A program made the position numbers and the translations under genes. The notes beneath the pieces were generated by a model. The model saw only the letters and a list, made by a program, of their open reading frames with translations. It was not told where the DNA came from and made no database searches. DNA of 41,871 bases from Candidatus Saccharimonadota bacterium (lineage in GTDB: Bacteria > Patescibacteriota > Saccharimonadia > Saccharimonadales > UBA4665). Positions 1 to 41,871 of the stretch are shown piece after piece (the stretch's first letter is position 1; every line of letters starts with the position of its first letter). The stretch lies in the NCBI GenBank assembly GCA_028289125.1, contig JAQGGZ010000008.1, positions 32,001-73,871 on the forward strand, in the 5' to 3' direction.

Positions 1-227
1 AGCTACAGCTCGCCGCGCACAGCGGCGTCGAGTTCTTATATGAGTTCCGTACCTACCAGGAATGGCAGGACGTTCCCGTCATCATCGCCAGCCAGGTGCC
101 GGCTCACGAGTTGCAACTTAGCAACAAGCTGCTCAAGGAACAGCTGGGTGTGGCCGGCTATTATTACAAGCCGCAGTTACGATTGAGCGACCTGCTACGA
201 CTCGTCAACGATACGGTCACGTCATGA
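1..227 (+). CDS. Response-regulator receiver domain, C-terminal end (5' partial)
   Basis: The window opens inside an open frame (codons from base 3) that ends at the TGA at 225-227. The 74 visible residues fit the last part of a CheY-like receiver: a strand ending PVIIAS where the signalling Thr/Ser sits, then a helix, then GYYYKP with the conserved Lys-Pro, then a final helix (LSDLLRLVND) ending just before the stop. There is no room for an output domain after the receiver in the part seen. The phospho-acceptor Asp would lie upstream, outside the window. The stop overlaps the recO start (ATGA), so the two are translationally coupled. Assignment to the receiver fold is by pattern only; the partner kinase is not visible here. 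Confidence 0.6.
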   Translation, partial: LQLAAHSGVEFLYEFRTYQEWQDVPVIIASQVPAHELQLSNKLLKEQLGVAGYYYKPQLRLSDLLRLVNDTVTS

Positions 228-916
228 ACCAGCTGCAGACCCCGGCCATCATACTGAGCCGCACCGATTTCGGTGAAGCTGATCGCATCCTGACAATGCT
301 GACGCCGGAGCAGGGTAAGGTGCGTCTGATGGCCCGTGGTGTCCGGCGTGTCAAATCCAAGCTGGCCGGCGGCATTGAACTGTTCAGCATCAGCCAGCTG
401 ACCTATCTGTCCGGCAAAGGCGATATCGGCACGCTGATCAGCGCCCGGCTTGAGAAACACTACGGACGGATCGTGCAGGATATCGACCGCACCATGCTCG
501 GCTATGACCTGATCAGACTGATCAACAAGAACACCGAGGATTCGCCCGAATCCGACTATTTTGATCTGTTATTGCTTGGCTTTGCCGCCTTGGATGAACC
601 GGGAATCAATACCGAGCTCATCCGCCTCTGGTTTACGGCGCACCTCATCCGTCTGGGCGGCCATACGCCCAACCTCAGCACCGACATGGCCGGCGACCGC
701 CTGACGACCGAGCACAGTTATAACTTCGACATTGATGCCATGACATTCACGCCGTTCAACCCGGCCAGGTTCTCGGCCGACCACATCAAAGTGCTCCGGC
801 TATTGTTCAGCGGCGCCCAACCGCAGGTCATTCAGCAGGTCAGGGGATTGGACGAATTATTGCCAGAAGTTTCACTTCTTGTCAAAACTCTGGCACAAAA
901 TCAACTTCGGGTGTAG
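224..916 (+). CDS. recO: DNA repair protein RecO
   Basis: RecO works with RecF/RecR to load RecA on SSB-covered single-stranded DNA and anneals complementary strands. The N-terminal OB-fold is clear: it starts with a strand pair leading to the FGEADRILTMLTPEQGK motif (about residues 17-32), followed by MARGVRRVKSKLAGG, the typical basic RecO signature. A helical C-terminal part follows. At 230 residues it is close to the usual 230-260. The C-terminal part contains no CxxC zinc-finger cysteines of the kind seen in many RecO proteins, so this is a zinc-less version. The start overlaps the upstream receiver-gene stop by four bases with no strong ribosome site, which suggests translational coupling. 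Confidence 0.9.
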   Translation: MNQLQTPAIILSRTDFGEADRILTMLTPEQGKVRLMARGVRRVKSKLAGGIELFSISQLTYLSGKGDIGTLISARLEKHYGRIVQDIDRTMLGYDLIRLINKNTEDSPESDYFDLLLLGFAALDEPGINTELIRLWFTAHLIRLGGHTPNLSTDMAGDRLTTEHSYNFDIDAMTFTPFNPARFSADHIKVLRLLFSGAQPQVIQQVRGLDELLPEVSLLVKTLAQNQLRV

Positions 917-919
917 AAT
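914..919 (+). promoter_or_regulatory. -10 hexamer, leaderless start of the gene at 926
   Basis: TAGAAT lies six bases before the ATG at 926, and its first three bases overlap the end of recO. The transcript should start at or next to the ATG. No good -35 was found. Confidence 0.5.
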
Positions 920-925
920 GTCGGC

Positions 926-1516
926 ATGCCTCACCTGGAACTGGGCGTTACCAGCAACGAAAGTTGCGACACTTCGTACGCAGCCCAATACCTTACCAGT
1001 TACTTCGCTACCGGCCCATTGCTCCATTGGGCACAAGAACCTGTCTGTGCCGAATTTCAGTCTGACCCTGAAGAATTGCTGTTCCGGGCGCAAGGTATCG
1101 CTGATGCCCAGAAATATCCATCAATGGCCGCAGAAGTTATCGGCGCCAGCTTGGTGCAGATCTGTATCGTACATGATTTGCCTCGCCTGGAACTAGTGAC
1201 AAACGCCTTAGTGGTCAATGACATAGAACCGGACGACGTGATCACGGCGCGCGAAGCGGCTGAATGTATCCGACAACCATGGAAGAGCATAGATGCGTTC
1301 GCGACCATGTCGCTCATCCGAGAGAGGAGCCGCGTCATCCATTATCTGCCGACCGCCCACCCTGAAGCACGTCTCTACGGTCACCCGGTACATACCGTGC
1401 AGTTGCATGAAGATGGCCCGGAATTCAAGTTCGGTATGCTGGGCACTGAAACGTTGGTCGTGCTTGATAAGGCAGCCGAGGTCGAAGCCTACGCGCCTCC
1501 AGCTGGTCAGCAGTAG
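926..1516 (+). CDS. Hypothetical protein, 196 residues
   Basis: I do not recognise the family. The frame lies between recO and the glycyl-tRNA synthetase gene and has normal codon use for the region. The protein is predicted soluble: no signal peptide or membrane segment, several cysteines in the first half, and an acidic C-terminal part rich in strand-forming residues (about 140-185). The start is chosen because a TAGAAT -10 box lies six bases before this ATG, the same arrangement as at many genes here. An overlapping frame starting at 879 in another phase is a shadow. No function is proposed. Confidence 0.6.
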   Translation: MPHLELGVTSNESCDTSYAAQYLTSYFATGPLLHWAQEPVCAEFQSDPEELLFRAQGIADAQKYPSMAAEVIGASLVQICIVHDLPRLELVTNALVVNDIEPDDVITAREAAECIRQPWKSIDAFATMSLIRERSRVIHYLPTAHPEARLYGHPVHTVQLHEDGPEFKFGMLGTETLVVLDKAAEVEAYAPPAGQQ

Positions 1517-1526
1517 CCCCTTACGC

Positions 1527-1532
1527 TATAAT
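1527..1532 (+). promoter_or_regulatory. -10 hexamer of the glycyl-tRNA synthetase gene
   Basis: A perfect TATAAT ends eight bases before the ATG at 1541, leaving essentially no 5' untranslated region. There is no Shine-Dalgarno sequence. Confidence 0.65.
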
Positions 1533-1540
1533 CACCCCAT

Positions 1541-2839
1541 ATGAACAATCCAAAACTCGAAGACATTGTAAGCCTCTCTAAACGCCGTGGTTTTATTTTT
1601 CCCGGCTCCGATGTCTACGGTGGTCTGAGCGGTACCTGGGACTACGGCCCACTCGGTGTCGCCCTCAAGCGCAACGTCATGCAGCTGTGGTGGAAGATGT
1701 TCGTCGAAGACCGCGACGACATGTTCGGCATCGACGCCGCCATCCTGATGAACCAGAAGGTCTGGCAGGCGAGCGGACATGTCGATACGTTTACCGATCC
1801 GCTGGTCGAGTGTTCGAATTGTCATGGCCGCTTCCGCGCTGACAAAATCGATACTTCGAAGTGTCCGTCTTGTGGATTGAAAGACACGTTCGGGGAACCA
1901 CGAGCGTTCAACATGATGTTCAAGACCAACGTCGGCCCCGTCGCTGACGAGAACAGCATCAGCTACCTCCGGCCGGAAACCGCCCAAGGTATTTTCACGA
2001 ACTTCAAGAATGTCGTCGACAGCCTATACCCGGACATGCCGTTCGGTCTGGCACAGCAGGGCAAGGCTTTCCGTAACGAGATCAGCCCGCGCGATTTCGT
2101 CTTCCGTAGCCGCGAGTTCGAGCAGATGGAAATCGAGTACTTCGTGCATCCCGATCAGTGGGAAGCTGAATTTGAGAAGTGGGTCAAAGCCGTCCACGCC
2201 TGGTGCGACGCACTAGGCCTGCCGGCTGAAAGCATCCACGAACTGGAAGTTCCTGAAAGCGACCGCGCGCACTACAGCAAGCGCACCATCGACTTCGAAT
2301 TTGATTTCCCGATCGGCCGTGAAGAACTGCTCGGCCTGGCATACCGCACCGATTTCGACCTGAAGAACATCGAGCGGGTGAGTGGTAAATCCATGGCCTA
2401 CCGGCCAAAAGATGGCGGCGAACCGTTCGTCCCGCACGTCATCGAGCCGTCGTTCGGCCTGGAGCGCGCCATCATGGCCGTCCTGACCGCTGCCTACACC
2501 GAAGATGAAGTCAACGGCGAGAAGCGCGCCTACCTGAAGCTGCCGAAGCACCTCGCGCCTGTCAAAGTCGCTGTATCGCCTCTGCTCAAGAACAAGCCGG
2601 AACTCGTCGACAAGGCCCGTGAAGTTTACTCGATGCTGAAGAAGGAATTCGGCGCGGTCACTTGGGATGACAACGGTAATATCGGTAAGCGGTACCGTCG
2701 GCAGGATGAGATCGGGACGCCTTATTGCGTGGTTATCGACTTTGATACTTTGGAAGATAATAGTGTGACGGTGCGTGATCGCGACTCTACCGAGCAAAAA
2801 CGCGTCACAATTGCTGAACTTGCTGGGCAGCTCGTCTAA
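1541..2839 (+). CDS. glyS: Glycyl-tRNA synthetase, dimeric (alpha2) type
   Basis: Charges tRNA-Gly with glycine in the cytoplasm. The protein starts with the class II signature region SKRRGFIFPGSDVYGG and GTWDYGPLG (about 13-40). It carries a four-cysteine zinc ribbon (C91, C94, C108, C111) as in archaeal-type and many bacterial single-chain enzymes. Motif 2 (FRNEISPRDFVFRSREFEQMEIE) and motif 3 (SFGLERAIMAVL) follow, and the C-terminal anticodon-binding domain runs from about 340 to 432. Length is slightly below the usual 440-460. The gene is read from its own TATAAT box as a near-leaderless message. The RNase H gene follows directly after the stop, so the two form one unit. Confidence 0.96.
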   Translation: MNNPKLEDIVSLSKRRGFIFPGSDVYGGLSGTWDYGPLGVALKRNVMQLWWKMFVEDRDDMFGIDAAILMNQKVWQASGHVDTFTDPLVECSNCHGRFRADKIDTSKCPSCGLKDTFGEPRAFNMMFKTNVGPVADENSISYLRPETAQGIFTNFKNVVDSLYPDMPFGLAQQGKAFRNEISPRDFVFRSREFEQMEIEYFVHPDQWEAEFEKWVKAVHAWCDALGLPAESIHELEVPESDRAHYSKRTIDFEFDFPIGREELLGLAYRTDFDLKNIERVSGKSMAYRPKDGGEPFVPHVIEPSFGLERAIMAVLTAAYTEDEVNGEKRAYLKLPKHLAPVKVAVSPLLKNKPELVDKAREVYSMLKKEFGAVTWDDNGNIGKRYRRQDEIGTPYCVVIDFDTLEDNSVTVRDRDSTEQKRVTIAELAGQLV

Positions 2840-3274
2840 ATGATTATTTATTACACCGACGGCTCCGCTTCTCCCAACCCCGGCCCAGGCGGTTTCTCCG
2901 TCATCAAGAACAACGAACCGCTGATCCTCGGCGGGGAACCGAGTGGCGCTCACACCACCAACATCCGCATGGAAGGCTTCGCCATTATGGCGGCGCTTAA
3001 AGACGCTAATGGTGAGCCGTGCCAGATTTATACCGACAGCGAGTTCTGGATCAACGTCATCACCAAGTGGTCGCTCAACTGGGAAGCCAAAGGCTGGAAG
3101 AAGTCCGGCGGCCCGATCATGAACCTCGACATCGTTCAGGAAGTCTGCCCGTTGTACCGCCAGTCGCAGGCCGAACTCATCTGGGTCCGCGGCCACAATA
3201 ACGATCCCGGCAACGAACTCGCCGACCACTGGGCCAACGAAGCCCGCAAGCAGTGGCTCGCGCGCAAAGTGTAA
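2840..3274 (+). CDS. rnhA: Ribonuclease HI
   Basis: Removes the RNA strand from RNA-DNA hybrids in the cytoplasm. All active-site residues are visible: D7 in YTDGSASPNPGPGG, E45 in NIRMEGFA, D66 in IYTDSEFW, and D129 in GNELADHWAN, with the helper His at 119 (VRGHNND). At 144 residues it matches the family. The ATG follows the glyS TAA with no spacing, so translation is probably coupled to glyS. Nothing downstream suggests a third gene in the unit: the next gene has its own -10 box. Confidence 0.93.
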   Translation: MIIYYTDGSASPNPGPGGFSVIKNNEPLILGGEPSGAHTTNIRMEGFAIMAALKDANGEPCQIYTDSEFWINVITKWSLNWEAKGWKKSGGPIMNLDIVQEVCPLYRQSQAELIWVRGHNNDPGNELADHWANEARKQWLARKV

Positions 3275-3318
3275 GTAATTCCACAGACTAACGGTTATGC
3301 TTCATGCCAGAATGAGGC

Positions 3319-3891
3319 ATGACGAACGCCATTATCCTCCACGGCGCTCCTGAAAAAGAGCATTATTATGATCCTAAGAAGCCGAGCGAAAGCAACGCTC
3401 ACTGGCTGCCGTGGCTGCAGAAAGAACTGATTATCCGCGACATCAAGGCCGACACGCCTGAGGTGCCGCATAGCTATGAACCTGACTGGAACACGTGGGT
3501 TAAAGAGGTCGAACGCTTCGATATCGGAGCCGAAACCATCCTGGTCGGCCACAGCTTCGGCGGTGGCTTCTGGCTACGCTATCTTAGCGAGCGGCCGGAT
3601 CTCAAAGTAGGGAAGGTCGTGCTGGTCGGCCCCTGGCTTGACCCCAACCATACTTTGCAACAAGACATCTTCAAAGATACTTTTGACCGCCAACTCGTCA
3701 GTCGCACCAAGCAGCTGGTCATTTTTCAGAGCGATGACGATTCTGACAGCGTCCACACATCCATCGCCCGTATCAAAGACGAGATCGACGGTATCACGTT
3801 CCGTCATTTCACCGGCCTCGGCCATTTCACCTATGAGAATCTGAACTCGACCGCCTTCACCACGCTCCGCGACGAGGTGCTCCATGACTGA
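3319..3891 (+). CDS. Small alpha/beta hydrolase, RBBP9/YdeN family
   Basis: A compact serine hydrolase of unknown substrate. The fold and catalytic set of the RBBP9/YdeN family are visible: the N-terminal strand NAIILHGAP, the nucleophile elbow GHSFGG with S79, the acid in the FQSDDDSD segment (139-143), and the catalytic His at 169 in GLGHFTYEN. It has 190 residues, normal for the family. No signal peptide, so cytoplasmic. The start follows an extended -10-like TGCCAGAAT by five bases, again a leaderless arrangement. The tiny membrane-protein gene downstream overlaps its end by eight bases. Confidence 0.85.
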   Translation: MTNAIILHGAPEKEHYYDPKKPSESNAHWLPWLQKELIIRDIKADTPEVPHSYEPDWNTWVKEVERFDIGAETILVGHSFGGGFWLRYLSERPDLKVGKVVLVGPWLDPNHTLQQDIFKDTFDRQLVSRTKQLVIFQSDDDSDSVHTSIARIKDEIDGITFRHFTGLGHFTYENLNSTAFTTLRDEVLHD

Positions 3892-4099
3892 GAAAAAACC
3901 TGGCCTGGGCGAACGCAGCCTGCGCTTCCTGCGTGACTTCAATCTGGCAGTCGGCGCGGTCGCTCTGAGCGGAGCGGTCCTATTCGGTGGGCCGATCGCG
4001 GCCGCGGCCGGGGCGTACGCCGGATTACAAGGTTTACAGGCCGGTGGCTATGAACTCGCCCGGCGGGCAGTGAAGAACCGTAACGAAAAGAAAGGCTAG
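3884..4099 (+). CDS. Small membrane protein, 71 residues
   Basis: A short protein with a charged N-terminus, one Gly/Ala-rich hydrophobic stretch (about 21-50, with GGPIAAAAGAYAGLQG) and a basic tail (ARRAVKNRNEKKG), so one or two membrane passes with the C-terminus probably inside. The ATG overlaps the end of the hydrolase gene by eight bases, which supports coupled translation. No recognised family; the glycine zipper-like stretch suggests helix packing or oligomer formation, but that is inference. Confidence 0.6.
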   Translation: MTEKKPGLGERSLRFLRDFNLAVGAVALSGAVLFGGPIAAAAGAYAGLQGLQAGGYELARRAVKNRNEKKG

Positions 4100-4111
4100 G
4101 GGGACAGTGCT

Positions 4112-4555
4112 ATGATACCTACTATGGAACTAAAGCAACGATTGACTGAATTACTGAAAGACAACCACATCATCCAGGTCGCGACCTCCGGGCCATGGAT
4201 CTGCACCGTACACGGTGCCGTCGGCGACGACCTCACCATCTACTGGATAAGCAAACCCGATCGCCGACATAGCCGTGAATTAGCCGTCGATCCGCGAGCT
4301 GCCGTCGCAGTCTTCGTGCAGCCGTGGCCACAGATCGGTATCCAAGCCGAAGGTTCCGCCACTGAAGTCACCGGCGACGATCTGGTACAAGCCGTCCAAG
4401 TCTACGCTGACAGCCTCAATAAAGACCAAGCCTTCCGTGACGGCTTGCTGAGCGGTGAGAACCCGCACCGTGTCTATGCTTTCACGGCGACATCATGGAA
4501 ACTGTTTGACCGCGAAAATTATCCCGATAGTGACGTTCAGGAGGTACAAGTATGA
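4112..4555 (+). CDS. Pyridoxamine 5'-phosphate oxidase-like FMN-binding split-barrel protein
   Basis: Matches the split beta-barrel family that includes general-stress FMN proteins. Visible marks are IQVATSGPWICTVHGAVGDDLTIYWIS (about 21-47), then the helix with SRELAVDPRAAVAVFV and a barrel strand IGIQAEGSATEV (about 76-87). At 147 residues it is the size of the small stress-type members rather than of true PdxH. An AGGGGGA site at 4098-4104 sits seven bases before the ATG. A second in-frame ATG at 4124 is possible. It overlaps the next gene by four bases. Likely a flavin-dependent reductase or a flavin binder; the substrate cannot be told. Confidence 0.75.
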   Translation: MIPTMELKQRLTELLKDNHIIQVATSGPWICTVHGAVGDDLTIYWISKPDRRHSRELAVDPRAAVAVFVQPWPQIGIQAEGSATEVTGDDLVQAVQVYADSLNKDQAFRDGLLSGENPHRVYAFTATSWKLFDRENYPDSDVQEVQV

Positions 4556-4971
4556 AAATATTCTTAGCGACATCGGCCGCCATCACCCAGGACTACCGGG
4601 CGTTCGTCGAACAAGTCCTGGCCGTGCTACGAGACAATGACAACGAAGTCTACTGCGAACTCGAGCAGACCGGCTGGCAGCCGATCGATGAACCCTTAGA
4701 AGTCGGCCTGCGCCGTAACCTCGATGGCTTGAACGCCGCCGACATGATCATCGCACTGGTCGCCGGCTTGCCGTCGGCTGAAGTGGAGTTCATGATCGGC
4801 TACGCCGTCGCCCGCGACAAGCGCATCGTCCTAGCCAAACACATCGATGACGAGATCGTCCCGATCAACAAAGCGGTCATCGCCAACGGCCAGATGACCC
4901 TCGTGCAGTTCGACACCATGGAAGCATTGGCGGCTCAGCTGACCATCACCGTAAACGCGCCGGCGGATTAG
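4552..4971 (+). CDS. Nucleoside 2-deoxyribosyltransferase-like protein
   Basis: The 139-residue protein has the layout of the nucleoside 2-deoxyribosyltransferase/DNPH1 fold: N-terminal strand KIFLATSAA, a middle segment NLDGLNAADMIIALV, and the family's SAEVEFMIGYAVARDKRIVLA with the Glu that normally acts as nucleophile (E79 or E77). Proteins of this type break or exchange the N-glycosidic bond of deoxynucleosides or their monophosphates. A GGAGG site lies just before the ATG, and the gene overlaps the preceding one by four bases and abuts the next. Assignment to the fold is fairly safe; exact activity is not. Confidence 0.7.
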   Translation: MKIFLATSAAITQDYRAFVEQVLAVLRDNDNEVYCELEQTGWQPIDEPLEVGLRRNLDGLNAADMIIALVAGLPSAEVEFMIGYAVARDKRIVLAKHIDDEIVPINKAVIANGQMTLVQFDTMEALAAQLTITVNAPAD

Positions 4972-5775
4972 ATGATCGACACGATGAAGCAGGTCGCAAT
5001 CGCAGCCGGGCAGTTCATGCTGGGTGCGCAAGACGACACCGACTCGACCGAAAAATCCAACGCCAAAGATTTCGTTACCGTCGCCGACATCAAGTCGCAG
5101 GGCATACTGGCGGATGGGCTCCGGGCGGCTTTTCCTGACGCCGTGATCTTATCCGAAGAAGACAGCGAACCGGACCGGGCGGCTTTATATGAACCGGACT
5201 TCACCGGCTTCGTGCTTGATCCGATCGACGGTACCTACAACTTCAAACGTGATATGCGTGAGTCGGCCATCTCAATCGGCTACATTGAAGCCGGCCAGCT
5301 TTCGGCTGGTGTCATTCACGACCCTTATAAAAATGAATTATATGAAGCCCAAGTCGGGCAGGGCGCTTTCCGCAACGGTGAGCCTATCCGGGTCAGTTCG
5401 CAGTCGTCACTTGACGGTGCCAGCGTGGCTACCAGTAACAGTTATGACGGCGAGGCGATGGCGCGCAATTTGCGACGACACCTGGCAATCTATGAACAGA
5501 CTGGGGTAATGCCTTGGACACACTGCCAGGGAAGCGGGGTACTGAATATGACGTACGTCGCCTGTGGACGGTTCGACGCCTTTCATCATAACGGCACCAA
5601 GCCGTGGGATAATGCTGCCGCGTTCCTGATCGCCCAGGAAGCCGGCGCCATCATCACCGGTCTGCACGGCCAGACTGTCACCTTTACGACCGATAATTTC
5701 CTGATGGCCAATCCGGCCGTGCATGACCTGCTCCTTGAAGTGTTCGCCGCACTGCCAGACGAACTGTTGCGCTAG
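4972..5775 (+). CDS. Inositol monophosphatase-family phosphatase (SuhB/CysQ-like)
   Basis: A Mg2+-dependent, Li+-sensitive phosphatase family acting on inositol-1-phosphate, 3'-phosphoadenosine phosphates or similar small molecules. Metal ligands are visible: E62/E63 in SEED, D83 and D86 in VLDPIDGTYNF, and D213 in PWDNAAAFLIAQEAGA. At 267 residues it is of normal length. The ATG follows the preceding stop directly (TAG ATG), making the fourth or fifth gene of a short unit that starts at 4112. The stop overlaps the stop of the convergent PsiE-like gene through a shared CTAG. Confidence 0.9.
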   Translation: MIDTMKQVAIAAGQFMLGAQDDTDSTEKSNAKDFVTVADIKSQGILADGLRAAFPDAVILSEEDSEPDRAALYEPDFTGFVLDPIDGTYNFKRDMRESAISIGYIEAGQLSAGVIHDPYKNELYEAQVGQGAFRNGEPIRVSSQSSLDGASVATSNSYDGEAMARNLRRHLAIYEQTGVMPWTHCQGSGVLNMTYVACGRFDAFHHNGTKPWDNAAAFLIAQEAGAIITGLHGQTVTFTTDNFLMANPAVHDLLLEVFAALPDELLR

Positions 5776-6206
5776 TCCTGCCGAGGTGAGAAGCGGATGA
5801 CCGATATACGGACCGCTGCTAAGGTCGCGATGATGATCGCGAGCGCCGTCATCTTGTTGAAGTCGGCGTCGTGGAAGTAGGCGCTGACGACTTCGTTGAG
5901 CATGATGATCAGAATCGTATCGACGATGTACCGGACATGTACCATGCCATCTTTCAGGTAGCCGAGAATAGTGATGGAAATTTCGACGAGAGCGACCACG
6001 AAGATGGTGTCGAGCAGAATATTCTGCAGGAGCGTCTCAAGCGGCTTGCGCAGATTGTAGGCGATGTCGACGCCGGCTTTGATGACGCCGACGATGAGGG
6101 CGAAACAGATGACGACCAGCAGCGCGTTAAGGATGATACGGATGATGGTTGAGAAGTATACGCTGAGTTGAGAGAACACGTGTGGCCATTTGGAAATCAA
6201 TTTCAT
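5772..6206 (-). CDS. PsiE-like membrane protein
   Basis: A 144-residue protein with four hydrophobic segments (about 22-44, 62-84, 93-113, 119-137), matching the phosphate-starvation-inducible PsiE family in size, spacing and charged loops. Function of the family is unknown; the name comes from regulation in E. coli. On the reverse strand TATACT (6213-6218) ends six bases before the ATG, so the message should be leaderless. It converges on the phosphatase gene with a four-base overlap. Confidence 0.7.
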   Translation of the reverse strand: MKLISKWPHVFSQLSVYFSTIIRIILNALLVVICFALIVGVIKAGVDIAYNLRKPLETLLQNILLDTIFVVALVEISITILGYLKDGMVHVRYIVDTILIIMLNEVVSAYFHDADFNKMTALAIIIATLAAVRISVIRFSPRQD

Positions 6207-6212
6207 CGCATA

Positions 6213-6218
6213 AGTATA
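6213..6218 (-). promoter_or_regulatory. -10 hexamer of the PsiE-like gene
   Basis: Reverse-strand TATACT, six bases before the ATG at 6206. No Shine-Dalgarno site lies between. Confidence 0.6.
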
Positions 6219-6282
6219 GCAACCGCACCTTAAATCCCTATGAGTATCATTACTTTACGCACCTGAAGGCCGCCTACATTGC

Positions 6283-6288
6283 TATAAT
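6283..6288 (+). promoter_or_regulatory. -10 hexamer of the PIF1-type helicase gene
   Basis: Perfect TATAAT six bases before the ATG at 6295; the first transcribed base should be the A of the start codon or its neighbour. Confidence 0.7.
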
Positions 6289-6294
6289 AAGAGT

Positions 6295-7818
6295 ATGGAT
6301 CAGGCATTAGCGCTCGAAATCATGAGCGAGGGGAAACACGTACTGCTGACCGGCCCGGCCGGTTCCGGTAAGACATACGTCCTGAACGAGTTCATCCGCC
6401 GCGCCAAAGGGGAGGGGAAGTTCGTATCGGTCACTGCCACCACCGGTCTGGCGGCGACGCATATCAACGGTTCCACCATCCACGCCTGGAGCGGCATGGG
6501 CATTCACGACAGCCTGCCGCCGAATTTTGCCGATAACCTGCCGAAAGGCCGTCGCGATATCATCCTTGGCACCGATGTCCTTATCATTGACGAGATTTCG
6601 ATGCTGCATGACTTCCGACTCGATCTCGTCGACCAGATCTGCCGTGTCGTCCGCCGCGAAGCCGACAAGCCGTTCGGTGGTATCCAGGTGATTCTCTGCG
6701 GCGACTTCTTCCAGCTGCCACCGGTCAGCCGTAGTGGGGAAGCGCCCAGCAACTTCGTTACCCGCAGCTATGCCTGGCAGGATATGGATCCGGTCGTCTG
6801 CTACCTGCAGGAGCAACACCGCCAGGACGACGACACCTTTCTTGAGATACTCAATGCGCTCCGGGCCGGTGACGTCCGCCGCCATCATGCTGAGGCGTTG
6901 CTCGAGCGTCAGGGAATCGAACTGCCCGGCGAAATCACCGAACTCCACACCACCAATGTCGACGTCGACCGTATCAACTACGGTCGCCTAGCCGAACTGG
7001 ACGGCGAGACGCATAGCTATGTCATGCAAACCACCGGTGGCCAGAATTATGTTGATAACCTGAAGCGCTCGTGTCTGGCGCCCGACGTGCTCGAACTCAA
7101 ACAAGGCGCCCTGGTCATGTTCATAAAGAACAGTCCTGACCGCCGCTACGCTAACGGCAGCCTCGGTACGGTCATCGGTTTCGACAAGGACACCGATTTA
7201 CCGCTCGTTAAACTAAAGAACGGTCGCACGATCGCTGTCCAGCAGGACAGCTGGGAACTGCGCGACGGCACCCGCAAGCGGGCCGGCCTGGCACAGCTGC
7301 CGCTACGCCTGGCTTGGGCCATCACGGTACATAAGAGCCAGGGCATGACGCTCGACGCCGCGCGTATCGATTTGCGCCGGGCATTCGTGGAAGGGATGGG
7401 GTATGTCGCCCTATCACGAGTCAAGCGGCTCGACAGCCTCAGTCTCGACGGCATCAACCGGATGGCTTTGACGGTCAGCCCGGAGGCGTTGTCGATCGAG
7501 TCCGAACTGCAACGCCGCTCCGCCATGGCCGCGACCAATTTTGATCACCTCAGGGAGCGCGCCGCCCAACGCGCCAAAAATCCGCCGGCCGCCGCCAAGA
7601 AAAGCGGCTCAGGCTGGCAGGAAAAAATCGATAAGATGCGCGAATCATACCCGAACGCCTTCCGACCATGGTCGGATGCTGATGACCAGAAGTTACTCAA
7701 GATGTTCGGTGACGGCGACAACGTCGGTATCGACGAACTAGTACAGACTTTCGGTCGCCACCCCGGCTCGATTCGTTCGAGATTAAAAAAGCACCTCGGC
7801 GACGACGCGGTGCTGTAA
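6295..7818 (+). CDS. PIF1/RecD-type superfamily 1B DNA helicase with C-terminal helix-turn-helix-like domain
   Basis: An ATP-driven 5'-3' helicase of the PIF1 group, likely used at replication barriers or in recombination. Motifs in order: Walker A GPAGSGKT (20-27), TATTGLAATHINGSTIHAWSG, Walker B VLIIDEISML, motif III ILCGDFFQLPPV, and the C-terminal AITVHKSQGMTLD and GYVALSRVKRLDSLSL motifs (V and VI). After about residue 440 a separate domain begins with FRPWSDADDQKLLKMF and ends GRHPGSIRSRLKKH, which reads like a SANT/Myb-type or DNA-binding three-helix unit. The gene is leaderless by its TATAAT position. The 507-residue length is typical of bacterial PIF1 proteins with an extra C-terminal domain. 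Confidence 0.9.
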   Translation: MDQALALEIMSEGKHVLLTGPAGSGKTYVLNEFIRRAKGEGKFVSVTATTGLAATHINGSTIHAWSGMGIHDSLPPNFADNLPKGRRDIILGTDVLIIDEISMLHDFRLDLVDQICRVVRREADKPFGGIQVILCGDFFQLPPVSRSGEAPSNFVTRSYAWQDMDPVVCYLQEQHRQDDDTFLEILNALRAGDVRRHHAEALLERQGIELPGEITELHTTNVDVDRINYGRLAELDGETHSYVMQTTGGQNYVDNLKRSCLAPDVLELKQGALVMFIKNSPDRRYANGSLGTVIGFDKDTDLPLVKLKNGRTIAVQQDSWELRDGTRKRAGLAQLPLRLAWAITVHKSQGMTLDAARIDLRRAFVEGMGYVALSRVKRLDSLSLDGINRMALTVSPEALSIESELQRRSAMAATNFDHLRERAAQRAKNPPAAAKKSGSGWQEKIDKMRESYPNAFRPWSDADDQKLLKMFGDGDNVGIDELVQTFGRHPGSIRSRLKKHLGDDAVL

Positions 7819-7829
7819 GAATACGATTT

Positions 7830-7916
7830 GGTGAGGCAGGGGAGATGAGCGTGGCGATGAAGCTTTGGTACGTGTAGCCGCCGCCCATCTCCCCCTTGTT
7901 GTTGCCGTGCCTCGCC
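7830..7916. terminator. Long imperfect hairpin between convergent genes
   Basis: Two stacked 9-bp helices: 7830-7838 with 7908-7916, and 7839-7847 with 7886-7894, plus a GC-rich inner part. It sits between the helicase stop and the stop of the reverse-strand gene at 7921, so it may end both transcripts. It lacks a U-tract on either strand. Confidence 0.55.
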
Positions 7917-7920
7917 AGGA

Positions 7921-8343
7921 TCAGACCCGGACGTGCGTTCTGCTGTCGGTGGCCGACTCGCTGAGCGCCTGTCGAGCCGCGATGTTGTAGGTCTGGATGA
8001 CCAGGATGAACATCGCGAGCGCGAACAGGAGCGGGAAGGTGAGAAGCCAGGACATGAACTCGTTATCGAACCGGTCGAGCAGGACGTAGAGCATCACGAT
8101 GATGCACTGTCCAATTGCTCCGAAGAGCAGGCCCCTGAAGTCCTTGCGGACGCAGGCGTAGGCGACGACGGTGCTGATGATCAGCAGCGCGAGGCTGTAG
8201 CCCATCTTGACCTGGGTGTCGGTCATGCCGGTGCCGCGGACGACGGCGATGATGCCGCCGCAGATGAGCATTGCACTGGCGAGGACGAACAGCCCGATGG
8301 CGCAGATCCGGACCTGCCTGATGAGTGGTTTGCGGTCTTGCAT
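7921..8343 (-). CDS. Four-helix membrane protein, 140 residues
   Basis: Not recognised. After a short basic N-terminus (MQDRKPLIRQVRI) come four hydrophobic segments (about 13-37, 48-68, 75-95, 100-122) and a Ser/Thr/Arg tail. The start used here is the second in-frame ATG (8343), because a GGAGG site (8349-8353 on the reverse strand) lies five bases before it; the first ATG at 8403 has none. Codons are mostly C/G-ending, unlike neighbours such as the glycosidase. A clear promoter lies about 80 bases upstream, so this gene has a real 5' leader. Probably of the same expression class as the next reverse-strand gene. Confidence 0.65.
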   Translation of the reverse strand: MQDRKPLIRQVRICAIGLFVLASAMLICGGIIAVVRGTGMTDTQVKMGYSLALLIISTVVAYACVRKDFRGLLFGAIGQCIIVMLYVLLDRFDNEFMSWLLTFPLLFALAMFILVIQTYNIAARQALSESATDSRTHVRV

Positions 8344-8418
8344 GGTCTCCTCCTCAGGAGAGCTGGCGGAAGCACGGCTGTGCTTATCTGTGTGGTGAAA
8401 CACCTCTCAGATTTCGCG

Positions 8419-8447
8419 ATTATACGATAAAAATGTGAAAAAAGCAA
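8419..8447 (-). promoter_or_regulatory. Promoter of the membrane-protein gene ending at 7921
   Basis: Reverse strand: TTGCTT (8442-8447), 17-base spacer, TATAAT (8419-8424). It predicts a leader of about 70 bases that contains a small hairpin (AAGCAC/GTGCTT) before the strong ribosome site. Confidence 0.7.
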
Positions 8448-8479
8448 CAATTACTGATTGTGGTGGCAAAGGGTAGGAC

Positions 8480-8529
8480 GCAGGCGGCGGGAGTTGATCG
8501 AATGAATCGACCACTATCCCTCCGCCTGC
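8480..8529. terminator. GC-rich hairpin downstream of the gene at 8651
   Basis: GCAGGCGG (8480-8487) pairs with CCGCCTGC (8522-8529) with a GGG/CCC extension past one bulge. It lies between the two reverse-strand membrane genes; no U-tract. Bases 8530-8650 hold only smaller hairpins (for example GTACGC/GCGTAC, and GTCCG/CGGAC at the stop codon) and no supported gene. Confidence 0.45.
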
Positions 8530-8650
8530 TGGCAGCCCCTTGTACGGTGCGGACCTGTGGGTTCGCGGTAATTCAACCGCCATCTCTGCCAGGGGTACGC
8601 GGCAGGCGTACTACTCGAATCGGGCGCAAATCATGCCTGTCCGGAACGGA

Positions 8651-8992
8651 CTAGCGTTGCGACTGAGCGAGTGCTTGGATGCGGCGCATCATGACAACCC
8701 TGTTCAGACGTGGTTGGGTGTTCTGACGAATATCGATGAGTGCCATATAGACCAGGAGCATCGTGCCACGCAGGCGACTAATGCCATCCAAGAGGCCGAG
8801 ACCAAAGCCGACGGCGACCAGGAAAGCGGCGTGCCCTAGGGTGAACCGGGCAGGCATGAACCTGAAGTCGATGAGCTGCATGGACTGTAAACCGATGACG
8901 ATGCCGGCAACCAGGAAGGTCGTGGCAATCATCACGTACAGCACATGGCCGAGCTTGAACAGGCCTTTGGCAATGGGGCGGGACATGAACAT
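8651..8992 (-). CDS. Small membrane protein, 113 residues
   Basis: Not recognised. Hydrophobic segments at about 15-38 and 52-68, a third weaker one around 77-88, and a basic C-terminus rich in Arg and Gln (PRLNRVVMMRRIQALAQSQR). The ATG at 8992 is preceded by a GGAAA-like site about six bases upstream; an alternative ATG at 8986 cannot be excluded. Same strand, same codon style (C/G-ending) and same size class as the gene at 7921, with a hairpin after the stop, so the two may be related in role though their sequences are not obviously similar. Confidence 0.55.
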   Translation of the reverse strand: MFMSRPIAKGLFKLGHVLYVMIATTFLVAGIVIGLQSMQLIDFRFMPARFTLGHAAFLVAVGFGLGLLDGISRLRGTMLLVYMALIDIRQNTQPRLNRVVMMRRIQALAQSQR

Positions 8993-9154
8993 GCCGGGAT
9001 TTCCGTTCTGCTGAGAGTGGGTGGAGTGAGCGTGCAGGGGGTTAACGAACCTCGAAGCAAAAAACCTCTCGCGACGAAGTAAACGTATATTAGCATAAAA
9101 ACTATGCCGAGCGATGTATCGGATATCTTACAGCTTCTCGCATGCCATCTTGAT

Positions 9155-9174
9155 TATAGTGGGGTGATAAGGAG
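9155..9174 (+). promoter_or_regulatory. -10 hexamer and ribosome site that decide the start at 9185
   Basis: TATAGT (9155-9160) is followed by a short leader containing AAGGAGG (9168-9174), ten bases before the ATG at 9185. The longer frame beginning at 9104 starts upstream of this promoter and would not be on the message. Confidence 0.6.
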
Positions 9175-9184
9175 GCCCACCTGT

Positions 9185-9817
9185 ATGAAAATTACTAAGT
9201 TTACCCATTCCTGCTTGCTGGTTGAGATGTCCGATCGCACGGTATTGTTCGACCCCGGCGTCATGAGCCAACCACTGCTTGAAAAACATACGTTCGTCTA
9301 TCTGGACGACATCGCCATCACGCATCAACACGGCGATCATATGGCGATCGATTTTATTATAACTCTGGCCGAGCAGTTCCCGGAAGTACGCATTACCGCA
9401 CCTGGCGACGCGTTGAAACAACTACACGAGGCTGGCCTGACACAAGCGACTAACCAGCTGCCGGAAGGTTTCACCCGCTTTGATGCTCCGCATGAAGTTG
9501 TCGAGCCGATGTTTCCAACTCCCGAAGAAATCGGGTACCACTATTTAGGCAAGTTGTCCCATCCTGGCGATAGCCACCATTTTACGGAGACCAGCCCCAT
9601 CTTGGCACTGCCTGTGACGGCACCGTGGGGATCGACTGTAAAAGCCGTTCAGCTCGCTCTTGAACTCAAGCCCAAGTACATTATCCCGATTCACGACTGG
9701 CATTGGCGAGACGAAGCGCGCCAGCAGACATATGACAGCCTGGCACAGATATTTGCTAAGAACGGTATCGAATTCGTCAAAGCCAAAGACGGCGAACCGT
9801 TCAACCTCGACGTCTAA
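9185..9817 (+). CDS. UlaG-like metallo-beta-lactamase-fold hydrolase
   Basis: A cytoplasmic metal-dependent hydrolase of the UlaG/RomA-like group. The metal site is visible as THQHGDH (H47, H49, D51, H52), a later His in KLSHPGDSHHF, and IPIHDWHW near the C-terminus. It has 210 residues. The start at MKITKFTHSCLLVE is chosen over the upstream ATG at 9104 because the family starts exactly here and a GGAGG site precedes it. The substrate cannot be told; relatives act on lactones, phosphodiesters or lipids. Confidence 0.85.
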   Translation: MKITKFTHSCLLVEMSDRTVLFDPGVMSQPLLEKHTFVYLDDIAITHQHGDHMAIDFIITLAEQFPEVRITAPGDALKQLHEAGLTQATNQLPEGFTRFDAPHEVVEPMFPTPEEIGYHYLGKLSHPGDSHHFTETSPILALPVTAPWGSTVKAVQLALELKPKYIIPIHDWHWRDEARQQTYDSLAQIFAKNGIEFVKAKDGEPFNLDV

Positions 9818-9825
9818 CCGTAGCG

Positions 9826-9831
9826 TATACT
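9826..9831 (+). promoter_or_regulatory. -10 hexamer of the GH1 gene
   Basis: TATACT ends seven bases before the ATG at 9839; leaderless arrangement in the 21-base gap after the hydrolase gene. Confidence 0.6.
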
Positions 9832-9838
9832 TAAGAGC

Positions 9839-11089
9839 ATGATAAAACGCACCGATTTTCCCGATGATTTCTTATGGGGTGCCAGCACTGCCAGCCACCA
9901 GGTAGAAGGCGGCACCGTCAACCAGTGGAGCGTATGGGAACTGGCCCATGCCGCCGACCGAGCCCAGACTGCCAAGCAGCGTCTCGACTGGATGCCAAGC
10001 TGGCCCGATATCAGGCACGAAGCCGAAGACCCGGCCAACTACGTCTCGGGCAAGGCGGTCGATCACTATAACCGCTTCGAAGAGGACTTTGATATCGTCA
10101 AGGTGATGGGTTTGAACGCTTTCCGCTTCGGCATCGAATGGTCACGCCTACAACCGACCGAAGGCGCGTGGGACGTCGCGGCGGTCCAGCATTATCACGA
10201 CTATATCGCTGCGCTGCGGAAGCGTGGCATCGAGCCGATCCTCAACCTATGGCACTGGACCCAGCCGACCTGGTTCACCGACAAAGGCGGTTTTACGAAG
10301 CGCGCCAATCTGGTGCACTGGAACGCCTTCGTCAAGAGGGTCGCCGAGGAGTACGCCAGCGACCTCCGCATCGTGCTGACCCTGAACGAGACGAATGTTT
10401 ACAGTACGTTCAGCTACTTGGGCGACGAGTGGCCCCCGGGGCACAAGAACGTCCGAGAGTACCTATCGGTCAATCTCAACCTTATCACCGCGCACAAACA
10501 GGCCTACCGCGCTTTCAAGGCCGTTAACCCCGACGTGCAAATCGGTATGGCTCAGAACATGTCGATGGACCTGCCACTGACTGACTCAGTACTCGATAAG
10601 CTGACTGCCAAAGTTGCCGGTTACGCCTGGAACTACACCGTGGTCGACCGTGTGAAGCACTACTGTGATTTCATCGGTTTCAATTACTATTTTGCCAACT
10701 ACTGGCATGATTTTAAACGCCACAACCCCAAGGAACCGCTGAACGATATGGGCTGGTACATGGAACCGTCGCGCGTCTATGACCTCATCATGCAGGTGCA
10801 TAAACGCTATGGCAAACCGATATATATTACCGAAAACGGTGTAGCCGACGCAAAAGACGAGCACCGTCAATGGTGGCTTGAGCAGACGATCGAAGCCATG
10901 GCAAAGGCCAGGGCAGACGGCGCCGACCTGCGTGGTTATATGCACTGGAGTCTGCTCGATAACTTCGAGTGGGCTGAAGGCTGGTGGCCGAAGTTCGGTC
11001 TGATCAAGGTCGACCGTAAGAACGGCTTCAAACGCACAGCCCGGGCCAGCGCCAAATGGTGGGCCAAGTGGCTGAGAGCCGACACATAG
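9839..11089 (+). CDS. Glycoside hydrolase family 1 beta-glycosidase
   Basis: Cleaves terminal beta-linked glucose or galactose from small sugars by the retaining mechanism. GH1 marks are clear: DFLWGASTASHQVEGG at the N-terminus, NAFRFGIEWSRLQP, NLWHWTQPTWF, the acid/base Glu in LTLNETNVYS (Thr replaces the usual Pro of NEP), the nucleophile Glu in YITENGVAD, and the C-terminal GYMHWSLLDNFEWAEGW. The protein has 416 residues, slightly short for the family. No signal peptide, so it should act on sugars or glycosides already taken up. Together with the acyltransferase-like and ligase genes it is one of the few metabolic enzymes in the window. Confidence 0.93.
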   Translation: MIKRTDFPDDFLWGASTASHQVEGGTVNQWSVWELAHAADRAQTAKQRLDWMPSWPDIRHEAEDPANYVSGKAVDHYNRFEEDFDIVKVMGLNAFRFGIEWSRLQPTEGAWDVAAVQHYHDYIAALRKRGIEPILNLWHWTQPTWFTDKGGFTKRANLVHWNAFVKRVAEEYASDLRIVLTLNETNVYSTFSYLGDEWPPGHKNVREYLSVNLNLITAHKQAYRAFKAVNPDVQIGMAQNMSMDLPLTDSVLDKLTAKVAGYAWNYTVVDRVKHYCDFIGFNYYFANYWHDFKRHNPKEPLNDMGWYMEPSRVYDLIMQVHKRYGKPIYITENGVADAKDEHRQWWLEQTIEAMAKARADGADLRGYMHWSLLDNFEWAEGWWPKFGLIKVDRKNGFKRTARASAKWWAKWLRADT

Positions 11090-11099
11090 CATAAGAATA

Positions 11100-11128
11100 T
11101 TGACAAAACTCCAAAAAATTGCTACTGT
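11100..11128 (+). promoter_or_regulatory. Strong promoter of the gene at 11138
   Basis: TTGACA (11100-11105), 17 bases, TACTGT (11123-11128) with a TGC extension before it. It starts right after the glycosidase stop and predicts a leader of only a few bases. Confidence 0.75.
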
Positions 11129-11137
11129 AGTGGAGTA

Positions 11138-11368
11138 ATGCAAAAACAAAAAGTTAAAAAACATCTTCATCGTGGCAGCCTGCACCTCAGTGCAGTCGCA
11201 TTAGCTGCCCTTGGTTTTCTGGCCGCCAACGAACACATGTTCGAGGCGTACAGTCATGGCCATAAGAAGACGCCGGTTATCGCTTCGATGGCCGCAGAAA
11301 GGGAACTACCTCACCAGGTATTGATGCTCGGCAGTCCGAAGCTCGCTACCGTTTCAGGTGGGGTCTAA
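11138..11368 (+). CDS. Small exported or membrane-anchored protein, 76 residues
   Basis: Not recognised. A very basic N-terminus (MQKQKVKKHLHRG) is followed by a hydrophobic stretch (about 16-30, LHLSAVALAALGFLAA), which fits a signal sequence or single anchor, and then a polar His-rich part with no cysteine. It is driven by one of the strongest promoters in the window. GGAG lies only two bases before the ATG. The next gene starts five bases after the stop, so the pair form one unit closed by the terminator at 11751-11783. The expression strength suggests an abundant structural or surface role, which is inference. Confidence 0.6.
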   Translation: MQKQKVKKHLHRGSLHLSAVALAALGFLAANEHMFEAYSHGHKKTPVIASMAAERELPHQVLMLGSPKLATVSGGV

Positions 11369-11373
11369 ATATT

Positions 11374-11733
11374 ATGAGTGCTCGAAATTATTTCTATAAA
11401 GCAGGGGAATGGGCTTCGTCCAAATCACTTAACGAGTTACATGCTGAGGGAGAGGATGCTACGGTCCGACGCGGCAAGACAGTTACGGCGATAGGTGCCG
11501 GCATCACAGCTGCAACCGTCACTTTTGGTGGCCCCGCAGCCGTTCACATGGTTGAACATGCCTATGATCAGGTTCAGCAGAGCTATGACCAAGAACCATC
11601 AGATGTGGGAGATTCCCCTATGTTTACCAATATAGAGCGGGGTGGAGCTGTGGACAACCTGCCGACTGATATCCCTGTCAGCCAAGCTGGCGAATTACCG
11701 TCAGATCAAACCGTATCTGTTAGAGTTCACTAA
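11374..11733 (+). CDS. Small single-pass protein, 119 residues
   Basis: Not recognised. A helical N-terminal part (about 1-35) is followed by one hydrophobic Gly/Ala/Thr-rich stretch (about 37-58) and an acidic, Gln-, Asp- and Pro-rich C-terminal half likely to be flexible and outside the membrane. It shares the promoter at 11100 with the gene before it. No clear ribosome site precedes the ATG. The unit sits directly upstream of the division cluster but is separated from it by a terminator. Confidence 0.55.
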   Translation: MSARNYFYKAGEWASSKSLNELHAEGEDATVRRGKTVTAIGAGITAATVTFGGPAAVHMVEHAYDQVQQSYDQEPSDVGDSPMFTNIERGGAVDNLPTDIPVSQAGELPSDQTVSVRVH

Positions 11734-11750
11734 AACAGATAGATAAGCAT

Positions 11751-11783
11751 AAAAGGAGTGGTGTCAAAAACACCACTCTTTTT
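11751..11783 (+). terminator. Rho-independent terminator
   Basis: A stem of up to 14 bp (core AGTGGTGT/ACACCACT) with a CAAAA loop, followed by a U-rich run. It ends the two-gene unit at 11138-11733 and isolates the dcw cluster. Confidence 0.9.
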
Positions 11784-11796
11784 CTATAAATGGGTA

Positions 11797-11847
11797 TTGC
11801 AGTGGGGAATGGTGGGTAGTAGACTGAGGTTAGTGGAAAAAAGTGGG
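11797..11847 (+). promoter_or_regulatory. mraZ promoter with phased MraZ-type operator repeats
   Basis: TTGCAG (11797-11802), 17 bases, TAGACT (11820-11825) form a promoter. TGGG-type repeats start at 11803, 11813, 11833 (TGGAA) and 11843, a strict 10-base register with the one missing position (11823) occupied by the -10 box. E. coli MraZ is known to bind TGGGN repeats separated by 5 bases upstream of its own gene, so this is the expected autoregulatory site. A further TGGG lies at 11791. TATAAA at 11785-11790 is an alternative -10. Confidence 0.7.
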
Positions 11848-11901
11848 TAACCCAAAAGGGCCAACCACAGAAAAATAAAAACCACGAAGAACATTACACC
11901 A

Positions 11902-12264
11902 ATGCCCACGGTAGACTACTTCCAGCGCAAGCTCGACGAGAAGCGGAGGCTTACAATGCCCACCGAACTTCGAGACGAATTTGCCAGTGGCGTCGTCATC
12001 ACCAGGGGGTTCCAAAAATACCTTCACCTGTACCCTAAGACGGTGTGGGACGAAGAGGTTGAACCGCAGCTGGCCGGGAGTATTCTCGACGAGCACACGG
12101 CAGACCTTAACGTTCGCTTCCGTATGGGGAAGACCGACAACGCCCTCGACATCAAGCAGGGGCGGGTCGTCGTCGAGCAGCATCTGCTTGACTACGCCGG
12201 TATCTCGAAAGAGATCATCGCGGTCAGGGTCGGTAAATACTGGCGCCTCATGGCTGCGGAGTAA
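11902..12264 (+). CDS. mraZ: MraZ transcriptional regulator
   Basis: Cytoplasmic, ring-forming DNA-binding protein that controls its own division/wall cluster. Two AbrB-like half-domains are visible: YFQRKLDEKRRLTMPTELRDEF...GVVITRGFQKYLHLYP (about 6-47), with the family DxKxRLxxP pattern, and a weaker second copy VVEQHLLDYAGISKEIIAVRVGKYWRL (about 89-117). At 120 residues it is shorter than the usual 140-150. The leader is about 70 bases, A-rich, and has no Shine-Dalgarno site. First gene of the dcw cluster, followed by an unusually long gap before rsmH. Confidence 0.88.
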   Translation: MPTVDYFQRKLDEKRRLTMPTELRDEFASGVVITRGFQKYLHLYPKTVWDEEVEPQLAGSILDEHTADLNVRFRMGKTDNALDIKQGRVVVEQHLLDYAGISKEIIAVRVGKYWRLMAAE

Positions 12265-12404
12265 CACGTCCTTTTACAATCCAACCGGAACGCGATCAAA
12301 CAAAAACTCGTGATCAGCTACCCGGCAGTCAACAAGTGGACTAGAGAGGGTAACCACTCTAAAAACCCTAGATCTTTTAGGATAACACCTCCCAAAACTC
12401 CACC

Positions 12405-12594
12405 TCACACATAAGTCTCTCAAAAAAGCTTTGTTGCCTGGATGGTAAGCATTTACAAGGATTTTTCAAATCCCGTAAACAACAATACATGCTTTACATA
12501 CACGTCCAGGTGACTACACAAAAACAAAAACACCCAAAAAACAAAACAGTTGACTGCTGGATAGGTGATTTCGAAACTTACATCACACATAAGT
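12405..12594 (+). repeat. Direct repeat flanking the leader hairpin
   Basis: TCACACATAAGT occurs exactly at 12405-12416 and 12583-12594, 178 bases apart, one on each side of the nested hairpin. Confidence 0.7.
12437..12510 (+). ncRNA. Nested cis-acting hairpin upstream of rsmH
   Basis: Three helices stack in one arm: CCTGGA (12437-12442) with TCCAGG (12505-12510); GTAAGCAT (12445-12452) with ATGC/TTTAC (12489-12497, one bulged U); and TTTAC plus GGATTT (12453-12464) with AAATCC plus GTAAA (12468-12478), closing a 3-base loop. No U-tract follows, so it is not a plain terminator. Likely an mRNA leader element acting on rsmH and the genes after it. Confidence 0.6.
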
Positions 12595-12618
12595 AAAAAA
12601 CACCAAAACAAAAACAAA

Positions 12619-13512
12619 ATGACAGACGACAGTTACCAGATACACACACCGGTACTGTTGGCCGAAGTCCTTTCATGTCTGCAGCCGCAGGCAGGAGAGA
12701 ACTATTTAGACGCGACCGCCGGATATGGCGGGCACGCGGACTCGATCCTGACGCAGACTGGCAATTATGCCGATAGCGTCGTCGTCGACCGTGATGCGCG
12801 GGCTATCACTACCTTAGAAACACGTTTCAAAGACGTGGGTCTTGCCATACGACACGAAGATTATTACGCAGCGGCAAGCCACTTGGTAGAAGAAGGTCGA
12901 CAGTTCGATATGATCCTGGCTGACATCGGCGTCTCGTCCTTACATCTCGATGAAGCTGTTCGCGGCTTTTCGTTCGCCAATGATGGCCCGCTGGATATGC
13001 GCATGGATCAACGTGTCGCAACCACCGCCGCCCATTTGGTAAACAGTGCCAGCGAAGATGAGCTCATCAATATCCTGGCTCGTTACGGCGAAGAGCCGAA
13101 AGCGGCGAAGGTCGCCCGACTGATCATCGCGGCCCGGCCCCTGCAGACGACTGCCGAATTGGCAACCGTCGTGAAGAAGGCTTGGCCCGGACATAGTAGG
13201 GTGCATCCGGCCACCCGGACGTTTCAGGCCCTCCGCATCGCCGTCAATGACGAACTGGGGCAACTGGAACGCAGTCTGCCACTCTGGCACAAGTTATTGA
13301 AGCCCGGCGGACGGTTAGCCGTCATCAGTTTCCATTCCCTGGAAGACCGTGTTGTGAAGCAATTCTTTGCTGAGCAGGGTGGGGACTTCTTCGACGCCTC
13401 TCTGAAAATACTTACCAAACGGCCACTGACCGCGTCGGCCACCGAAATCGTTTCCAATCCGCGATCCCGTAGCGCCAAGTTACGGGCCGCAGTGAAAATA
13501 AAAACAAAATAA
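12619..13512 (+). CDS. rsmH: 16S rRNA (cytosine-1402 N4)-methyltransferase
   Basis: Methylates N4 of C1402 in the ribosomal decoding site using S-adenosylmethionine. The family start HTPVLLAEVLSCL, the SAM motif YLDATAGYGGHADSIL, ADIGVSSLHLDEAVRGFSF, and the C-terminal FHSLEDRVVKQFF are all present. The start at 12619 is chosen because the family begins a few residues before HTPVLL; the extra 18 residues of the longer frame (from 12565) are Lys/Asn/His-rich and unlike it. The ATG follows an A/C-rich run with no Shine-Dalgarno site. It has 297 residues, normal for the family, and keeps its usual dcw position after mraZ. Confidence 0.93.
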   Translation: MTDDSYQIHTPVLLAEVLSCLQPQAGENYLDATAGYGGHADSILTQTGNYADSVVVDRDARAITTLETRFKDVGLAIRHEDYYAAASHLVEEGRQFDMILADIGVSSLHLDEAVRGFSFANDGPLDMRMDQRVATTAAHLVNSASEDELINILARYGEEPKAAKVARLIIAARPLQTTAELATVVKKAWPGHSRVHPATRTFQALRIAVNDELGQLERSLPLWHKLLKPGGRLAVISFHSLEDRVVKQFFAEQGGDFFDASLKILTKRPLTASATEIVSNPRSRSAKLRAAVKIKTK

Positions 13513-13521
13513 AGAAAGGGA

Positions 13522-13587
13522 ATGCACATGCCGATTCAGGTCAAAAACGCCTCCCGCGCCGTTAAAATACTTGTAAAAGTAGTTTAG
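13522..13587 (+). CDS. Possible 21-residue leader peptide
   Basis: A short frame starts ten bases after the rsmH stop; an AAGGGA site (13516-13521) is well placed for its second ATG (13528), giving a 19-residue peptide ending VKILVKVV. It is followed by the UUCG hairpin and then ftsL. It could be a leader peptide or chance; the only support is the ribosome site and position. Confidence 0.3.
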   Translation: MHMPIQVKNASRAVKILVKVV

Positions 13588-13604
13588 CCGGCGGGACGTA
13601 TGCA

Positions 13605-13630
13605 GGGAGTGCCGCTTCGGCGGTGCTCCC
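13605..13630 (+). promoter_or_regulatory. UUCG-capped hairpin in the ftsL leader
   Basis: An 11-bp stem (13605-13615 with 13620-13630, two G-U pairs) closed by the very stable C(UUCG)G tetraloop. No U-tract follows, so it may stabilise or pause the transcript rather than end it. The longer frame beginning at 13600 runs through it and is not used. Confidence 0.6.
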
Positions 13631-13662
13631 GTCCCCAAGAATCAGTAACAAAAATAAACATT

Positions 13663-14019
13663 ATGACGTATTCAAGTTCTTTATCCATGAGCCGGCAGCG
13701 GCTTCAGATGGCTGGCGGTAGCCGTAATCAAAATTCGGTCAGCTTCCGGTCGAACGAGCGCACACTTGGCCCGATCAGCAACACTATTATCCTGATCGTG
13801 CTCGCGTGTCTGCTTGGTCTGCTTTATCTAGCGCAGGTGACTAAGACGAACGCCTACGGCTTCCAGATCAATGATCTCCAGCAGCAGGCAGCGGCGCTTC
13901 AAAGTGAGCATGACGATCTGCAGATCGCGAGCGCCCGCTTGCAATCAGTCGACCGCGTCAAGAACAGTCAGGTAGCCGCTAACCTGACGCCGGTGGCACC
14001 TTCGGGCACGGTCCAATGA
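13663..14019 (+). CDS. ftsL: FtsL/DivIC-like division protein
   Basis: A bitopic protein of the FtsQ-FtsL-FtsB division complex by position and architecture: about 38 polar residues inside, one membrane segment (about 39-60, SNTIILIVLACLLGLLYLAQV), and a coiled coil outside (FQINDLQQQAAALQSEHDDLQIASARLQ), then a short tail. At 118 residues it has the typical length. The start at 13663 is used because the 21 upstream residues of the longer frame come from the hairpin region. The ATG is preceded by an A-rich leader without Shine-Dalgarno. The name rests on gene order between rsmH and ftsI; sequence alone would not separate FtsL from FtsB. Confidence 0.72.
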   Translation: MTYSSSLSMSRQRLQMAGGSRNQNSVSFRSNERTLGPISNTIILIVLACLLGLLYLAQVTKTNAYGFQINDLQQQAAALQSEHDDLQIASARLQSVDRVKNSQVAANLTPVAPSGTVQ

Positions 14020-14034
14020 AACAACTGACCATTT

Positions 14035-14063
14035 TTGATTTGCTTTATTAACAGTGGTATAGT
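14035..14063 (+). promoter_or_regulatory. ftsI promoter
   Basis: TTGATT (14035-14040), 17 bases, TATAGT (14058-14063), with the ATG at 14075. The leader would be only about five bases. Confidence 0.7.
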
Positions 14064-14074
14064 AAGCATTAGCG

Positions 14075-15841
14075 ATGCTAAAAACAAACACTGATAACGT
14101 CGTGGCAGCTATTAAGCGCGTCCGTTTATGGTACGTAGCTCTTTTTGTCATATTCGGACTTTTCGGTGTCCGGCTTTTTTATTTGCAGGTCATCCGACAC
14201 AACCACTACAAGGCGGCCGCGTTGAGCGGCCAGTTGAAACAGTACGAAGTTCCGGCCCGCCGGGGAATGATATACGCTAAGGAGGGTGATGTCACGGTGC
14301 CAATCGTGCTGAACCAGAAGCTGTACACCTTATATGCTGACCCAGGGTATATCAAAGATGCCGACAAAGCGGCGGCGCAGGTCGCCCAAGCAGTCGGTGG
14401 ACAGGCAAGTGATTATTTGCCGCTCATCAAGGCGGAGGATACCCGCTATTCGGTACTGAAGAAGCGCCTGACGGAGACGCAGAAAAATAAGATCGCCAAA
14501 TTGCAGCAACCCGGCCTCGGCACTGTCGAGCAGGACTACCGGACATATCCGCAGGGTACGCTAGCGGCTCAACTACTTGGCTTCGTCAACGAAGACGGGC
14601 AAGGGAAGTATGGTTTGGAGCAGGCACTGAACGAGGAGCTGACCGGGGTTCCCGGCGAGCTGAAGGCCGTGACAGATTCCAGAGGCGTACCGCTGGCAGC
14701 CAACAGTGACAATATCGAGCGGGCACCGGTTAACGGTAAGGGCATCGTGCTGACCGTCGATGTCGCCATGCAGCAGCAGCTCGAAGCGATACTGAAAAAA
14801 GGTGTCGAAAACGCCAAGTCGGAAGGCGGCAGCGCGTTGATCATGGATGCCAACACCGGCGCCATCAAGGCGATGGCTAACTATCCGACGTACGACCCAT
14901 CGAACTTCGGTTCGGTGCAGGACGGTTCGGTATTCAATAATGCGGCAGTCAGCGAACCGCTCGAAGTCGGTTCGGTCATGAAACCGTTGACGGCTGCCGC
15001 TGCCTTGAATCAAGGGGTCGTGTCGGCCAATACGTGTTACTACGACCCGGCAAAATACAAAGTCGACGAATTCACGATCACTAACATCGAAGAGGACGGA
15101 CCGGCCGGCAACCGCTGCATCAAAGATATCCTAAACTTGTCACTAAACACGGGTGCGACCTGGCTCCTGATGCAGATGGGTGACGGCCAGCTGAATAGCA
15201 AGGGGCGCACCGCCTGGCATTCCTACATGACAGAACATTACCTCTTCGGGCAGACGACGGGTATCGAGCAGGGTTACGAGGCGACCGGTTATGTGCCTGA
15301 CGCTGAAGATAACGGCGCCGGTATCAATCTGACCTACGCCAACACGACGTTCGGTCAGGCTATGACGGCGACACCGCTGCAGTTGGGTGCCGCACTAGCA
15401 GCCGTCGTCAATGGTGGGACGTATTATCAGCCGCATCTGGTAGCGGCCAAGATCGATGCTTCCGGCAAACAAATCGAGCAGAAGCCGATAATCAAAAAGA
15501 CTGATGTCGTATCCGCGCAGGTATCGCAACAGATCATCAGCATGATGCAGTACACCGTCGACAACCACTCATTCTCGAAGAAATTCGACCAGTCACGCTA
15601 CAGTGTCGGTGGTAAGACCGGTACGGCCCAGATTGCCAAGCCGAACGGTGGGTATTATGAAGACGAATTCAATGGAACCTATGTCGGCTTCGTCGGCGGA
15701 GATAAACCGCAGTACGTCATCGTGGTAAAGATTTCGAAAGCAAAGAACGGCGGTTATGCCGGTACGGCAGCCGCGCAACCAGTGTTCGGTAACTTGGCGC
15801 ACATGCTGCTGAATAATTTCAATGTGACCCCGCGAAATTAA
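14075..15841 (+). CDS. ftsI: Division-specific class B penicillin-binding protein (FtsI/PBP3-like)
   Basis: Transpeptidase that cross-links septal peptidoglycan, working with FtsW. One membrane anchor lies at about 19-38. The pedestal domain follows (ARRGMIYA...). The transpeptidase motifs are S300-V-M-K303, S356-L-N358 and K514-T-G. At 588 residues it is of normal length, and there is no PASTA domain. It has its own promoter and a near-leaderless start although it sits in the dcw cluster. murE, murF and the other Mur ligase genes that often follow are missing here; a reverse-strand GNAT gene follows instead, overlapping by four bases. Confidence 0.93.
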   Translation: MLKTNTDNVVAAIKRVRLWYVALFVIFGLFGVRLFYLQVIRHNHYKAAALSGQLKQYEVPARRGMIYAKEGDVTVPIVLNQKLYTLYADPGYIKDADKAAAQVAQAVGGQASDYLPLIKAEDTRYSVLKKRLTETQKNKIAKLQQPGLGTVEQDYRTYPQGTLAAQLLGFVNEDGQGKYGLEQALNEELTGVPGELKAVTDSRGVPLAANSDNIERAPVNGKGIVLTVDVAMQQQLEAILKKGVENAKSEGGSALIMDANTGAIKAMANYPTYDPSNFGSVQDGSVFNNAAVSEPLEVGSVMKPLTAAAALNQGVVSANTCYYDPAKYKVDEFTITNIEEDGPAGNRCIKDILNLSLNTGATWLLMQMGDGQLNSKGRTAWHSYMTEHYLFGQTTGIEQGYEATGYVPDAEDNGAGINLTYANTTFGQAMTATPLQLGAALAAVVNGGTYYQPHLVAAKIDASGKQIEQKPIIKKTDVVSAQVSQQIISMMQYTVDNHSFSKKFDQSRYSVGGKTGTAQIAKPNGGYYEDEFNGTYVGFVGGDKPQYVIVVKISKAKNGGYAGTAAAQPVFGNLAHMLLNNFNVTPRN

Positions 15842-16257
15842 GCGAGGACACGGAAGAGACCGCCACCGGTTCCGTTGAAGCCGAGGCTCAGATACTCGGC
15901 CCGGATGTTATTTGTCTGGGCCAGGTCGGTGTAAAGATAGAGTATGCCTAGTTCGTCGCTCAGGCGGACCCGTTCGTACAGGAGGGCAGTGCCGAGGCCA
16001 CGTTTCTGATGATCAGGTGCAACGACCATGTCGCACAGGACGGCGTGGCGGGTGTTGCCGGCAATGAAGCTGACACCAACTAAAGGTCCGCTGGCATCCT
16101 GTATGCCGACAACTGCAATTGAGCTCCGTATACATTTATCCCAGCTCTCCTGATCTAAGCCGTCCCAACCGACTGATTGACGTAATGCCATGACATCATC
16201 CGGTGAGATGTCGGTGCCGTAAACGAAGTGGTAACCATTCGGAAGTGCAGGCTGCAT
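15838..16257 (-). CDS. GNAT-family N-acetyltransferase
   Basis: Transfers an acetyl group from acetyl-CoA to an unknown amine. The acetyl-CoA loop is visible as CDMVVAPDHQKRGLGTALLYERV with R/Q-x-x-G-x-G/A, followed by IRAEYLSLGF near the end. The start at 16257 (MQPALPNGYHFVYG) is preferred over the ATG at 16383, which lies inside the mraY frame: reverse-strand TATACT (16264-16269) ends exactly six bases before it, and GNAT domains begin about there. That gives 139 residues. It runs against the dcw genes, converging on ftsI and diverging from mraY. Confidence 0.8.
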   Translation of the reverse strand: MQPALPNGYHFVYGTDISPDDVMALRQSVGWDGLDQESWDKCIRSSIAVVGIQDASGPLVGVSFIAGNTRHAVLCDMVVAPDHQKRGLGTALLYERVRLSDELGILYLYTDLAQTNNIRAEYLSLGFNGTGGGLFRVLA

Positions 16258-16263
16258 ATCCTC

Positions 16264-16269
16264 AGTATA
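16264..16269 (-). promoter_or_regulatory. -10 hexamer of the GNAT gene
   Basis: Reverse-strand TATACT, six bases before the ATG at 16257; this position decides the start codon. Confidence 0.6.
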
Positions 16270-16328
16270 CTCGTTTACTGATAAATAATAATCCTCAGGG
16301 GTGGACGGCGGCAGTGAAGGGTATATGA

Positions 16329-16334
16329 TATACT
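16329..16334 (+). promoter_or_regulatory. Probable -10 hexamer of mraY
   Basis: TATACT on the forward strand, 19 bases before the mraY ATG at 16354. It restarts transcription of the cluster after the reverse-strand GNAT gene. No good -35 was seen. Confidence 0.45.
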
Positions 16335-16353
16335 GAATGAAACGCCAAAACAC

Positions 16354-17394
16354 ATGAATGATTTCTTTACCGTAACGCTTCAAAACAGCACTCTCACGAG
16401 GATTTTACTGTTAGCATTTGTCAGTTTTGCCATCAGTATGGCGCTGACCCCGTTGTACACGACAGTCGCATATAAGTTTCAGTGGTGGAAACGCCAGCGG
16501 ACCGAGTCATGGTCGGGCGGCGCTGCAACTGTTTATAGCAAGCTTCATGCCGCCAAGCACAAACGCAATATTCCGACGATGGCCGGTGTCATCTTTGTCA
16601 TTTCAGCCGGGCTGGTCACGCTATTCTTTAACCTCGACCGCAGTGAGACCTGGTTGCCGTTGGCGGCGATGGTAGCGAGCGGTGCTATCGGTTTGATTGA
16701 CGACTGGCTGAATATCCGGAGTACCGGTGGCATCGCCGGTATGCGGTCGAAGCTGAAATTCATACTGCACAGTCTGGTCGCTCTTGGGGGTGGCTGGTGG
16801 TTCTTTAGTAAGCTCGATGTCAGCTCTATCTATCTTCCGGGTTTTGAGCAGGTGGGGCTTGGTGCCGGCATCATCTTTCTGTTCTGGTTCGTCGTCGTCG
16901 CCACGGCAAATTCGGTGAATATCAGCGACGGACTCGACGGTCTGGCCGGCGGATTACTGACCTCGTCATTCACCGTGTACAGCCTGATAAGCCTTATCGA
17001 GGGCAAATACGCATTAGCGGGATTCTGTCTGACCATCGTCGGTGCGCTGCTCAGCTATACCTGGTTCAATATATACCCGGCCCGGTTCTTCATGGGTGAC
17101 GTGGGATCGTTCGCGCTCGGTACGGCCTTGGGTGTGATCGCGCTTCAAACTGACACGATTTATGTCTTGCCGATCATCGGTGCCGTCTACGTCATGGAGA
17201 CAGGCAGTGTCATCATCAACCGCCTGAGCCGTAAGTTGCGTCACGGTAAGAAAGTTTTCTTAAGCAGTCCGATCCATCATCATTTCGAAGCTATCGGCTG
17301 GCCCGAGACCAAAGTCACCATGCGTTTTTGGATTCTTGGCCAGGTCGCTGCCGTACTGGGACTCATAGTCTTCTTAGTCGGTAGGGGAGTGTAA
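16354..17394 (+). CDS. mraY: Phospho-N-acetylmuramoyl-pentapeptide transferase MraY
   Basis: Integral membrane enzyme that makes lipid I from UDP-MurNAc-pentapeptide and undecaprenyl phosphate. Family marks: KHKRNIPTMAGV near the N-terminus, the Asp pair D116-D117 in AIGLIDDWLN, NSVNISDGLDGLAGG, FMGDVGSFALG, and the His cluster SPIHHHFEAIGW. About ten hydrophobic segments fit the family. It has 346 residues, normal. Presence of MraY and MurG shows that this organism makes lipid II although the Mur ligases are not in this cluster. Confidence 0.93.
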   Translation: MNDFFTVTLQNSTLTRILLLAFVSFAISMALTPLYTTVAYKFQWWKRQRTESWSGGAATVYSKLHAAKHKRNIPTMAGVIFVISAGLVTLFFNLDRSETWLPLAAMVASGAIGLIDDWLNIRSTGGIAGMRSKLKFILHSLVALGGGWWFFSKLDVSSIYLPGFEQVGLGAGIIFLFWFVVVATANSVNISDGLDGLAGGLLTSSFTVYSLISLIEGKYALAGFCLTIVGALLSYTWFNIYPARFFMGDVGSFALGTALGVIALQTDTIYVLPIIGAVYVMETGSVIINRLSRKLRHGKKVFLSSPIHHHFEAIGWPETKVTMRFWILGQVAAVLGLIVFLVGRGV

Positions 17395-17395
17395 C

Positions 17396-18676
17396 GTGCG
17401 GCCCCGGCGGCCGTTGCCGACCAGGACGCAGGTCCTGCAGGCTGCCGCCAAGGCACCGGCACCAAACACGCGCCGGCACCGGCCTGATTACATCATCCTT
17501 GTCCTAAGCTGCATATTATTAGCCATCGGTTTGATCGTTGTCTATTCGATCAGCCCAGGTCTGGCCAAGCTCAATAACGTCAGCGAAAACTTTTACGTTA
17601 CGCACCAGCTTATTACCATCGGATTGGCATTGGTCGCCTTTGGGATTATCGCAGCCGTGCCGTATCAACGATTTGCCTCGATGTATAAGCCCCTCGGGAT
17701 CGCCGCTCTTATCGTGACCTTCGTGGCGCTCATCATGCCGGTCAACCCGGCGTATCCGGCGCACCGTTGGATCAGCCTCGGTACGTTCTCGTTCCAATCG
17801 GTCGAGCTCGTGAAGTTCGCGCTGCTTATCTATCTGGCGGCATTTTTGAGCAAACGGATGCAGGACGGCACAGTCAGCGACTTCAAGGCGACACTGAAAC
17901 CACTCGGAATGATTATCGTCGCGGTCGGTATCATCATCGCGGGCATTCAGAGCGACCTTGGATCGACCGGAGTGATTCTGGCGATAATGGGCACGATGGT
18001 GTTCGTAGCCGGACTACCAATGAAGAAAGTCATCATATTCGGGTTGGTCGTGGCGCTGCTGGCCAGCGTGGCGATCGTCAGCACGCCGTATCGACGTGAT
18101 CGTTTCGCAACGTATCTGAACCCTGAGGCTGATTGTCAGAACGCTGGCTATCAGGCTTGCCAGGCACTGGTCGCCGTCGGTTCGGGTGGTATGGCCGGTC
18201 TCGGGCTGGGTCGGAGCGTACAGGCTTATGGCTACCTGCCGGAGTCACAGAACGACTCGATTTTTGCGATATACGCCGAAAAGTTCGGCTTCATCGGTTC
18301 GATAGGACTGTTGGGCCTATATGCAGTGTTCTTCGGCCGATTGAAGCGTATCATCGAACGGGCGCCTGATAATTACAGCCGGCTCGTCGTCATCGGTATC
18401 ACCGCCTGGCTAAGCGTCCAGTCACTGATTAATATCGGAGCGATGATAGGGCTGTTGCCGCTGAAGGGAATTACCCTGCCATTCGTCAGCTACGGTGGCA
18501 CGAGCGTCGTCTTCATCATGGCGGCACTCGGTATGGTATTCAACATTTCGCGCTATACGGCACATACGACACCACGCATAACAGGAGATAAGAAGGAGGG
18601 CAGGGCCAATGACCATCGTACTAACGGGGGGCGGTTCAGGGGGGCATATCACCCCAATCCTGGCAGTCGCCTCTGA
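17396..18676 (+). CDS. ftsW: FtsW, SEDS-family septal glycan polymerase
   Basis: Membrane glycosyltransferase that polymerises lipid II at the septum with FtsI. Ten hydrophobic segments and SEDS marks are visible: AHRWISLG, VKFALLIYLAAFL, QSDLGS, GSGGMAGLGLGRSVQAYGYLPESQNDSIFAIYAEKFGFIG in the long extracellular loop, and LPLKGITLPFVSYGGTSV. The start is a GTG at 17396, supported by AGGGGAG (17383-17389) six bases upstream. The basic N-terminal tail is about 40 residues. Its last 22 or so codons overlap the start of murG in another frame by 68 bases, an unusually long overlap. Confidence 0.92.
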   Translation: MRPRRPLPTRTQVLQAAAKAPAPNTRRHRPDYIILVLSCILLAIGLIVVYSISPGLAKLNNVSENFYVTHQLITIGLALVAFGIIAAVPYQRFASMYKPLGIAALIVTFVALIMPVNPAYPAHRWISLGTFSFQSVELVKFALLIYLAAFLSKRMQDGTVSDFKATLKPLGMIIVAVGIIIAGIQSDLGSTGVILAIMGTMVFVAGLPMKKVIIFGLVVALLASVAIVSTPYRRDRFATYLNPEADCQNAGYQACQALVAVGSGGMAGLGLGRSVQAYGYLPESQNDSIFAIYAEKFGFIGSIGLLGLYAVFFGRLKRIIERAPDNYSRLVVIGITAWLSVQSLINIGAMIGLLPLKGITLPFVSYGGTSVVFIMAALGMVFNISRYTAHTTPRITGDKKEGRANDHRTNGGRFRGAYHPNPGSRL

Positions 18677-19805
18677 ACTCAAGACCTTACGTCCTGACGT
18701 AAAACTGGTTTACATCGGCCAGATAGGGGATAGCCTGAGCGATATCCCAGCCAAACATCCGGCGATTGATGCCGTGTATGCCGTGCGGGCCGGCAAGTAC
18801 CGTCGGTATGGAAATATGACCCGCTGGCAGAAGCTCCTGGATATCGAGACGAGGCTGCTTAATATCCGCGACCTGTTTTATATCGCTGTCGGTCTGGTAC
18901 AAAGTTATATCCTGCTAGGACGTTTAAAACCGAGCATTATCTTTACCCGCGGTGGTTATGTCAGCGTGCCGGTGGCGATGGGTGGTCATGCCCATGGCAT
19001 TCCGTTTATCACGCATGATTCCGATAGTACGCCGTCGCTGGCTAACCGGCTGATCGCCCGTTGGGCCGTCAAGCACGCCGTCGCTATGCCGGAAGAAGCC
19101 TACCCGTACCCCCGTTCAAAGACCGTGCGTGTGGGAGTGCCGGTGAGCGGGGAATACCAGCCGGTCGGCCTGAGTGAGCAAGCCGCCGCCAAAACCAAGC
19201 TCGGCCTTGAAGCTTTCGATCAGATCATACTTCTCACCGGCGGAGGCAACGGAGCGCATCAGCTGAACATGGCCCTCGTCAATGCGGCGGCCGAGCTACT
19301 CGAACAGTTTCCGAAGTTGGCAATCGTTCACCTTAGCGGCCGGTCTCTCCTGAGTGCCACACGTGAGGCCTACCAGAAGGCGCTCCATGCTGACAAGTTA
19401 GCCCATGTCAGTGTCGAGGGCTTCACGACCGAGTTAGCCTCCTACAGTGCCGCTGCCGACGTGATTATCGCCCGGGGTGGCGCTACCAACCTGGCCGAAT
19501 TTGCCATCCAGGGCAAAGCCTGCGTCATCGTCCCGTCAGCCCAACTGGTCTGGAATGTACGGAACACTGAACTCCTCGCCAAAGAAAACGCCGTCATCGC
19601 TCTCTCCGAGCCTGAATCGGAGGCCCCGGGTGCTCTGACAGCCGTTCTGGCTGAGCTGCTCCAAAACACCGAACGCCGTCAGGAATTAGGCCGTACTCTT
19701 GGACGGTTTGCTAGACCGGATGCCGCCAAAGCCCTGGCGATGGTATTATTAGATGAAGTAACCAAACAAAAACCAGATGACACCGCTACGCCCCAAAAAA
19801 CCTGA
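18609..19805 (+). CDS. murG: UDP-N-acetylglucosamine transferase MurG
   Basis: Peripheral membrane GT-B enzyme that adds GlcNAc to lipid I to give lipid II. It starts with TIVLTGGGSGGHITP (glycine loop 7-13), has FTRGGYVSVPVAM and ITHDSDSTPSLANRL in the N-terminal half, and LTGGGNGAHQLN plus the donor-site IARGGATNLAEFAIQGKACVIVP in the C-terminal half. It has 398 residues, slightly longer than usual because of the N-terminal half. AGGAGGG (18594-18600) lies eight bases before the ATG, well inside ftsW. Its end overlaps ftsQ by 29 bases, so ftsW, murG and ftsQ are translationally linked. Confidence 0.93.
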   Translation: MTIVLTGGGSGGHITPILAVASELKTLRPDVKLVYIGQIGDSLSDIPAKHPAIDAVYAVRAGKYRRYGNMTRWQKLLDIETRLLNIRDLFYIAVGLVQSYILLGRLKPSIIFTRGGYVSVPVAMGGHAHGIPFITHDSDSTPSLANRLIARWAVKHAVAMPEEAYPYPRSKTVRVGVPVSGEYQPVGLSEQAAAKTKLGLEAFDQIILLTGGGNGAHQLNMALVNAAAELLEQFPKLAIVHLSGRSLLSATREAYQKALHADKLAHVSVEGFTTELASYSAAADVIIARGGATNLAEFAIQGKACVIVPSAQLVWNVRNTELLAKENAVIALSEPESEAPGALTAVLAELLQNTERRQELGRTLGRFARPDAAKALAMVLLDEVTKQKPDDTATPQKT

Positions 19806-20673
19806 GCCGGCATCTACCCGCCGCCGACCGACTGATACACCCGACCAACGGGCGTCGGCTTTTTCGTACCATGCCAGTCGGTCTACTCGCGAAGCCAACG
19901 TCGGGCGCGAACTGACCCGTGAAAGCCCTAATCCGCCTAGTGTGCGGCGTAAGCCACTTATTATCATCGGTGTAATCCTGGCCATCGCTTTCTTCGTGAG
20001 CCTGCAAAGCACGGGCGCGCATATCAAGGTCCTTGGCTCGGTGGAGTCCAAGGAGCTGCTACAGAGCACTTCTGTCTATCAGGACGCGGCTTCAAAGTTA
20101 CTCGCCGCCTCGGTCGCCAATCATATCAAGCCGCTGACAGATAATGCCGCTATCGAGGGTGCCCTTCGTACTAAGTTTCCAGAGCTAACTGCCGTTACCG
20201 TCAGTCAATCTGTCTGGCATAATTATTCCACCGTCACGATTGAGGCCGTCCGTCCGGTGATGATACTGATGGGCAACGGCGGTACGTTCGTGATTGATGA
20301 TAACGGCGTCGCCCGCGTGCCTGCCAGCCAGTTAAGCGATACGGCTCGTGCCTCCCTGCCGGTGGTGGATGACCAAAGCGGTCTGACACTGGCTGCCGGC
20401 CACGCCGCCTTGCCTGGCACCGATGTGGCCTTCATTGAGCAGATCTTAGCCCAATTGAAGCAAGCGGACGTATCCTGGCAGCAACTAACCCTACCATCGG
20501 GGAGCAGTGAGCTGGACGTCAAGATAACCGATCAACCATATTTCGTGAAGTTTGCCCTGCGGGGCGGGGCAGATGCCCGCCAACAGGCTGGGACTTACCT
20601 TGCCGTCAAAGACAAGGTAACGCCGACACAGTATATCGATGTACGAGTGCCGGAACGCGCCTTTTATAAATAG
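19777..20673 (+). CDS. ftsQ: FtsQ/DivIB-like division protein
   Basis: Bitopic protein expected to join FtsL and FtsB at the septum. About 58 mostly polar, Arg/Pro-rich residues are inside, one membrane segment lies at about 59-76 (PLIIIGVILAIAFFVSL), then a POTRA-like region (about 79-150) with PELTAVTVSQSVWHNYSTVTIEAVRPVMIL, which matches the FtsQ pattern of a strand pair after POTRA, and a C-terminal beta domain ending YIDVRVPERAFYK. It has 298 residues. Overlap with murG and the absence of a ribosome site suggest coupled translation. Last gene of the cluster; ftsA and ftsZ do not follow. Confidence 0.8.
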   Translation: MTPLRPKKPEPASTRRRPTDTPDQRASAFSYHASRSTREANVGRELTRESPNPPSVRRKPLIIIGVILAIAFFVSLQSTGAHIKVLGSVESKELLQSTSVYQDAASKLLAASVANHIKPLTDNAAIEGALRTKFPELTAVTVSQSVWHNYSTVTIEAVRPVMILMGNGGTFVIDDNGVARVPASQLSDTARASLPVVDDQSGLTLAAGHAALPGTDVAFIEQILAQLKQADVSWQQLTLPSGSSELDVKITDQPYFVKFALRGGADARQQAGTYLAVKDKVTPTQYIDVRVPERAFYK

Positions 20674-21277
20674 CAGTGCAGGGAAGAAGCGCCCCGTTAC
20701 TCTGCTCCGCTGTTCGTATTTTGTTTATAAAATCGAGCATTCAAAAAAACTATATAATGTAACGCAAATCACAAAATGTCAAAAAAGAGAGGGAAGAGCA
20801 GTGAAGCGGGGGATTTGCATATAAAAATACATTGAGCGTGAAAATGCAAATATTGCGTGAAAACTGTGGAAAACTCTGTAGTAAATGCTGGGTGTGGCGG
20901 TTTTAGGCGGTTACGGCAGTATGGGTGGGTATGGAATGATCGTATGTAGGTTACGTGGACGTATTAACAGATACGTTTTAGCAATTCATAGGTCCGGACT
21001 GCCAATAGTCCCCTGATGCAAAGGTATACGCATGTAACTATTTATCAAGATATAGAGTCGCAAAAGATATAATGTGCGACATCTCATTGACCCTGCTTTG
21101 CGGGGCAGTAACTCACTGCTCCTGGCCGTCGTTTCAATCTTTTGGCCGTTGCCCGCTGTCATATGTGTATGTGTATCACGCGTTGCCTACTGCTATGTAT
21201 GGTCGTTGCCGTCCGTGCGGCTTTAAGCTTATATTAACCAGCCGTTTTTACACTACGTACACAGGCCTATAATAAAT

Positions 21278-21315
21278 GTTCGTAAATTGTTCGGTCTCGT
21301 TCGGTTTATGGTTCG
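21278..21315 (+). repeat. Four phased GTTCG repeats upstream of a promoter
   Basis: GTTCG starts at 21278, 21289, 21299 and 21311, spacing 11, 10 and 12 bases; the last copies read GTTCGG. The array ends about 30 bases before the -10 box at 21347, the usual place for an activator or a stacked repressor. Confidence 0.5.
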
Positions 21316-21346
21316 GCGGAGTATGGTCGCCTGCCCGGAAAGCGGC

Positions 21347-21352
21347 TATAAT
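21347..21352 (+). promoter_or_regulatory. -10 hexamer that sets the GTG start at 21360
   Basis: TATAAT followed by seven bases and a GTG in the frame of the membrane protein. The ATG at 21276 lies 71 bases upstream of this box and is not used under this reading. Confidence 0.55.
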
Positions 21353-21359
21353 AGTTATA

Positions 21360-22475
21360 GTGCCGCTTAAAACTCTTATTAAAAAGCCGCGACGGATCGA
21401 CGAGCTTGATCTGCTACGCGGCAGTTACATCGTGACGATCATCATCGATCATTTACAGCGTTGGCCATCACCGCTGATGTTCGTGACCGGCGAAGGCCGC
21501 CTCTGGGCTTCGGCTGCCCAGGGCTTCTTTATCATATCGGGATTACTCATCGGGTATATCCGCGGCTATAAGTCCCGTGAACAGCCGCTCAAGACTGTCG
21601 CCACTAAATTATGGAAACGTGCCGCCACGTTGTACGTCTGGAGCGTGCTGATAACGGTCATAGTCGTCGGCCTGACCAAATGGCTGCCGGTCCAGGATAT
21701 GGCGCTCATACCCGAATATCCGGAGGCTTCAAACTTCTGGAGTTTCGTCTGGTCGGTCATCAATCAATCATATACCTCGGACTGGATTTACTTCTTACGG
21801 CTGTACTGGATCATGCTGTTCGTTTCACCGGCCGTGGTCTGGTTGTTACGGCGTGGTAAGGCCGGGCTGGTCGTCATACTCAGCATTCTGATGTATCTGG
21901 TGACGATCAAGATGTCTGAGCCGGAAGCCGCTATGCAGTGGCAGATCCTGTTCTTCATACCGGCAGTCCTCGGTTACTACATGGAGCCGATCTTAGACTG
22001 GTTGCGCGAGCATCGGGTCGTCTGGCGGATACTGGCCGGTACCTTGATTACCGCCAGCCTCGTTACGTTCTGCATCAGTTTTTACTGGGTGCATGGCTGG
22101 ACGTATCAGTTTACGCTTAAATACGTCGATTTTGACTCATATGTACAAACGCGGCAGTGGTTGGACTGGTGGTTCACGAACGATCCGCTTGGGCCGGGTC
22201 GTGTGCTGCTTGGCTTCCTGTGGTTCGGCGGCAGCCTGGCGGCCGTACATTTCATGAGGCGATGGCTGACGCGTTGGCTCGGATGGATGCTGTTCACGTT
22301 CGGACGGGCTTCGTTGAGCGCCTATATCCTCCAGGCGGTCGTGTTATGTCTTGTCCAACCTTTCGTGCCGCTATCACTGTCGCCATATTATAATTTTGCC
22401 CTGGCTATCGTCGTGTTGCTGGCGGTGTGGGGTTTGCTACGCGTACCGTTCCTGCGACGGATTCTCCCGGTCTGA
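21360..22475 (+). CDS. OpgC/acyltransferase-3-like integral membrane protein
   Basis: A ten-helix-type membrane protein of 371 residues from the GTG start. The N-terminal RRIDELDLLRGSYIVTIIIDHLQRW, followed by GFFIISGLLIGYIRG, matches the start of OpgC and acyltransferase-3 proteins, which use an Arg and His in these positions to O-acylate sugars or glycans at the membrane. The GTG start is preferred over the ATG at 21276 because it lies seven bases after a TATAAT box and because the family starts just before RRIDELDLLRG. It may modify surface glycans; the acyl-adenylate ligase gene that follows 17 bases later could supply activated acyl groups, which is inference. Confidence 0.72.
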   Translation: MPLKTLIKKPRRIDELDLLRGSYIVTIIIDHLQRWPSPLMFVTGEGRLWASAAQGFFIISGLLIGYIRGYKSREQPLKTVATKLWKRAATLYVWSVLITVIVVGLTKWLPVQDMALIPEYPEASNFWSFVWSVINQSYTSDWIYFLRLYWIMLFVSPAVVWLLRRGKAGLVVILSILMYLVTIKMSEPEAAMQWQILFFIPAVLGYYMEPILDWLREHRVVWRILAGTLITASLVTFCISFYWVHGWTYQFTLKYVDFDSYVQTRQWLDWWFTNDPLGPGRVLLGFLWFGGSLAAVHFMRRWLTRWLGWMLFTFGRASLSAYILQAVVLCLVQPFVPLSLSPYYNFALAIVVLLAVWGLLRVPFLRRILPV

Positions 22476-22480
22476 CGTGG

Positions 22481-22486
22481 TACTAT
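22481..22486 (+). promoter_or_regulatory. -10 hexamer of the ligase gene
   Basis: TACTAT ends six bases before the ATG at 22493. It argues against the longer frame starting at 22427 inside the upstream gene. Confidence 0.5.
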
Positions 22487-22492
22487 GGGAAG

Positions 22493-23941
22493 ATGCAACA
22501 CATCACCGACTACCTATGGCAAGCTGCCGCCGACCAACCAGATAAACCGGCTCTCATCACCGATGACCGCACCCTGACCTTCGCCCAACTGAAGGCCGAG
22601 GTCGAGGCCTTCGCTCCGCATATAAGCGCGGCGCTCGGCACGGACGAACAGAAGGTCATGGCCCTGCTGCTGCCTAACTCCTGGCAGTTCATGGTCGCCT
22701 ACCTGGCCGCCCTGCACGTCGGTCATATCGTCCTTCCCCTCGACCCCAGTTACAAACGGTTGGAAATCGAAGGCATTACCGCGCAGCTGGTGCCGGATTA
22801 CATCATCACGAATGAGACTTACTTCGCCGAATTCGATCCGGCTCACAAGCCGGTACTGTTCGCCGACCTGTACGGGCGCGACTTGCCTGCCGTCGATACG
22901 TTGATCAGGCAGCCAGCCACCGAACAGCCCGCTACCCTGCTCTTCACCAGTGGTACCACCGGCAAACCGAAGATCACCGCCTACTCACACAGCAATCACG
23001 TCTGGAATGTCCAGGCGGTCCGTGACCTCTGGCATTGGACCGTTGATGATACCTTGCTCATTTCCCTGCCCCTGTCGCACTGGCACGGCCTGGTGATGGG
23101 TATCGCCGCCTTCTTATATATGCAGAACACTCTGTACCTGCACGAGCGCTTCGACCCCGAAAAGACGTTGAAAGAGCTGGAATCCGGCCGGATCAGTATG
23201 TTCCAGCACGTCCCTATCGCCTACTGGAAGCTGCTCTACCACAACCCTGAAGGTACATATGACCTCTCGAAGGTTCGCCTGTTCGTGTCGGGGTCATCTT
23301 TCTTGCCGCCGGCTATCTGGCAAGGCTTTCACGACAGGTTCGGCGTCGAGATCCTCGAACGCTACGGCAGTAGCGAAACCGGGCTGATCGCCAGTAATCG
23401 CTTCGATGAGCGCGTTAAGGGCTCGGTCGGTTATCCGCTGGACGGCGTCACGATCCGTTCAGAAGAAGACGGCCAGCTGGCAATGAAGTCCGGAGGCCTG
23501 TTCCTGGGCTATTATCAGAACCCCGAGGCAACCGCTAAGAACGTAGCCGGTGACGGCTTGTGGCTGACCGGTGACATCGGAGACGTGGCCGACAACGGCC
23601 GCATCATCCTCAAGGGCCGTATTCAGGAGAAGATGAAAAAACTTGGCTTGACGATCTTCCCGCGTGACCTTGAATGGGCCATGCTGCACGATGAGGCCAT
23701 CGAGGATATCTTCGTCATCGGCTTGCAGAACCAGGAGCAGGATGGACTGAGCGACACGATCGTCTATTTCGTGCAACCGTTCAAATTCGGTGAGCTGGAT
23801 GAAGCAGCCGTATTTGATTTTGCTCACAAGAACCTGCCGGCCGCCTGGCGTCCCGACAAGGTAGTCCTGCTTGAGGAAATTCCGAAGACCCGCAGCGGCA
23901 AGCCCCGCCGGGCTGACCTGCTGGCCTCGCTCGAATCGTAA
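22493..23941 (+). CDS. Acyl-adenylate-forming ligase (AMP-dependent synthetase)
   Basis: Activates a carboxylic acid with ATP to an acyl-AMP and probably passes it to CoA or a carrier. Core motifs: A3 LLFTSGTTGKPK (P-loop), A5 ERYGSSETG, A7 LWLTGDIGDVADNGRIILKGR, and the C-terminal A10 lysine in IPKTRSGKPRR. At 482 residues it is slightly short for the ANL superfamily. The start MQHITDYLWQAAADQPDKPALI is the usual one for the family. Fatty-acid enzymes are scarce in CPR bacteria, so the substrate is of interest. The gene ends at a strong terminator. Confidence 0.88.
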   Translation: MQHITDYLWQAAADQPDKPALITDDRTLTFAQLKAEVEAFAPHISAALGTDEQKVMALLLPNSWQFMVAYLAALHVGHIVLPLDPSYKRLEIEGITAQLVPDYIITNETYFAEFDPAHKPVLFADLYGRDLPAVDTLIRQPATEQPATLLFTSGTTGKPKITAYSHSNHVWNVQAVRDLWHWTVDDTLLISLPLSHWHGLVMGIAAFLYMQNTLYLHERFDPEKTLKELESGRISMFQHVPIAYWKLLYHNPEGTYDLSKVRLFVSGSSFLPPAIWQGFHDRFGVEILERYGSSETGLIASNRFDERVKGSVGYPLDGVTIRSEEDGQLAMKSGGLFLGYYQNPEATAKNVAGDGLWLTGDIGDVADNGRIILKGRIQEKMKKLGLTIFPRDLEWAMLHDEAIEDIFVIGLQNQEQDGLSDTIVYFVQPFKFGELDEAAVFDFAHKNLPAAWRPDKVVLLEEIPKTRSGKPRRADLLASLES

Positions 23942-23975
23942 ATAAAAAGCCCGTCGTGATGACGGGCTTTTTATT
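23941..23975. terminator. Bidirectional rho-independent terminator
   Basis: A stem of about 15 bp (core GCCCGTC/GACGGGC) flanked by A-run and U-run on both sides of a GTGAT loop, placed between convergent genes, so it can work on both strands. Confidence 0.93.
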
Positions 23976-23990
23976 ATTAGTCGGTGTTGT

Positions 23991-25034
23991 TTACGCTTCG
24001 GCGAGGCCGTAAGTCGCTTTGGCAACGCGCTTGAACTGCGGCTTGCCCTGCAAATTCAAAAGGATCGTCGTCTCTTTGACGTAGCGGCTCTTCAGGACGC
24101 GCTTGACGATTTCGTCGCGGTGCAGCGGGCCACCTTCCTTCTTCAGGATATCGGTGATGATGTCGGCGACGGTGCCCTTCTCATAACCCCATTCCTTCAG
24201 GGCGTAGATACCACGGCCGATCAGGACGAAGCGTTTGTCTTTGATCAGTTCGTTGTGAATGGCCTGGGTAGTGACGTCTTTACGCTTGAACGACGAGTCC
24301 TTGATGGACTTAGCGATGTCGTTGAAGTGCATGTGTTTGCCGTTTTCGCGCAGGATGACGTAAATCTTGTCGCGGATGTTCTTCGGGTTGACCATAGGCC
24401 ACTTGGTGAGGCCCCAGCGACCGGCCAGGCTGGCCAGGTGCTTGCTAGTGCTGGCAAGGGCGGCGGCGTGTTGTGGGTCTTCGATGCCGGCGGCAGTTGC
24501 GATATTTTCGATCGTGTCAGGTTCGCCAAGTTGCTTGACGGTGTCAATCAGGGTGTGGACGAGCTTCTTGATAGTAGCTTCGTCATGAACATTCTTGATG
24601 CCGACGGCGTGGTAGAAATTATCATCCTCATTGACGACGACCAGGTTCGGGCTAAGTTGTGCCAGGAAAGCGATGCGAGCCTGGTCGATGCGGGTCGGGT
24701 CTTTCATGATGGCGGCTGCTAGTTCGCTGACGCGGGCTACCTGCCCCATCGACTGTAGTTTGTCGCACAGTAAGGCTTCGACCTCAGTGATGTGCGGAAC
24801 GTTGCCACCTTCGGCGGCGACGGTCAGGCGCGTAATGACGGCTTTTTCCAACTGACGGACGCGTTCACGGGTAATGCCGAGTAATTCACCGATTTGTTCC
24901 AGTGTTTCTTTACGGTCAAAGAGACCGAAACGGCGGGCGACGATTTCGCGCTCGCGCTCACGTTCGATCGTGCCGAGAATATCACTGACAAATTGTTCAG
25001 TGTCGAGAGTGGTTGGTAAAGCGTCTGTTGCCAT
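23991..25034 (-). CDS. Sigma-70 region 4-like / HARE-HTH fusion regulator
   Basis: A 347-residue protein likely to act at RNA polymerase. Residues about 25-72 (REREIVARRFGLFDRKETLEQIGELLGITRERVRQLEKAVITRL) are a full sigma region 4 helix-turn-helix, the part that reads -35 boxes. There is no region 2, so it cannot be a normal sigma factor. A helical middle follows, then a HARE-HTH domain (about 228-285, MHFNDIAKSIKDSSFKRKDVTTQAIHNELIKD...FVLIGRGIYALKEWGY), as in the RNA polymerase delta subunit, and a second, related winged-helix-like unit at the C-terminus (GGPLHRDEIVKRVLKSRYVKETTILLNLQ...FKRVAKATYGLAEA). The gene has the only perfect consensus promoter in the window. Confidence 0.82.
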   Translation of the reverse strand: MATDALPTTLDTEQFVSDILGTIEREREREIVARRFGLFDRKETLEQIGELLGITRERVRQLEKAVITRLTVAAEGGNVPHITEVEALLCDKLQSMGQVARVSELAAAIMKDPTRIDQARIAFLAQLSPNLVVVNEDDNFYHAVGIKNVHDEATIKKLVHTLIDTVKQLGEPDTIENIATAAGIEDPQHAAALASTSKHLASLAGRWGLTKWPMVNPKNIRDKIYVILRENGKHMHFNDIAKSIKDSSFKRKDVTTQAIHNELIKDKRFVLIGRGIYALKEWGYEKGTVADIITDILKKEGGPLHRDEIVKRVLKSRYVKETTILLNLQGKPQFKRVAKATYGLAEA

Positions 25035-25082
25035 AAGAATACACGTCCCTGTCGCTGTAGTTTAATAACGTATTTAGAATAA

Positions 25083-25111
25083 ATTATAAAACTTTAATTT
25101 TTAAATGTCAA
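25083..25111 (-). promoter_or_regulatory. Perfect consensus promoter of the sigma4-HARE gene
   Basis: Reverse strand: TTGACA (25106-25111), exactly 17 bases, TATAAT (25083-25088). The leader to the ATG at 25034 is about 42 bases and contains an AGGGA 11 bases before the start. Confidence 0.9.
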
Positions 25112-25116
25112 ACATA

Positions 25117-25141
25117 GTGTTGTACAAGCTTATTGTAACAC
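25117..25141. repeat. Inverted repeat just upstream of the -35 box
   Basis: Arms GTGTT...ACAA and TTGT...AACAC (25117-25127 and 25133-25141) around GCTTA, starting six bases upstream of the -35 of the sigma4-HARE gene. It could be an operator, or a weak hairpin after topA. The rest of the gap between topA and this gene (25142-25208) holds nothing else clear. Confidence 0.45.
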
Positions 25142-25208
25142 AAACGTGACGGTTGTGCTTATTTGTTGTTGTAAAATTTGGCAGGCCATTTGTGGGCCGA
25201 TGATGCAA

Positions 25209-27512
25209 CTATTTCTTAGGGGTGCGACGCTTGAAAGTCCGCTTCTTTTTGGCAGGTGCGGTCTTCAACAATTCTTTGCACTGCTCTTCTGTCAGGTCGG
25301 CAGGTTCCTGATCTTTCGGAATTTTGGCATTCTTTTTGCCGTCGGTAATGTACGGGCCATACGGGCCTTTGATGACATTGATACCGCTGGCGAACTGCTT
25401 GATGTACTTGTCTTTGTCCTTCTGGAGCTTTTCGACGTATAACTGACGGGCTTCTTCCAAGGTGATGGTGCGCGGATCAAGCGGCTTGATAGAGACGAAG
25501 GTCTTGCCTATCTGGACATACGGGCCGAAGCGGCCGATGTTTGCCTTGATCTCCTCGCCTTCCTCGGTCTGGCCGACGAGGCGTGGCAGGTTGAACATCT
25601 CCAGGGCCTGTTCAAGGGTGACGGTGTCAATGGTAGTGCCAGTTGGAAGCGTGGCAAAGTCAGGTTTCTTATCTTCCTCGTTCTCGACCTCACCGCGTTG
25701 CAGCATCGGGCCGAAGCGGCCGAAGCGTGCATAGATAGGTGCATCGGTCTTCGGGTCATTCCCTACCAACCGGGCCTGTGAGACCTCTTGACGGCTGATG
25801 TCGGCCGATTGTTCGACCAACGGGTGGAAATCCTTGTAAAAGTTGGCAATCGTCTTGTTCCAGGCTTCCTTGCCGTCGGCAACTTGGTCGAAGTCGGCTT
25901 CGACGCGGGCGGTAAAGTCGAAGTCGACGATGTTTGGGAAGTGTTTGACTAAGAAGTCAGTCGTCACTTCAGCGATATGGGTCGGAACCAGCTTGCCGCG
26001 GTCGGCCCCGGTGGTCTCGACCTTATCTTCTGTTTCGACGGTCTCGGACCCGGCTGGAAGCCGCAGGCCGCGGACGGTGCGCGGAACGCCTTCGAGGTCG
26101 GCCTTTTCGACGTAACCACGGGTCTGGATGGTGCTGATGGTCGGTGCATAGGTGCTTGGACGGCCGATGCCCAGCTCTTCGAGTTTTTTGACGAGCGCTG
26201 CTTCGCTGAAGCGGGCCGGACCACGACTGAACGTTTCGGTCGCGGCGATGTTAGGCGTCGGCAGCTTGTCGCCTTTGGCAACCGGTGGTAACAGGGTGTC
26301 GTCTTTGCCGCCGCCGTAGACTTTCAGAAAGCCGTCAAACCGGAGAATCTCGCCTTTGGCGATCAGGTGCTCGGCATGTTTGTCGCTGACGACGGTAACC
26401 TCGGTCTTTTCAGTCTTGGCGGGGGCCATCTGACTGGCTATCGCCCGCTGCCAGATGAGCTGATACAGCTTTTTTTGTTGCGGATCAGCGCCGGCAGTAA
26501 GGTTGCTGAAACTGGTCGGGCGGATGGCTTCGTGGGCTTCTTGAGCACTGGCGTTCTTGGTCTTGAACTGGCGGAGCTGGTGGTACTCTTCGCCGTAGTT
26601 GTCGACGATGTGCTTGTGAGCGGCATCGAGGGCGGTCTTGCTCAGGATAGTGCTGTCGGTACGCATGTAGGTGATCTGACCTGATTCGTACAGGCGCTGT
26701 GCCAAGGTCATGGTCTGCTTGACGCTGTATCCAAGGCGGCGTGACGCTTCCTGTTGGAGTGTACTGGTAGTGAATGGCGCGCCGGGGCTGCGGCTGCCTG
26801 GCTTCTGGGCGATATCACTGACACTGAAGTGGGCGCCGACGGCCTGTTTGAGCCATGCCTCTGCGGCTGAGACTTCGGAAAGCTTGGTGGACAGTTCGGC
26901 GTTCAGCGTCTGACCATCGATCGTGAAGCTGGCGACGATCTTGAAGCTGCTTTCAGCTTCGAAGGCTTCGATTTCGCGCTCCCGCTCGACGATGATCCGC
27001 ACGGCAACGGATTGGACACGACCGGCGCTGAGACCGGTGCGGACCTTTTTCCATAAGACTGGGCTGAGTTCGTAGCCGACCAGGCGGTCGAGGACGCGGC
27101 GGGCCTGTTGAGCGTCGACGAGCGGCAGGTTGACCGTGCGGGGCGACTTGATGGCGGCCTCGATGGCCGGCTTGGTAATTTCGTGGAAGACGATGCGCTT
27201 GGTCTTGGTAGGATCAAGCTTCAGTGCCTGGGCCAGGTGCCAGGCGATTGCCTCGCCTTCGCGGTCTTCATCGCTTGCGAGCCAGACTTCGTGAGTCTTA
27301 GCCGCCTTGCGGAGTTCGGCCACGACTTTCTTCTTGTCGCTGCTGATTTCATATGTCGGTACGAAACCGGCTTCGATGTCGATATTCAAGCCCTTCTTAG
27401 GGAGATCACGAATGTGGCCAAAACTGCTTTTGACCATGTAATCACTGCCTAAGAATTTCTCGATAGTCTTGGCCTTGGCCGGAGACTCCACTATTACTAA
27501 ATTTTTTGCCAT
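25209..27512 (-). CDS. topA: DNA topoisomerase I
   Basis: Type IA topoisomerase that relaxes negative supercoils. The TOPRIM domain is at the N-terminus (NLVIVESPAKAKTIEKFLG with E9; WLASDEDREGEAIAWHL with D81 and D83). The active-site Tyr is Y282 in TYMRTDS. After the catalytic core (to about 580) come topoisomerase C-terminal repeats with GRFGPML, GRFGPYVQIG and GPYGPYITDG, without the Cys4 zinc ribbons of the E. coli enzyme, and a Lys/Arg-rich tail (KKKRTFKRRTPKK). Length 767 is normal for zinc-less enzymes. Reverse-strand TATAAT ends six bases before the ATG, so the message is leaderless. Confidence 0.95.
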   Translation of the reverse strand: MAKNLVIVESPAKAKTIEKFLGSDYMVKSSFGHIRDLPKKGLNIDIEAGFVPTYEISSDKKKVVAELRKAAKTHEVWLASDEDREGEAIAWHLAQALKLDPTKTKRIVFHEITKPAIEAAIKSPRTVNLPLVDAQQARRVLDRLVGYELSPVLWKKVRTGLSAGRVQSVAVRIIVEREREIEAFEAESSFKIVASFTIDGQTLNAELSTKLSEVSAAEAWLKQAVGAHFSVSDIAQKPGSRSPGAPFTTSTLQQEASRRLGYSVKQTMTLAQRLYESGQITYMRTDSTILSKTALDAAHKHIVDNYGEEYHQLRQFKTKNASAQEAHEAIRPTSFSNLTAGADPQQKKLYQLIWQRAIASQMAPAKTEKTEVTVVSDKHAEHLIAKGEILRFDGFLKVYGGGKDDTLLPPVAKGDKLPTPNIAATETFSRGPARFSEAALVKKLEELGIGRPSTYAPTISTIQTRGYVEKADLEGVPRTVRGLRLPAGSETVETEDKVETTGADRGKLVPTHIAEVTTDFLVKHFPNIVDFDFTARVEADFDQVADGKEAWNKTIANFYKDFHPLVEQSADISRQEVSQARLVGNDPKTDAPIYARFGRFGPMLQRGEVENEEDKKPDFATLPTGTTIDTVTLEQALEMFNLPRLVGQTEEGEEIKANIGRFGPYVQIGKTFVSIKPLDPRTITLEEARQLYVEKLQKDKDKYIKQFASGINVIKGPYGPYITDGKKNAKIPKDQEPADLTEEQCKELLKTAPAKKKRTFKRRTPKK

Positions 27513-27518
27513 CTTATT

Positions 27519-27524
27519 ATTATA
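27519..27524 (-). promoter_or_regulatory. -10 hexamer of topA
   Basis: Reverse-strand TATAAT, six bases before the ATG at 27512, placed just downstream of the small gene at 27534. Confidence 0.7.
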
Positions 27525-27533
27525 CCGATTTCC

Positions 27534-27704
27534 TTATAAGTAATCCCTGTAAACTTTATATCCGGCCCATATGCCGATGAGTGATCCGACGCAGCCCAGC
27601 ATGATGCTGGTGAGACTGAACCAATTGTTGCCAGTCATAATAGCTCCGATCCAGCTTCCGATTGTACCACCTATCGTCAACCCGACGAAAATCATAAGCT
27701 TCAT
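27534..27704 (-). CDS. Two-helix membrane protein, 56 residues
   Basis: A short gene between dprA and topA. The protein starts MKLMIFVGLTIGGTIGSWIGA, a Gly-zipper membrane helix, then a short loop (MTGNNWFS) and a second Gly-rich helix (LTSIMLGCVGSLIGIWAGY), ending KVYRDYL. Reverse-strand TACACT with a TGC extension (27711-27716) ends exactly six bases before the ATG, the same spacing as at topA and dprA, which is the main support for this being a real gene. No known family is claimed. Confidence 0.65.
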   Translation of the reverse strand: MKLMIFVGLTIGGTIGSWIGAIMTGNNWFSLTSIMLGCVGSLIGIWAGYKVYRDYL

Positions 27705-27710
27705 GACCTC

Positions 27711-27716
27711 AGTGTA
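27711..27716 (-). promoter_or_regulatory. -10 hexamer of the 56-residue membrane protein gene
   Basis: Reverse-strand TACACT preceded by TGC, six bases before the ATG at 27704. Confidence 0.5.
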
Positions 27717-27722
27717 GCACGG

Positions 27723-28580
27723 CTATGTTAACGCCCAGTGGTCATTGCCGAGCTGGCGGATCCGTCCGCTGATTTCAAGCATGGTCAAGGTCTGTTGATA
27801 GATCCTGGTGGGCAAGCCGCTGTTCGATTGGAGAGTAGCGCCACTGGTAATGCCCTGCTCGAGCAGATTGATCAACAGCTGCTCCTGCGGATTATCAGAG
27901 ATACCGTGCATAAGCGCGGGCTTACCCTGGATATGTAACTGGTCGAATACGTCCTGGGCCGACGTGACAAGGTAAGCACCTTCTTGCAAGTGGTGGTTCG
28001 GGCCGGCAGCGAGCGGATTGAAGACTTCGCCAGGTGCGGCCATGATTACCTTACCTTGATCGTTGGCAAAGTCTACCGTGTGGCGGCTGCCGCTTTTGAG
28101 AGTACCCTCGGTGACGATGACTACTTGGGCCAGCCCGGCGATCAGCCGATTGCGTTCGACGAAATCATAGGTGCGCGGCGGGCCGTGATCATCATCGTAC
28201 TCACTGATAAGCGCACCGCCCTGCTCGATGATCGCCTCGGAAAGCCGACGATGACCGCTCGGATAGATCTGACTGACACTCGCTGGAAGGACGGCAATGG
28301 TAACGCCGCCGGCATCCAGAGCGCCCTGGTGCGCCAGGCTGTCGACGCCGTAAGCGAGACCGCTTACGATGGCGACCCCTGCCCTGGCTAGCTCGTATGC
28401 AAGCTGACGCGTGTACCGCTGGCCGTAACCAGTCGGCCGGCGGCTGCCGACGATGGCGACGGCTGGCCGCATCAGGAGGTCTTCCCAGTTGTTACTTATA
28501 ACGTGCAGCTGTTTTGGCGGCTGATCGATAGGCCGGAGTGCCTCTGGCATAGATTGGTCGACTAATATGAAGCGGGTCAT
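27723..28580 (-). CDS. dprA: DNA processing protein DprA
   Basis: Protects incoming single-stranded DNA and loads RecA on it during natural transformation. The Rossmann-like domain has VAIVGSRRPTGYGQRYTRQLAYELARAGVAIVSGLAYGVDSLAHQGAL, then SEYDDD, RNRLIAGLAQVVIVTEGTLKSGS, and NQGKVIMAAPGEVFNPLAAGPNHHLQEGA (read as family blocks). A short winged-helix DML1-like domain closes the protein (about 225-285). At 285 residues it lacks the N-terminal SAM-like domain of longer homologues. Reverse-strand TACACT ends six bases before the ATG. DprA suggests that this organism takes up DNA, useful for an episymbiont that must salvage nucleotides. Confidence 0.92.
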   Translation of the reverse strand: MTRFILVDQSMPEALRPIDQPPKQLHVISNNWEDLLMRPAVAIVGSRRPTGYGQRYTRQLAYELARAGVAIVSGLAYGVDSLAHQGALDAGGVTIAVLPASVSQIYPSGHRRLSEAIIEQGGALISEYDDDHGPPRTYDFVERNRLIAGLAQVVIVTEGTLKSGSRHTVDFANDQGKVIMAAPGEVFNPLAAGPNHHLQEGAYLVTSAQDVFDQLHIQGKPALMHGISDNPQEQLLINLLEQGITSGATLQSNSGLPTRIYQQTLTMLEISGRIRQLGNDHWALT

Positions 28581-28586
28581 GCTCTT

Positions 28587-28592
28587 AGTGTA
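28587..28592 (-). promoter_or_regulatory. -10 hexamer of dprA
   Basis: Reverse-strand TACACT, six bases before the ATG at 28580. Confidence 0.5.
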
Positions 28593-28704
28593 GGCAGCCG
28601 CTTCCCTGTTATCGAGCCGAATAGTTCAACTTTTAACGTAGCTTTAACATAACAAGTATGGTTAAACGCTAAAGTAGCTATTTTGTCCAAAACATGTGAA
28701 GGTA

Positions 28705-28733
28705 TTGACACAGAGACATATTCTTGCTAGAAT
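28705..28733 (+). promoter_or_regulatory. Strong promoter of the structured RNA
   Basis: TTGACA (28705-28710), 17 bases, TAGAAT (28728-28733) with the TG of an extended -10 just before it. One of the best promoters in the window, with no open reading frame behind it. Bases 28593-28704 upstream hold nothing recognised. Confidence 0.88.
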
Positions 28734-28738
28734 GGCAA

Positions 28739-29180
28739 TCTGTAAGTCTCGTAGAAGTCTTACGTACCTTTTACCCCCAATTTCTAATGTCTAGCTCAGC
28801 TAGATATATTAGATTGTTTTAGAGCGTGTTACTGACAAGTTGTTACCCTCCACTTTTCTCTAGCATTTATCTTTATGATAATAGCGCTCTAAAACAGACT
28901 AATCCCTTTAACCCCGCATCCCCTCTCGTTTTATTTGAGTTATGGCGTGATGACGGTTAAACCTGTGGTGGGCCAGTTGGGCGTCTCTGCGAGATCGCCT
29001 GACCGAGGCCTTCAAGGTGGGTTGAAGGGTGTAATACTGAGACGAACTTCGGTTCGTCTCAAGATGTAACCTCTCGAGTGAGCTTGCTCGCTCAAGGGTT
29101 TACATCTGGGGAGATCCTTACGAGGATGTCCCCAAAAATGAGCCTCCAGCGGTGCCCACCCCCTCTGGAGGCTCTTTTTT
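28739..29180 (+). ncRNA. Structured non-coding RNA of unknown class, about 440 nt
   Basis: Bounded by a near-consensus promoter and a U-tract terminator and without a plausible gene inside. Helices read from the sequence: 28742-28746/28759-28763; 28783-28788/28808-28813 with inner 28790-28795/28799-28804; a 12-bp stem 28816-28827/28884-28895; 28976-28987/28991-29003; 29009-29015/29022-29028; a 10-bp UUCG-capped hairpin 29038-29061; a two-part hairpin 29062-29107; 29108-29133; and the terminator stem. The last five lie almost end to end. I looked for the conserved cores of tmRNA, RNase P RNA, SRP RNA and 6S RNA and did not find them. The downstream gene has its own promoter, so this is a separate transcript. 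Confidence 0.75.
29140..29180 (+). terminator. Rho-independent terminator of the structured RNA
   Basis: GAGCCTCCAG (29140-29149) pairs with CTGGAGGCTC (29165-29174), followed by six T. Confidence 0.95.
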
Positions 29181-29211
29181 GTACCAAGAAGTACGGACGG
29201 GCCTATAGATA

Positions 29212-29240
29212 TTGCAAAAAAAGCGGAAATATGATACAAT
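29212..29240 (+). promoter_or_regulatory. Promoter of the 740-residue protein gene
   Basis: TTGCAA (29212-29217), 17 bases, TACAAT (29235-29240), then seven bases to the ATG at 29248; leaderless. Confidence 0.8.
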
Positions 29241-29247
29241 ATAGCCC

Positions 29248-31470
29248 ATGAGTGAATTTGACCGTGTGCCTACTGGACCTCTTGACGACGAGGCTATCGC
29301 GGCGAGTATCGAGGCTACTAAACACGAAGCCATCGACCTACTTTCAGACGGTTTTGACCAGCCGCTGCGCGCTGATACTGAACAGATAGCAGGCGGCATC
29401 GCCGAGACGACACTAGCCTATCGGTTCGTGCAGACTTTGCTTGACCAGAAGAAGCCCACGGCTGCCGTTGACATGCGCAATGCTGCCGACATTGGAACCG
29501 CCCGTGAATTCGGTGGCACCGCCGCGCTCTTACACGCTGCCGCGCGACCATTCAAACCTGGTGCGCGTAAGCGTCATAATTATATTGATGAACCCGTCCA
29601 CTTGAAGACGGTCATTGAGCCTCTGAGTGGCATATTCGTGGGTTTAATGAGCGTGGAAGCGTTGGATGAAACCAAGACCCTCGAACATGAGGGGGCCGAC
29701 TTGATGGCTGAAAGATACGGGGTTAAACCCCGCTATGAGGCACGTCTCTTCAAGCGACGTCTAGATGACAAATATCGCCGTGACGTCAATGGTCTGTTGC
29801 TTGAAAAGTCGGTAGGCGGACCAGAATTATGGGAGTCCGTGCTTTCGGCATACGATGATATGGAAAGTCTCCATGAAGCGATCATTTTAGGTAAAATCGC
29901 CGTGATGGCGGCTGAAATCATTGAGCAACCAAAATTCATCCGCCAGCTGGTAGGTGCCCAACGTCGTGCCGCTGAGTCATATGCGATGACCGGCCGGTAT
30001 GATACCGCCCGTCTCCGGGACTTACAGCAAAACATTGACTGGCACATCGATCGGGCCGTATCGTTGGCGACTCCGGCTAAACGTGAGGAAATCATAGAAG
30101 ACGCGGAGTCCATCGCCAGCTTCCGGCAATCCGTACTCGTACACCGTGAGCAGGTAGAATTGACAGTCGGTCGATGGCAAACCCGTCACGGTGTTCGCGA
30201 GGAAATAGCCATCGATGACAAGCCAGTACTGCCGACACCACCCGTAGAACGTGAGACACAAACGGAACCCACACCTGTCGTCGAACGCGAACCCGAAGAA
30301 CCGGCTGTCAACGAAGCGCTGATCGAAGCTCAAGCTGATTATGAAACTGCCCTTTCAGGTTACCAGGAGTTCATGCAGCCGTTCCGGCCCAGTAACCGCA
30401 CATTGAAACGATTAGGCCTCCAGGGGGCGCAGCGTGATTTGTTAGTGGGGTATCGTATCGGCAACGAGCAGCTGACAAACGGTATGCTCGATACGGATGT
30501 TCAACGCCTGCTCGGTAATCTGGCCGGTATGGATGCTGCGACGACCGGCTTGGCTCCGGAAGACCGCCGGCAAAAGCTCAGTGAGTTACTCACTACCGAA
30601 GAAGCTTTATTACATGAGATTGAATCTGCCCGCCAGCGGTTACGCAATGAAGGAAAGAACGGTTTCACACCGGTGCGGGCCGATTTGCACGATACGAACG
30701 AGTGGCTTACAGACAATCGCGACGAACTCACGCTATTACTACTCGAGAAATTAGAGCCCGCCCGGGCTGAATACTATGCCCGCCTGGTTGATGAGCTGTG
30801 GCCACATGACCCTGAGCACGCTATGGCTGAGTCGATAGCCGTCGAACTTGAAGAAAACCCGACGATAGAGCCGCTGGCCGAGATAGATGAGCCTGAGGCA
30901 GTGCCGCTGCCGGAACCGATCGAACCGACCGAACCCGAAATGCCGGAGCTGCCCGACTTCGCCGAAGCACCGCTGCTGCCCGAACCACAACTGGAAAAAA
31001 ATATCGCCCACCAGCTGGACTGGGAGTTGTTCCCGGCTGATGCCAGCCTCGAAACGGTCCGTACGGCCGTCATGAACTCCCTTACTCCGGAACAAGCGGC
31101 TGATGTCGACTGGAGCCGCATCCGTAACTTGTACGAGATCCAGCAAGGTTTCGGAGGCGAATTATACCGCGGCAAGCCTAAGACGCTTGGCGCTGACATG
31201 CCTTACTTCGTAGCGATCGTAGATATCGATGGCGAACAATTCGCCGTCGCCGAAAACCCAACGTGGGGCAACGCGACCTATGTTCTTCGCACCTCTCTGG
31301 CTGAGTATGGTGCCAGCTGGCAAGAAGTCTTTCAAGAGAGCCGACTGTTCGCTCGTATCCTCGGAGCTGAACCGGTCGTCCATACCCGCACTTCGAACCA
31401 GTTGAACCGTATCATGGATAAGGTCCAGGATCTCTTATTGGTCAAACCGGTTACGTCGGCTGCTAAATAA
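29248..31470 (+). CDS. Large orphan protein, 740 residues
   Basis: Not recognised. Predicted soluble with no signal peptide. The first 330 residues are mainly helical with many charged residues; an acidic Pro/Glu/Thr linker follows (about 330-360), then another helical part (about 360-555) with coiled-coil-like stretches, a second Pro/Glu-rich linker (about 560-605), and a compact C-terminal domain (about 605-740) with strands MPYFVAIVDIDGEQFAVAENP and NATYVLR and a helix with the Trp in ASWQEVFQES. That last domain resembles, from memory, C-terminal domains of other uncharacterised Saccharibacteria proteins. Leaderless start behind a good promoter, next to the structured RNA. Its stop overlaps pth convergently by eight bases. 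Confidence 0.7.
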   Translation: MSEFDRVPTGPLDDEAIAASIEATKHEAIDLLSDGFDQPLRADTEQIAGGIAETTLAYRFVQTLLDQKKPTAAVDMRNAADIGTAREFGGTAALLHAAARPFKPGARKRHNYIDEPVHLKTVIEPLSGIFVGLMSVEALDETKTLEHEGADLMAERYGVKPRYEARLFKRRLDDKYRRDVNGLLLEKSVGGPELWESVLSAYDDMESLHEAIILGKIAVMAAEIIEQPKFIRQLVGAQRRAAESYAMTGRYDTARLRDLQQNIDWHIDRAVSLATPAKREEIIEDAESIASFRQSVLVHREQVELTVGRWQTRHGVREEIAIDDKPVLPTPPVERETQTEPTPVVEREPEEPAVNEALIEAQADYETALSGYQEFMQPFRPSNRTLKRLGLQGAQRDLLVGYRIGNEQLTNGMLDTDVQRLLGNLAGMDAATTGLAPEDRRQKLSELLTTEEALLHEIESARQRLRNEGKNGFTPVRADLHDTNEWLTDNRDELTLLLLEKLEPARAEYYARLVDELWPHDPEHAMAESIAVELEENPTIEPLAEIDEPEAVPLPEPIEPTEPEMPELPDFAEAPLLPEPQLEKNIAHQLDWELFPADASLETVRTAVMNSLTPEQAADVDWSRIRNLYEIQQGFGGELYRGKPKTLGADMPYFVAIVDIDGEQFAVAENPTWGNATYVLRTSLAEYGASWQEVFQESRLFARILGAEPVVHTRTSNQLNRIMDKVQDLLLVKPVTSAAK

Positions 31471-32101
31471 AACTACGCGTCTCGGTAGGCAGCGCCTGGC
31501 TGCCATAGACGTATTCGGTCAGGATAGATACGACTTCCTTGCGAAGCGCCGGTAGCAGTTCGACCTGCTCTTTTGAGAACTTGGCGAGGACGAAATCGCT
31601 ACTGTCTTGTTTGTCGTGCAATTTCGGGCCGATGCCGATGCGGACGCGGCCGTAATCGGGGCCGATGTGCTGGCTGACTGATTTGATGCCGTTATGGCCG
31701 GCCGGGCCACCGCCGACGCGGAGCCGGATCTGGCCGAACGGAATGTCAAGTTCGTCATGGATGACCAGGACGTCCGAAGGGGCGATCTTATAAAAGTGGG
31801 CGACGGCTTGGACGGCTTCCCCGCTCAGGTTCATGAAAGTTGTCGGCTTGATCGCGATTACCCGCTTGGTGCCGACGGTACCGCTGGCGAGGTGACATTT
31901 CATATCCTTCTTGTCTTGCCAGCCGCTCAGGCCGACTTTTTCTACGAAGGCATCCAGGACGTCGAAACCGACGTTGTGCCGGGTGCCCTCGTACTCTTTG
32001 CCGACATTGCCAAGCCCGACCAATAAGACGGTCTGATTGTTGCCGATGGTGTAATACTGGGCGACCGTGCCGCTTTCAGGTCGCAAGGTGAATAAACTCA
32101 T
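31463..32101 (-). CDS. pth: Peptidyl-tRNA hydrolase
   Basis: Frees tRNAs from stalled peptidyl-tRNA. The active site is visible: N32 in LVGLGNVGKEYEGTRHN, catalytic H42, N91 in PTTFMNLSG, and D116 in VIHDELDIPFG, plus GGPAGHNGIKS. It has 212 residues. Compared with the family, which usually starts two or three residues before the first strand, there are about 24 extra N-terminal residues. There is no better in-frame start nearby, so the extension may be real or the start could be a non-ATG codon. Bases 32102-32232 upstream hold only a weak TATGGT box (32113-32118) and no gene. Confidence 0.93.
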   Translation of the reverse strand: MSLFTLRPESGTVAQYYTIGNNQTVLLVGLGNVGKEYEGTRHNVGFDVLDAFVEKVGLSGWQDKKDMKCHLASGTVGTKRVIAIKPTTFMNLSGEAVQAVAHFYKIAPSDVLVIHDELDIPFGQIRLRVGGGPAGHNGIKSVSQHIGPDYGRVRIGIGPKLHDKQDSSDFVLAKFSKEQVELLPALRKEVVSILTEYVYGSQALPTETRSFI

Positions 32102-32232
32102 GGTTCTACCTTACCATAGGGCGCCGTATATGAGGGCCAGGCCGTAGGTAGATTGTCAGTTGCCACCAGCTCATTGCGGATCAGTGTAGCAGTTCGGCGA
32201 AAAAAGCCGGTATTCCGCCACTCAGAATACTA

Positions 32233-33645
32233 TCAACGACCGCCGGACTTCTTGCTGATGATGGTCTTCTGCAGGTCGCTACGCGGGGCTTTGGTCGGGC
32301 TGTCACCGTTCCTGTGGGTAACGTGCTTTTCGATGAACCAGAACTTGATCGGCGTGCCGGTCAGGTCGTGCTGTTCGCGGAGCATGCGTTCCATGTGGCG
32401 CTTATAGCTCCAGTGCAGGAACTTGGTGTGGCTGCCGAATACTTTGAAGCTCGGACCTTGGCCACTGTCGTCTTCTTGGACGATGTAATTAAGCTTGGGA
32501 GCACGGTTCTTAAGGCCGGCCGGTGGGTGACGGTCAGCGACGATGCGCAGCCACTGGTTGAGCTCGCGGGTACCGAATTTCTGGTGGCGACGGGCGTCGA
32601 TCTCTTGGGCGAGCTCGAATAACTTGGTGACGTTCTGGCCGGTGATAGAACTGGTAAAGATCAGCGGAGCCCATGGGACGAATTCAAACTGATTGGCGAT
32701 TTCGACGGCCAGCTGGTCGCGGCTGTACGGTGTCTTCTCGTCGAGGGCGTCCCACTTGCTGACCACCAGGACGAGGCCTTTGCCGGCGTCCTTGATCATG
32801 CCGGCGATCTTTTGGTCGAGTCCGGTGGCGAGTTCATTGACGTCCATCAGCACGAAACAGACGTCGGATTGTTCGATAGCGCTTAGGGTACGGATGACAC
32901 TGAAGCGCTCGATACCGGTGCCGATCTTACCGCTGCGGCGGATACCGGCGGTGTCCATTATCTCGATGGTGCGGCCGCTGTGGCGGAGGGTCGTGCGGTT
33001 GATGTCACGGGTGGTGCCGGCGCGGTCAGCGACGATGGCCTGCTGCTTGTTGGCGAGGCTGTTGAAAAGGGCTGACTTGCCGACGTTCGGGCGGCCTAAC
33101 AGGGCGATGCGCAGGCGGCCGTCATCTTCGACGATGCTGGCTTTCGGCAATAATGTCTGGAGTTCGTCGGCCAGCTCGCTCAGGCCTTCACGGTGGATGG
33201 CGCTGGTGGCGATCATCGGCTTGATACCGAGACGTTCGAAGCCCTCAGTTCCCTGCTTGCGGGCCTGGTCGATCTTGTTTACCAGGAGGATGACGGGCTT
33301 GCGGCTTTTGAGTGCCAGTTTGGCGACGCGGCGGTCTTCTTCGGTGACGGTAGTGCCGGCTTCGGCGACGACAAGGATGACGTCGGCGCTGTCGGCAGCC
33401 TGGAGTATCTGTTCCTGGATAGTGAACTCAAATTCATCCTCGGCGTCTTTCATGCCGGCAGTGTCGACAAGCCAGAAATCCTGATCGTCGTCAAGGGATG
33501 CCTTGGCCATGATGCTGTCACGGGTCGTACCGGCTTCGCGGGCGACGATCGCTTCGCGGCGTTCGAGGAGCGCGTTGAACAGACTTGACTTGCCTACGTT
33601 AGCGCGGCCGACGATTGCGACTATGGGTACTTTCTTACTCATCAT
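32233..33645 (-). CDS. der: GTPase Der (EngA), ribosome assembly
   Basis: Tandem GTPase needed for 50S subunit maturation. Two G domains are visible: GRANVGKSSLF, DTAGMKDAE, NKID in the first, and GRPNVGKSALF, DTAGIRRSG, SKWD in the second, followed by the KH-like C-terminal domain (RELNQWLRIVADRHPPAGLKNRAPKLNY, with FWFIEKHV near the end). At 470 residues it has normal length. Two ATGs lie in a row (33645 and 33642); the first is seven bases from reverse-strand TATAAT and is used. It diverges from the small-gene island. Confidence 0.95.
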   Translation of the reverse strand: MMSKKVPIVAIVGRANVGKSSLFNALLERREAIVAREAGTTRDSIMAKASLDDDQDFWLVDTAGMKDAEDEFEFTIQEQILQAADSADVILVVAEAGTTVTEEDRRVAKLALKSRKPVILLVNKIDQARKQGTEGFERLGIKPMIATSAIHREGLSELADELQTLLPKASIVEDDGRLRIALLGRPNVGKSALFNSLANKQQAIVADRAGTTRDINRTTLRHSGRTIEIMDTAGIRRSGKIGTGIERFSVIRTLSAIEQSDVCFVLMDVNELATGLDQKIAGMIKDAGKGLVLVVSKWDALDEKTPYSRDQLAVEIANQFEFVPWAPLIFTSSITGQNVTKLFELAQEIDARRHQKFGTRELNQWLRIVADRHPPAGLKNRAPKLNYIVQEDDSGQGPSFKVFGSHTKFLHWSYKRHMERMLREQHDLTGTPIKFWFIEKHVTHRNGDSPTKAPRSDLQKTIISKKSGGR

Positions 33646-33652
33646 TGTAGAT

Positions 33653-33658
33653 ATTATA
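33653..33658 (-). promoter_or_regulatory. -10 hexamer of der
   Basis: Reverse-strand TATAAT, seven bases before the ATG at 33645. Confidence 0.65.
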
Positions 33659-33673
33659 ACAGATATTCACCTG

Positions 33674-33719
33674 TTGACATAGGGACTAAGCAGTATTAAT
33701 GTTAATTAAATGGTATTCT
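33674..33719 (+). promoter_or_regulatory. Promoter region of the gene at 33755
   Basis: TTGACA (33674-33679) is followed by TATTAAT at 33694 (spacer 14, too short) and by an extended -10 TGGTATTCT (33711-33719). Either could start the message; the second gives a leader of about 30 bases with the AGGGGGA ribosome site at 33741-33747. Confidence 0.45.
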
Positions 33720-33754
33720 CGCCCCGAGAATCCAAAATAGAGGGGGAAAGTCAC

Positions 33755-34093
33755 ATGTCGTCTGACATGCAGCTTGTTCGTTGCGTCGTCTCCGCCGAGT
33801 CGACCACGGTTCTCATCCCGGGCGGCAGCACCATCGTCGTCAAGGGCCAGTTCAAGCCGAAGCCCTTCGGTCTGGACAAGGCAGACATCGTGGTCCGCAT
33901 GTTCGGATGGCCCAACGTCCGGCGTGTCCGTCGCATGCAGAAGCAAATCAGTTCGTCGCACAACCCGCGCAGTCCGCGCCCACTGGACATCGAGATGCAT
34001 TCCGCACAGTTCAAGGCGCTGCAGAAGTACACGCGCAAGACCCGCCGTCGGGCTCGTTCCGTGAGTGCGGAGTACCTGGCGTTGTCGCGCTGA
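33755..34093 (+). CDS. Small basic orphan protein, 112 residues
   Basis: Not recognised. No membrane segment. The first half looks like a beta-rich fold (QLVRCVVSAESTTVLIPGGSTIVVKGQF), the second is strongly basic (NVRRVRRMQKQI, YTRKTRRRARS), which suggests nucleic-acid binding. The start at 33755 is chosen for the AGGGGGA site seven bases before it; the frame itself is open from 33710. Codons are almost all C/G-ending, unlike der next to it. The stop lies in the 5' arm of a long hairpin. First gene of an island with two more of similar size. Confidence 0.6.
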   Translation: MSSDMQLVRCVVSAESTTVLIPGGSTIVVKGQFKPKPFGLDKADIVVRMFGWPNVRRVRRMQKQISSSHNPRSPRPLDIEMHSAQFKALQKYTRKTRRRARSVSAEYLALSR

Positions 34094-34159
34094 TCAGCAG
34101 GCTCGGAGGGGCACCTGGCGGCTTCGGCTGTCGCAAAGGTGCCTCTCCGGGCCGATCAG
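34090..34159 (+). terminator. Very long hairpin over the stop codon
   Basis: CTGATC (34090-34095) pairs with GATCAG (34154-34159), GGCTCGG-type (34100-34106) with CCGGGCC (34147-34153), and the following GGGGCACCT arm (to 34116) with AGGTGCCTC (from 34137): more than 20 bp in all. The stop codon of the upstream gene is inside the 5' arm. No U-tract. The remaining 34160-34239 holds nothing recognised. Confidence 0.55.
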
Positions 34160-34239
34160 GCACTGGAATTTCGTTGAGACCGCTTATGGCCTCCGATTTT
34201 CTTTTGCCCGCCGACCTCCCCCTCACTTCCCCACAATTA

Positions 34240-34267
34240 TTGACGAAAAACATGCAACCTGTATTAA
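34240..34267 (+). promoter_or_regulatory. Promoter of the gene at 34313
   Basis: TTGACG (34240-34245), 16 bases, TATTAA (34262-34267). Predicts a leader of about 40 bases ending in AGGGGG right before the start. Confidence 0.65.
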
Positions 34268-34312
34268 TACATATTGATATCAGATCGGTATCACACGACC
34301 CGACAGGGGGAT

Positions 34313-34645
34313 ATGGTGGTGACTCTCAATGGCGCCGTCGTCCGGATTTCCCCGGACACGATCGACGTCTTCCTGCAGGACATCGATCCGAGCAAGAAGC
34401 TCCACTGGCACGATCCGGCTGACTTCGGGTACCTTCACCCGGACAGGCAACGCGCCAAGAAAGTGCTTGGCACCAATGGCATGCATGCGCTGGAAAGCGA
34501 GCAGCGTCGCTTGCGCCGCTACTACAGGCCTGAAACTACGATCGCGGGCTTCATCACCGTCAAGCCGGCGAACTGGCGTCGACTCCGCTTCAGGTCAAAG
34601 TGCACGCTGTACAGCCTCAAAGTGAGTCCGCCTCACACTGAGTAG
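34313..34645 (+). CDS. Small orphan protein, 110 residues
   Basis: Not recognised. A beta-rich N-terminus (MVVTLNGAVVRISPDTIDVFLQDI) followed by a basic helical middle (RQRAKKVLG, SEQRRLRRYYRP) and a short C-terminal part with one Cys. No membrane segment. The start at 34313 has AGGGGG just upstream (34305-34310); GTG codons at 34316 and 34319 are alternatives with better spacing. The longer frame from 34274 would begin near the transcription start. Codons are mainly C/G-ending. Same size, same transcription style and a similar basic patch as the gene at 33755; the two could be distant relatives, but I see no clear alignment. Confidence 0.55.
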   Translation: MVVTLNGAVVRISPDTIDVFLQDIDPSKKLHWHDPADFGYLHPDRQRAKKVLGTNGMHALESEQRRLRRYYRPETTIAGFITVKPANWRRLRFRSKCTLYSLKVSPPHTE

Positions 34646-34713
34646 CCCTGTTCTGCCCTGTAGCCCCCCGGCATAAAGAGGCTTTGACTTCGGTCGAAGA
34701 ACCCGTGGGGGAG

Positions 34714-34761
34714 CCGCGATACGCTATCAGTCGAGCCCTCGGCTCCTCATACGTATCGCGG
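34714..34761. terminator. Two-part hairpin without U-tract
   Basis: CCGCGATACG (34714-34723) pairs with CGTATCGCGG (34752-34761), with an inner GAGCC/GGCTC stem. It lies between the genes at 34313 and 34877. Confidence 0.6.
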
Positions 34762-34793
34762 TCATTTACACCCTTTGCCAGTGCCATAAGACA

Positions 34794-34822
34794 TTGACAA
34801 AAGAGGTAAATAGTGGTACAAT
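34794..34822 (+). promoter_or_regulatory. Strong promoter of the gene at 34877
   Basis: TTGACA (34794-34799), 17 bases, TACAAT (34817-34822) with a TGG extension. The leader is about 48 bases and contains a TTCCA/TGGAA hairpin and GGAGGGGGAG (34860-34869). Confidence 0.88.
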
Positions 34823-34876
34823 GGTAGGTAGGTCGTTCCATCCTGGAATGCACCATTACGGAGGGGGAGTACTACT

Positions 34877-35218
34877 GTGCGTATCAGTGTTGGCATCACA
34901 CCCGACTCGGTGACGATCGCCACTAGCGACAAGGACATCTACGCGACCGTCAACGGTCCGTTCGTGCCCAATTCCTGCGGCAACACGATGCTCGACAGCC
35001 TCGGCCTGCTGCTCGGTTCCCGGCTCTCGGAGAGGATCTACATCCTGCAGACCGACCCGGCCACCCAGAAGCACGAGGGCGCTCGCGTCGTACCGTTCGA
35101 GGTTCCGGACAATGTCTACGCCGGCCTGTGCCAGCTCATGACGCCGTTCATGCGCCAGCAGTTCCTGCAGAGGATGGGTCCGCAGCCGCGTAAGGAAGAA
35201 CTGGTCAGCACCAGCTGA
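34877..35218 (+). CDS. Small orphan protein with GTG start, 113 residues
   Basis: Not recognised. Starts with a beta-like segment (RISVGITPDSVTIATSDKDIYATVNGPFVP), then a helix (NTMLDSLGLLLGSRLSERIYIL) and a helical C-terminus with PFMRQQFLQRMG. Soluble; one Cys (in NSCGNT). A very strong ribosome site lies seven bases before the GTG, and the promoter is near consensus, so the protein should be abundant. Codons are almost all C/G-ending, as in highly expressed or foreign genes. A GCCAACGC/GCGTTGGC hairpin follows the stop. Confidence 0.62.
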   Translation: MRISVGITPDSVTIATSDKDIYATVNGPFVPNSCGNTMLDSLGLLLGSRLSERIYILQTDPATQKHEGARVVPFEVPDNVYAGLCQLMTPFMRQQFLQRMGPQPRKEELVSTS

Positions 35219-35268
35219 TCGCTCCATCGCACTACTGAACACCCGCACCACCTGAGTACCCCGAGGAC

Positions 35269-35299
35269 GCCAACGCAGGCAACGATGACCAGCGTTGGC
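35269..35299. terminator. 8-bp hairpin after the gene at 34877
   Basis: GCCAACGC (35269-35276) pairs with GCGTTGGC (35292-35299). No U-tract. Between it and 35380 nothing else was recognised. Confidence 0.45.
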
Positions 35300-35380
35300 C
35301 GGCAGATATGAAAAAGATTTCGTCGCAGCCACTTGGCGCACACCTCTTTTTCCATTTGCCTGCTCATCCCCCTCCGTTCT

Positions 35381-35418
35381 CTACCAAACCGTTTGATAAG
35401 CTTCGAATCGTTTGGTAG
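35381..35418. repeat. 9-bp inverted repeat upstream of the 619-residue gene
   Basis: CTACCAAAC (35381-35389) and GTTTGGTAG (35410-35418) flank a near-palindromic centre with AAGCTT. The right arm overlaps the likely -10 region (TAGGGT or TTAAAT) of the gene at 35431, so it is a candidate operator. Confidence 0.5.
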
Positions 35419-35430
35419 GGTTAAATCCAT

Positions 35431-37290
35431 ATGAGTGAACGCCAGTATGAGGACAGGCTGTATGAAGAGCTTCGGCACGAAGTCTTATTCTGTGGCCCTG
35501 CATTCGAGGAACTACTCGCCACTGCCGTCGAAACGTGCCTGTCGTCTTCTGAGTCGTTTCAAACACATCTGAAGACGATAGAGACGCGACAGGTCGATGA
35601 CCCGGAAGAACGCCAGTTGCTGGCACAGTTGGGCCTGTGGGGAGTGCGTGCCGCGGTCGAAGTGTCGGACACGGCGACGTTCCACTACTGGTCCGAAGAA
35701 GAGTCGTTCTGTCGGCCCGACCACCCCGTGATATTTCCTGAGCGTTACAGCGCTCCCCGCGACCAGGCTATCGTAAACAAGATTGAAGCTTTTGGGGTGG
35801 CATTGATGGAAGAAGCATTCGCTTGTCTGGGCGAAGACGCCGCCGAGCAAGCCGCCGCCTTGGCAGCCAGCACTAACTTCGATGAAAGCAAGGCCGCACT
35901 GGACTGGCTGGCAAAGCGGATCAAGGCGATCCAGAACGTCGCCAGCGGTCGGCCGGCCGAAACCGAAAGTGACACGGACGACGATGAGGAGGAAGAAGCT
36001 GAAGCGCAAAACAACGAACACTTCTATCATCCGGTACGCCTGTCACCGAAACTACTGGGAAAATATCCCGACAGCCAACTGGATCCGACATGCTTGGGCG
36101 TGTCACTGTTAAGCTCGGCCTTCTTTGAGAAAGCCGGCCTGCGCCATCTGCATGCCGGAGTGACTGTTAGCGATGCGCAGCATGCACGGATCGATTACAT
36201 GGAATCATTTGACACTATGCTGCGCCAGGCCGAGAAGTATGACGTCGAGTTTCCTGACATTATCCGGCGTGAGCTGTTAAGAATGAAGTATCAGAATCAG
36301 GTGATCGTGACTGAGAATCGTGGCTTTCATGCTGTTAACCTGGTGCGCCTGCCCCATGGCGGTCATTGGGCGCAACATGACGTCAACTATAATCGTCTGA
36401 TCATATTCAGCAACGATGACGACACGTTGGACCAGTACTATGAGCGCATTGAGAAATTTCATGCGATTCAGGCGGGCACTGAGCATGTGCTGGCGCTTCA
36501 GGTGGATGACGGTGTTAATTTTGACACCCTACTTGAAGAGGGTCTTCTTCAGGGTCTTCTTCCGGAAAGGGAGGAGCTGGACGAGGCGCTGGCAACCGGG
36601 CAGGTACCGGCCGAATGCAGCGCTATAGCGGAATGCTATGTCCTACCGCTTCTCTGGCGAGAAGATAGCGAGGCGCTGGCCTCACTTACTGACGATGCGT
36701 ATGACGAGGGGGTATACTTTTCTGAAAGATTATCACGTGATGCACTAATGGAGATGGCCGTCGAAGCCGTCAATCGATATGTATTCTGGGATACGGATGT
36801 AAGCGGTGCGCTGCAGAAGTGTCAAACCGATCCTGCCTACCGTCAACGCCGGGTTGAGGATCTGCGGGCCGTGCCCTTCTATCTCGCCAACATCCTGGCT
36901 GGAGAGTATGCCGATGATATCATCACAGGACATGTCAACCAGCCACACCGAGGTATGGAAATCGGTCACCCAGCATATCGCCTCGGCGCTGCCGTGCTCT
37001 CTGACTTCAGCGTGTATCTGCAGCCTTTGCCGCAATCATTCTGGGCGACGTACTGGCCAAGCCGGGTTGTCGCGACTGAGCATTATCAAGCTGACCGCGA
37101 CCTGGATACGCGGAAGTTCGGATTACGCCTCGGTGCGACGATGATGCTCCATAACTTGAATTATGTACATGCTGATGGCATTATTATGAAGTTCCTAGAG
37201 CGGAGCACCACCTCACTGATGGAGGAAGACAACCATGGGAATGGTAGACCCGAAGAAGTTGTCACAGCTGCTGGCGCAGGCCGGCGTTGA
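35431..37290 (+). CDS. Orphan protein with candidate transglutaminase-like core, 619 residues
   Basis: No family recognised with certainty. The N-terminal 170 residues are helical; an acidic linker (about 176-193) follows. Then LDPTCLGVSLLSSAFFEKAGL places C221 at the start of a helix, and RGFHAVNLVRLPHGGHWAQHDVNYNRL gives H300 and D317, the order and spacing of a transglutaminase/papain-like Cys-His-Asp site. The remainder (about 330-600) is helical and aromatic-rich with no known motif. No signal peptide. The start lies about ten bases after a weak -10 box inside an inverted repeat. Its last 56 bases overlap a small gene in another frame, which has its own strong ribosome site. Confidence 0.6.
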   Translation: MSERQYEDRLYEELRHEVLFCGPAFEELLATAVETCLSSSESFQTHLKTIETRQVDDPEERQLLAQLGLWGVRAAVEVSDTATFHYWSEEESFCRPDHPVIFPERYSAPRDQAIVNKIEAFGVALMEEAFACLGEDAAEQAAALAASTNFDESKAALDWLAKRIKAIQNVASGRPAETESDTDDDEEEEAEAQNNEHFYHPVRLSPKLLGKYPDSQLDPTCLGVSLLSSAFFEKAGLRHLHAGVTVSDAQHARIDYMESFDTMLRQAEKYDVEFPDIIRRELLRMKYQNQVIVTENRGFHAVNLVRLPHGGHWAQHDVNYNRLIIFSNDDDTLDQYYERIEKFHAIQAGTEHVLALQVDDGVNFDTLLEEGLLQGLLPEREELDEALATGQVPAECSAIAECYVLPLLWREDSEALASLTDDAYDEGVYFSERLSRDALMEMAVEAVNRYVFWDTDVSGALQKCQTDPAYRQRRVEDLRAVPFYLANILAGEYADDIITGHVNQPHRGMEIGHPAYRLGAAVLSDFSVYLQPLPQSFWATYWPSRVVATEHYQADRDLDTRKFGLRLGATMMLHNLNYVHADGIIMKFLERSTTSLMEEDNHGNGRPEEVVTAAGAGRR

Positions 37291-37399
37291 CAAGGCGACG
37301 GCTGACAAGCTGAAAGCTGTCAACGACAACCCTGACGCCGCCAGCGGCACCGGTCACGGCCCTGCCCGTCCGGACCGCACGTCGGTAACCACCCTCTGA
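37235..37399 (+). CDS. 54-residue peptide gene
   Basis: A short frame too small for usual gene finders. GGAGGA (37221-37226) lies eight bases before the ATG, one of the best ribosome sites in the window. The product has a helical first half (VDPKKLSQLLAQAGVDKATADKLKAV) and a Gly/Pro/Ser/Thr-rich second half (ending RTSVTTL). It starts inside the 619-residue gene and should be translated from the same message. A 12-bp hairpin follows the stop. A substrate or partner of the large protein is possible but only a guess from the overlap. Confidence 0.6.
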   Translation: MGMVDPKKLSQLLAQAGVDKATADKLKAVNDNPDAASGTGHGPARPDRTSVTTL

Positions 37400-37420
37400 T
37401 CGCCTCTCCCGGGGGCAACG

Positions 37421-37463
37421 GATCGGGCGCCGATCGACCACTCGTGTCGGCCGGCGCCCGATC
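37421..37463. terminator. 12-bp GC hairpin after the 54-residue peptide gene
   Basis: GATCGGGCGCCG (37421-37432) pairs with CGGCGCCCGATC (37452-37463), followed by a C/T-rich run. It probably ends the 35431-37399 unit. Bases 37464-37558 contain a TTGACA without a -10 and a GAGCG/CGCTC hairpin that could end the reverse-strand pseudouridine synthase message. Confidence 0.65.
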
Positions 37464-37558
37464 TTCCCTTCCTCACCATCAATAAAAAATTTTGACAGCT
37501 TGAGCGCCCATCGCGTTCGCTCCCTCATTTTTATTTATCGCGACGCTCTAGGACTTTT

Positions 37559-38209
37559 TCATACCTTCGTAAACCGGCCCAGTCGCAGCGGGCCTAAGTA
37601 ATAATCTCCAAAAGTAGTCCGGTGTAGCGTTTTTACCTGATGACCGACGGCCGCAAAGGTCCGTCGGATCTGGCGGTTACGGCCCTCGTGCATAGTAACC
37701 TCCCAGGCATTGTTTACTAAAGGCCGCAATCCTAAGGCACTCATTCCGTCATCCAGTTCAACGCCGGCTTCGATAGACGCCCGGTCGGCAGCGGTCAGGG
37801 GCTTGTAGAGCGTAACTATGTATTTCTTCTGCTTTTCATATTTGGGGTGGGTCAACGTATTCGCCAGTTCTCCGTCAGTCGTCATGACGAGGAGGCCGCT
37901 GGAGTCCTTGTCGAGGCGGCCGACGGGGTTCAGGCGGTGTAATTCATACGGAAGCAGTTCATAAATAGTATGGCCGCCCTGCCCGTTGCGTGAGCAGATA
38001 TAGCCGACCGGCTTATTCAGGACGATGGTCGTGGGCGTGTCGTCGGCACTCAGAATAGAACCGTCCAAAGTAACCTGGTCGGTCGGTTGAATATCATGGC
38101 CGGGCTGCGGCGCCTGCCCGTTGACGAGCACCCTGCCGTCGGCGATCGCCTGATCGGCGGCGCGACGCGACAACTGGCTCGACTGAGCGATGAACTTATT
38201 AATACGCAT
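37559..38209 (-). CDS. 16S/23S rRNA pseudouridine synthase, RsuA/RluB family
   Basis: Converts a specific rRNA uridine to pseudouridine. An S4 RNA-binding domain is at the N-terminus (MRINKFIAQSSQLSRRAADQAIADGRVLVNGQ), followed by the catalytic domain with LNKPVGYICSR, the catalytic Asp in PVGRLDKDSSGLLVMTTDGELA, KKYIVTLYKP, and HEGRNRQIRRTFAAVGHQVKTLHR at the end. At 216 residues it is close to RsuA in size; sequence alone does not tell the target site. Reverse-strand TATACT (38216-38221) ends six bases before the ATG, between this gene and the response regulator, so it is transcribed separately. Confidence 0.92.
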   Translation of the reverse strand: MRINKFIAQSSQLSRRAADQAIADGRVLVNGQAPQPGHDIQPTDQVTLDGSILSADDTPTTIVLNKPVGYICSRNGQGGHTIYELLPYELHRLNPVGRLDKDSSGLLVMTTDGELANTLTHPKYEKQKKYIVTLYKPLTAADRASIEAGVELDDGMSALGLRPLVNNAWEVTMHEGRNRQIRRTFAAVGHQVKTLHRTTFGDYYLGPLRLGRFTKV

Positions 38210-38215
38210 GGCGCT

Positions 38216-38221
38216 AGTATA
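38216..38221 (-). promoter_or_regulatory. -10 hexamer of the pseudouridine synthase gene
   Basis: Reverse-strand TATACT six bases before the ATG at 38209, in the 18-base gap after the response-regulator stop. Confidence 0.65.
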
Positions 38222-38227
38222 CCGGCT

Positions 38228-39991
38228 TTAGAGAGCGATGTCTTCCGGACGGATCTGACTACCGGGTGTGCCGGCCTGTGGAGCCGGTGCGGGCGCAGCG
38301 CCACCACTGGCCTGAATCTCTTTGGCTTCTTCGGCAGCGGCCAGCTGGTTGATGTCGGGCCTGGCTTCGGGATTACTGATAGGACGGATGACTTTCTTGC
38401 TGCCATCACCGGCGGGAGCTGGTACAGGATTAGGCGCAGAGGGGGCTGGTGGGGTCGGCGGAGTGACCGGTGCCGGTGCCGCTGGTGGAGTCGGCGCGAT
38501 AACGACTGGCTCTGGAGCCGGCGCTGGTGCGGACTCTGCTGCCGGGACGCTGGCCTTTAACTGGTCAACGGCATTGTTCAGCAAAGCCTGGTTCTGTTCA
38601 TCGACGGAGGCTTCAGCTTCTGCGGCAGCTTCCACTTCTGGAGCTGGAGTTTCTTCCGGTGCTGGAACGGCTGGCGACGGTGTCGGTATGAACGGTGGTG
38701 CTACTGCCGGTGGAGCCGGAGCTGCGGGCGTCTCAACAGCTGGTTCGGCTGGCGACGGGTCCTCTGGTGGGGCGACGACGGGGTCATCTTCATCGGTAGC
38801 AGGTGCTTCTGGGGTAGGAGCTGATGGCTCCGCGGGAGTGGCTTCAGTGACCGGTGATTCAACAGGAGCTGCGGTAGCTGGCTCTGGAGTCGCAGGTTCT
38901 TCAACTGGGGCGGTTTCACCTTCAGGCTTTAATGATGCTTCAAGCGCAGCGGCAGCGGCCTCTACTTGCTGAGCAACTTCTTCGTCAGTCTGGGTTGGCG
39001 AAGATTCACCCTCAGAGGTCGGGGTTTCTGGTACGGCAGGAGTAGCAGTCGGTCCGGCAAAAGCATCAATCTGTGCTTGGATTTCGGCTTCTTCTTGGGC
39101 TAAAGTTTCGGTCAATTCATCGGTGGCACTAGAATCGTCGACTGACTGGGTAGGAGCGACTGTGTCACTTGGTTCGGGCATTTCGGCAGGCGGCGTGACG
39201 CTGGTTTCGATGACGGCTGGTGCAGCCGGGGCTTGGACAGGTTCACTTGATTCAGGAGCAGAGACGACTGGATCGACGGCTGGCTCTTCTGTAAGTGGCG
39301 CAGGAGCCGGAGGAGTCGTTACGGCTGCAGGTTCTGGAACGGCGACTGGCTCGGCTTGTACGACGGGTTCTGGTGTTGGTGCGGCGACAGGATCAGCGGC
39401 CGGAGGGGTGGCTGCAACGGATTCCGAGGCAACAGGAGGAGTCGCGACAGGAGGTTCAGCTACTGTCGCTGGCGCCACAGCAGGTGCAGCGGCAACTGGT
39501 TCGGGCAGGCTTACGTCAGGTGTGACCGGTTCGGCAGCGACAGGCGTGTCCTGGATGATAGGTGCCGGCGCAGCGACCGGCTCTGGTGCGGCAGCTGGAG
39601 CCATGGCGGGCTCGGGCGTGTCGACGTCACCTAATAATACTTTGGCGTTGTTGACGATATCTTCGAGGGTAACCTGGGATTTGACGAGATAGCGGTCGGC
39701 ACCGAGGGATTGGGCACGGGCTTCGTCTTCAGCTTGGCTGAGGGCGGTCAGCATGATGACGTGGACGTTCTTGAGGCCGTCGGTGTTGCGCATGATGTCG
39801 AGCATGTCAAAACCAGAGATGTTGGGCATCATGACGTCTGAGATGACGAGGTCGGGCTTTTCCTGCGAGGCGATCGCGAGGGCGGCTTCCCCGTCAGGAG
39901 CGGTAACGATGTCATAGCCTTCAGCCATCAGGCGGGCTTCATAGATTTCTCGTAAGTTATTGTCGTCTTCGACCAAGAGGATTTTTGACAT
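38228..39991 (-). CDS. Response regulator with a very long disordered P/A/E-rich tail, 587 residues
   Basis: The first 122 residues are a complete receiver: acidic pair in LLVEDD, phospho-acceptor D52 (LVISDVMMP), T82 and K104 (YLVKSQ). From about 123 to 555 the sequence is a low-complexity mix of Pro, Ala, Glu, Val, Thr and Ser (PAPAPEPV-like units, with acidic and Gln patches at about 285-350), with no folded output domain. The last 40 residues (KKVIRPISNPEARPDINQLAAAEEAKEIQASG...) form a short conserved-looking end. There is an AGGAA site before the ATG. The kinase gene lies just upstream on the same strand (35-base gap), so the two form a two-component pair. The long tail could reach, crowd or tether a partner. 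Confidence 0.88.
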   Translation of the reverse strand: MSKILLVEDDNNLREIYEARLMAEGYDIVTAPDGEAALAIASQEKPDLVISDVMMPNISGFDMLDIMRNTDGLKNVHVIMLTALSQAEDEARAQSLGADRYLVKSQVTLEDIVNNAKVLLGDVDTPEPAMAPAAAPEPVAAPAPIIQDTPVAAEPVTPDVSLPEPVAAAPAVAPATVAEPPVATPPVASESVAATPPAADPVAAPTPEPVVQAEPVAVPEPAAVTTPPAPAPLTEEPAVDPVVSAPESSEPVQAPAAPAVIETSVTPPAEMPEPSDTVAPTQSVDDSSATDELTETLAQEEAEIQAQIDAFAGPTATPAVPETPTSEGESSPTQTDEEVAQQVEAAAAALEASLKPEGETAPVEEPATPEPATAAPVESPVTEATPAEPSAPTPEAPATDEDDPVVAPPEDPSPAEPAVETPAAPAPPAVAPPFIPTPSPAVPAPEETPAPEVEAAAEAEASVDEQNQALLNNAVDQLKASVPAAESAPAPAPEPVVIAPTPPAAPAPVTPPTPPAPSAPNPVPAPAGDGSKKVIRPISNPEARPDINQLAAAEEAKEIQASGGAAPAPAPQAGTPGSQIRPEDIAL

Positions 39992-40026
39992 ATCGTTCCT
40001 ATATGCTTATGTTTAAGCTCATTCTA

Positions 40027-41370
40027 TCATGAACCGGCTGATGTTGTAAGGGGCGGTACGGTGTCACCACCGGCGCCGGAGCGTAGCATTTCTTCGGCCT
40101 TGGCGGAGCTGAGGCGTGGCAGGTTGATAAAGAAGGTACTGCCCTGCCCGATGACGCTGTCGGCCCAGATGCGGCCCTGGTACAGTTCGACGATCTTGCG
40201 GCAGATGAACAGGCCGAGGCCGGTACCACCGATGGTACGGGTGGCTGAGTTGTCGACGCGGTAAAACTTCTCGAACAGGTGCGCCACGTCGTCGGCCGGG
40301 ATACCCGGGCCGGTGTCACGGACGTACAGCTGAACGACGTCATTATTGCCGGTCAGGCCAAGGCTGACCTTGCCTTTCTCGGTGTACTTGCAGGCATTAT
40401 CAAAGATATTGGTTATGACCTCGCGGAGGCGGTCGGGGTCGGCGTAGACGTAGTACAGCGGTTTGAGCATCTTTTCCTGGGTGGTGTCGATGTTCTTGCT
40501 GGAACCCAGGACGAATTCGCTAAACAGGCCTTTGCGGTCGGCCGAGAACTTCAGGTCTTCGGCAAGCTGTTGGGCGAACTCGCCGATTTCAACGACCGTC
40601 GGGTGGTTGGTCAGGCGGCCATCCTCAGCCTTGGCGCTGGTTAATAAGTCCTGGAACAGCTTACCGAGGTGCTGGGTGCTGAGGTGAGCTTTTTCGAGGT
40701 AGTTCTTGGCACGCTCGTCGATGGTGGCGACCTTGGCGTTCAAAGCCAGCGCCAGGTAACCTTCGATGGCCGCGACCGGGGTGCGCATCTCGTGGCTGGC
40801 GGTACTGATGAACTCGGCGCGCTGCTGCTCTTCGGCGCGCTCGCTGGTGACGTCACGGAAAACGGCGACCCCACCGGTCACCACGCCGTCTTCAGATAAT
40901 AGTGGCGAGACGCTACACGTGATCGGCACCAGCTTCTTGCCTTTGGTGGTCAGGTAGGCGGTGTTGTCGCGAACGGTCTTCTTGTCGAGGAAGATGCGTT
41001 CAAACGGGTGGTTGCCGTCAGGGTATGGCTCGCCCTTCTGGTTCGTAAAGATCATGACGTTATGGAAGTTGAGACCCGAGACATCTTCTGACGCCCAGCC
41101 GCTGATGACGGCCGCACCAGGGTTGAATAACTGGATCGTCTTGTTGTCATCAAAAAGAACCACCCCGTCTTCGATGCTGTTGATGATGATGGTCGATCTG
41201 GTACGTTCGTCGATCAGACTCTTCGACAGGCTGGTATTGATCAGTGCCGCCTTACGGGTGCGTTTCTTGACGTACAGCCGCACGCCGATGATTATCGCGG
41301 TGAGGAGTACTAAAACCACTGCTGCCGCAGCGATGAGGAGGGCGATTCCGGGAATTTCGACAGTGTTCAT
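40027..41370 (-). CDS. Membrane-anchored sensor histidine kinase (PAS-HisKA-HATPase)
   Basis: Sensor of the pair with the response regulator downstream. One membrane segment lies at about 8-31 with no extracellular domain, then a PAS domain (about 57-175, with IEDGVVLFDDNKTIQLFNPGAAVISGW), the HisKA dimerisation domain with H193 in STASHEMRTPVAAIEGYL, and the ATPase domain with N325 (NIFDNACKYT), D352 in VRDTGPGIPADD, and GGTGLGLFICRKIVELYQGRIW. At 447 residues it resembles the VicK/PhoR group. Lack of an outside sensor domain means the signal is inside or in the membrane. Confidence 0.93.
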   Translation of the reverse strand: MNTVEIPGIALLIAAAAVVLVLLTAIIIGVRLYVKKRTRKAALINTSLSKSLIDERTRSTIIINSIEDGVVLFDDNKTIQLFNPGAAVISGWASEDVSGLNFHNVMIFTNQKGEPYPDGNHPFERIFLDKKTVRDNTAYLTTKGKKLVPITCSVSPLLSEDGVVTGGVAVFRDVTSERAEEQQRAEFISTASHEMRTPVAAIEGYLALALNAKVATIDERAKNYLEKAHLSTQHLGKLFQDLLTSAKAEDGRLTNHPTVVEIGEFAQQLAEDLKFSADRKGLFSEFVLGSSKNIDTTQEKMLKPLYYVYADPDRLREVITNIFDNACKYTEKGKVSLGLTGNNDVVQLYVRDTGPGIPADDVAHLFEKFYRVDNSATRTIGGTGLGLFICRKIVELYQGRIWADSVIGQGSTFFINLPRLSSAKAEEMLRSGAGGDTVPPLTTSAGS

Positions 41371-41394
41371 ATTTGTTTTGTTAACTTAAGCGGT

Positions 41395-41423
41395 ATTATG
41401 ACTTGTTCGGAGTGTTATTACAA
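41395..41423 (-). promoter_or_regulatory. Promoter of the kinase/regulator operon
   Basis: Reverse strand: TTGTAA (41418-41423), 17 bases, CATAAT (41395-41400). The leader is about 18 bases, A/C-rich, without a Shine-Dalgarno site. Confidence 0.65.
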
Positions 41424-41430
41424 GGGTGCA

Positions 41431-41459
41431 TGGACGGGAGCTAACAGATGTGGTAATAT
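41431..41459 (+). promoter_or_regulatory. Probable tRNA-Glu promoter
   Basis: TGGACG (41431-41436), 17 bases, TAATAT (41454-41459) with a TGG extension. The precursor would carry about 90 bases before the tRNA, including a CCATTTTC/GAAAATGG hairpin. Confidence 0.55.
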
Positions 41460-41558
41460 TCTGACTTGTGCGAGGCTTCGGCCCCATCTCTAACGAGATG
41501 TACCCATTTTCTCGGAAAATGGAAATATGCCAGCACATTTCCGCTTTCCTGCGAAAAT

Positions 41559-41635
41559 GGCCCCATCGTCTAGCGGTCCAGGACTCCGGGTTCTCAGTCC
41601 GGCAATCGCGGGTTCGAATCCCGCTGGGGTCACCA
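41559..41635 (+). tRNA. tRNA-Glu(CTC)
   Basis: Full cloverleaf: acceptor GGCCCCA/TGGGGTC, anticodon stem CCGGG/TCCGG, loop TTCTCAG with anticodon CTC (reads GAG), T arm GCGGG-TTCGAAT-CCCGC, discriminator A and an encoded CCA. The whole is 77 bases. Confidence 0.96.
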
Positions 41636-41674
41636 AAGAAAAAGCTCCAGCCTTCAGGTTGGAGCTTTTTCTTT
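41635..41674 (+). terminator. Terminator after tRNA-Glu
   Basis: A stem of about 15 bp (core GCTCCA/TGGAGC with long A- and U-rich flanks) with a U-tract, starting at the last base of the tRNA. Confidence 0.93.
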
Positions 41675-41763
41675 GGTCGCTCTCGCAGAGAGCCGAAGCC
41701 GAAGGGTTCGATCGTCGACGTCACGCACAGCTGCTGGCAGCGAGCACGGCGGAAGACGTAAAC

Positions 41764-41783
41764 ATCCCGCTGGGGTCACCAAA
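41764..41783 (+). repeat. Exact 20-base copy of the tRNA-Glu 3' end
   Basis: The bases of the T-arm 3' strand, acceptor 3' strand, CCA and two following A (41618-41637) are repeated exactly at 41764-41783. The copy has no 5' part of a tRNA before it. It is either an attachment-site relic or the end of a lost second tRNA gene. Confidence 0.8.
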
Positions 41784-41787
41784 TGAG

Positions 41788-41818
41788 ACTCATCGCCACC
41801 GGACGGGTCTTTTTTGAG
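41788..41818 (+). terminator. Terminator after the tRNA 3' copy
   Basis: AGACTC and GGGTCT (about 41787-41813) pair around a GC loop, followed by six T. So the copied tRNA end, like the real tRNA, is followed by its own terminator. Bases 41819-41871 hold nothing recognised. Confidence 0.75.
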
Positions 41819-41871
41819 CCGTCCGACATAGAGTCGTTTCGAGGAAAAATGCTACGTTTAGTGCTATTGGC

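Follow-up and report, generated by a model that had tools for sequence, protein, structure and literature searches.

What kind of gene lies at this locus, where a promoter close to consensus and an intrinsic terminator frame several hundred nucleotides? In the stretch that was analysed (41,871 nucleotides, hereafter the window), positions 28705-29180 of the + strand hold an unnamed RNA gene composed of a strong promoter, a folded RNA of about 440 nt and an intrinsic terminator. The RNA is 442 nt long here, within a family range of about 250-560 nt. Its features are as follows.

28705-28733, + strand: promoter with -35 TTGACA, 17-nt spacer, TAGAAT and an extended -10 (TGC), TGCTAGAAT.
About 28739-28741, + strand: expected transcription start, predicted from the promoter.
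28741-28764, + strand: P1 hairpin, from the fold; in the alignment its position is conserved and its sequence variable.
28766-28778, + strand: conserved unpaired C-rich element ACCUU(A/U)UACCCCC, from the alignment; also present in phage mini-RNAs.
28784-28812, + strand: P2 hairpin CUAAY...RUUAG, variable in its inner stem, from the RNAalifold consensus.
28815-28826, + strand: P3, 5' strand; 12 of 12 pairs show two-sided changes across families.
28837-28855, + strand: P3a hairpin, from covariation, with loop 28841-28851 UGUUACCCUCC.
28885-28896, + strand: P3, 3' strand, covarying with the 5' strand.
28904-28912, + strand: P4, 5' strand CCCUUUAAC, long-range, from pairing across homologues.
29016-29021, + strand: GGUGGG, proposed pseudoknot strand; GGUGGG or GGGUGG occurs in 145 of 150 homologues.
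29021-29029, + strand: P4, 3' strand GUUGAAGGG, from pairing across homologues.
29039-29134, + strand: lineage-specific insertion comprising three strong hairpins (one with a UUCG cap), from the fold and spacing comparison.
29140-29174, + strand: terminal hairpin with a nearly invariant loop (29149-29165, GCGGUGCCCACCCCCUC) and a fully covarying stem; CCCACC at 29155-29160.
29175-29180, + strand: U-tract of the intrinsic terminator, six U, from the sequence.

The original prediction had placed a near-perfect promoter at 28705-28733, and 11 of 12 consensus positions are indeed matched there. A promoter of the same form precedes 138 of the 145 homologues that could be tested, with a 17-nt spacing in 134 of them; it is a strong and probably constitutive promoter for the predicted RNA. 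The terminator was also found where it had been expected, the hairpin being directly followed by the six U. From 5' to 3', the RNA comprises P1, the C-rich element, P2, P3 (which contains P3a and a variable part, P3b), P4 with domain B enclosed between its two strands, the GGUGGG segment, the variable hairpins and the terminal hairpin. The UUAG directly before the 5' strand of P3 may lengthen this helix by pairing with CUAA at 28899-28902.

The dense structure that had been predicted was borne out by folding: the RNA (28740-29180) folds at -181 kcal/mol versus -120 for shuffled sequences (z = -10.0, 0 of 100 shuffles as stable), and all 18 sampled homologues fold better than their shuffles (z from -2.6 to -12.6). 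The hairpins lying end to end are present in the fold, but the three at 29039-29134, including the UUCG-capped one, form a local insertion and are therefore the least conserved part of the RNA. P4 is separated from the terminator by 119 nt here versus 15-60 nt in most homologues. The conserved core consists of P2/P3/P3a, P4 and the terminal hairpin. In two members of family f6 (L271 and L274), an insertion of about 190 nt lies between P3 and P4, so a large extra domain is tolerated by the RNA.

No coding signal was observed between promoter and terminator, in line with the original prediction: the longest sense ORF averages 46.7 codons versus 45.9 in shuffles. When the region was compared with the 4227 families of Rfam 15, no match was obtained at the curated gathering threshold, and relaxing it to E<=10 returned only miRNA and sRNA families at chance level. 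The prediction had also set aside tmRNA, RNase P, SRP and 6S RNA, rightly so. The tmRNA test (tRNA-like domain, tag reading frame, RF00023) and the 6S test (RF00013; long hairpin with a central bubble resembling an open promoter) gave no match in the region, and the RF00010 core of RNase P RNA was not found in it. These house-keeping RNAs are comparable to ours, tmRNA and RNase P RNA also in length; they differ in having loci of their own elsewhere in the source genome (tmRNA at C5:136890-137278, RNase P RNA at C2:14865-15214 with 220 bits, and weakly 6S RNA), and SRP RNA was not found in 21 Saccharimonadales genomes. The weak 6S matches, at C2:13134-13282 of the source genome (L228:2135-2283) and at L229-L231, fall below the Rfam cut-off; in all four genomes they lie within about 2 kb of rnpB and are possibly a divergent 6S RNA.

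For SRP RNA (RF00169, RF01854), neither the region nor the 21 genomes gave a match, and the Ffh M-domain (PF02978) was found in 0 of 21, while controls were matched in both searches. No G1 motif of SRP-type GTPases was detected among the ORFs of the source genome. A divergent SRP RNA was rejected since the Ffh M-domain is missing as well; Saccharimonadales seem to be devoid of a signal recognition particle.

A DNA search recovered homologues in 52 of 60 related genomes, in each case beside dprA or topA, and in nearly all of these 52 loci the gene order is topA, (dprA), RNA, pth, der, the RNA being opposite in strand to these neighbours. The gene between the RNA and pth varies, pth is the next conserved gene, and beyond dprA, topA, pth and der no conserved protein gene accompanies the RNA in the 52 loci. 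A covariance model of the P3 core was run on 380 genomes from the whole phylum; its 24 matches all belong to Saccharimonadales, and other classes gave none. A second model, in which a divergent family was included, matched 218 of 392 genomes of the class, in 117 of 148 genera; among the misses listed, most belong to one genus (g63). When weak matches were inspected, true homologues were found beside dprA or pth in g63, in other gaps and in a sister family of the same class (f30). The predicted RNA is thus present in nearly every lineage of Saccharimonadales and in one sister family. Scanning named genomes gave at least 118 stretches; among the listed matches with an informative name almost all are Saccharibacteria, and the others listed are labelled only bacterium or Patescibacteria, with one MAG labelled Chloroflexi. 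One genome (G453) carries two copies, on contigs C4 and C9.

Related genomes also provided the covariation that the prediction called for, in P3, in P4 and in the terminal stem. The two-sided changes at all 12 pairs of P3 were seen in 0 of 500 shuffles; P3 and P3a together show 300 covarying cells versus 94 in shuffles, with 97% of cells paired, and covariation is also seen in the near family taken alone. Of 150 distinct homologues, 149 have a perfectly paired P4, a count biased towards pairing by the choice of the best window as 3' partner, and compensatory variants occur (CCCUUUAAG/CUUAAAGGG, GCCUUUAAC/GUUGAAGGC and CUCUUCAAC/GUUGAAGAG). The terminal stem has two-sided changes at 10 of 10 pairs (75 sequences; 251 cells versus 68 in shuffles) around a fixed loop. 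Pairs extend into this 17-nt loop and covary between families, G-C becoming A-U beside UGCCCACCC, the invariant apex of the hairpin. Invariant sequence sits in loops rather than in stems.

The apex UGCCCACCC matches the conserved GGGUGGG, so that the terminal hairpin probably takes part in a GGGUGGG/CCCACCC pseudoknot; its two strands vary too little for this pairing to covary. Both are absent in the sister family f30, where the P3a loop and P4 are kept. A 5'-end pairing, UUAUACCC/GGGUAUAA, seen in some members, was rejected: where the G strand of P4 is changed (L073, L076), P4 stays paired and the 5' element does not follow. The likeness of P3 (GUUUUAGAGC) to the SpyCas9 repeat was set down to coincidence, as family f26 has an unrelated P3 sequence with compensation.

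Since it has a promoter and a terminator of its own, its helices covary, it contains no ORF and it is conserved independently of its neighbours, the locus is, as judged from its sequence, a new family of stand-alone structured bacterial RNA that no described family matches. The existence of this RNA is near certain, the transcript itself being predicted. All the tests that were run against the original prediction, the Rfam comparison and the covariation analysis among them, came out in its favour. In the literature consulted no earlier description was found, and the main text of the surveys of structured RNAs that were consulted does not include these bacteria.

What could such an RNA do? The P3a loop has a nearly invariant UACCCUCC/CCUCC core that resembles an anti-Shine-Dalgarno (SD) sequence and persists in the sister family f30; CCUCC is also the core of the anti-SD sequence. 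In the source genome, four non-self sites offer 12 contiguous pairs to the loop, and two of the four coincide with the SD of a gene, an Hsp20-like one (GGAGGGUAACAACUAUG; the sequence before hsp20 is GGAGGGUAACAA) and one for a secreted protein, both names being read from the sequence and not from a database search. Sites with at least 11 pairs lie before a start in 10 of 23 cases versus a mean of 2.6 of 12.8 for flank-shuffled loops (1 of 60 controls as high), figures that concern one genome, include internal starts among the start calls and are to be read knowing that any CCUCC loop favours SD sites. This weak signal is only suggestive of pairing between the loop and SD sites of mRNAs.

In the same genome SD motifs are a minority, a GGAG peak at -13 to -9 being seen in only about 50 genes. 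About 104 of 419 ATG starts are preceded by a -10-like TANWHT beginning at -15 to -12, and leaderless mRNAs look common there, with putative examples in the window at 9839, 25209 (- strand) and 29248. The 16S gene of this genome is cut by a contig end.

Further indications came from viral contigs. A complete copy of the RNA, with promoter and terminator, is carried by the IMG/VR contig IMGVR_UViG_3300049064_000004 (L227), which also has RecT-, FtsK- and methylase-like genes; in annotated phage and plasmid collections the DNA of the RNA had no match. Mini-RNAs of about 120 nt that reproduce domain A only were found in five other viral contigs (L407, L408, L415, L460 and L461). They contain the C-rich segment, a P2 that is clearer in some than in others, and P3/P3a including the UACCCUCC loop, and the 3' strand of P3 runs into a U-tract, so that P3 itself is the terminator (three were folded).

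The second module is copied on its own. Exact scans for two host-type terminal loops gave 37 and 38 viral stretches versus 2 and 3 with reversed loops. The host-type 17-nt loop is borne there by unrelated, fully paired stems: in 67 of 74 loci (both loop sets, L227 excluded) the stem has at least 7 pairs, and in 0 of 74 are P3a and P4 elements found upstream. In 333 kb of other viral loci such a hairpin is lacking, and in the host genome it occurs exactly once, in the RNA itself. Many viral hairpins are intergenic and in sense orientation. Eight related contigs have theirs 40-48 nt ahead of a gene for an acidic protein of 262-292 residues, with an SD-like AGGAG in the gap; in several related contigs this is a gene of the head region. 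In one of the eight (L380), the position occupied by the hairpin in its relatives holds the other loop type, which suggests adaptation to the host lineage, and from one host lineage to another the flanks of the loop change together with those of the viral hairpins (GYGG..CCUC versus GUGA..UUAC). Stand-alone hairpin and mini-RNA occur together on IMGVR_UViG_3300037069_000499 (L367/L407). Proteins of hairpin contigs match Saccharibacteria DNA in 8 of 36 and 6 of 38 contigs versus 1 of 43 controls, and among the 38 contigs that have the second loop at least 2 are similar to Firmicutes phages; Saccharibacteria are candidate, not proven, hosts. By sequence comparison, each of the two conserved modules is copied on its own in viral contigs. 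This suggests a function of the RNA that viruses need to copy or block.

The reading that we favour, though tentatively, is that of a new RNA of Saccharimonadales and one sister family which would act in trans through its C-rich loops and whose modules are imitated by phages. It draws on the order-wide conservation, the fixed synteny, the conserved promoter and the covarying P3/P3a, P4 and terminal stem. The RNA would be made from the strong promoter, end in a terminator that doubles as an element of the fold and, as predicted, be abundant. Domain A (ACCUUAUACCCCC, P2, P3 and the P3a loop) would offer a single-stranded, C-rich, anti-SD-like sequence to a partner, which would be either an RNA-binding protein or the ribosome-binding site of mRNAs led by an SD, and P4 together with the GGGUGGG/CCCACCC pseudoknot would hold the shape of the RNA and protect its 3' end. 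Since the unpaired C-rich sequences have been kept by evolution and phages alike, a partner in trans is likely; the viral modules would most simply be decoys or substitutes for the same partner. Less probable is a bolder version, in which a core RNA of the whole order would have two functional modules, the C-rich P3a domain and the UGCCCACCC hairpin, and phages would make a separate decoy of each, in the form of the small RNAs of about 120 nt and the intergenic hairpins. The RNA would then be a new layer of RNA-based control, perhaps of SD-led versus leaderless translation; this is conceivable but doubtful.

Against a trans-acting regulator, the conserved loops would be explained equally well if the RNA were purely structural or bound by a protein, and a protein is almost as likely a partner of the C-rich loops as an mRNA. 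Somewhat less likely than the favoured reading is a house-keeping ribonucleoprotein scaffold, in which a Saccharibacteria-specific protein would bind the UGCCCACCC hairpin as well as the C-rich loops; the RNA, without pairing to mRNA, would have a structural or storage-like role as supposed for OLE or raiA RNA. Protein recognition is in keeping with the size of the RNA, its single copy, its presence across the order, its conserved loops and the independent copying of two modules by viruses, and flanks varying in step between hosts and viral hairpins would be expected if the partner reads them. Moreover, the L460 contig has, 0.9 kb upstream of its mini-RNA (at 4262), a DUF2828/DUF7788 vWA protein (1774-3348) of a PHROG named RNA-binding, in what is presumably a Ro60-like layout. 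However, this protein had no match in the host DNA searched, and the flanking genes named above are the only conserved ones that travel with the RNA.

It is unlikely that the RNA is directed at phages or responds to them, with phage RNA as its partner and the viral pieces as anti-RNAs that open GGGUGGG/CCCACCC or occupy domain A. The hairpin found once in the host genome versus in about 67 viral contigs, the restriction of mini-RNAs to domain A and the contig with both modules would fit; its near-universal, fixed chromosomal place, however, has the look of a core gene and not of a defence island, and the full-length copy in L227 suggests use, not evasion. A cis-acting leader or attenuator of the same-strand ORF downstream, a 740-residue orphan without a Pfam match, is scarcely tenable, as the prediction had held: it is refuted by the synteny (variable following gene, then opposite-strand pth), and the RNA closes with a strong terminator while the ORF has its own -10 (TACAAT), placed as for a leaderless transcript.

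On the favoured trans-acting reading, the RNA may work like SD-pairing regulators, in which a C-rich loop blocks translation by pairing at the SD of an mRNA, without belonging to any of them. C-rich loops of S. aureus RNAIII are reported to pair with Shine-Dalgarno regions (PMC2837412). The likeness to RNAIII extends to size class, many hairpins, a long-range helix and C-rich apical loops, one of them in the terminator hairpin, with SD pairing putative here. However, there is no homology, no agr locus or peptide, and the hosts differ; in the Saccharibacteria RNA an entire order shares the loop sequence, and the terminator loop probably pairs within the RNA. OLE, raiA/ModT and ROOL-type RNAs are likewise large, complex, conserved and non-coding, with a mostly obscure biochemical role, but belong to other phyla and differ in fold and context, our RNA having no Rfam match.

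The ultrasmall, epibiotic bacteria of this major lineage thereby gain a large, deeply conserved RNA that belongs to no described family. If the bolder version above is true, the RNA would be a new RNA-based layer of control in bacteria that also seem to lack a signal recognition particle. The viral mimics point to the parts of the RNA that matter and are ready-made competitors for experiments, and cultured oral Saccharibacteria make the RNA testable.

A last comparison concerns the terminator loop. RepG of Helicobacter is a lineage-limited small RNA of about 90 nt with a C/U-rich terminator loop. Both RNAs would share a target-reading loop in the terminator hairpin, but the Saccharibacteria loop hardly varies and probably has its docking site within the RNA. 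In four members of the sister family f30 (L261, L263, L266 and L268), this loop carries GUUCGA, which resembles a tRNA T-loop, instead of CCCACC.
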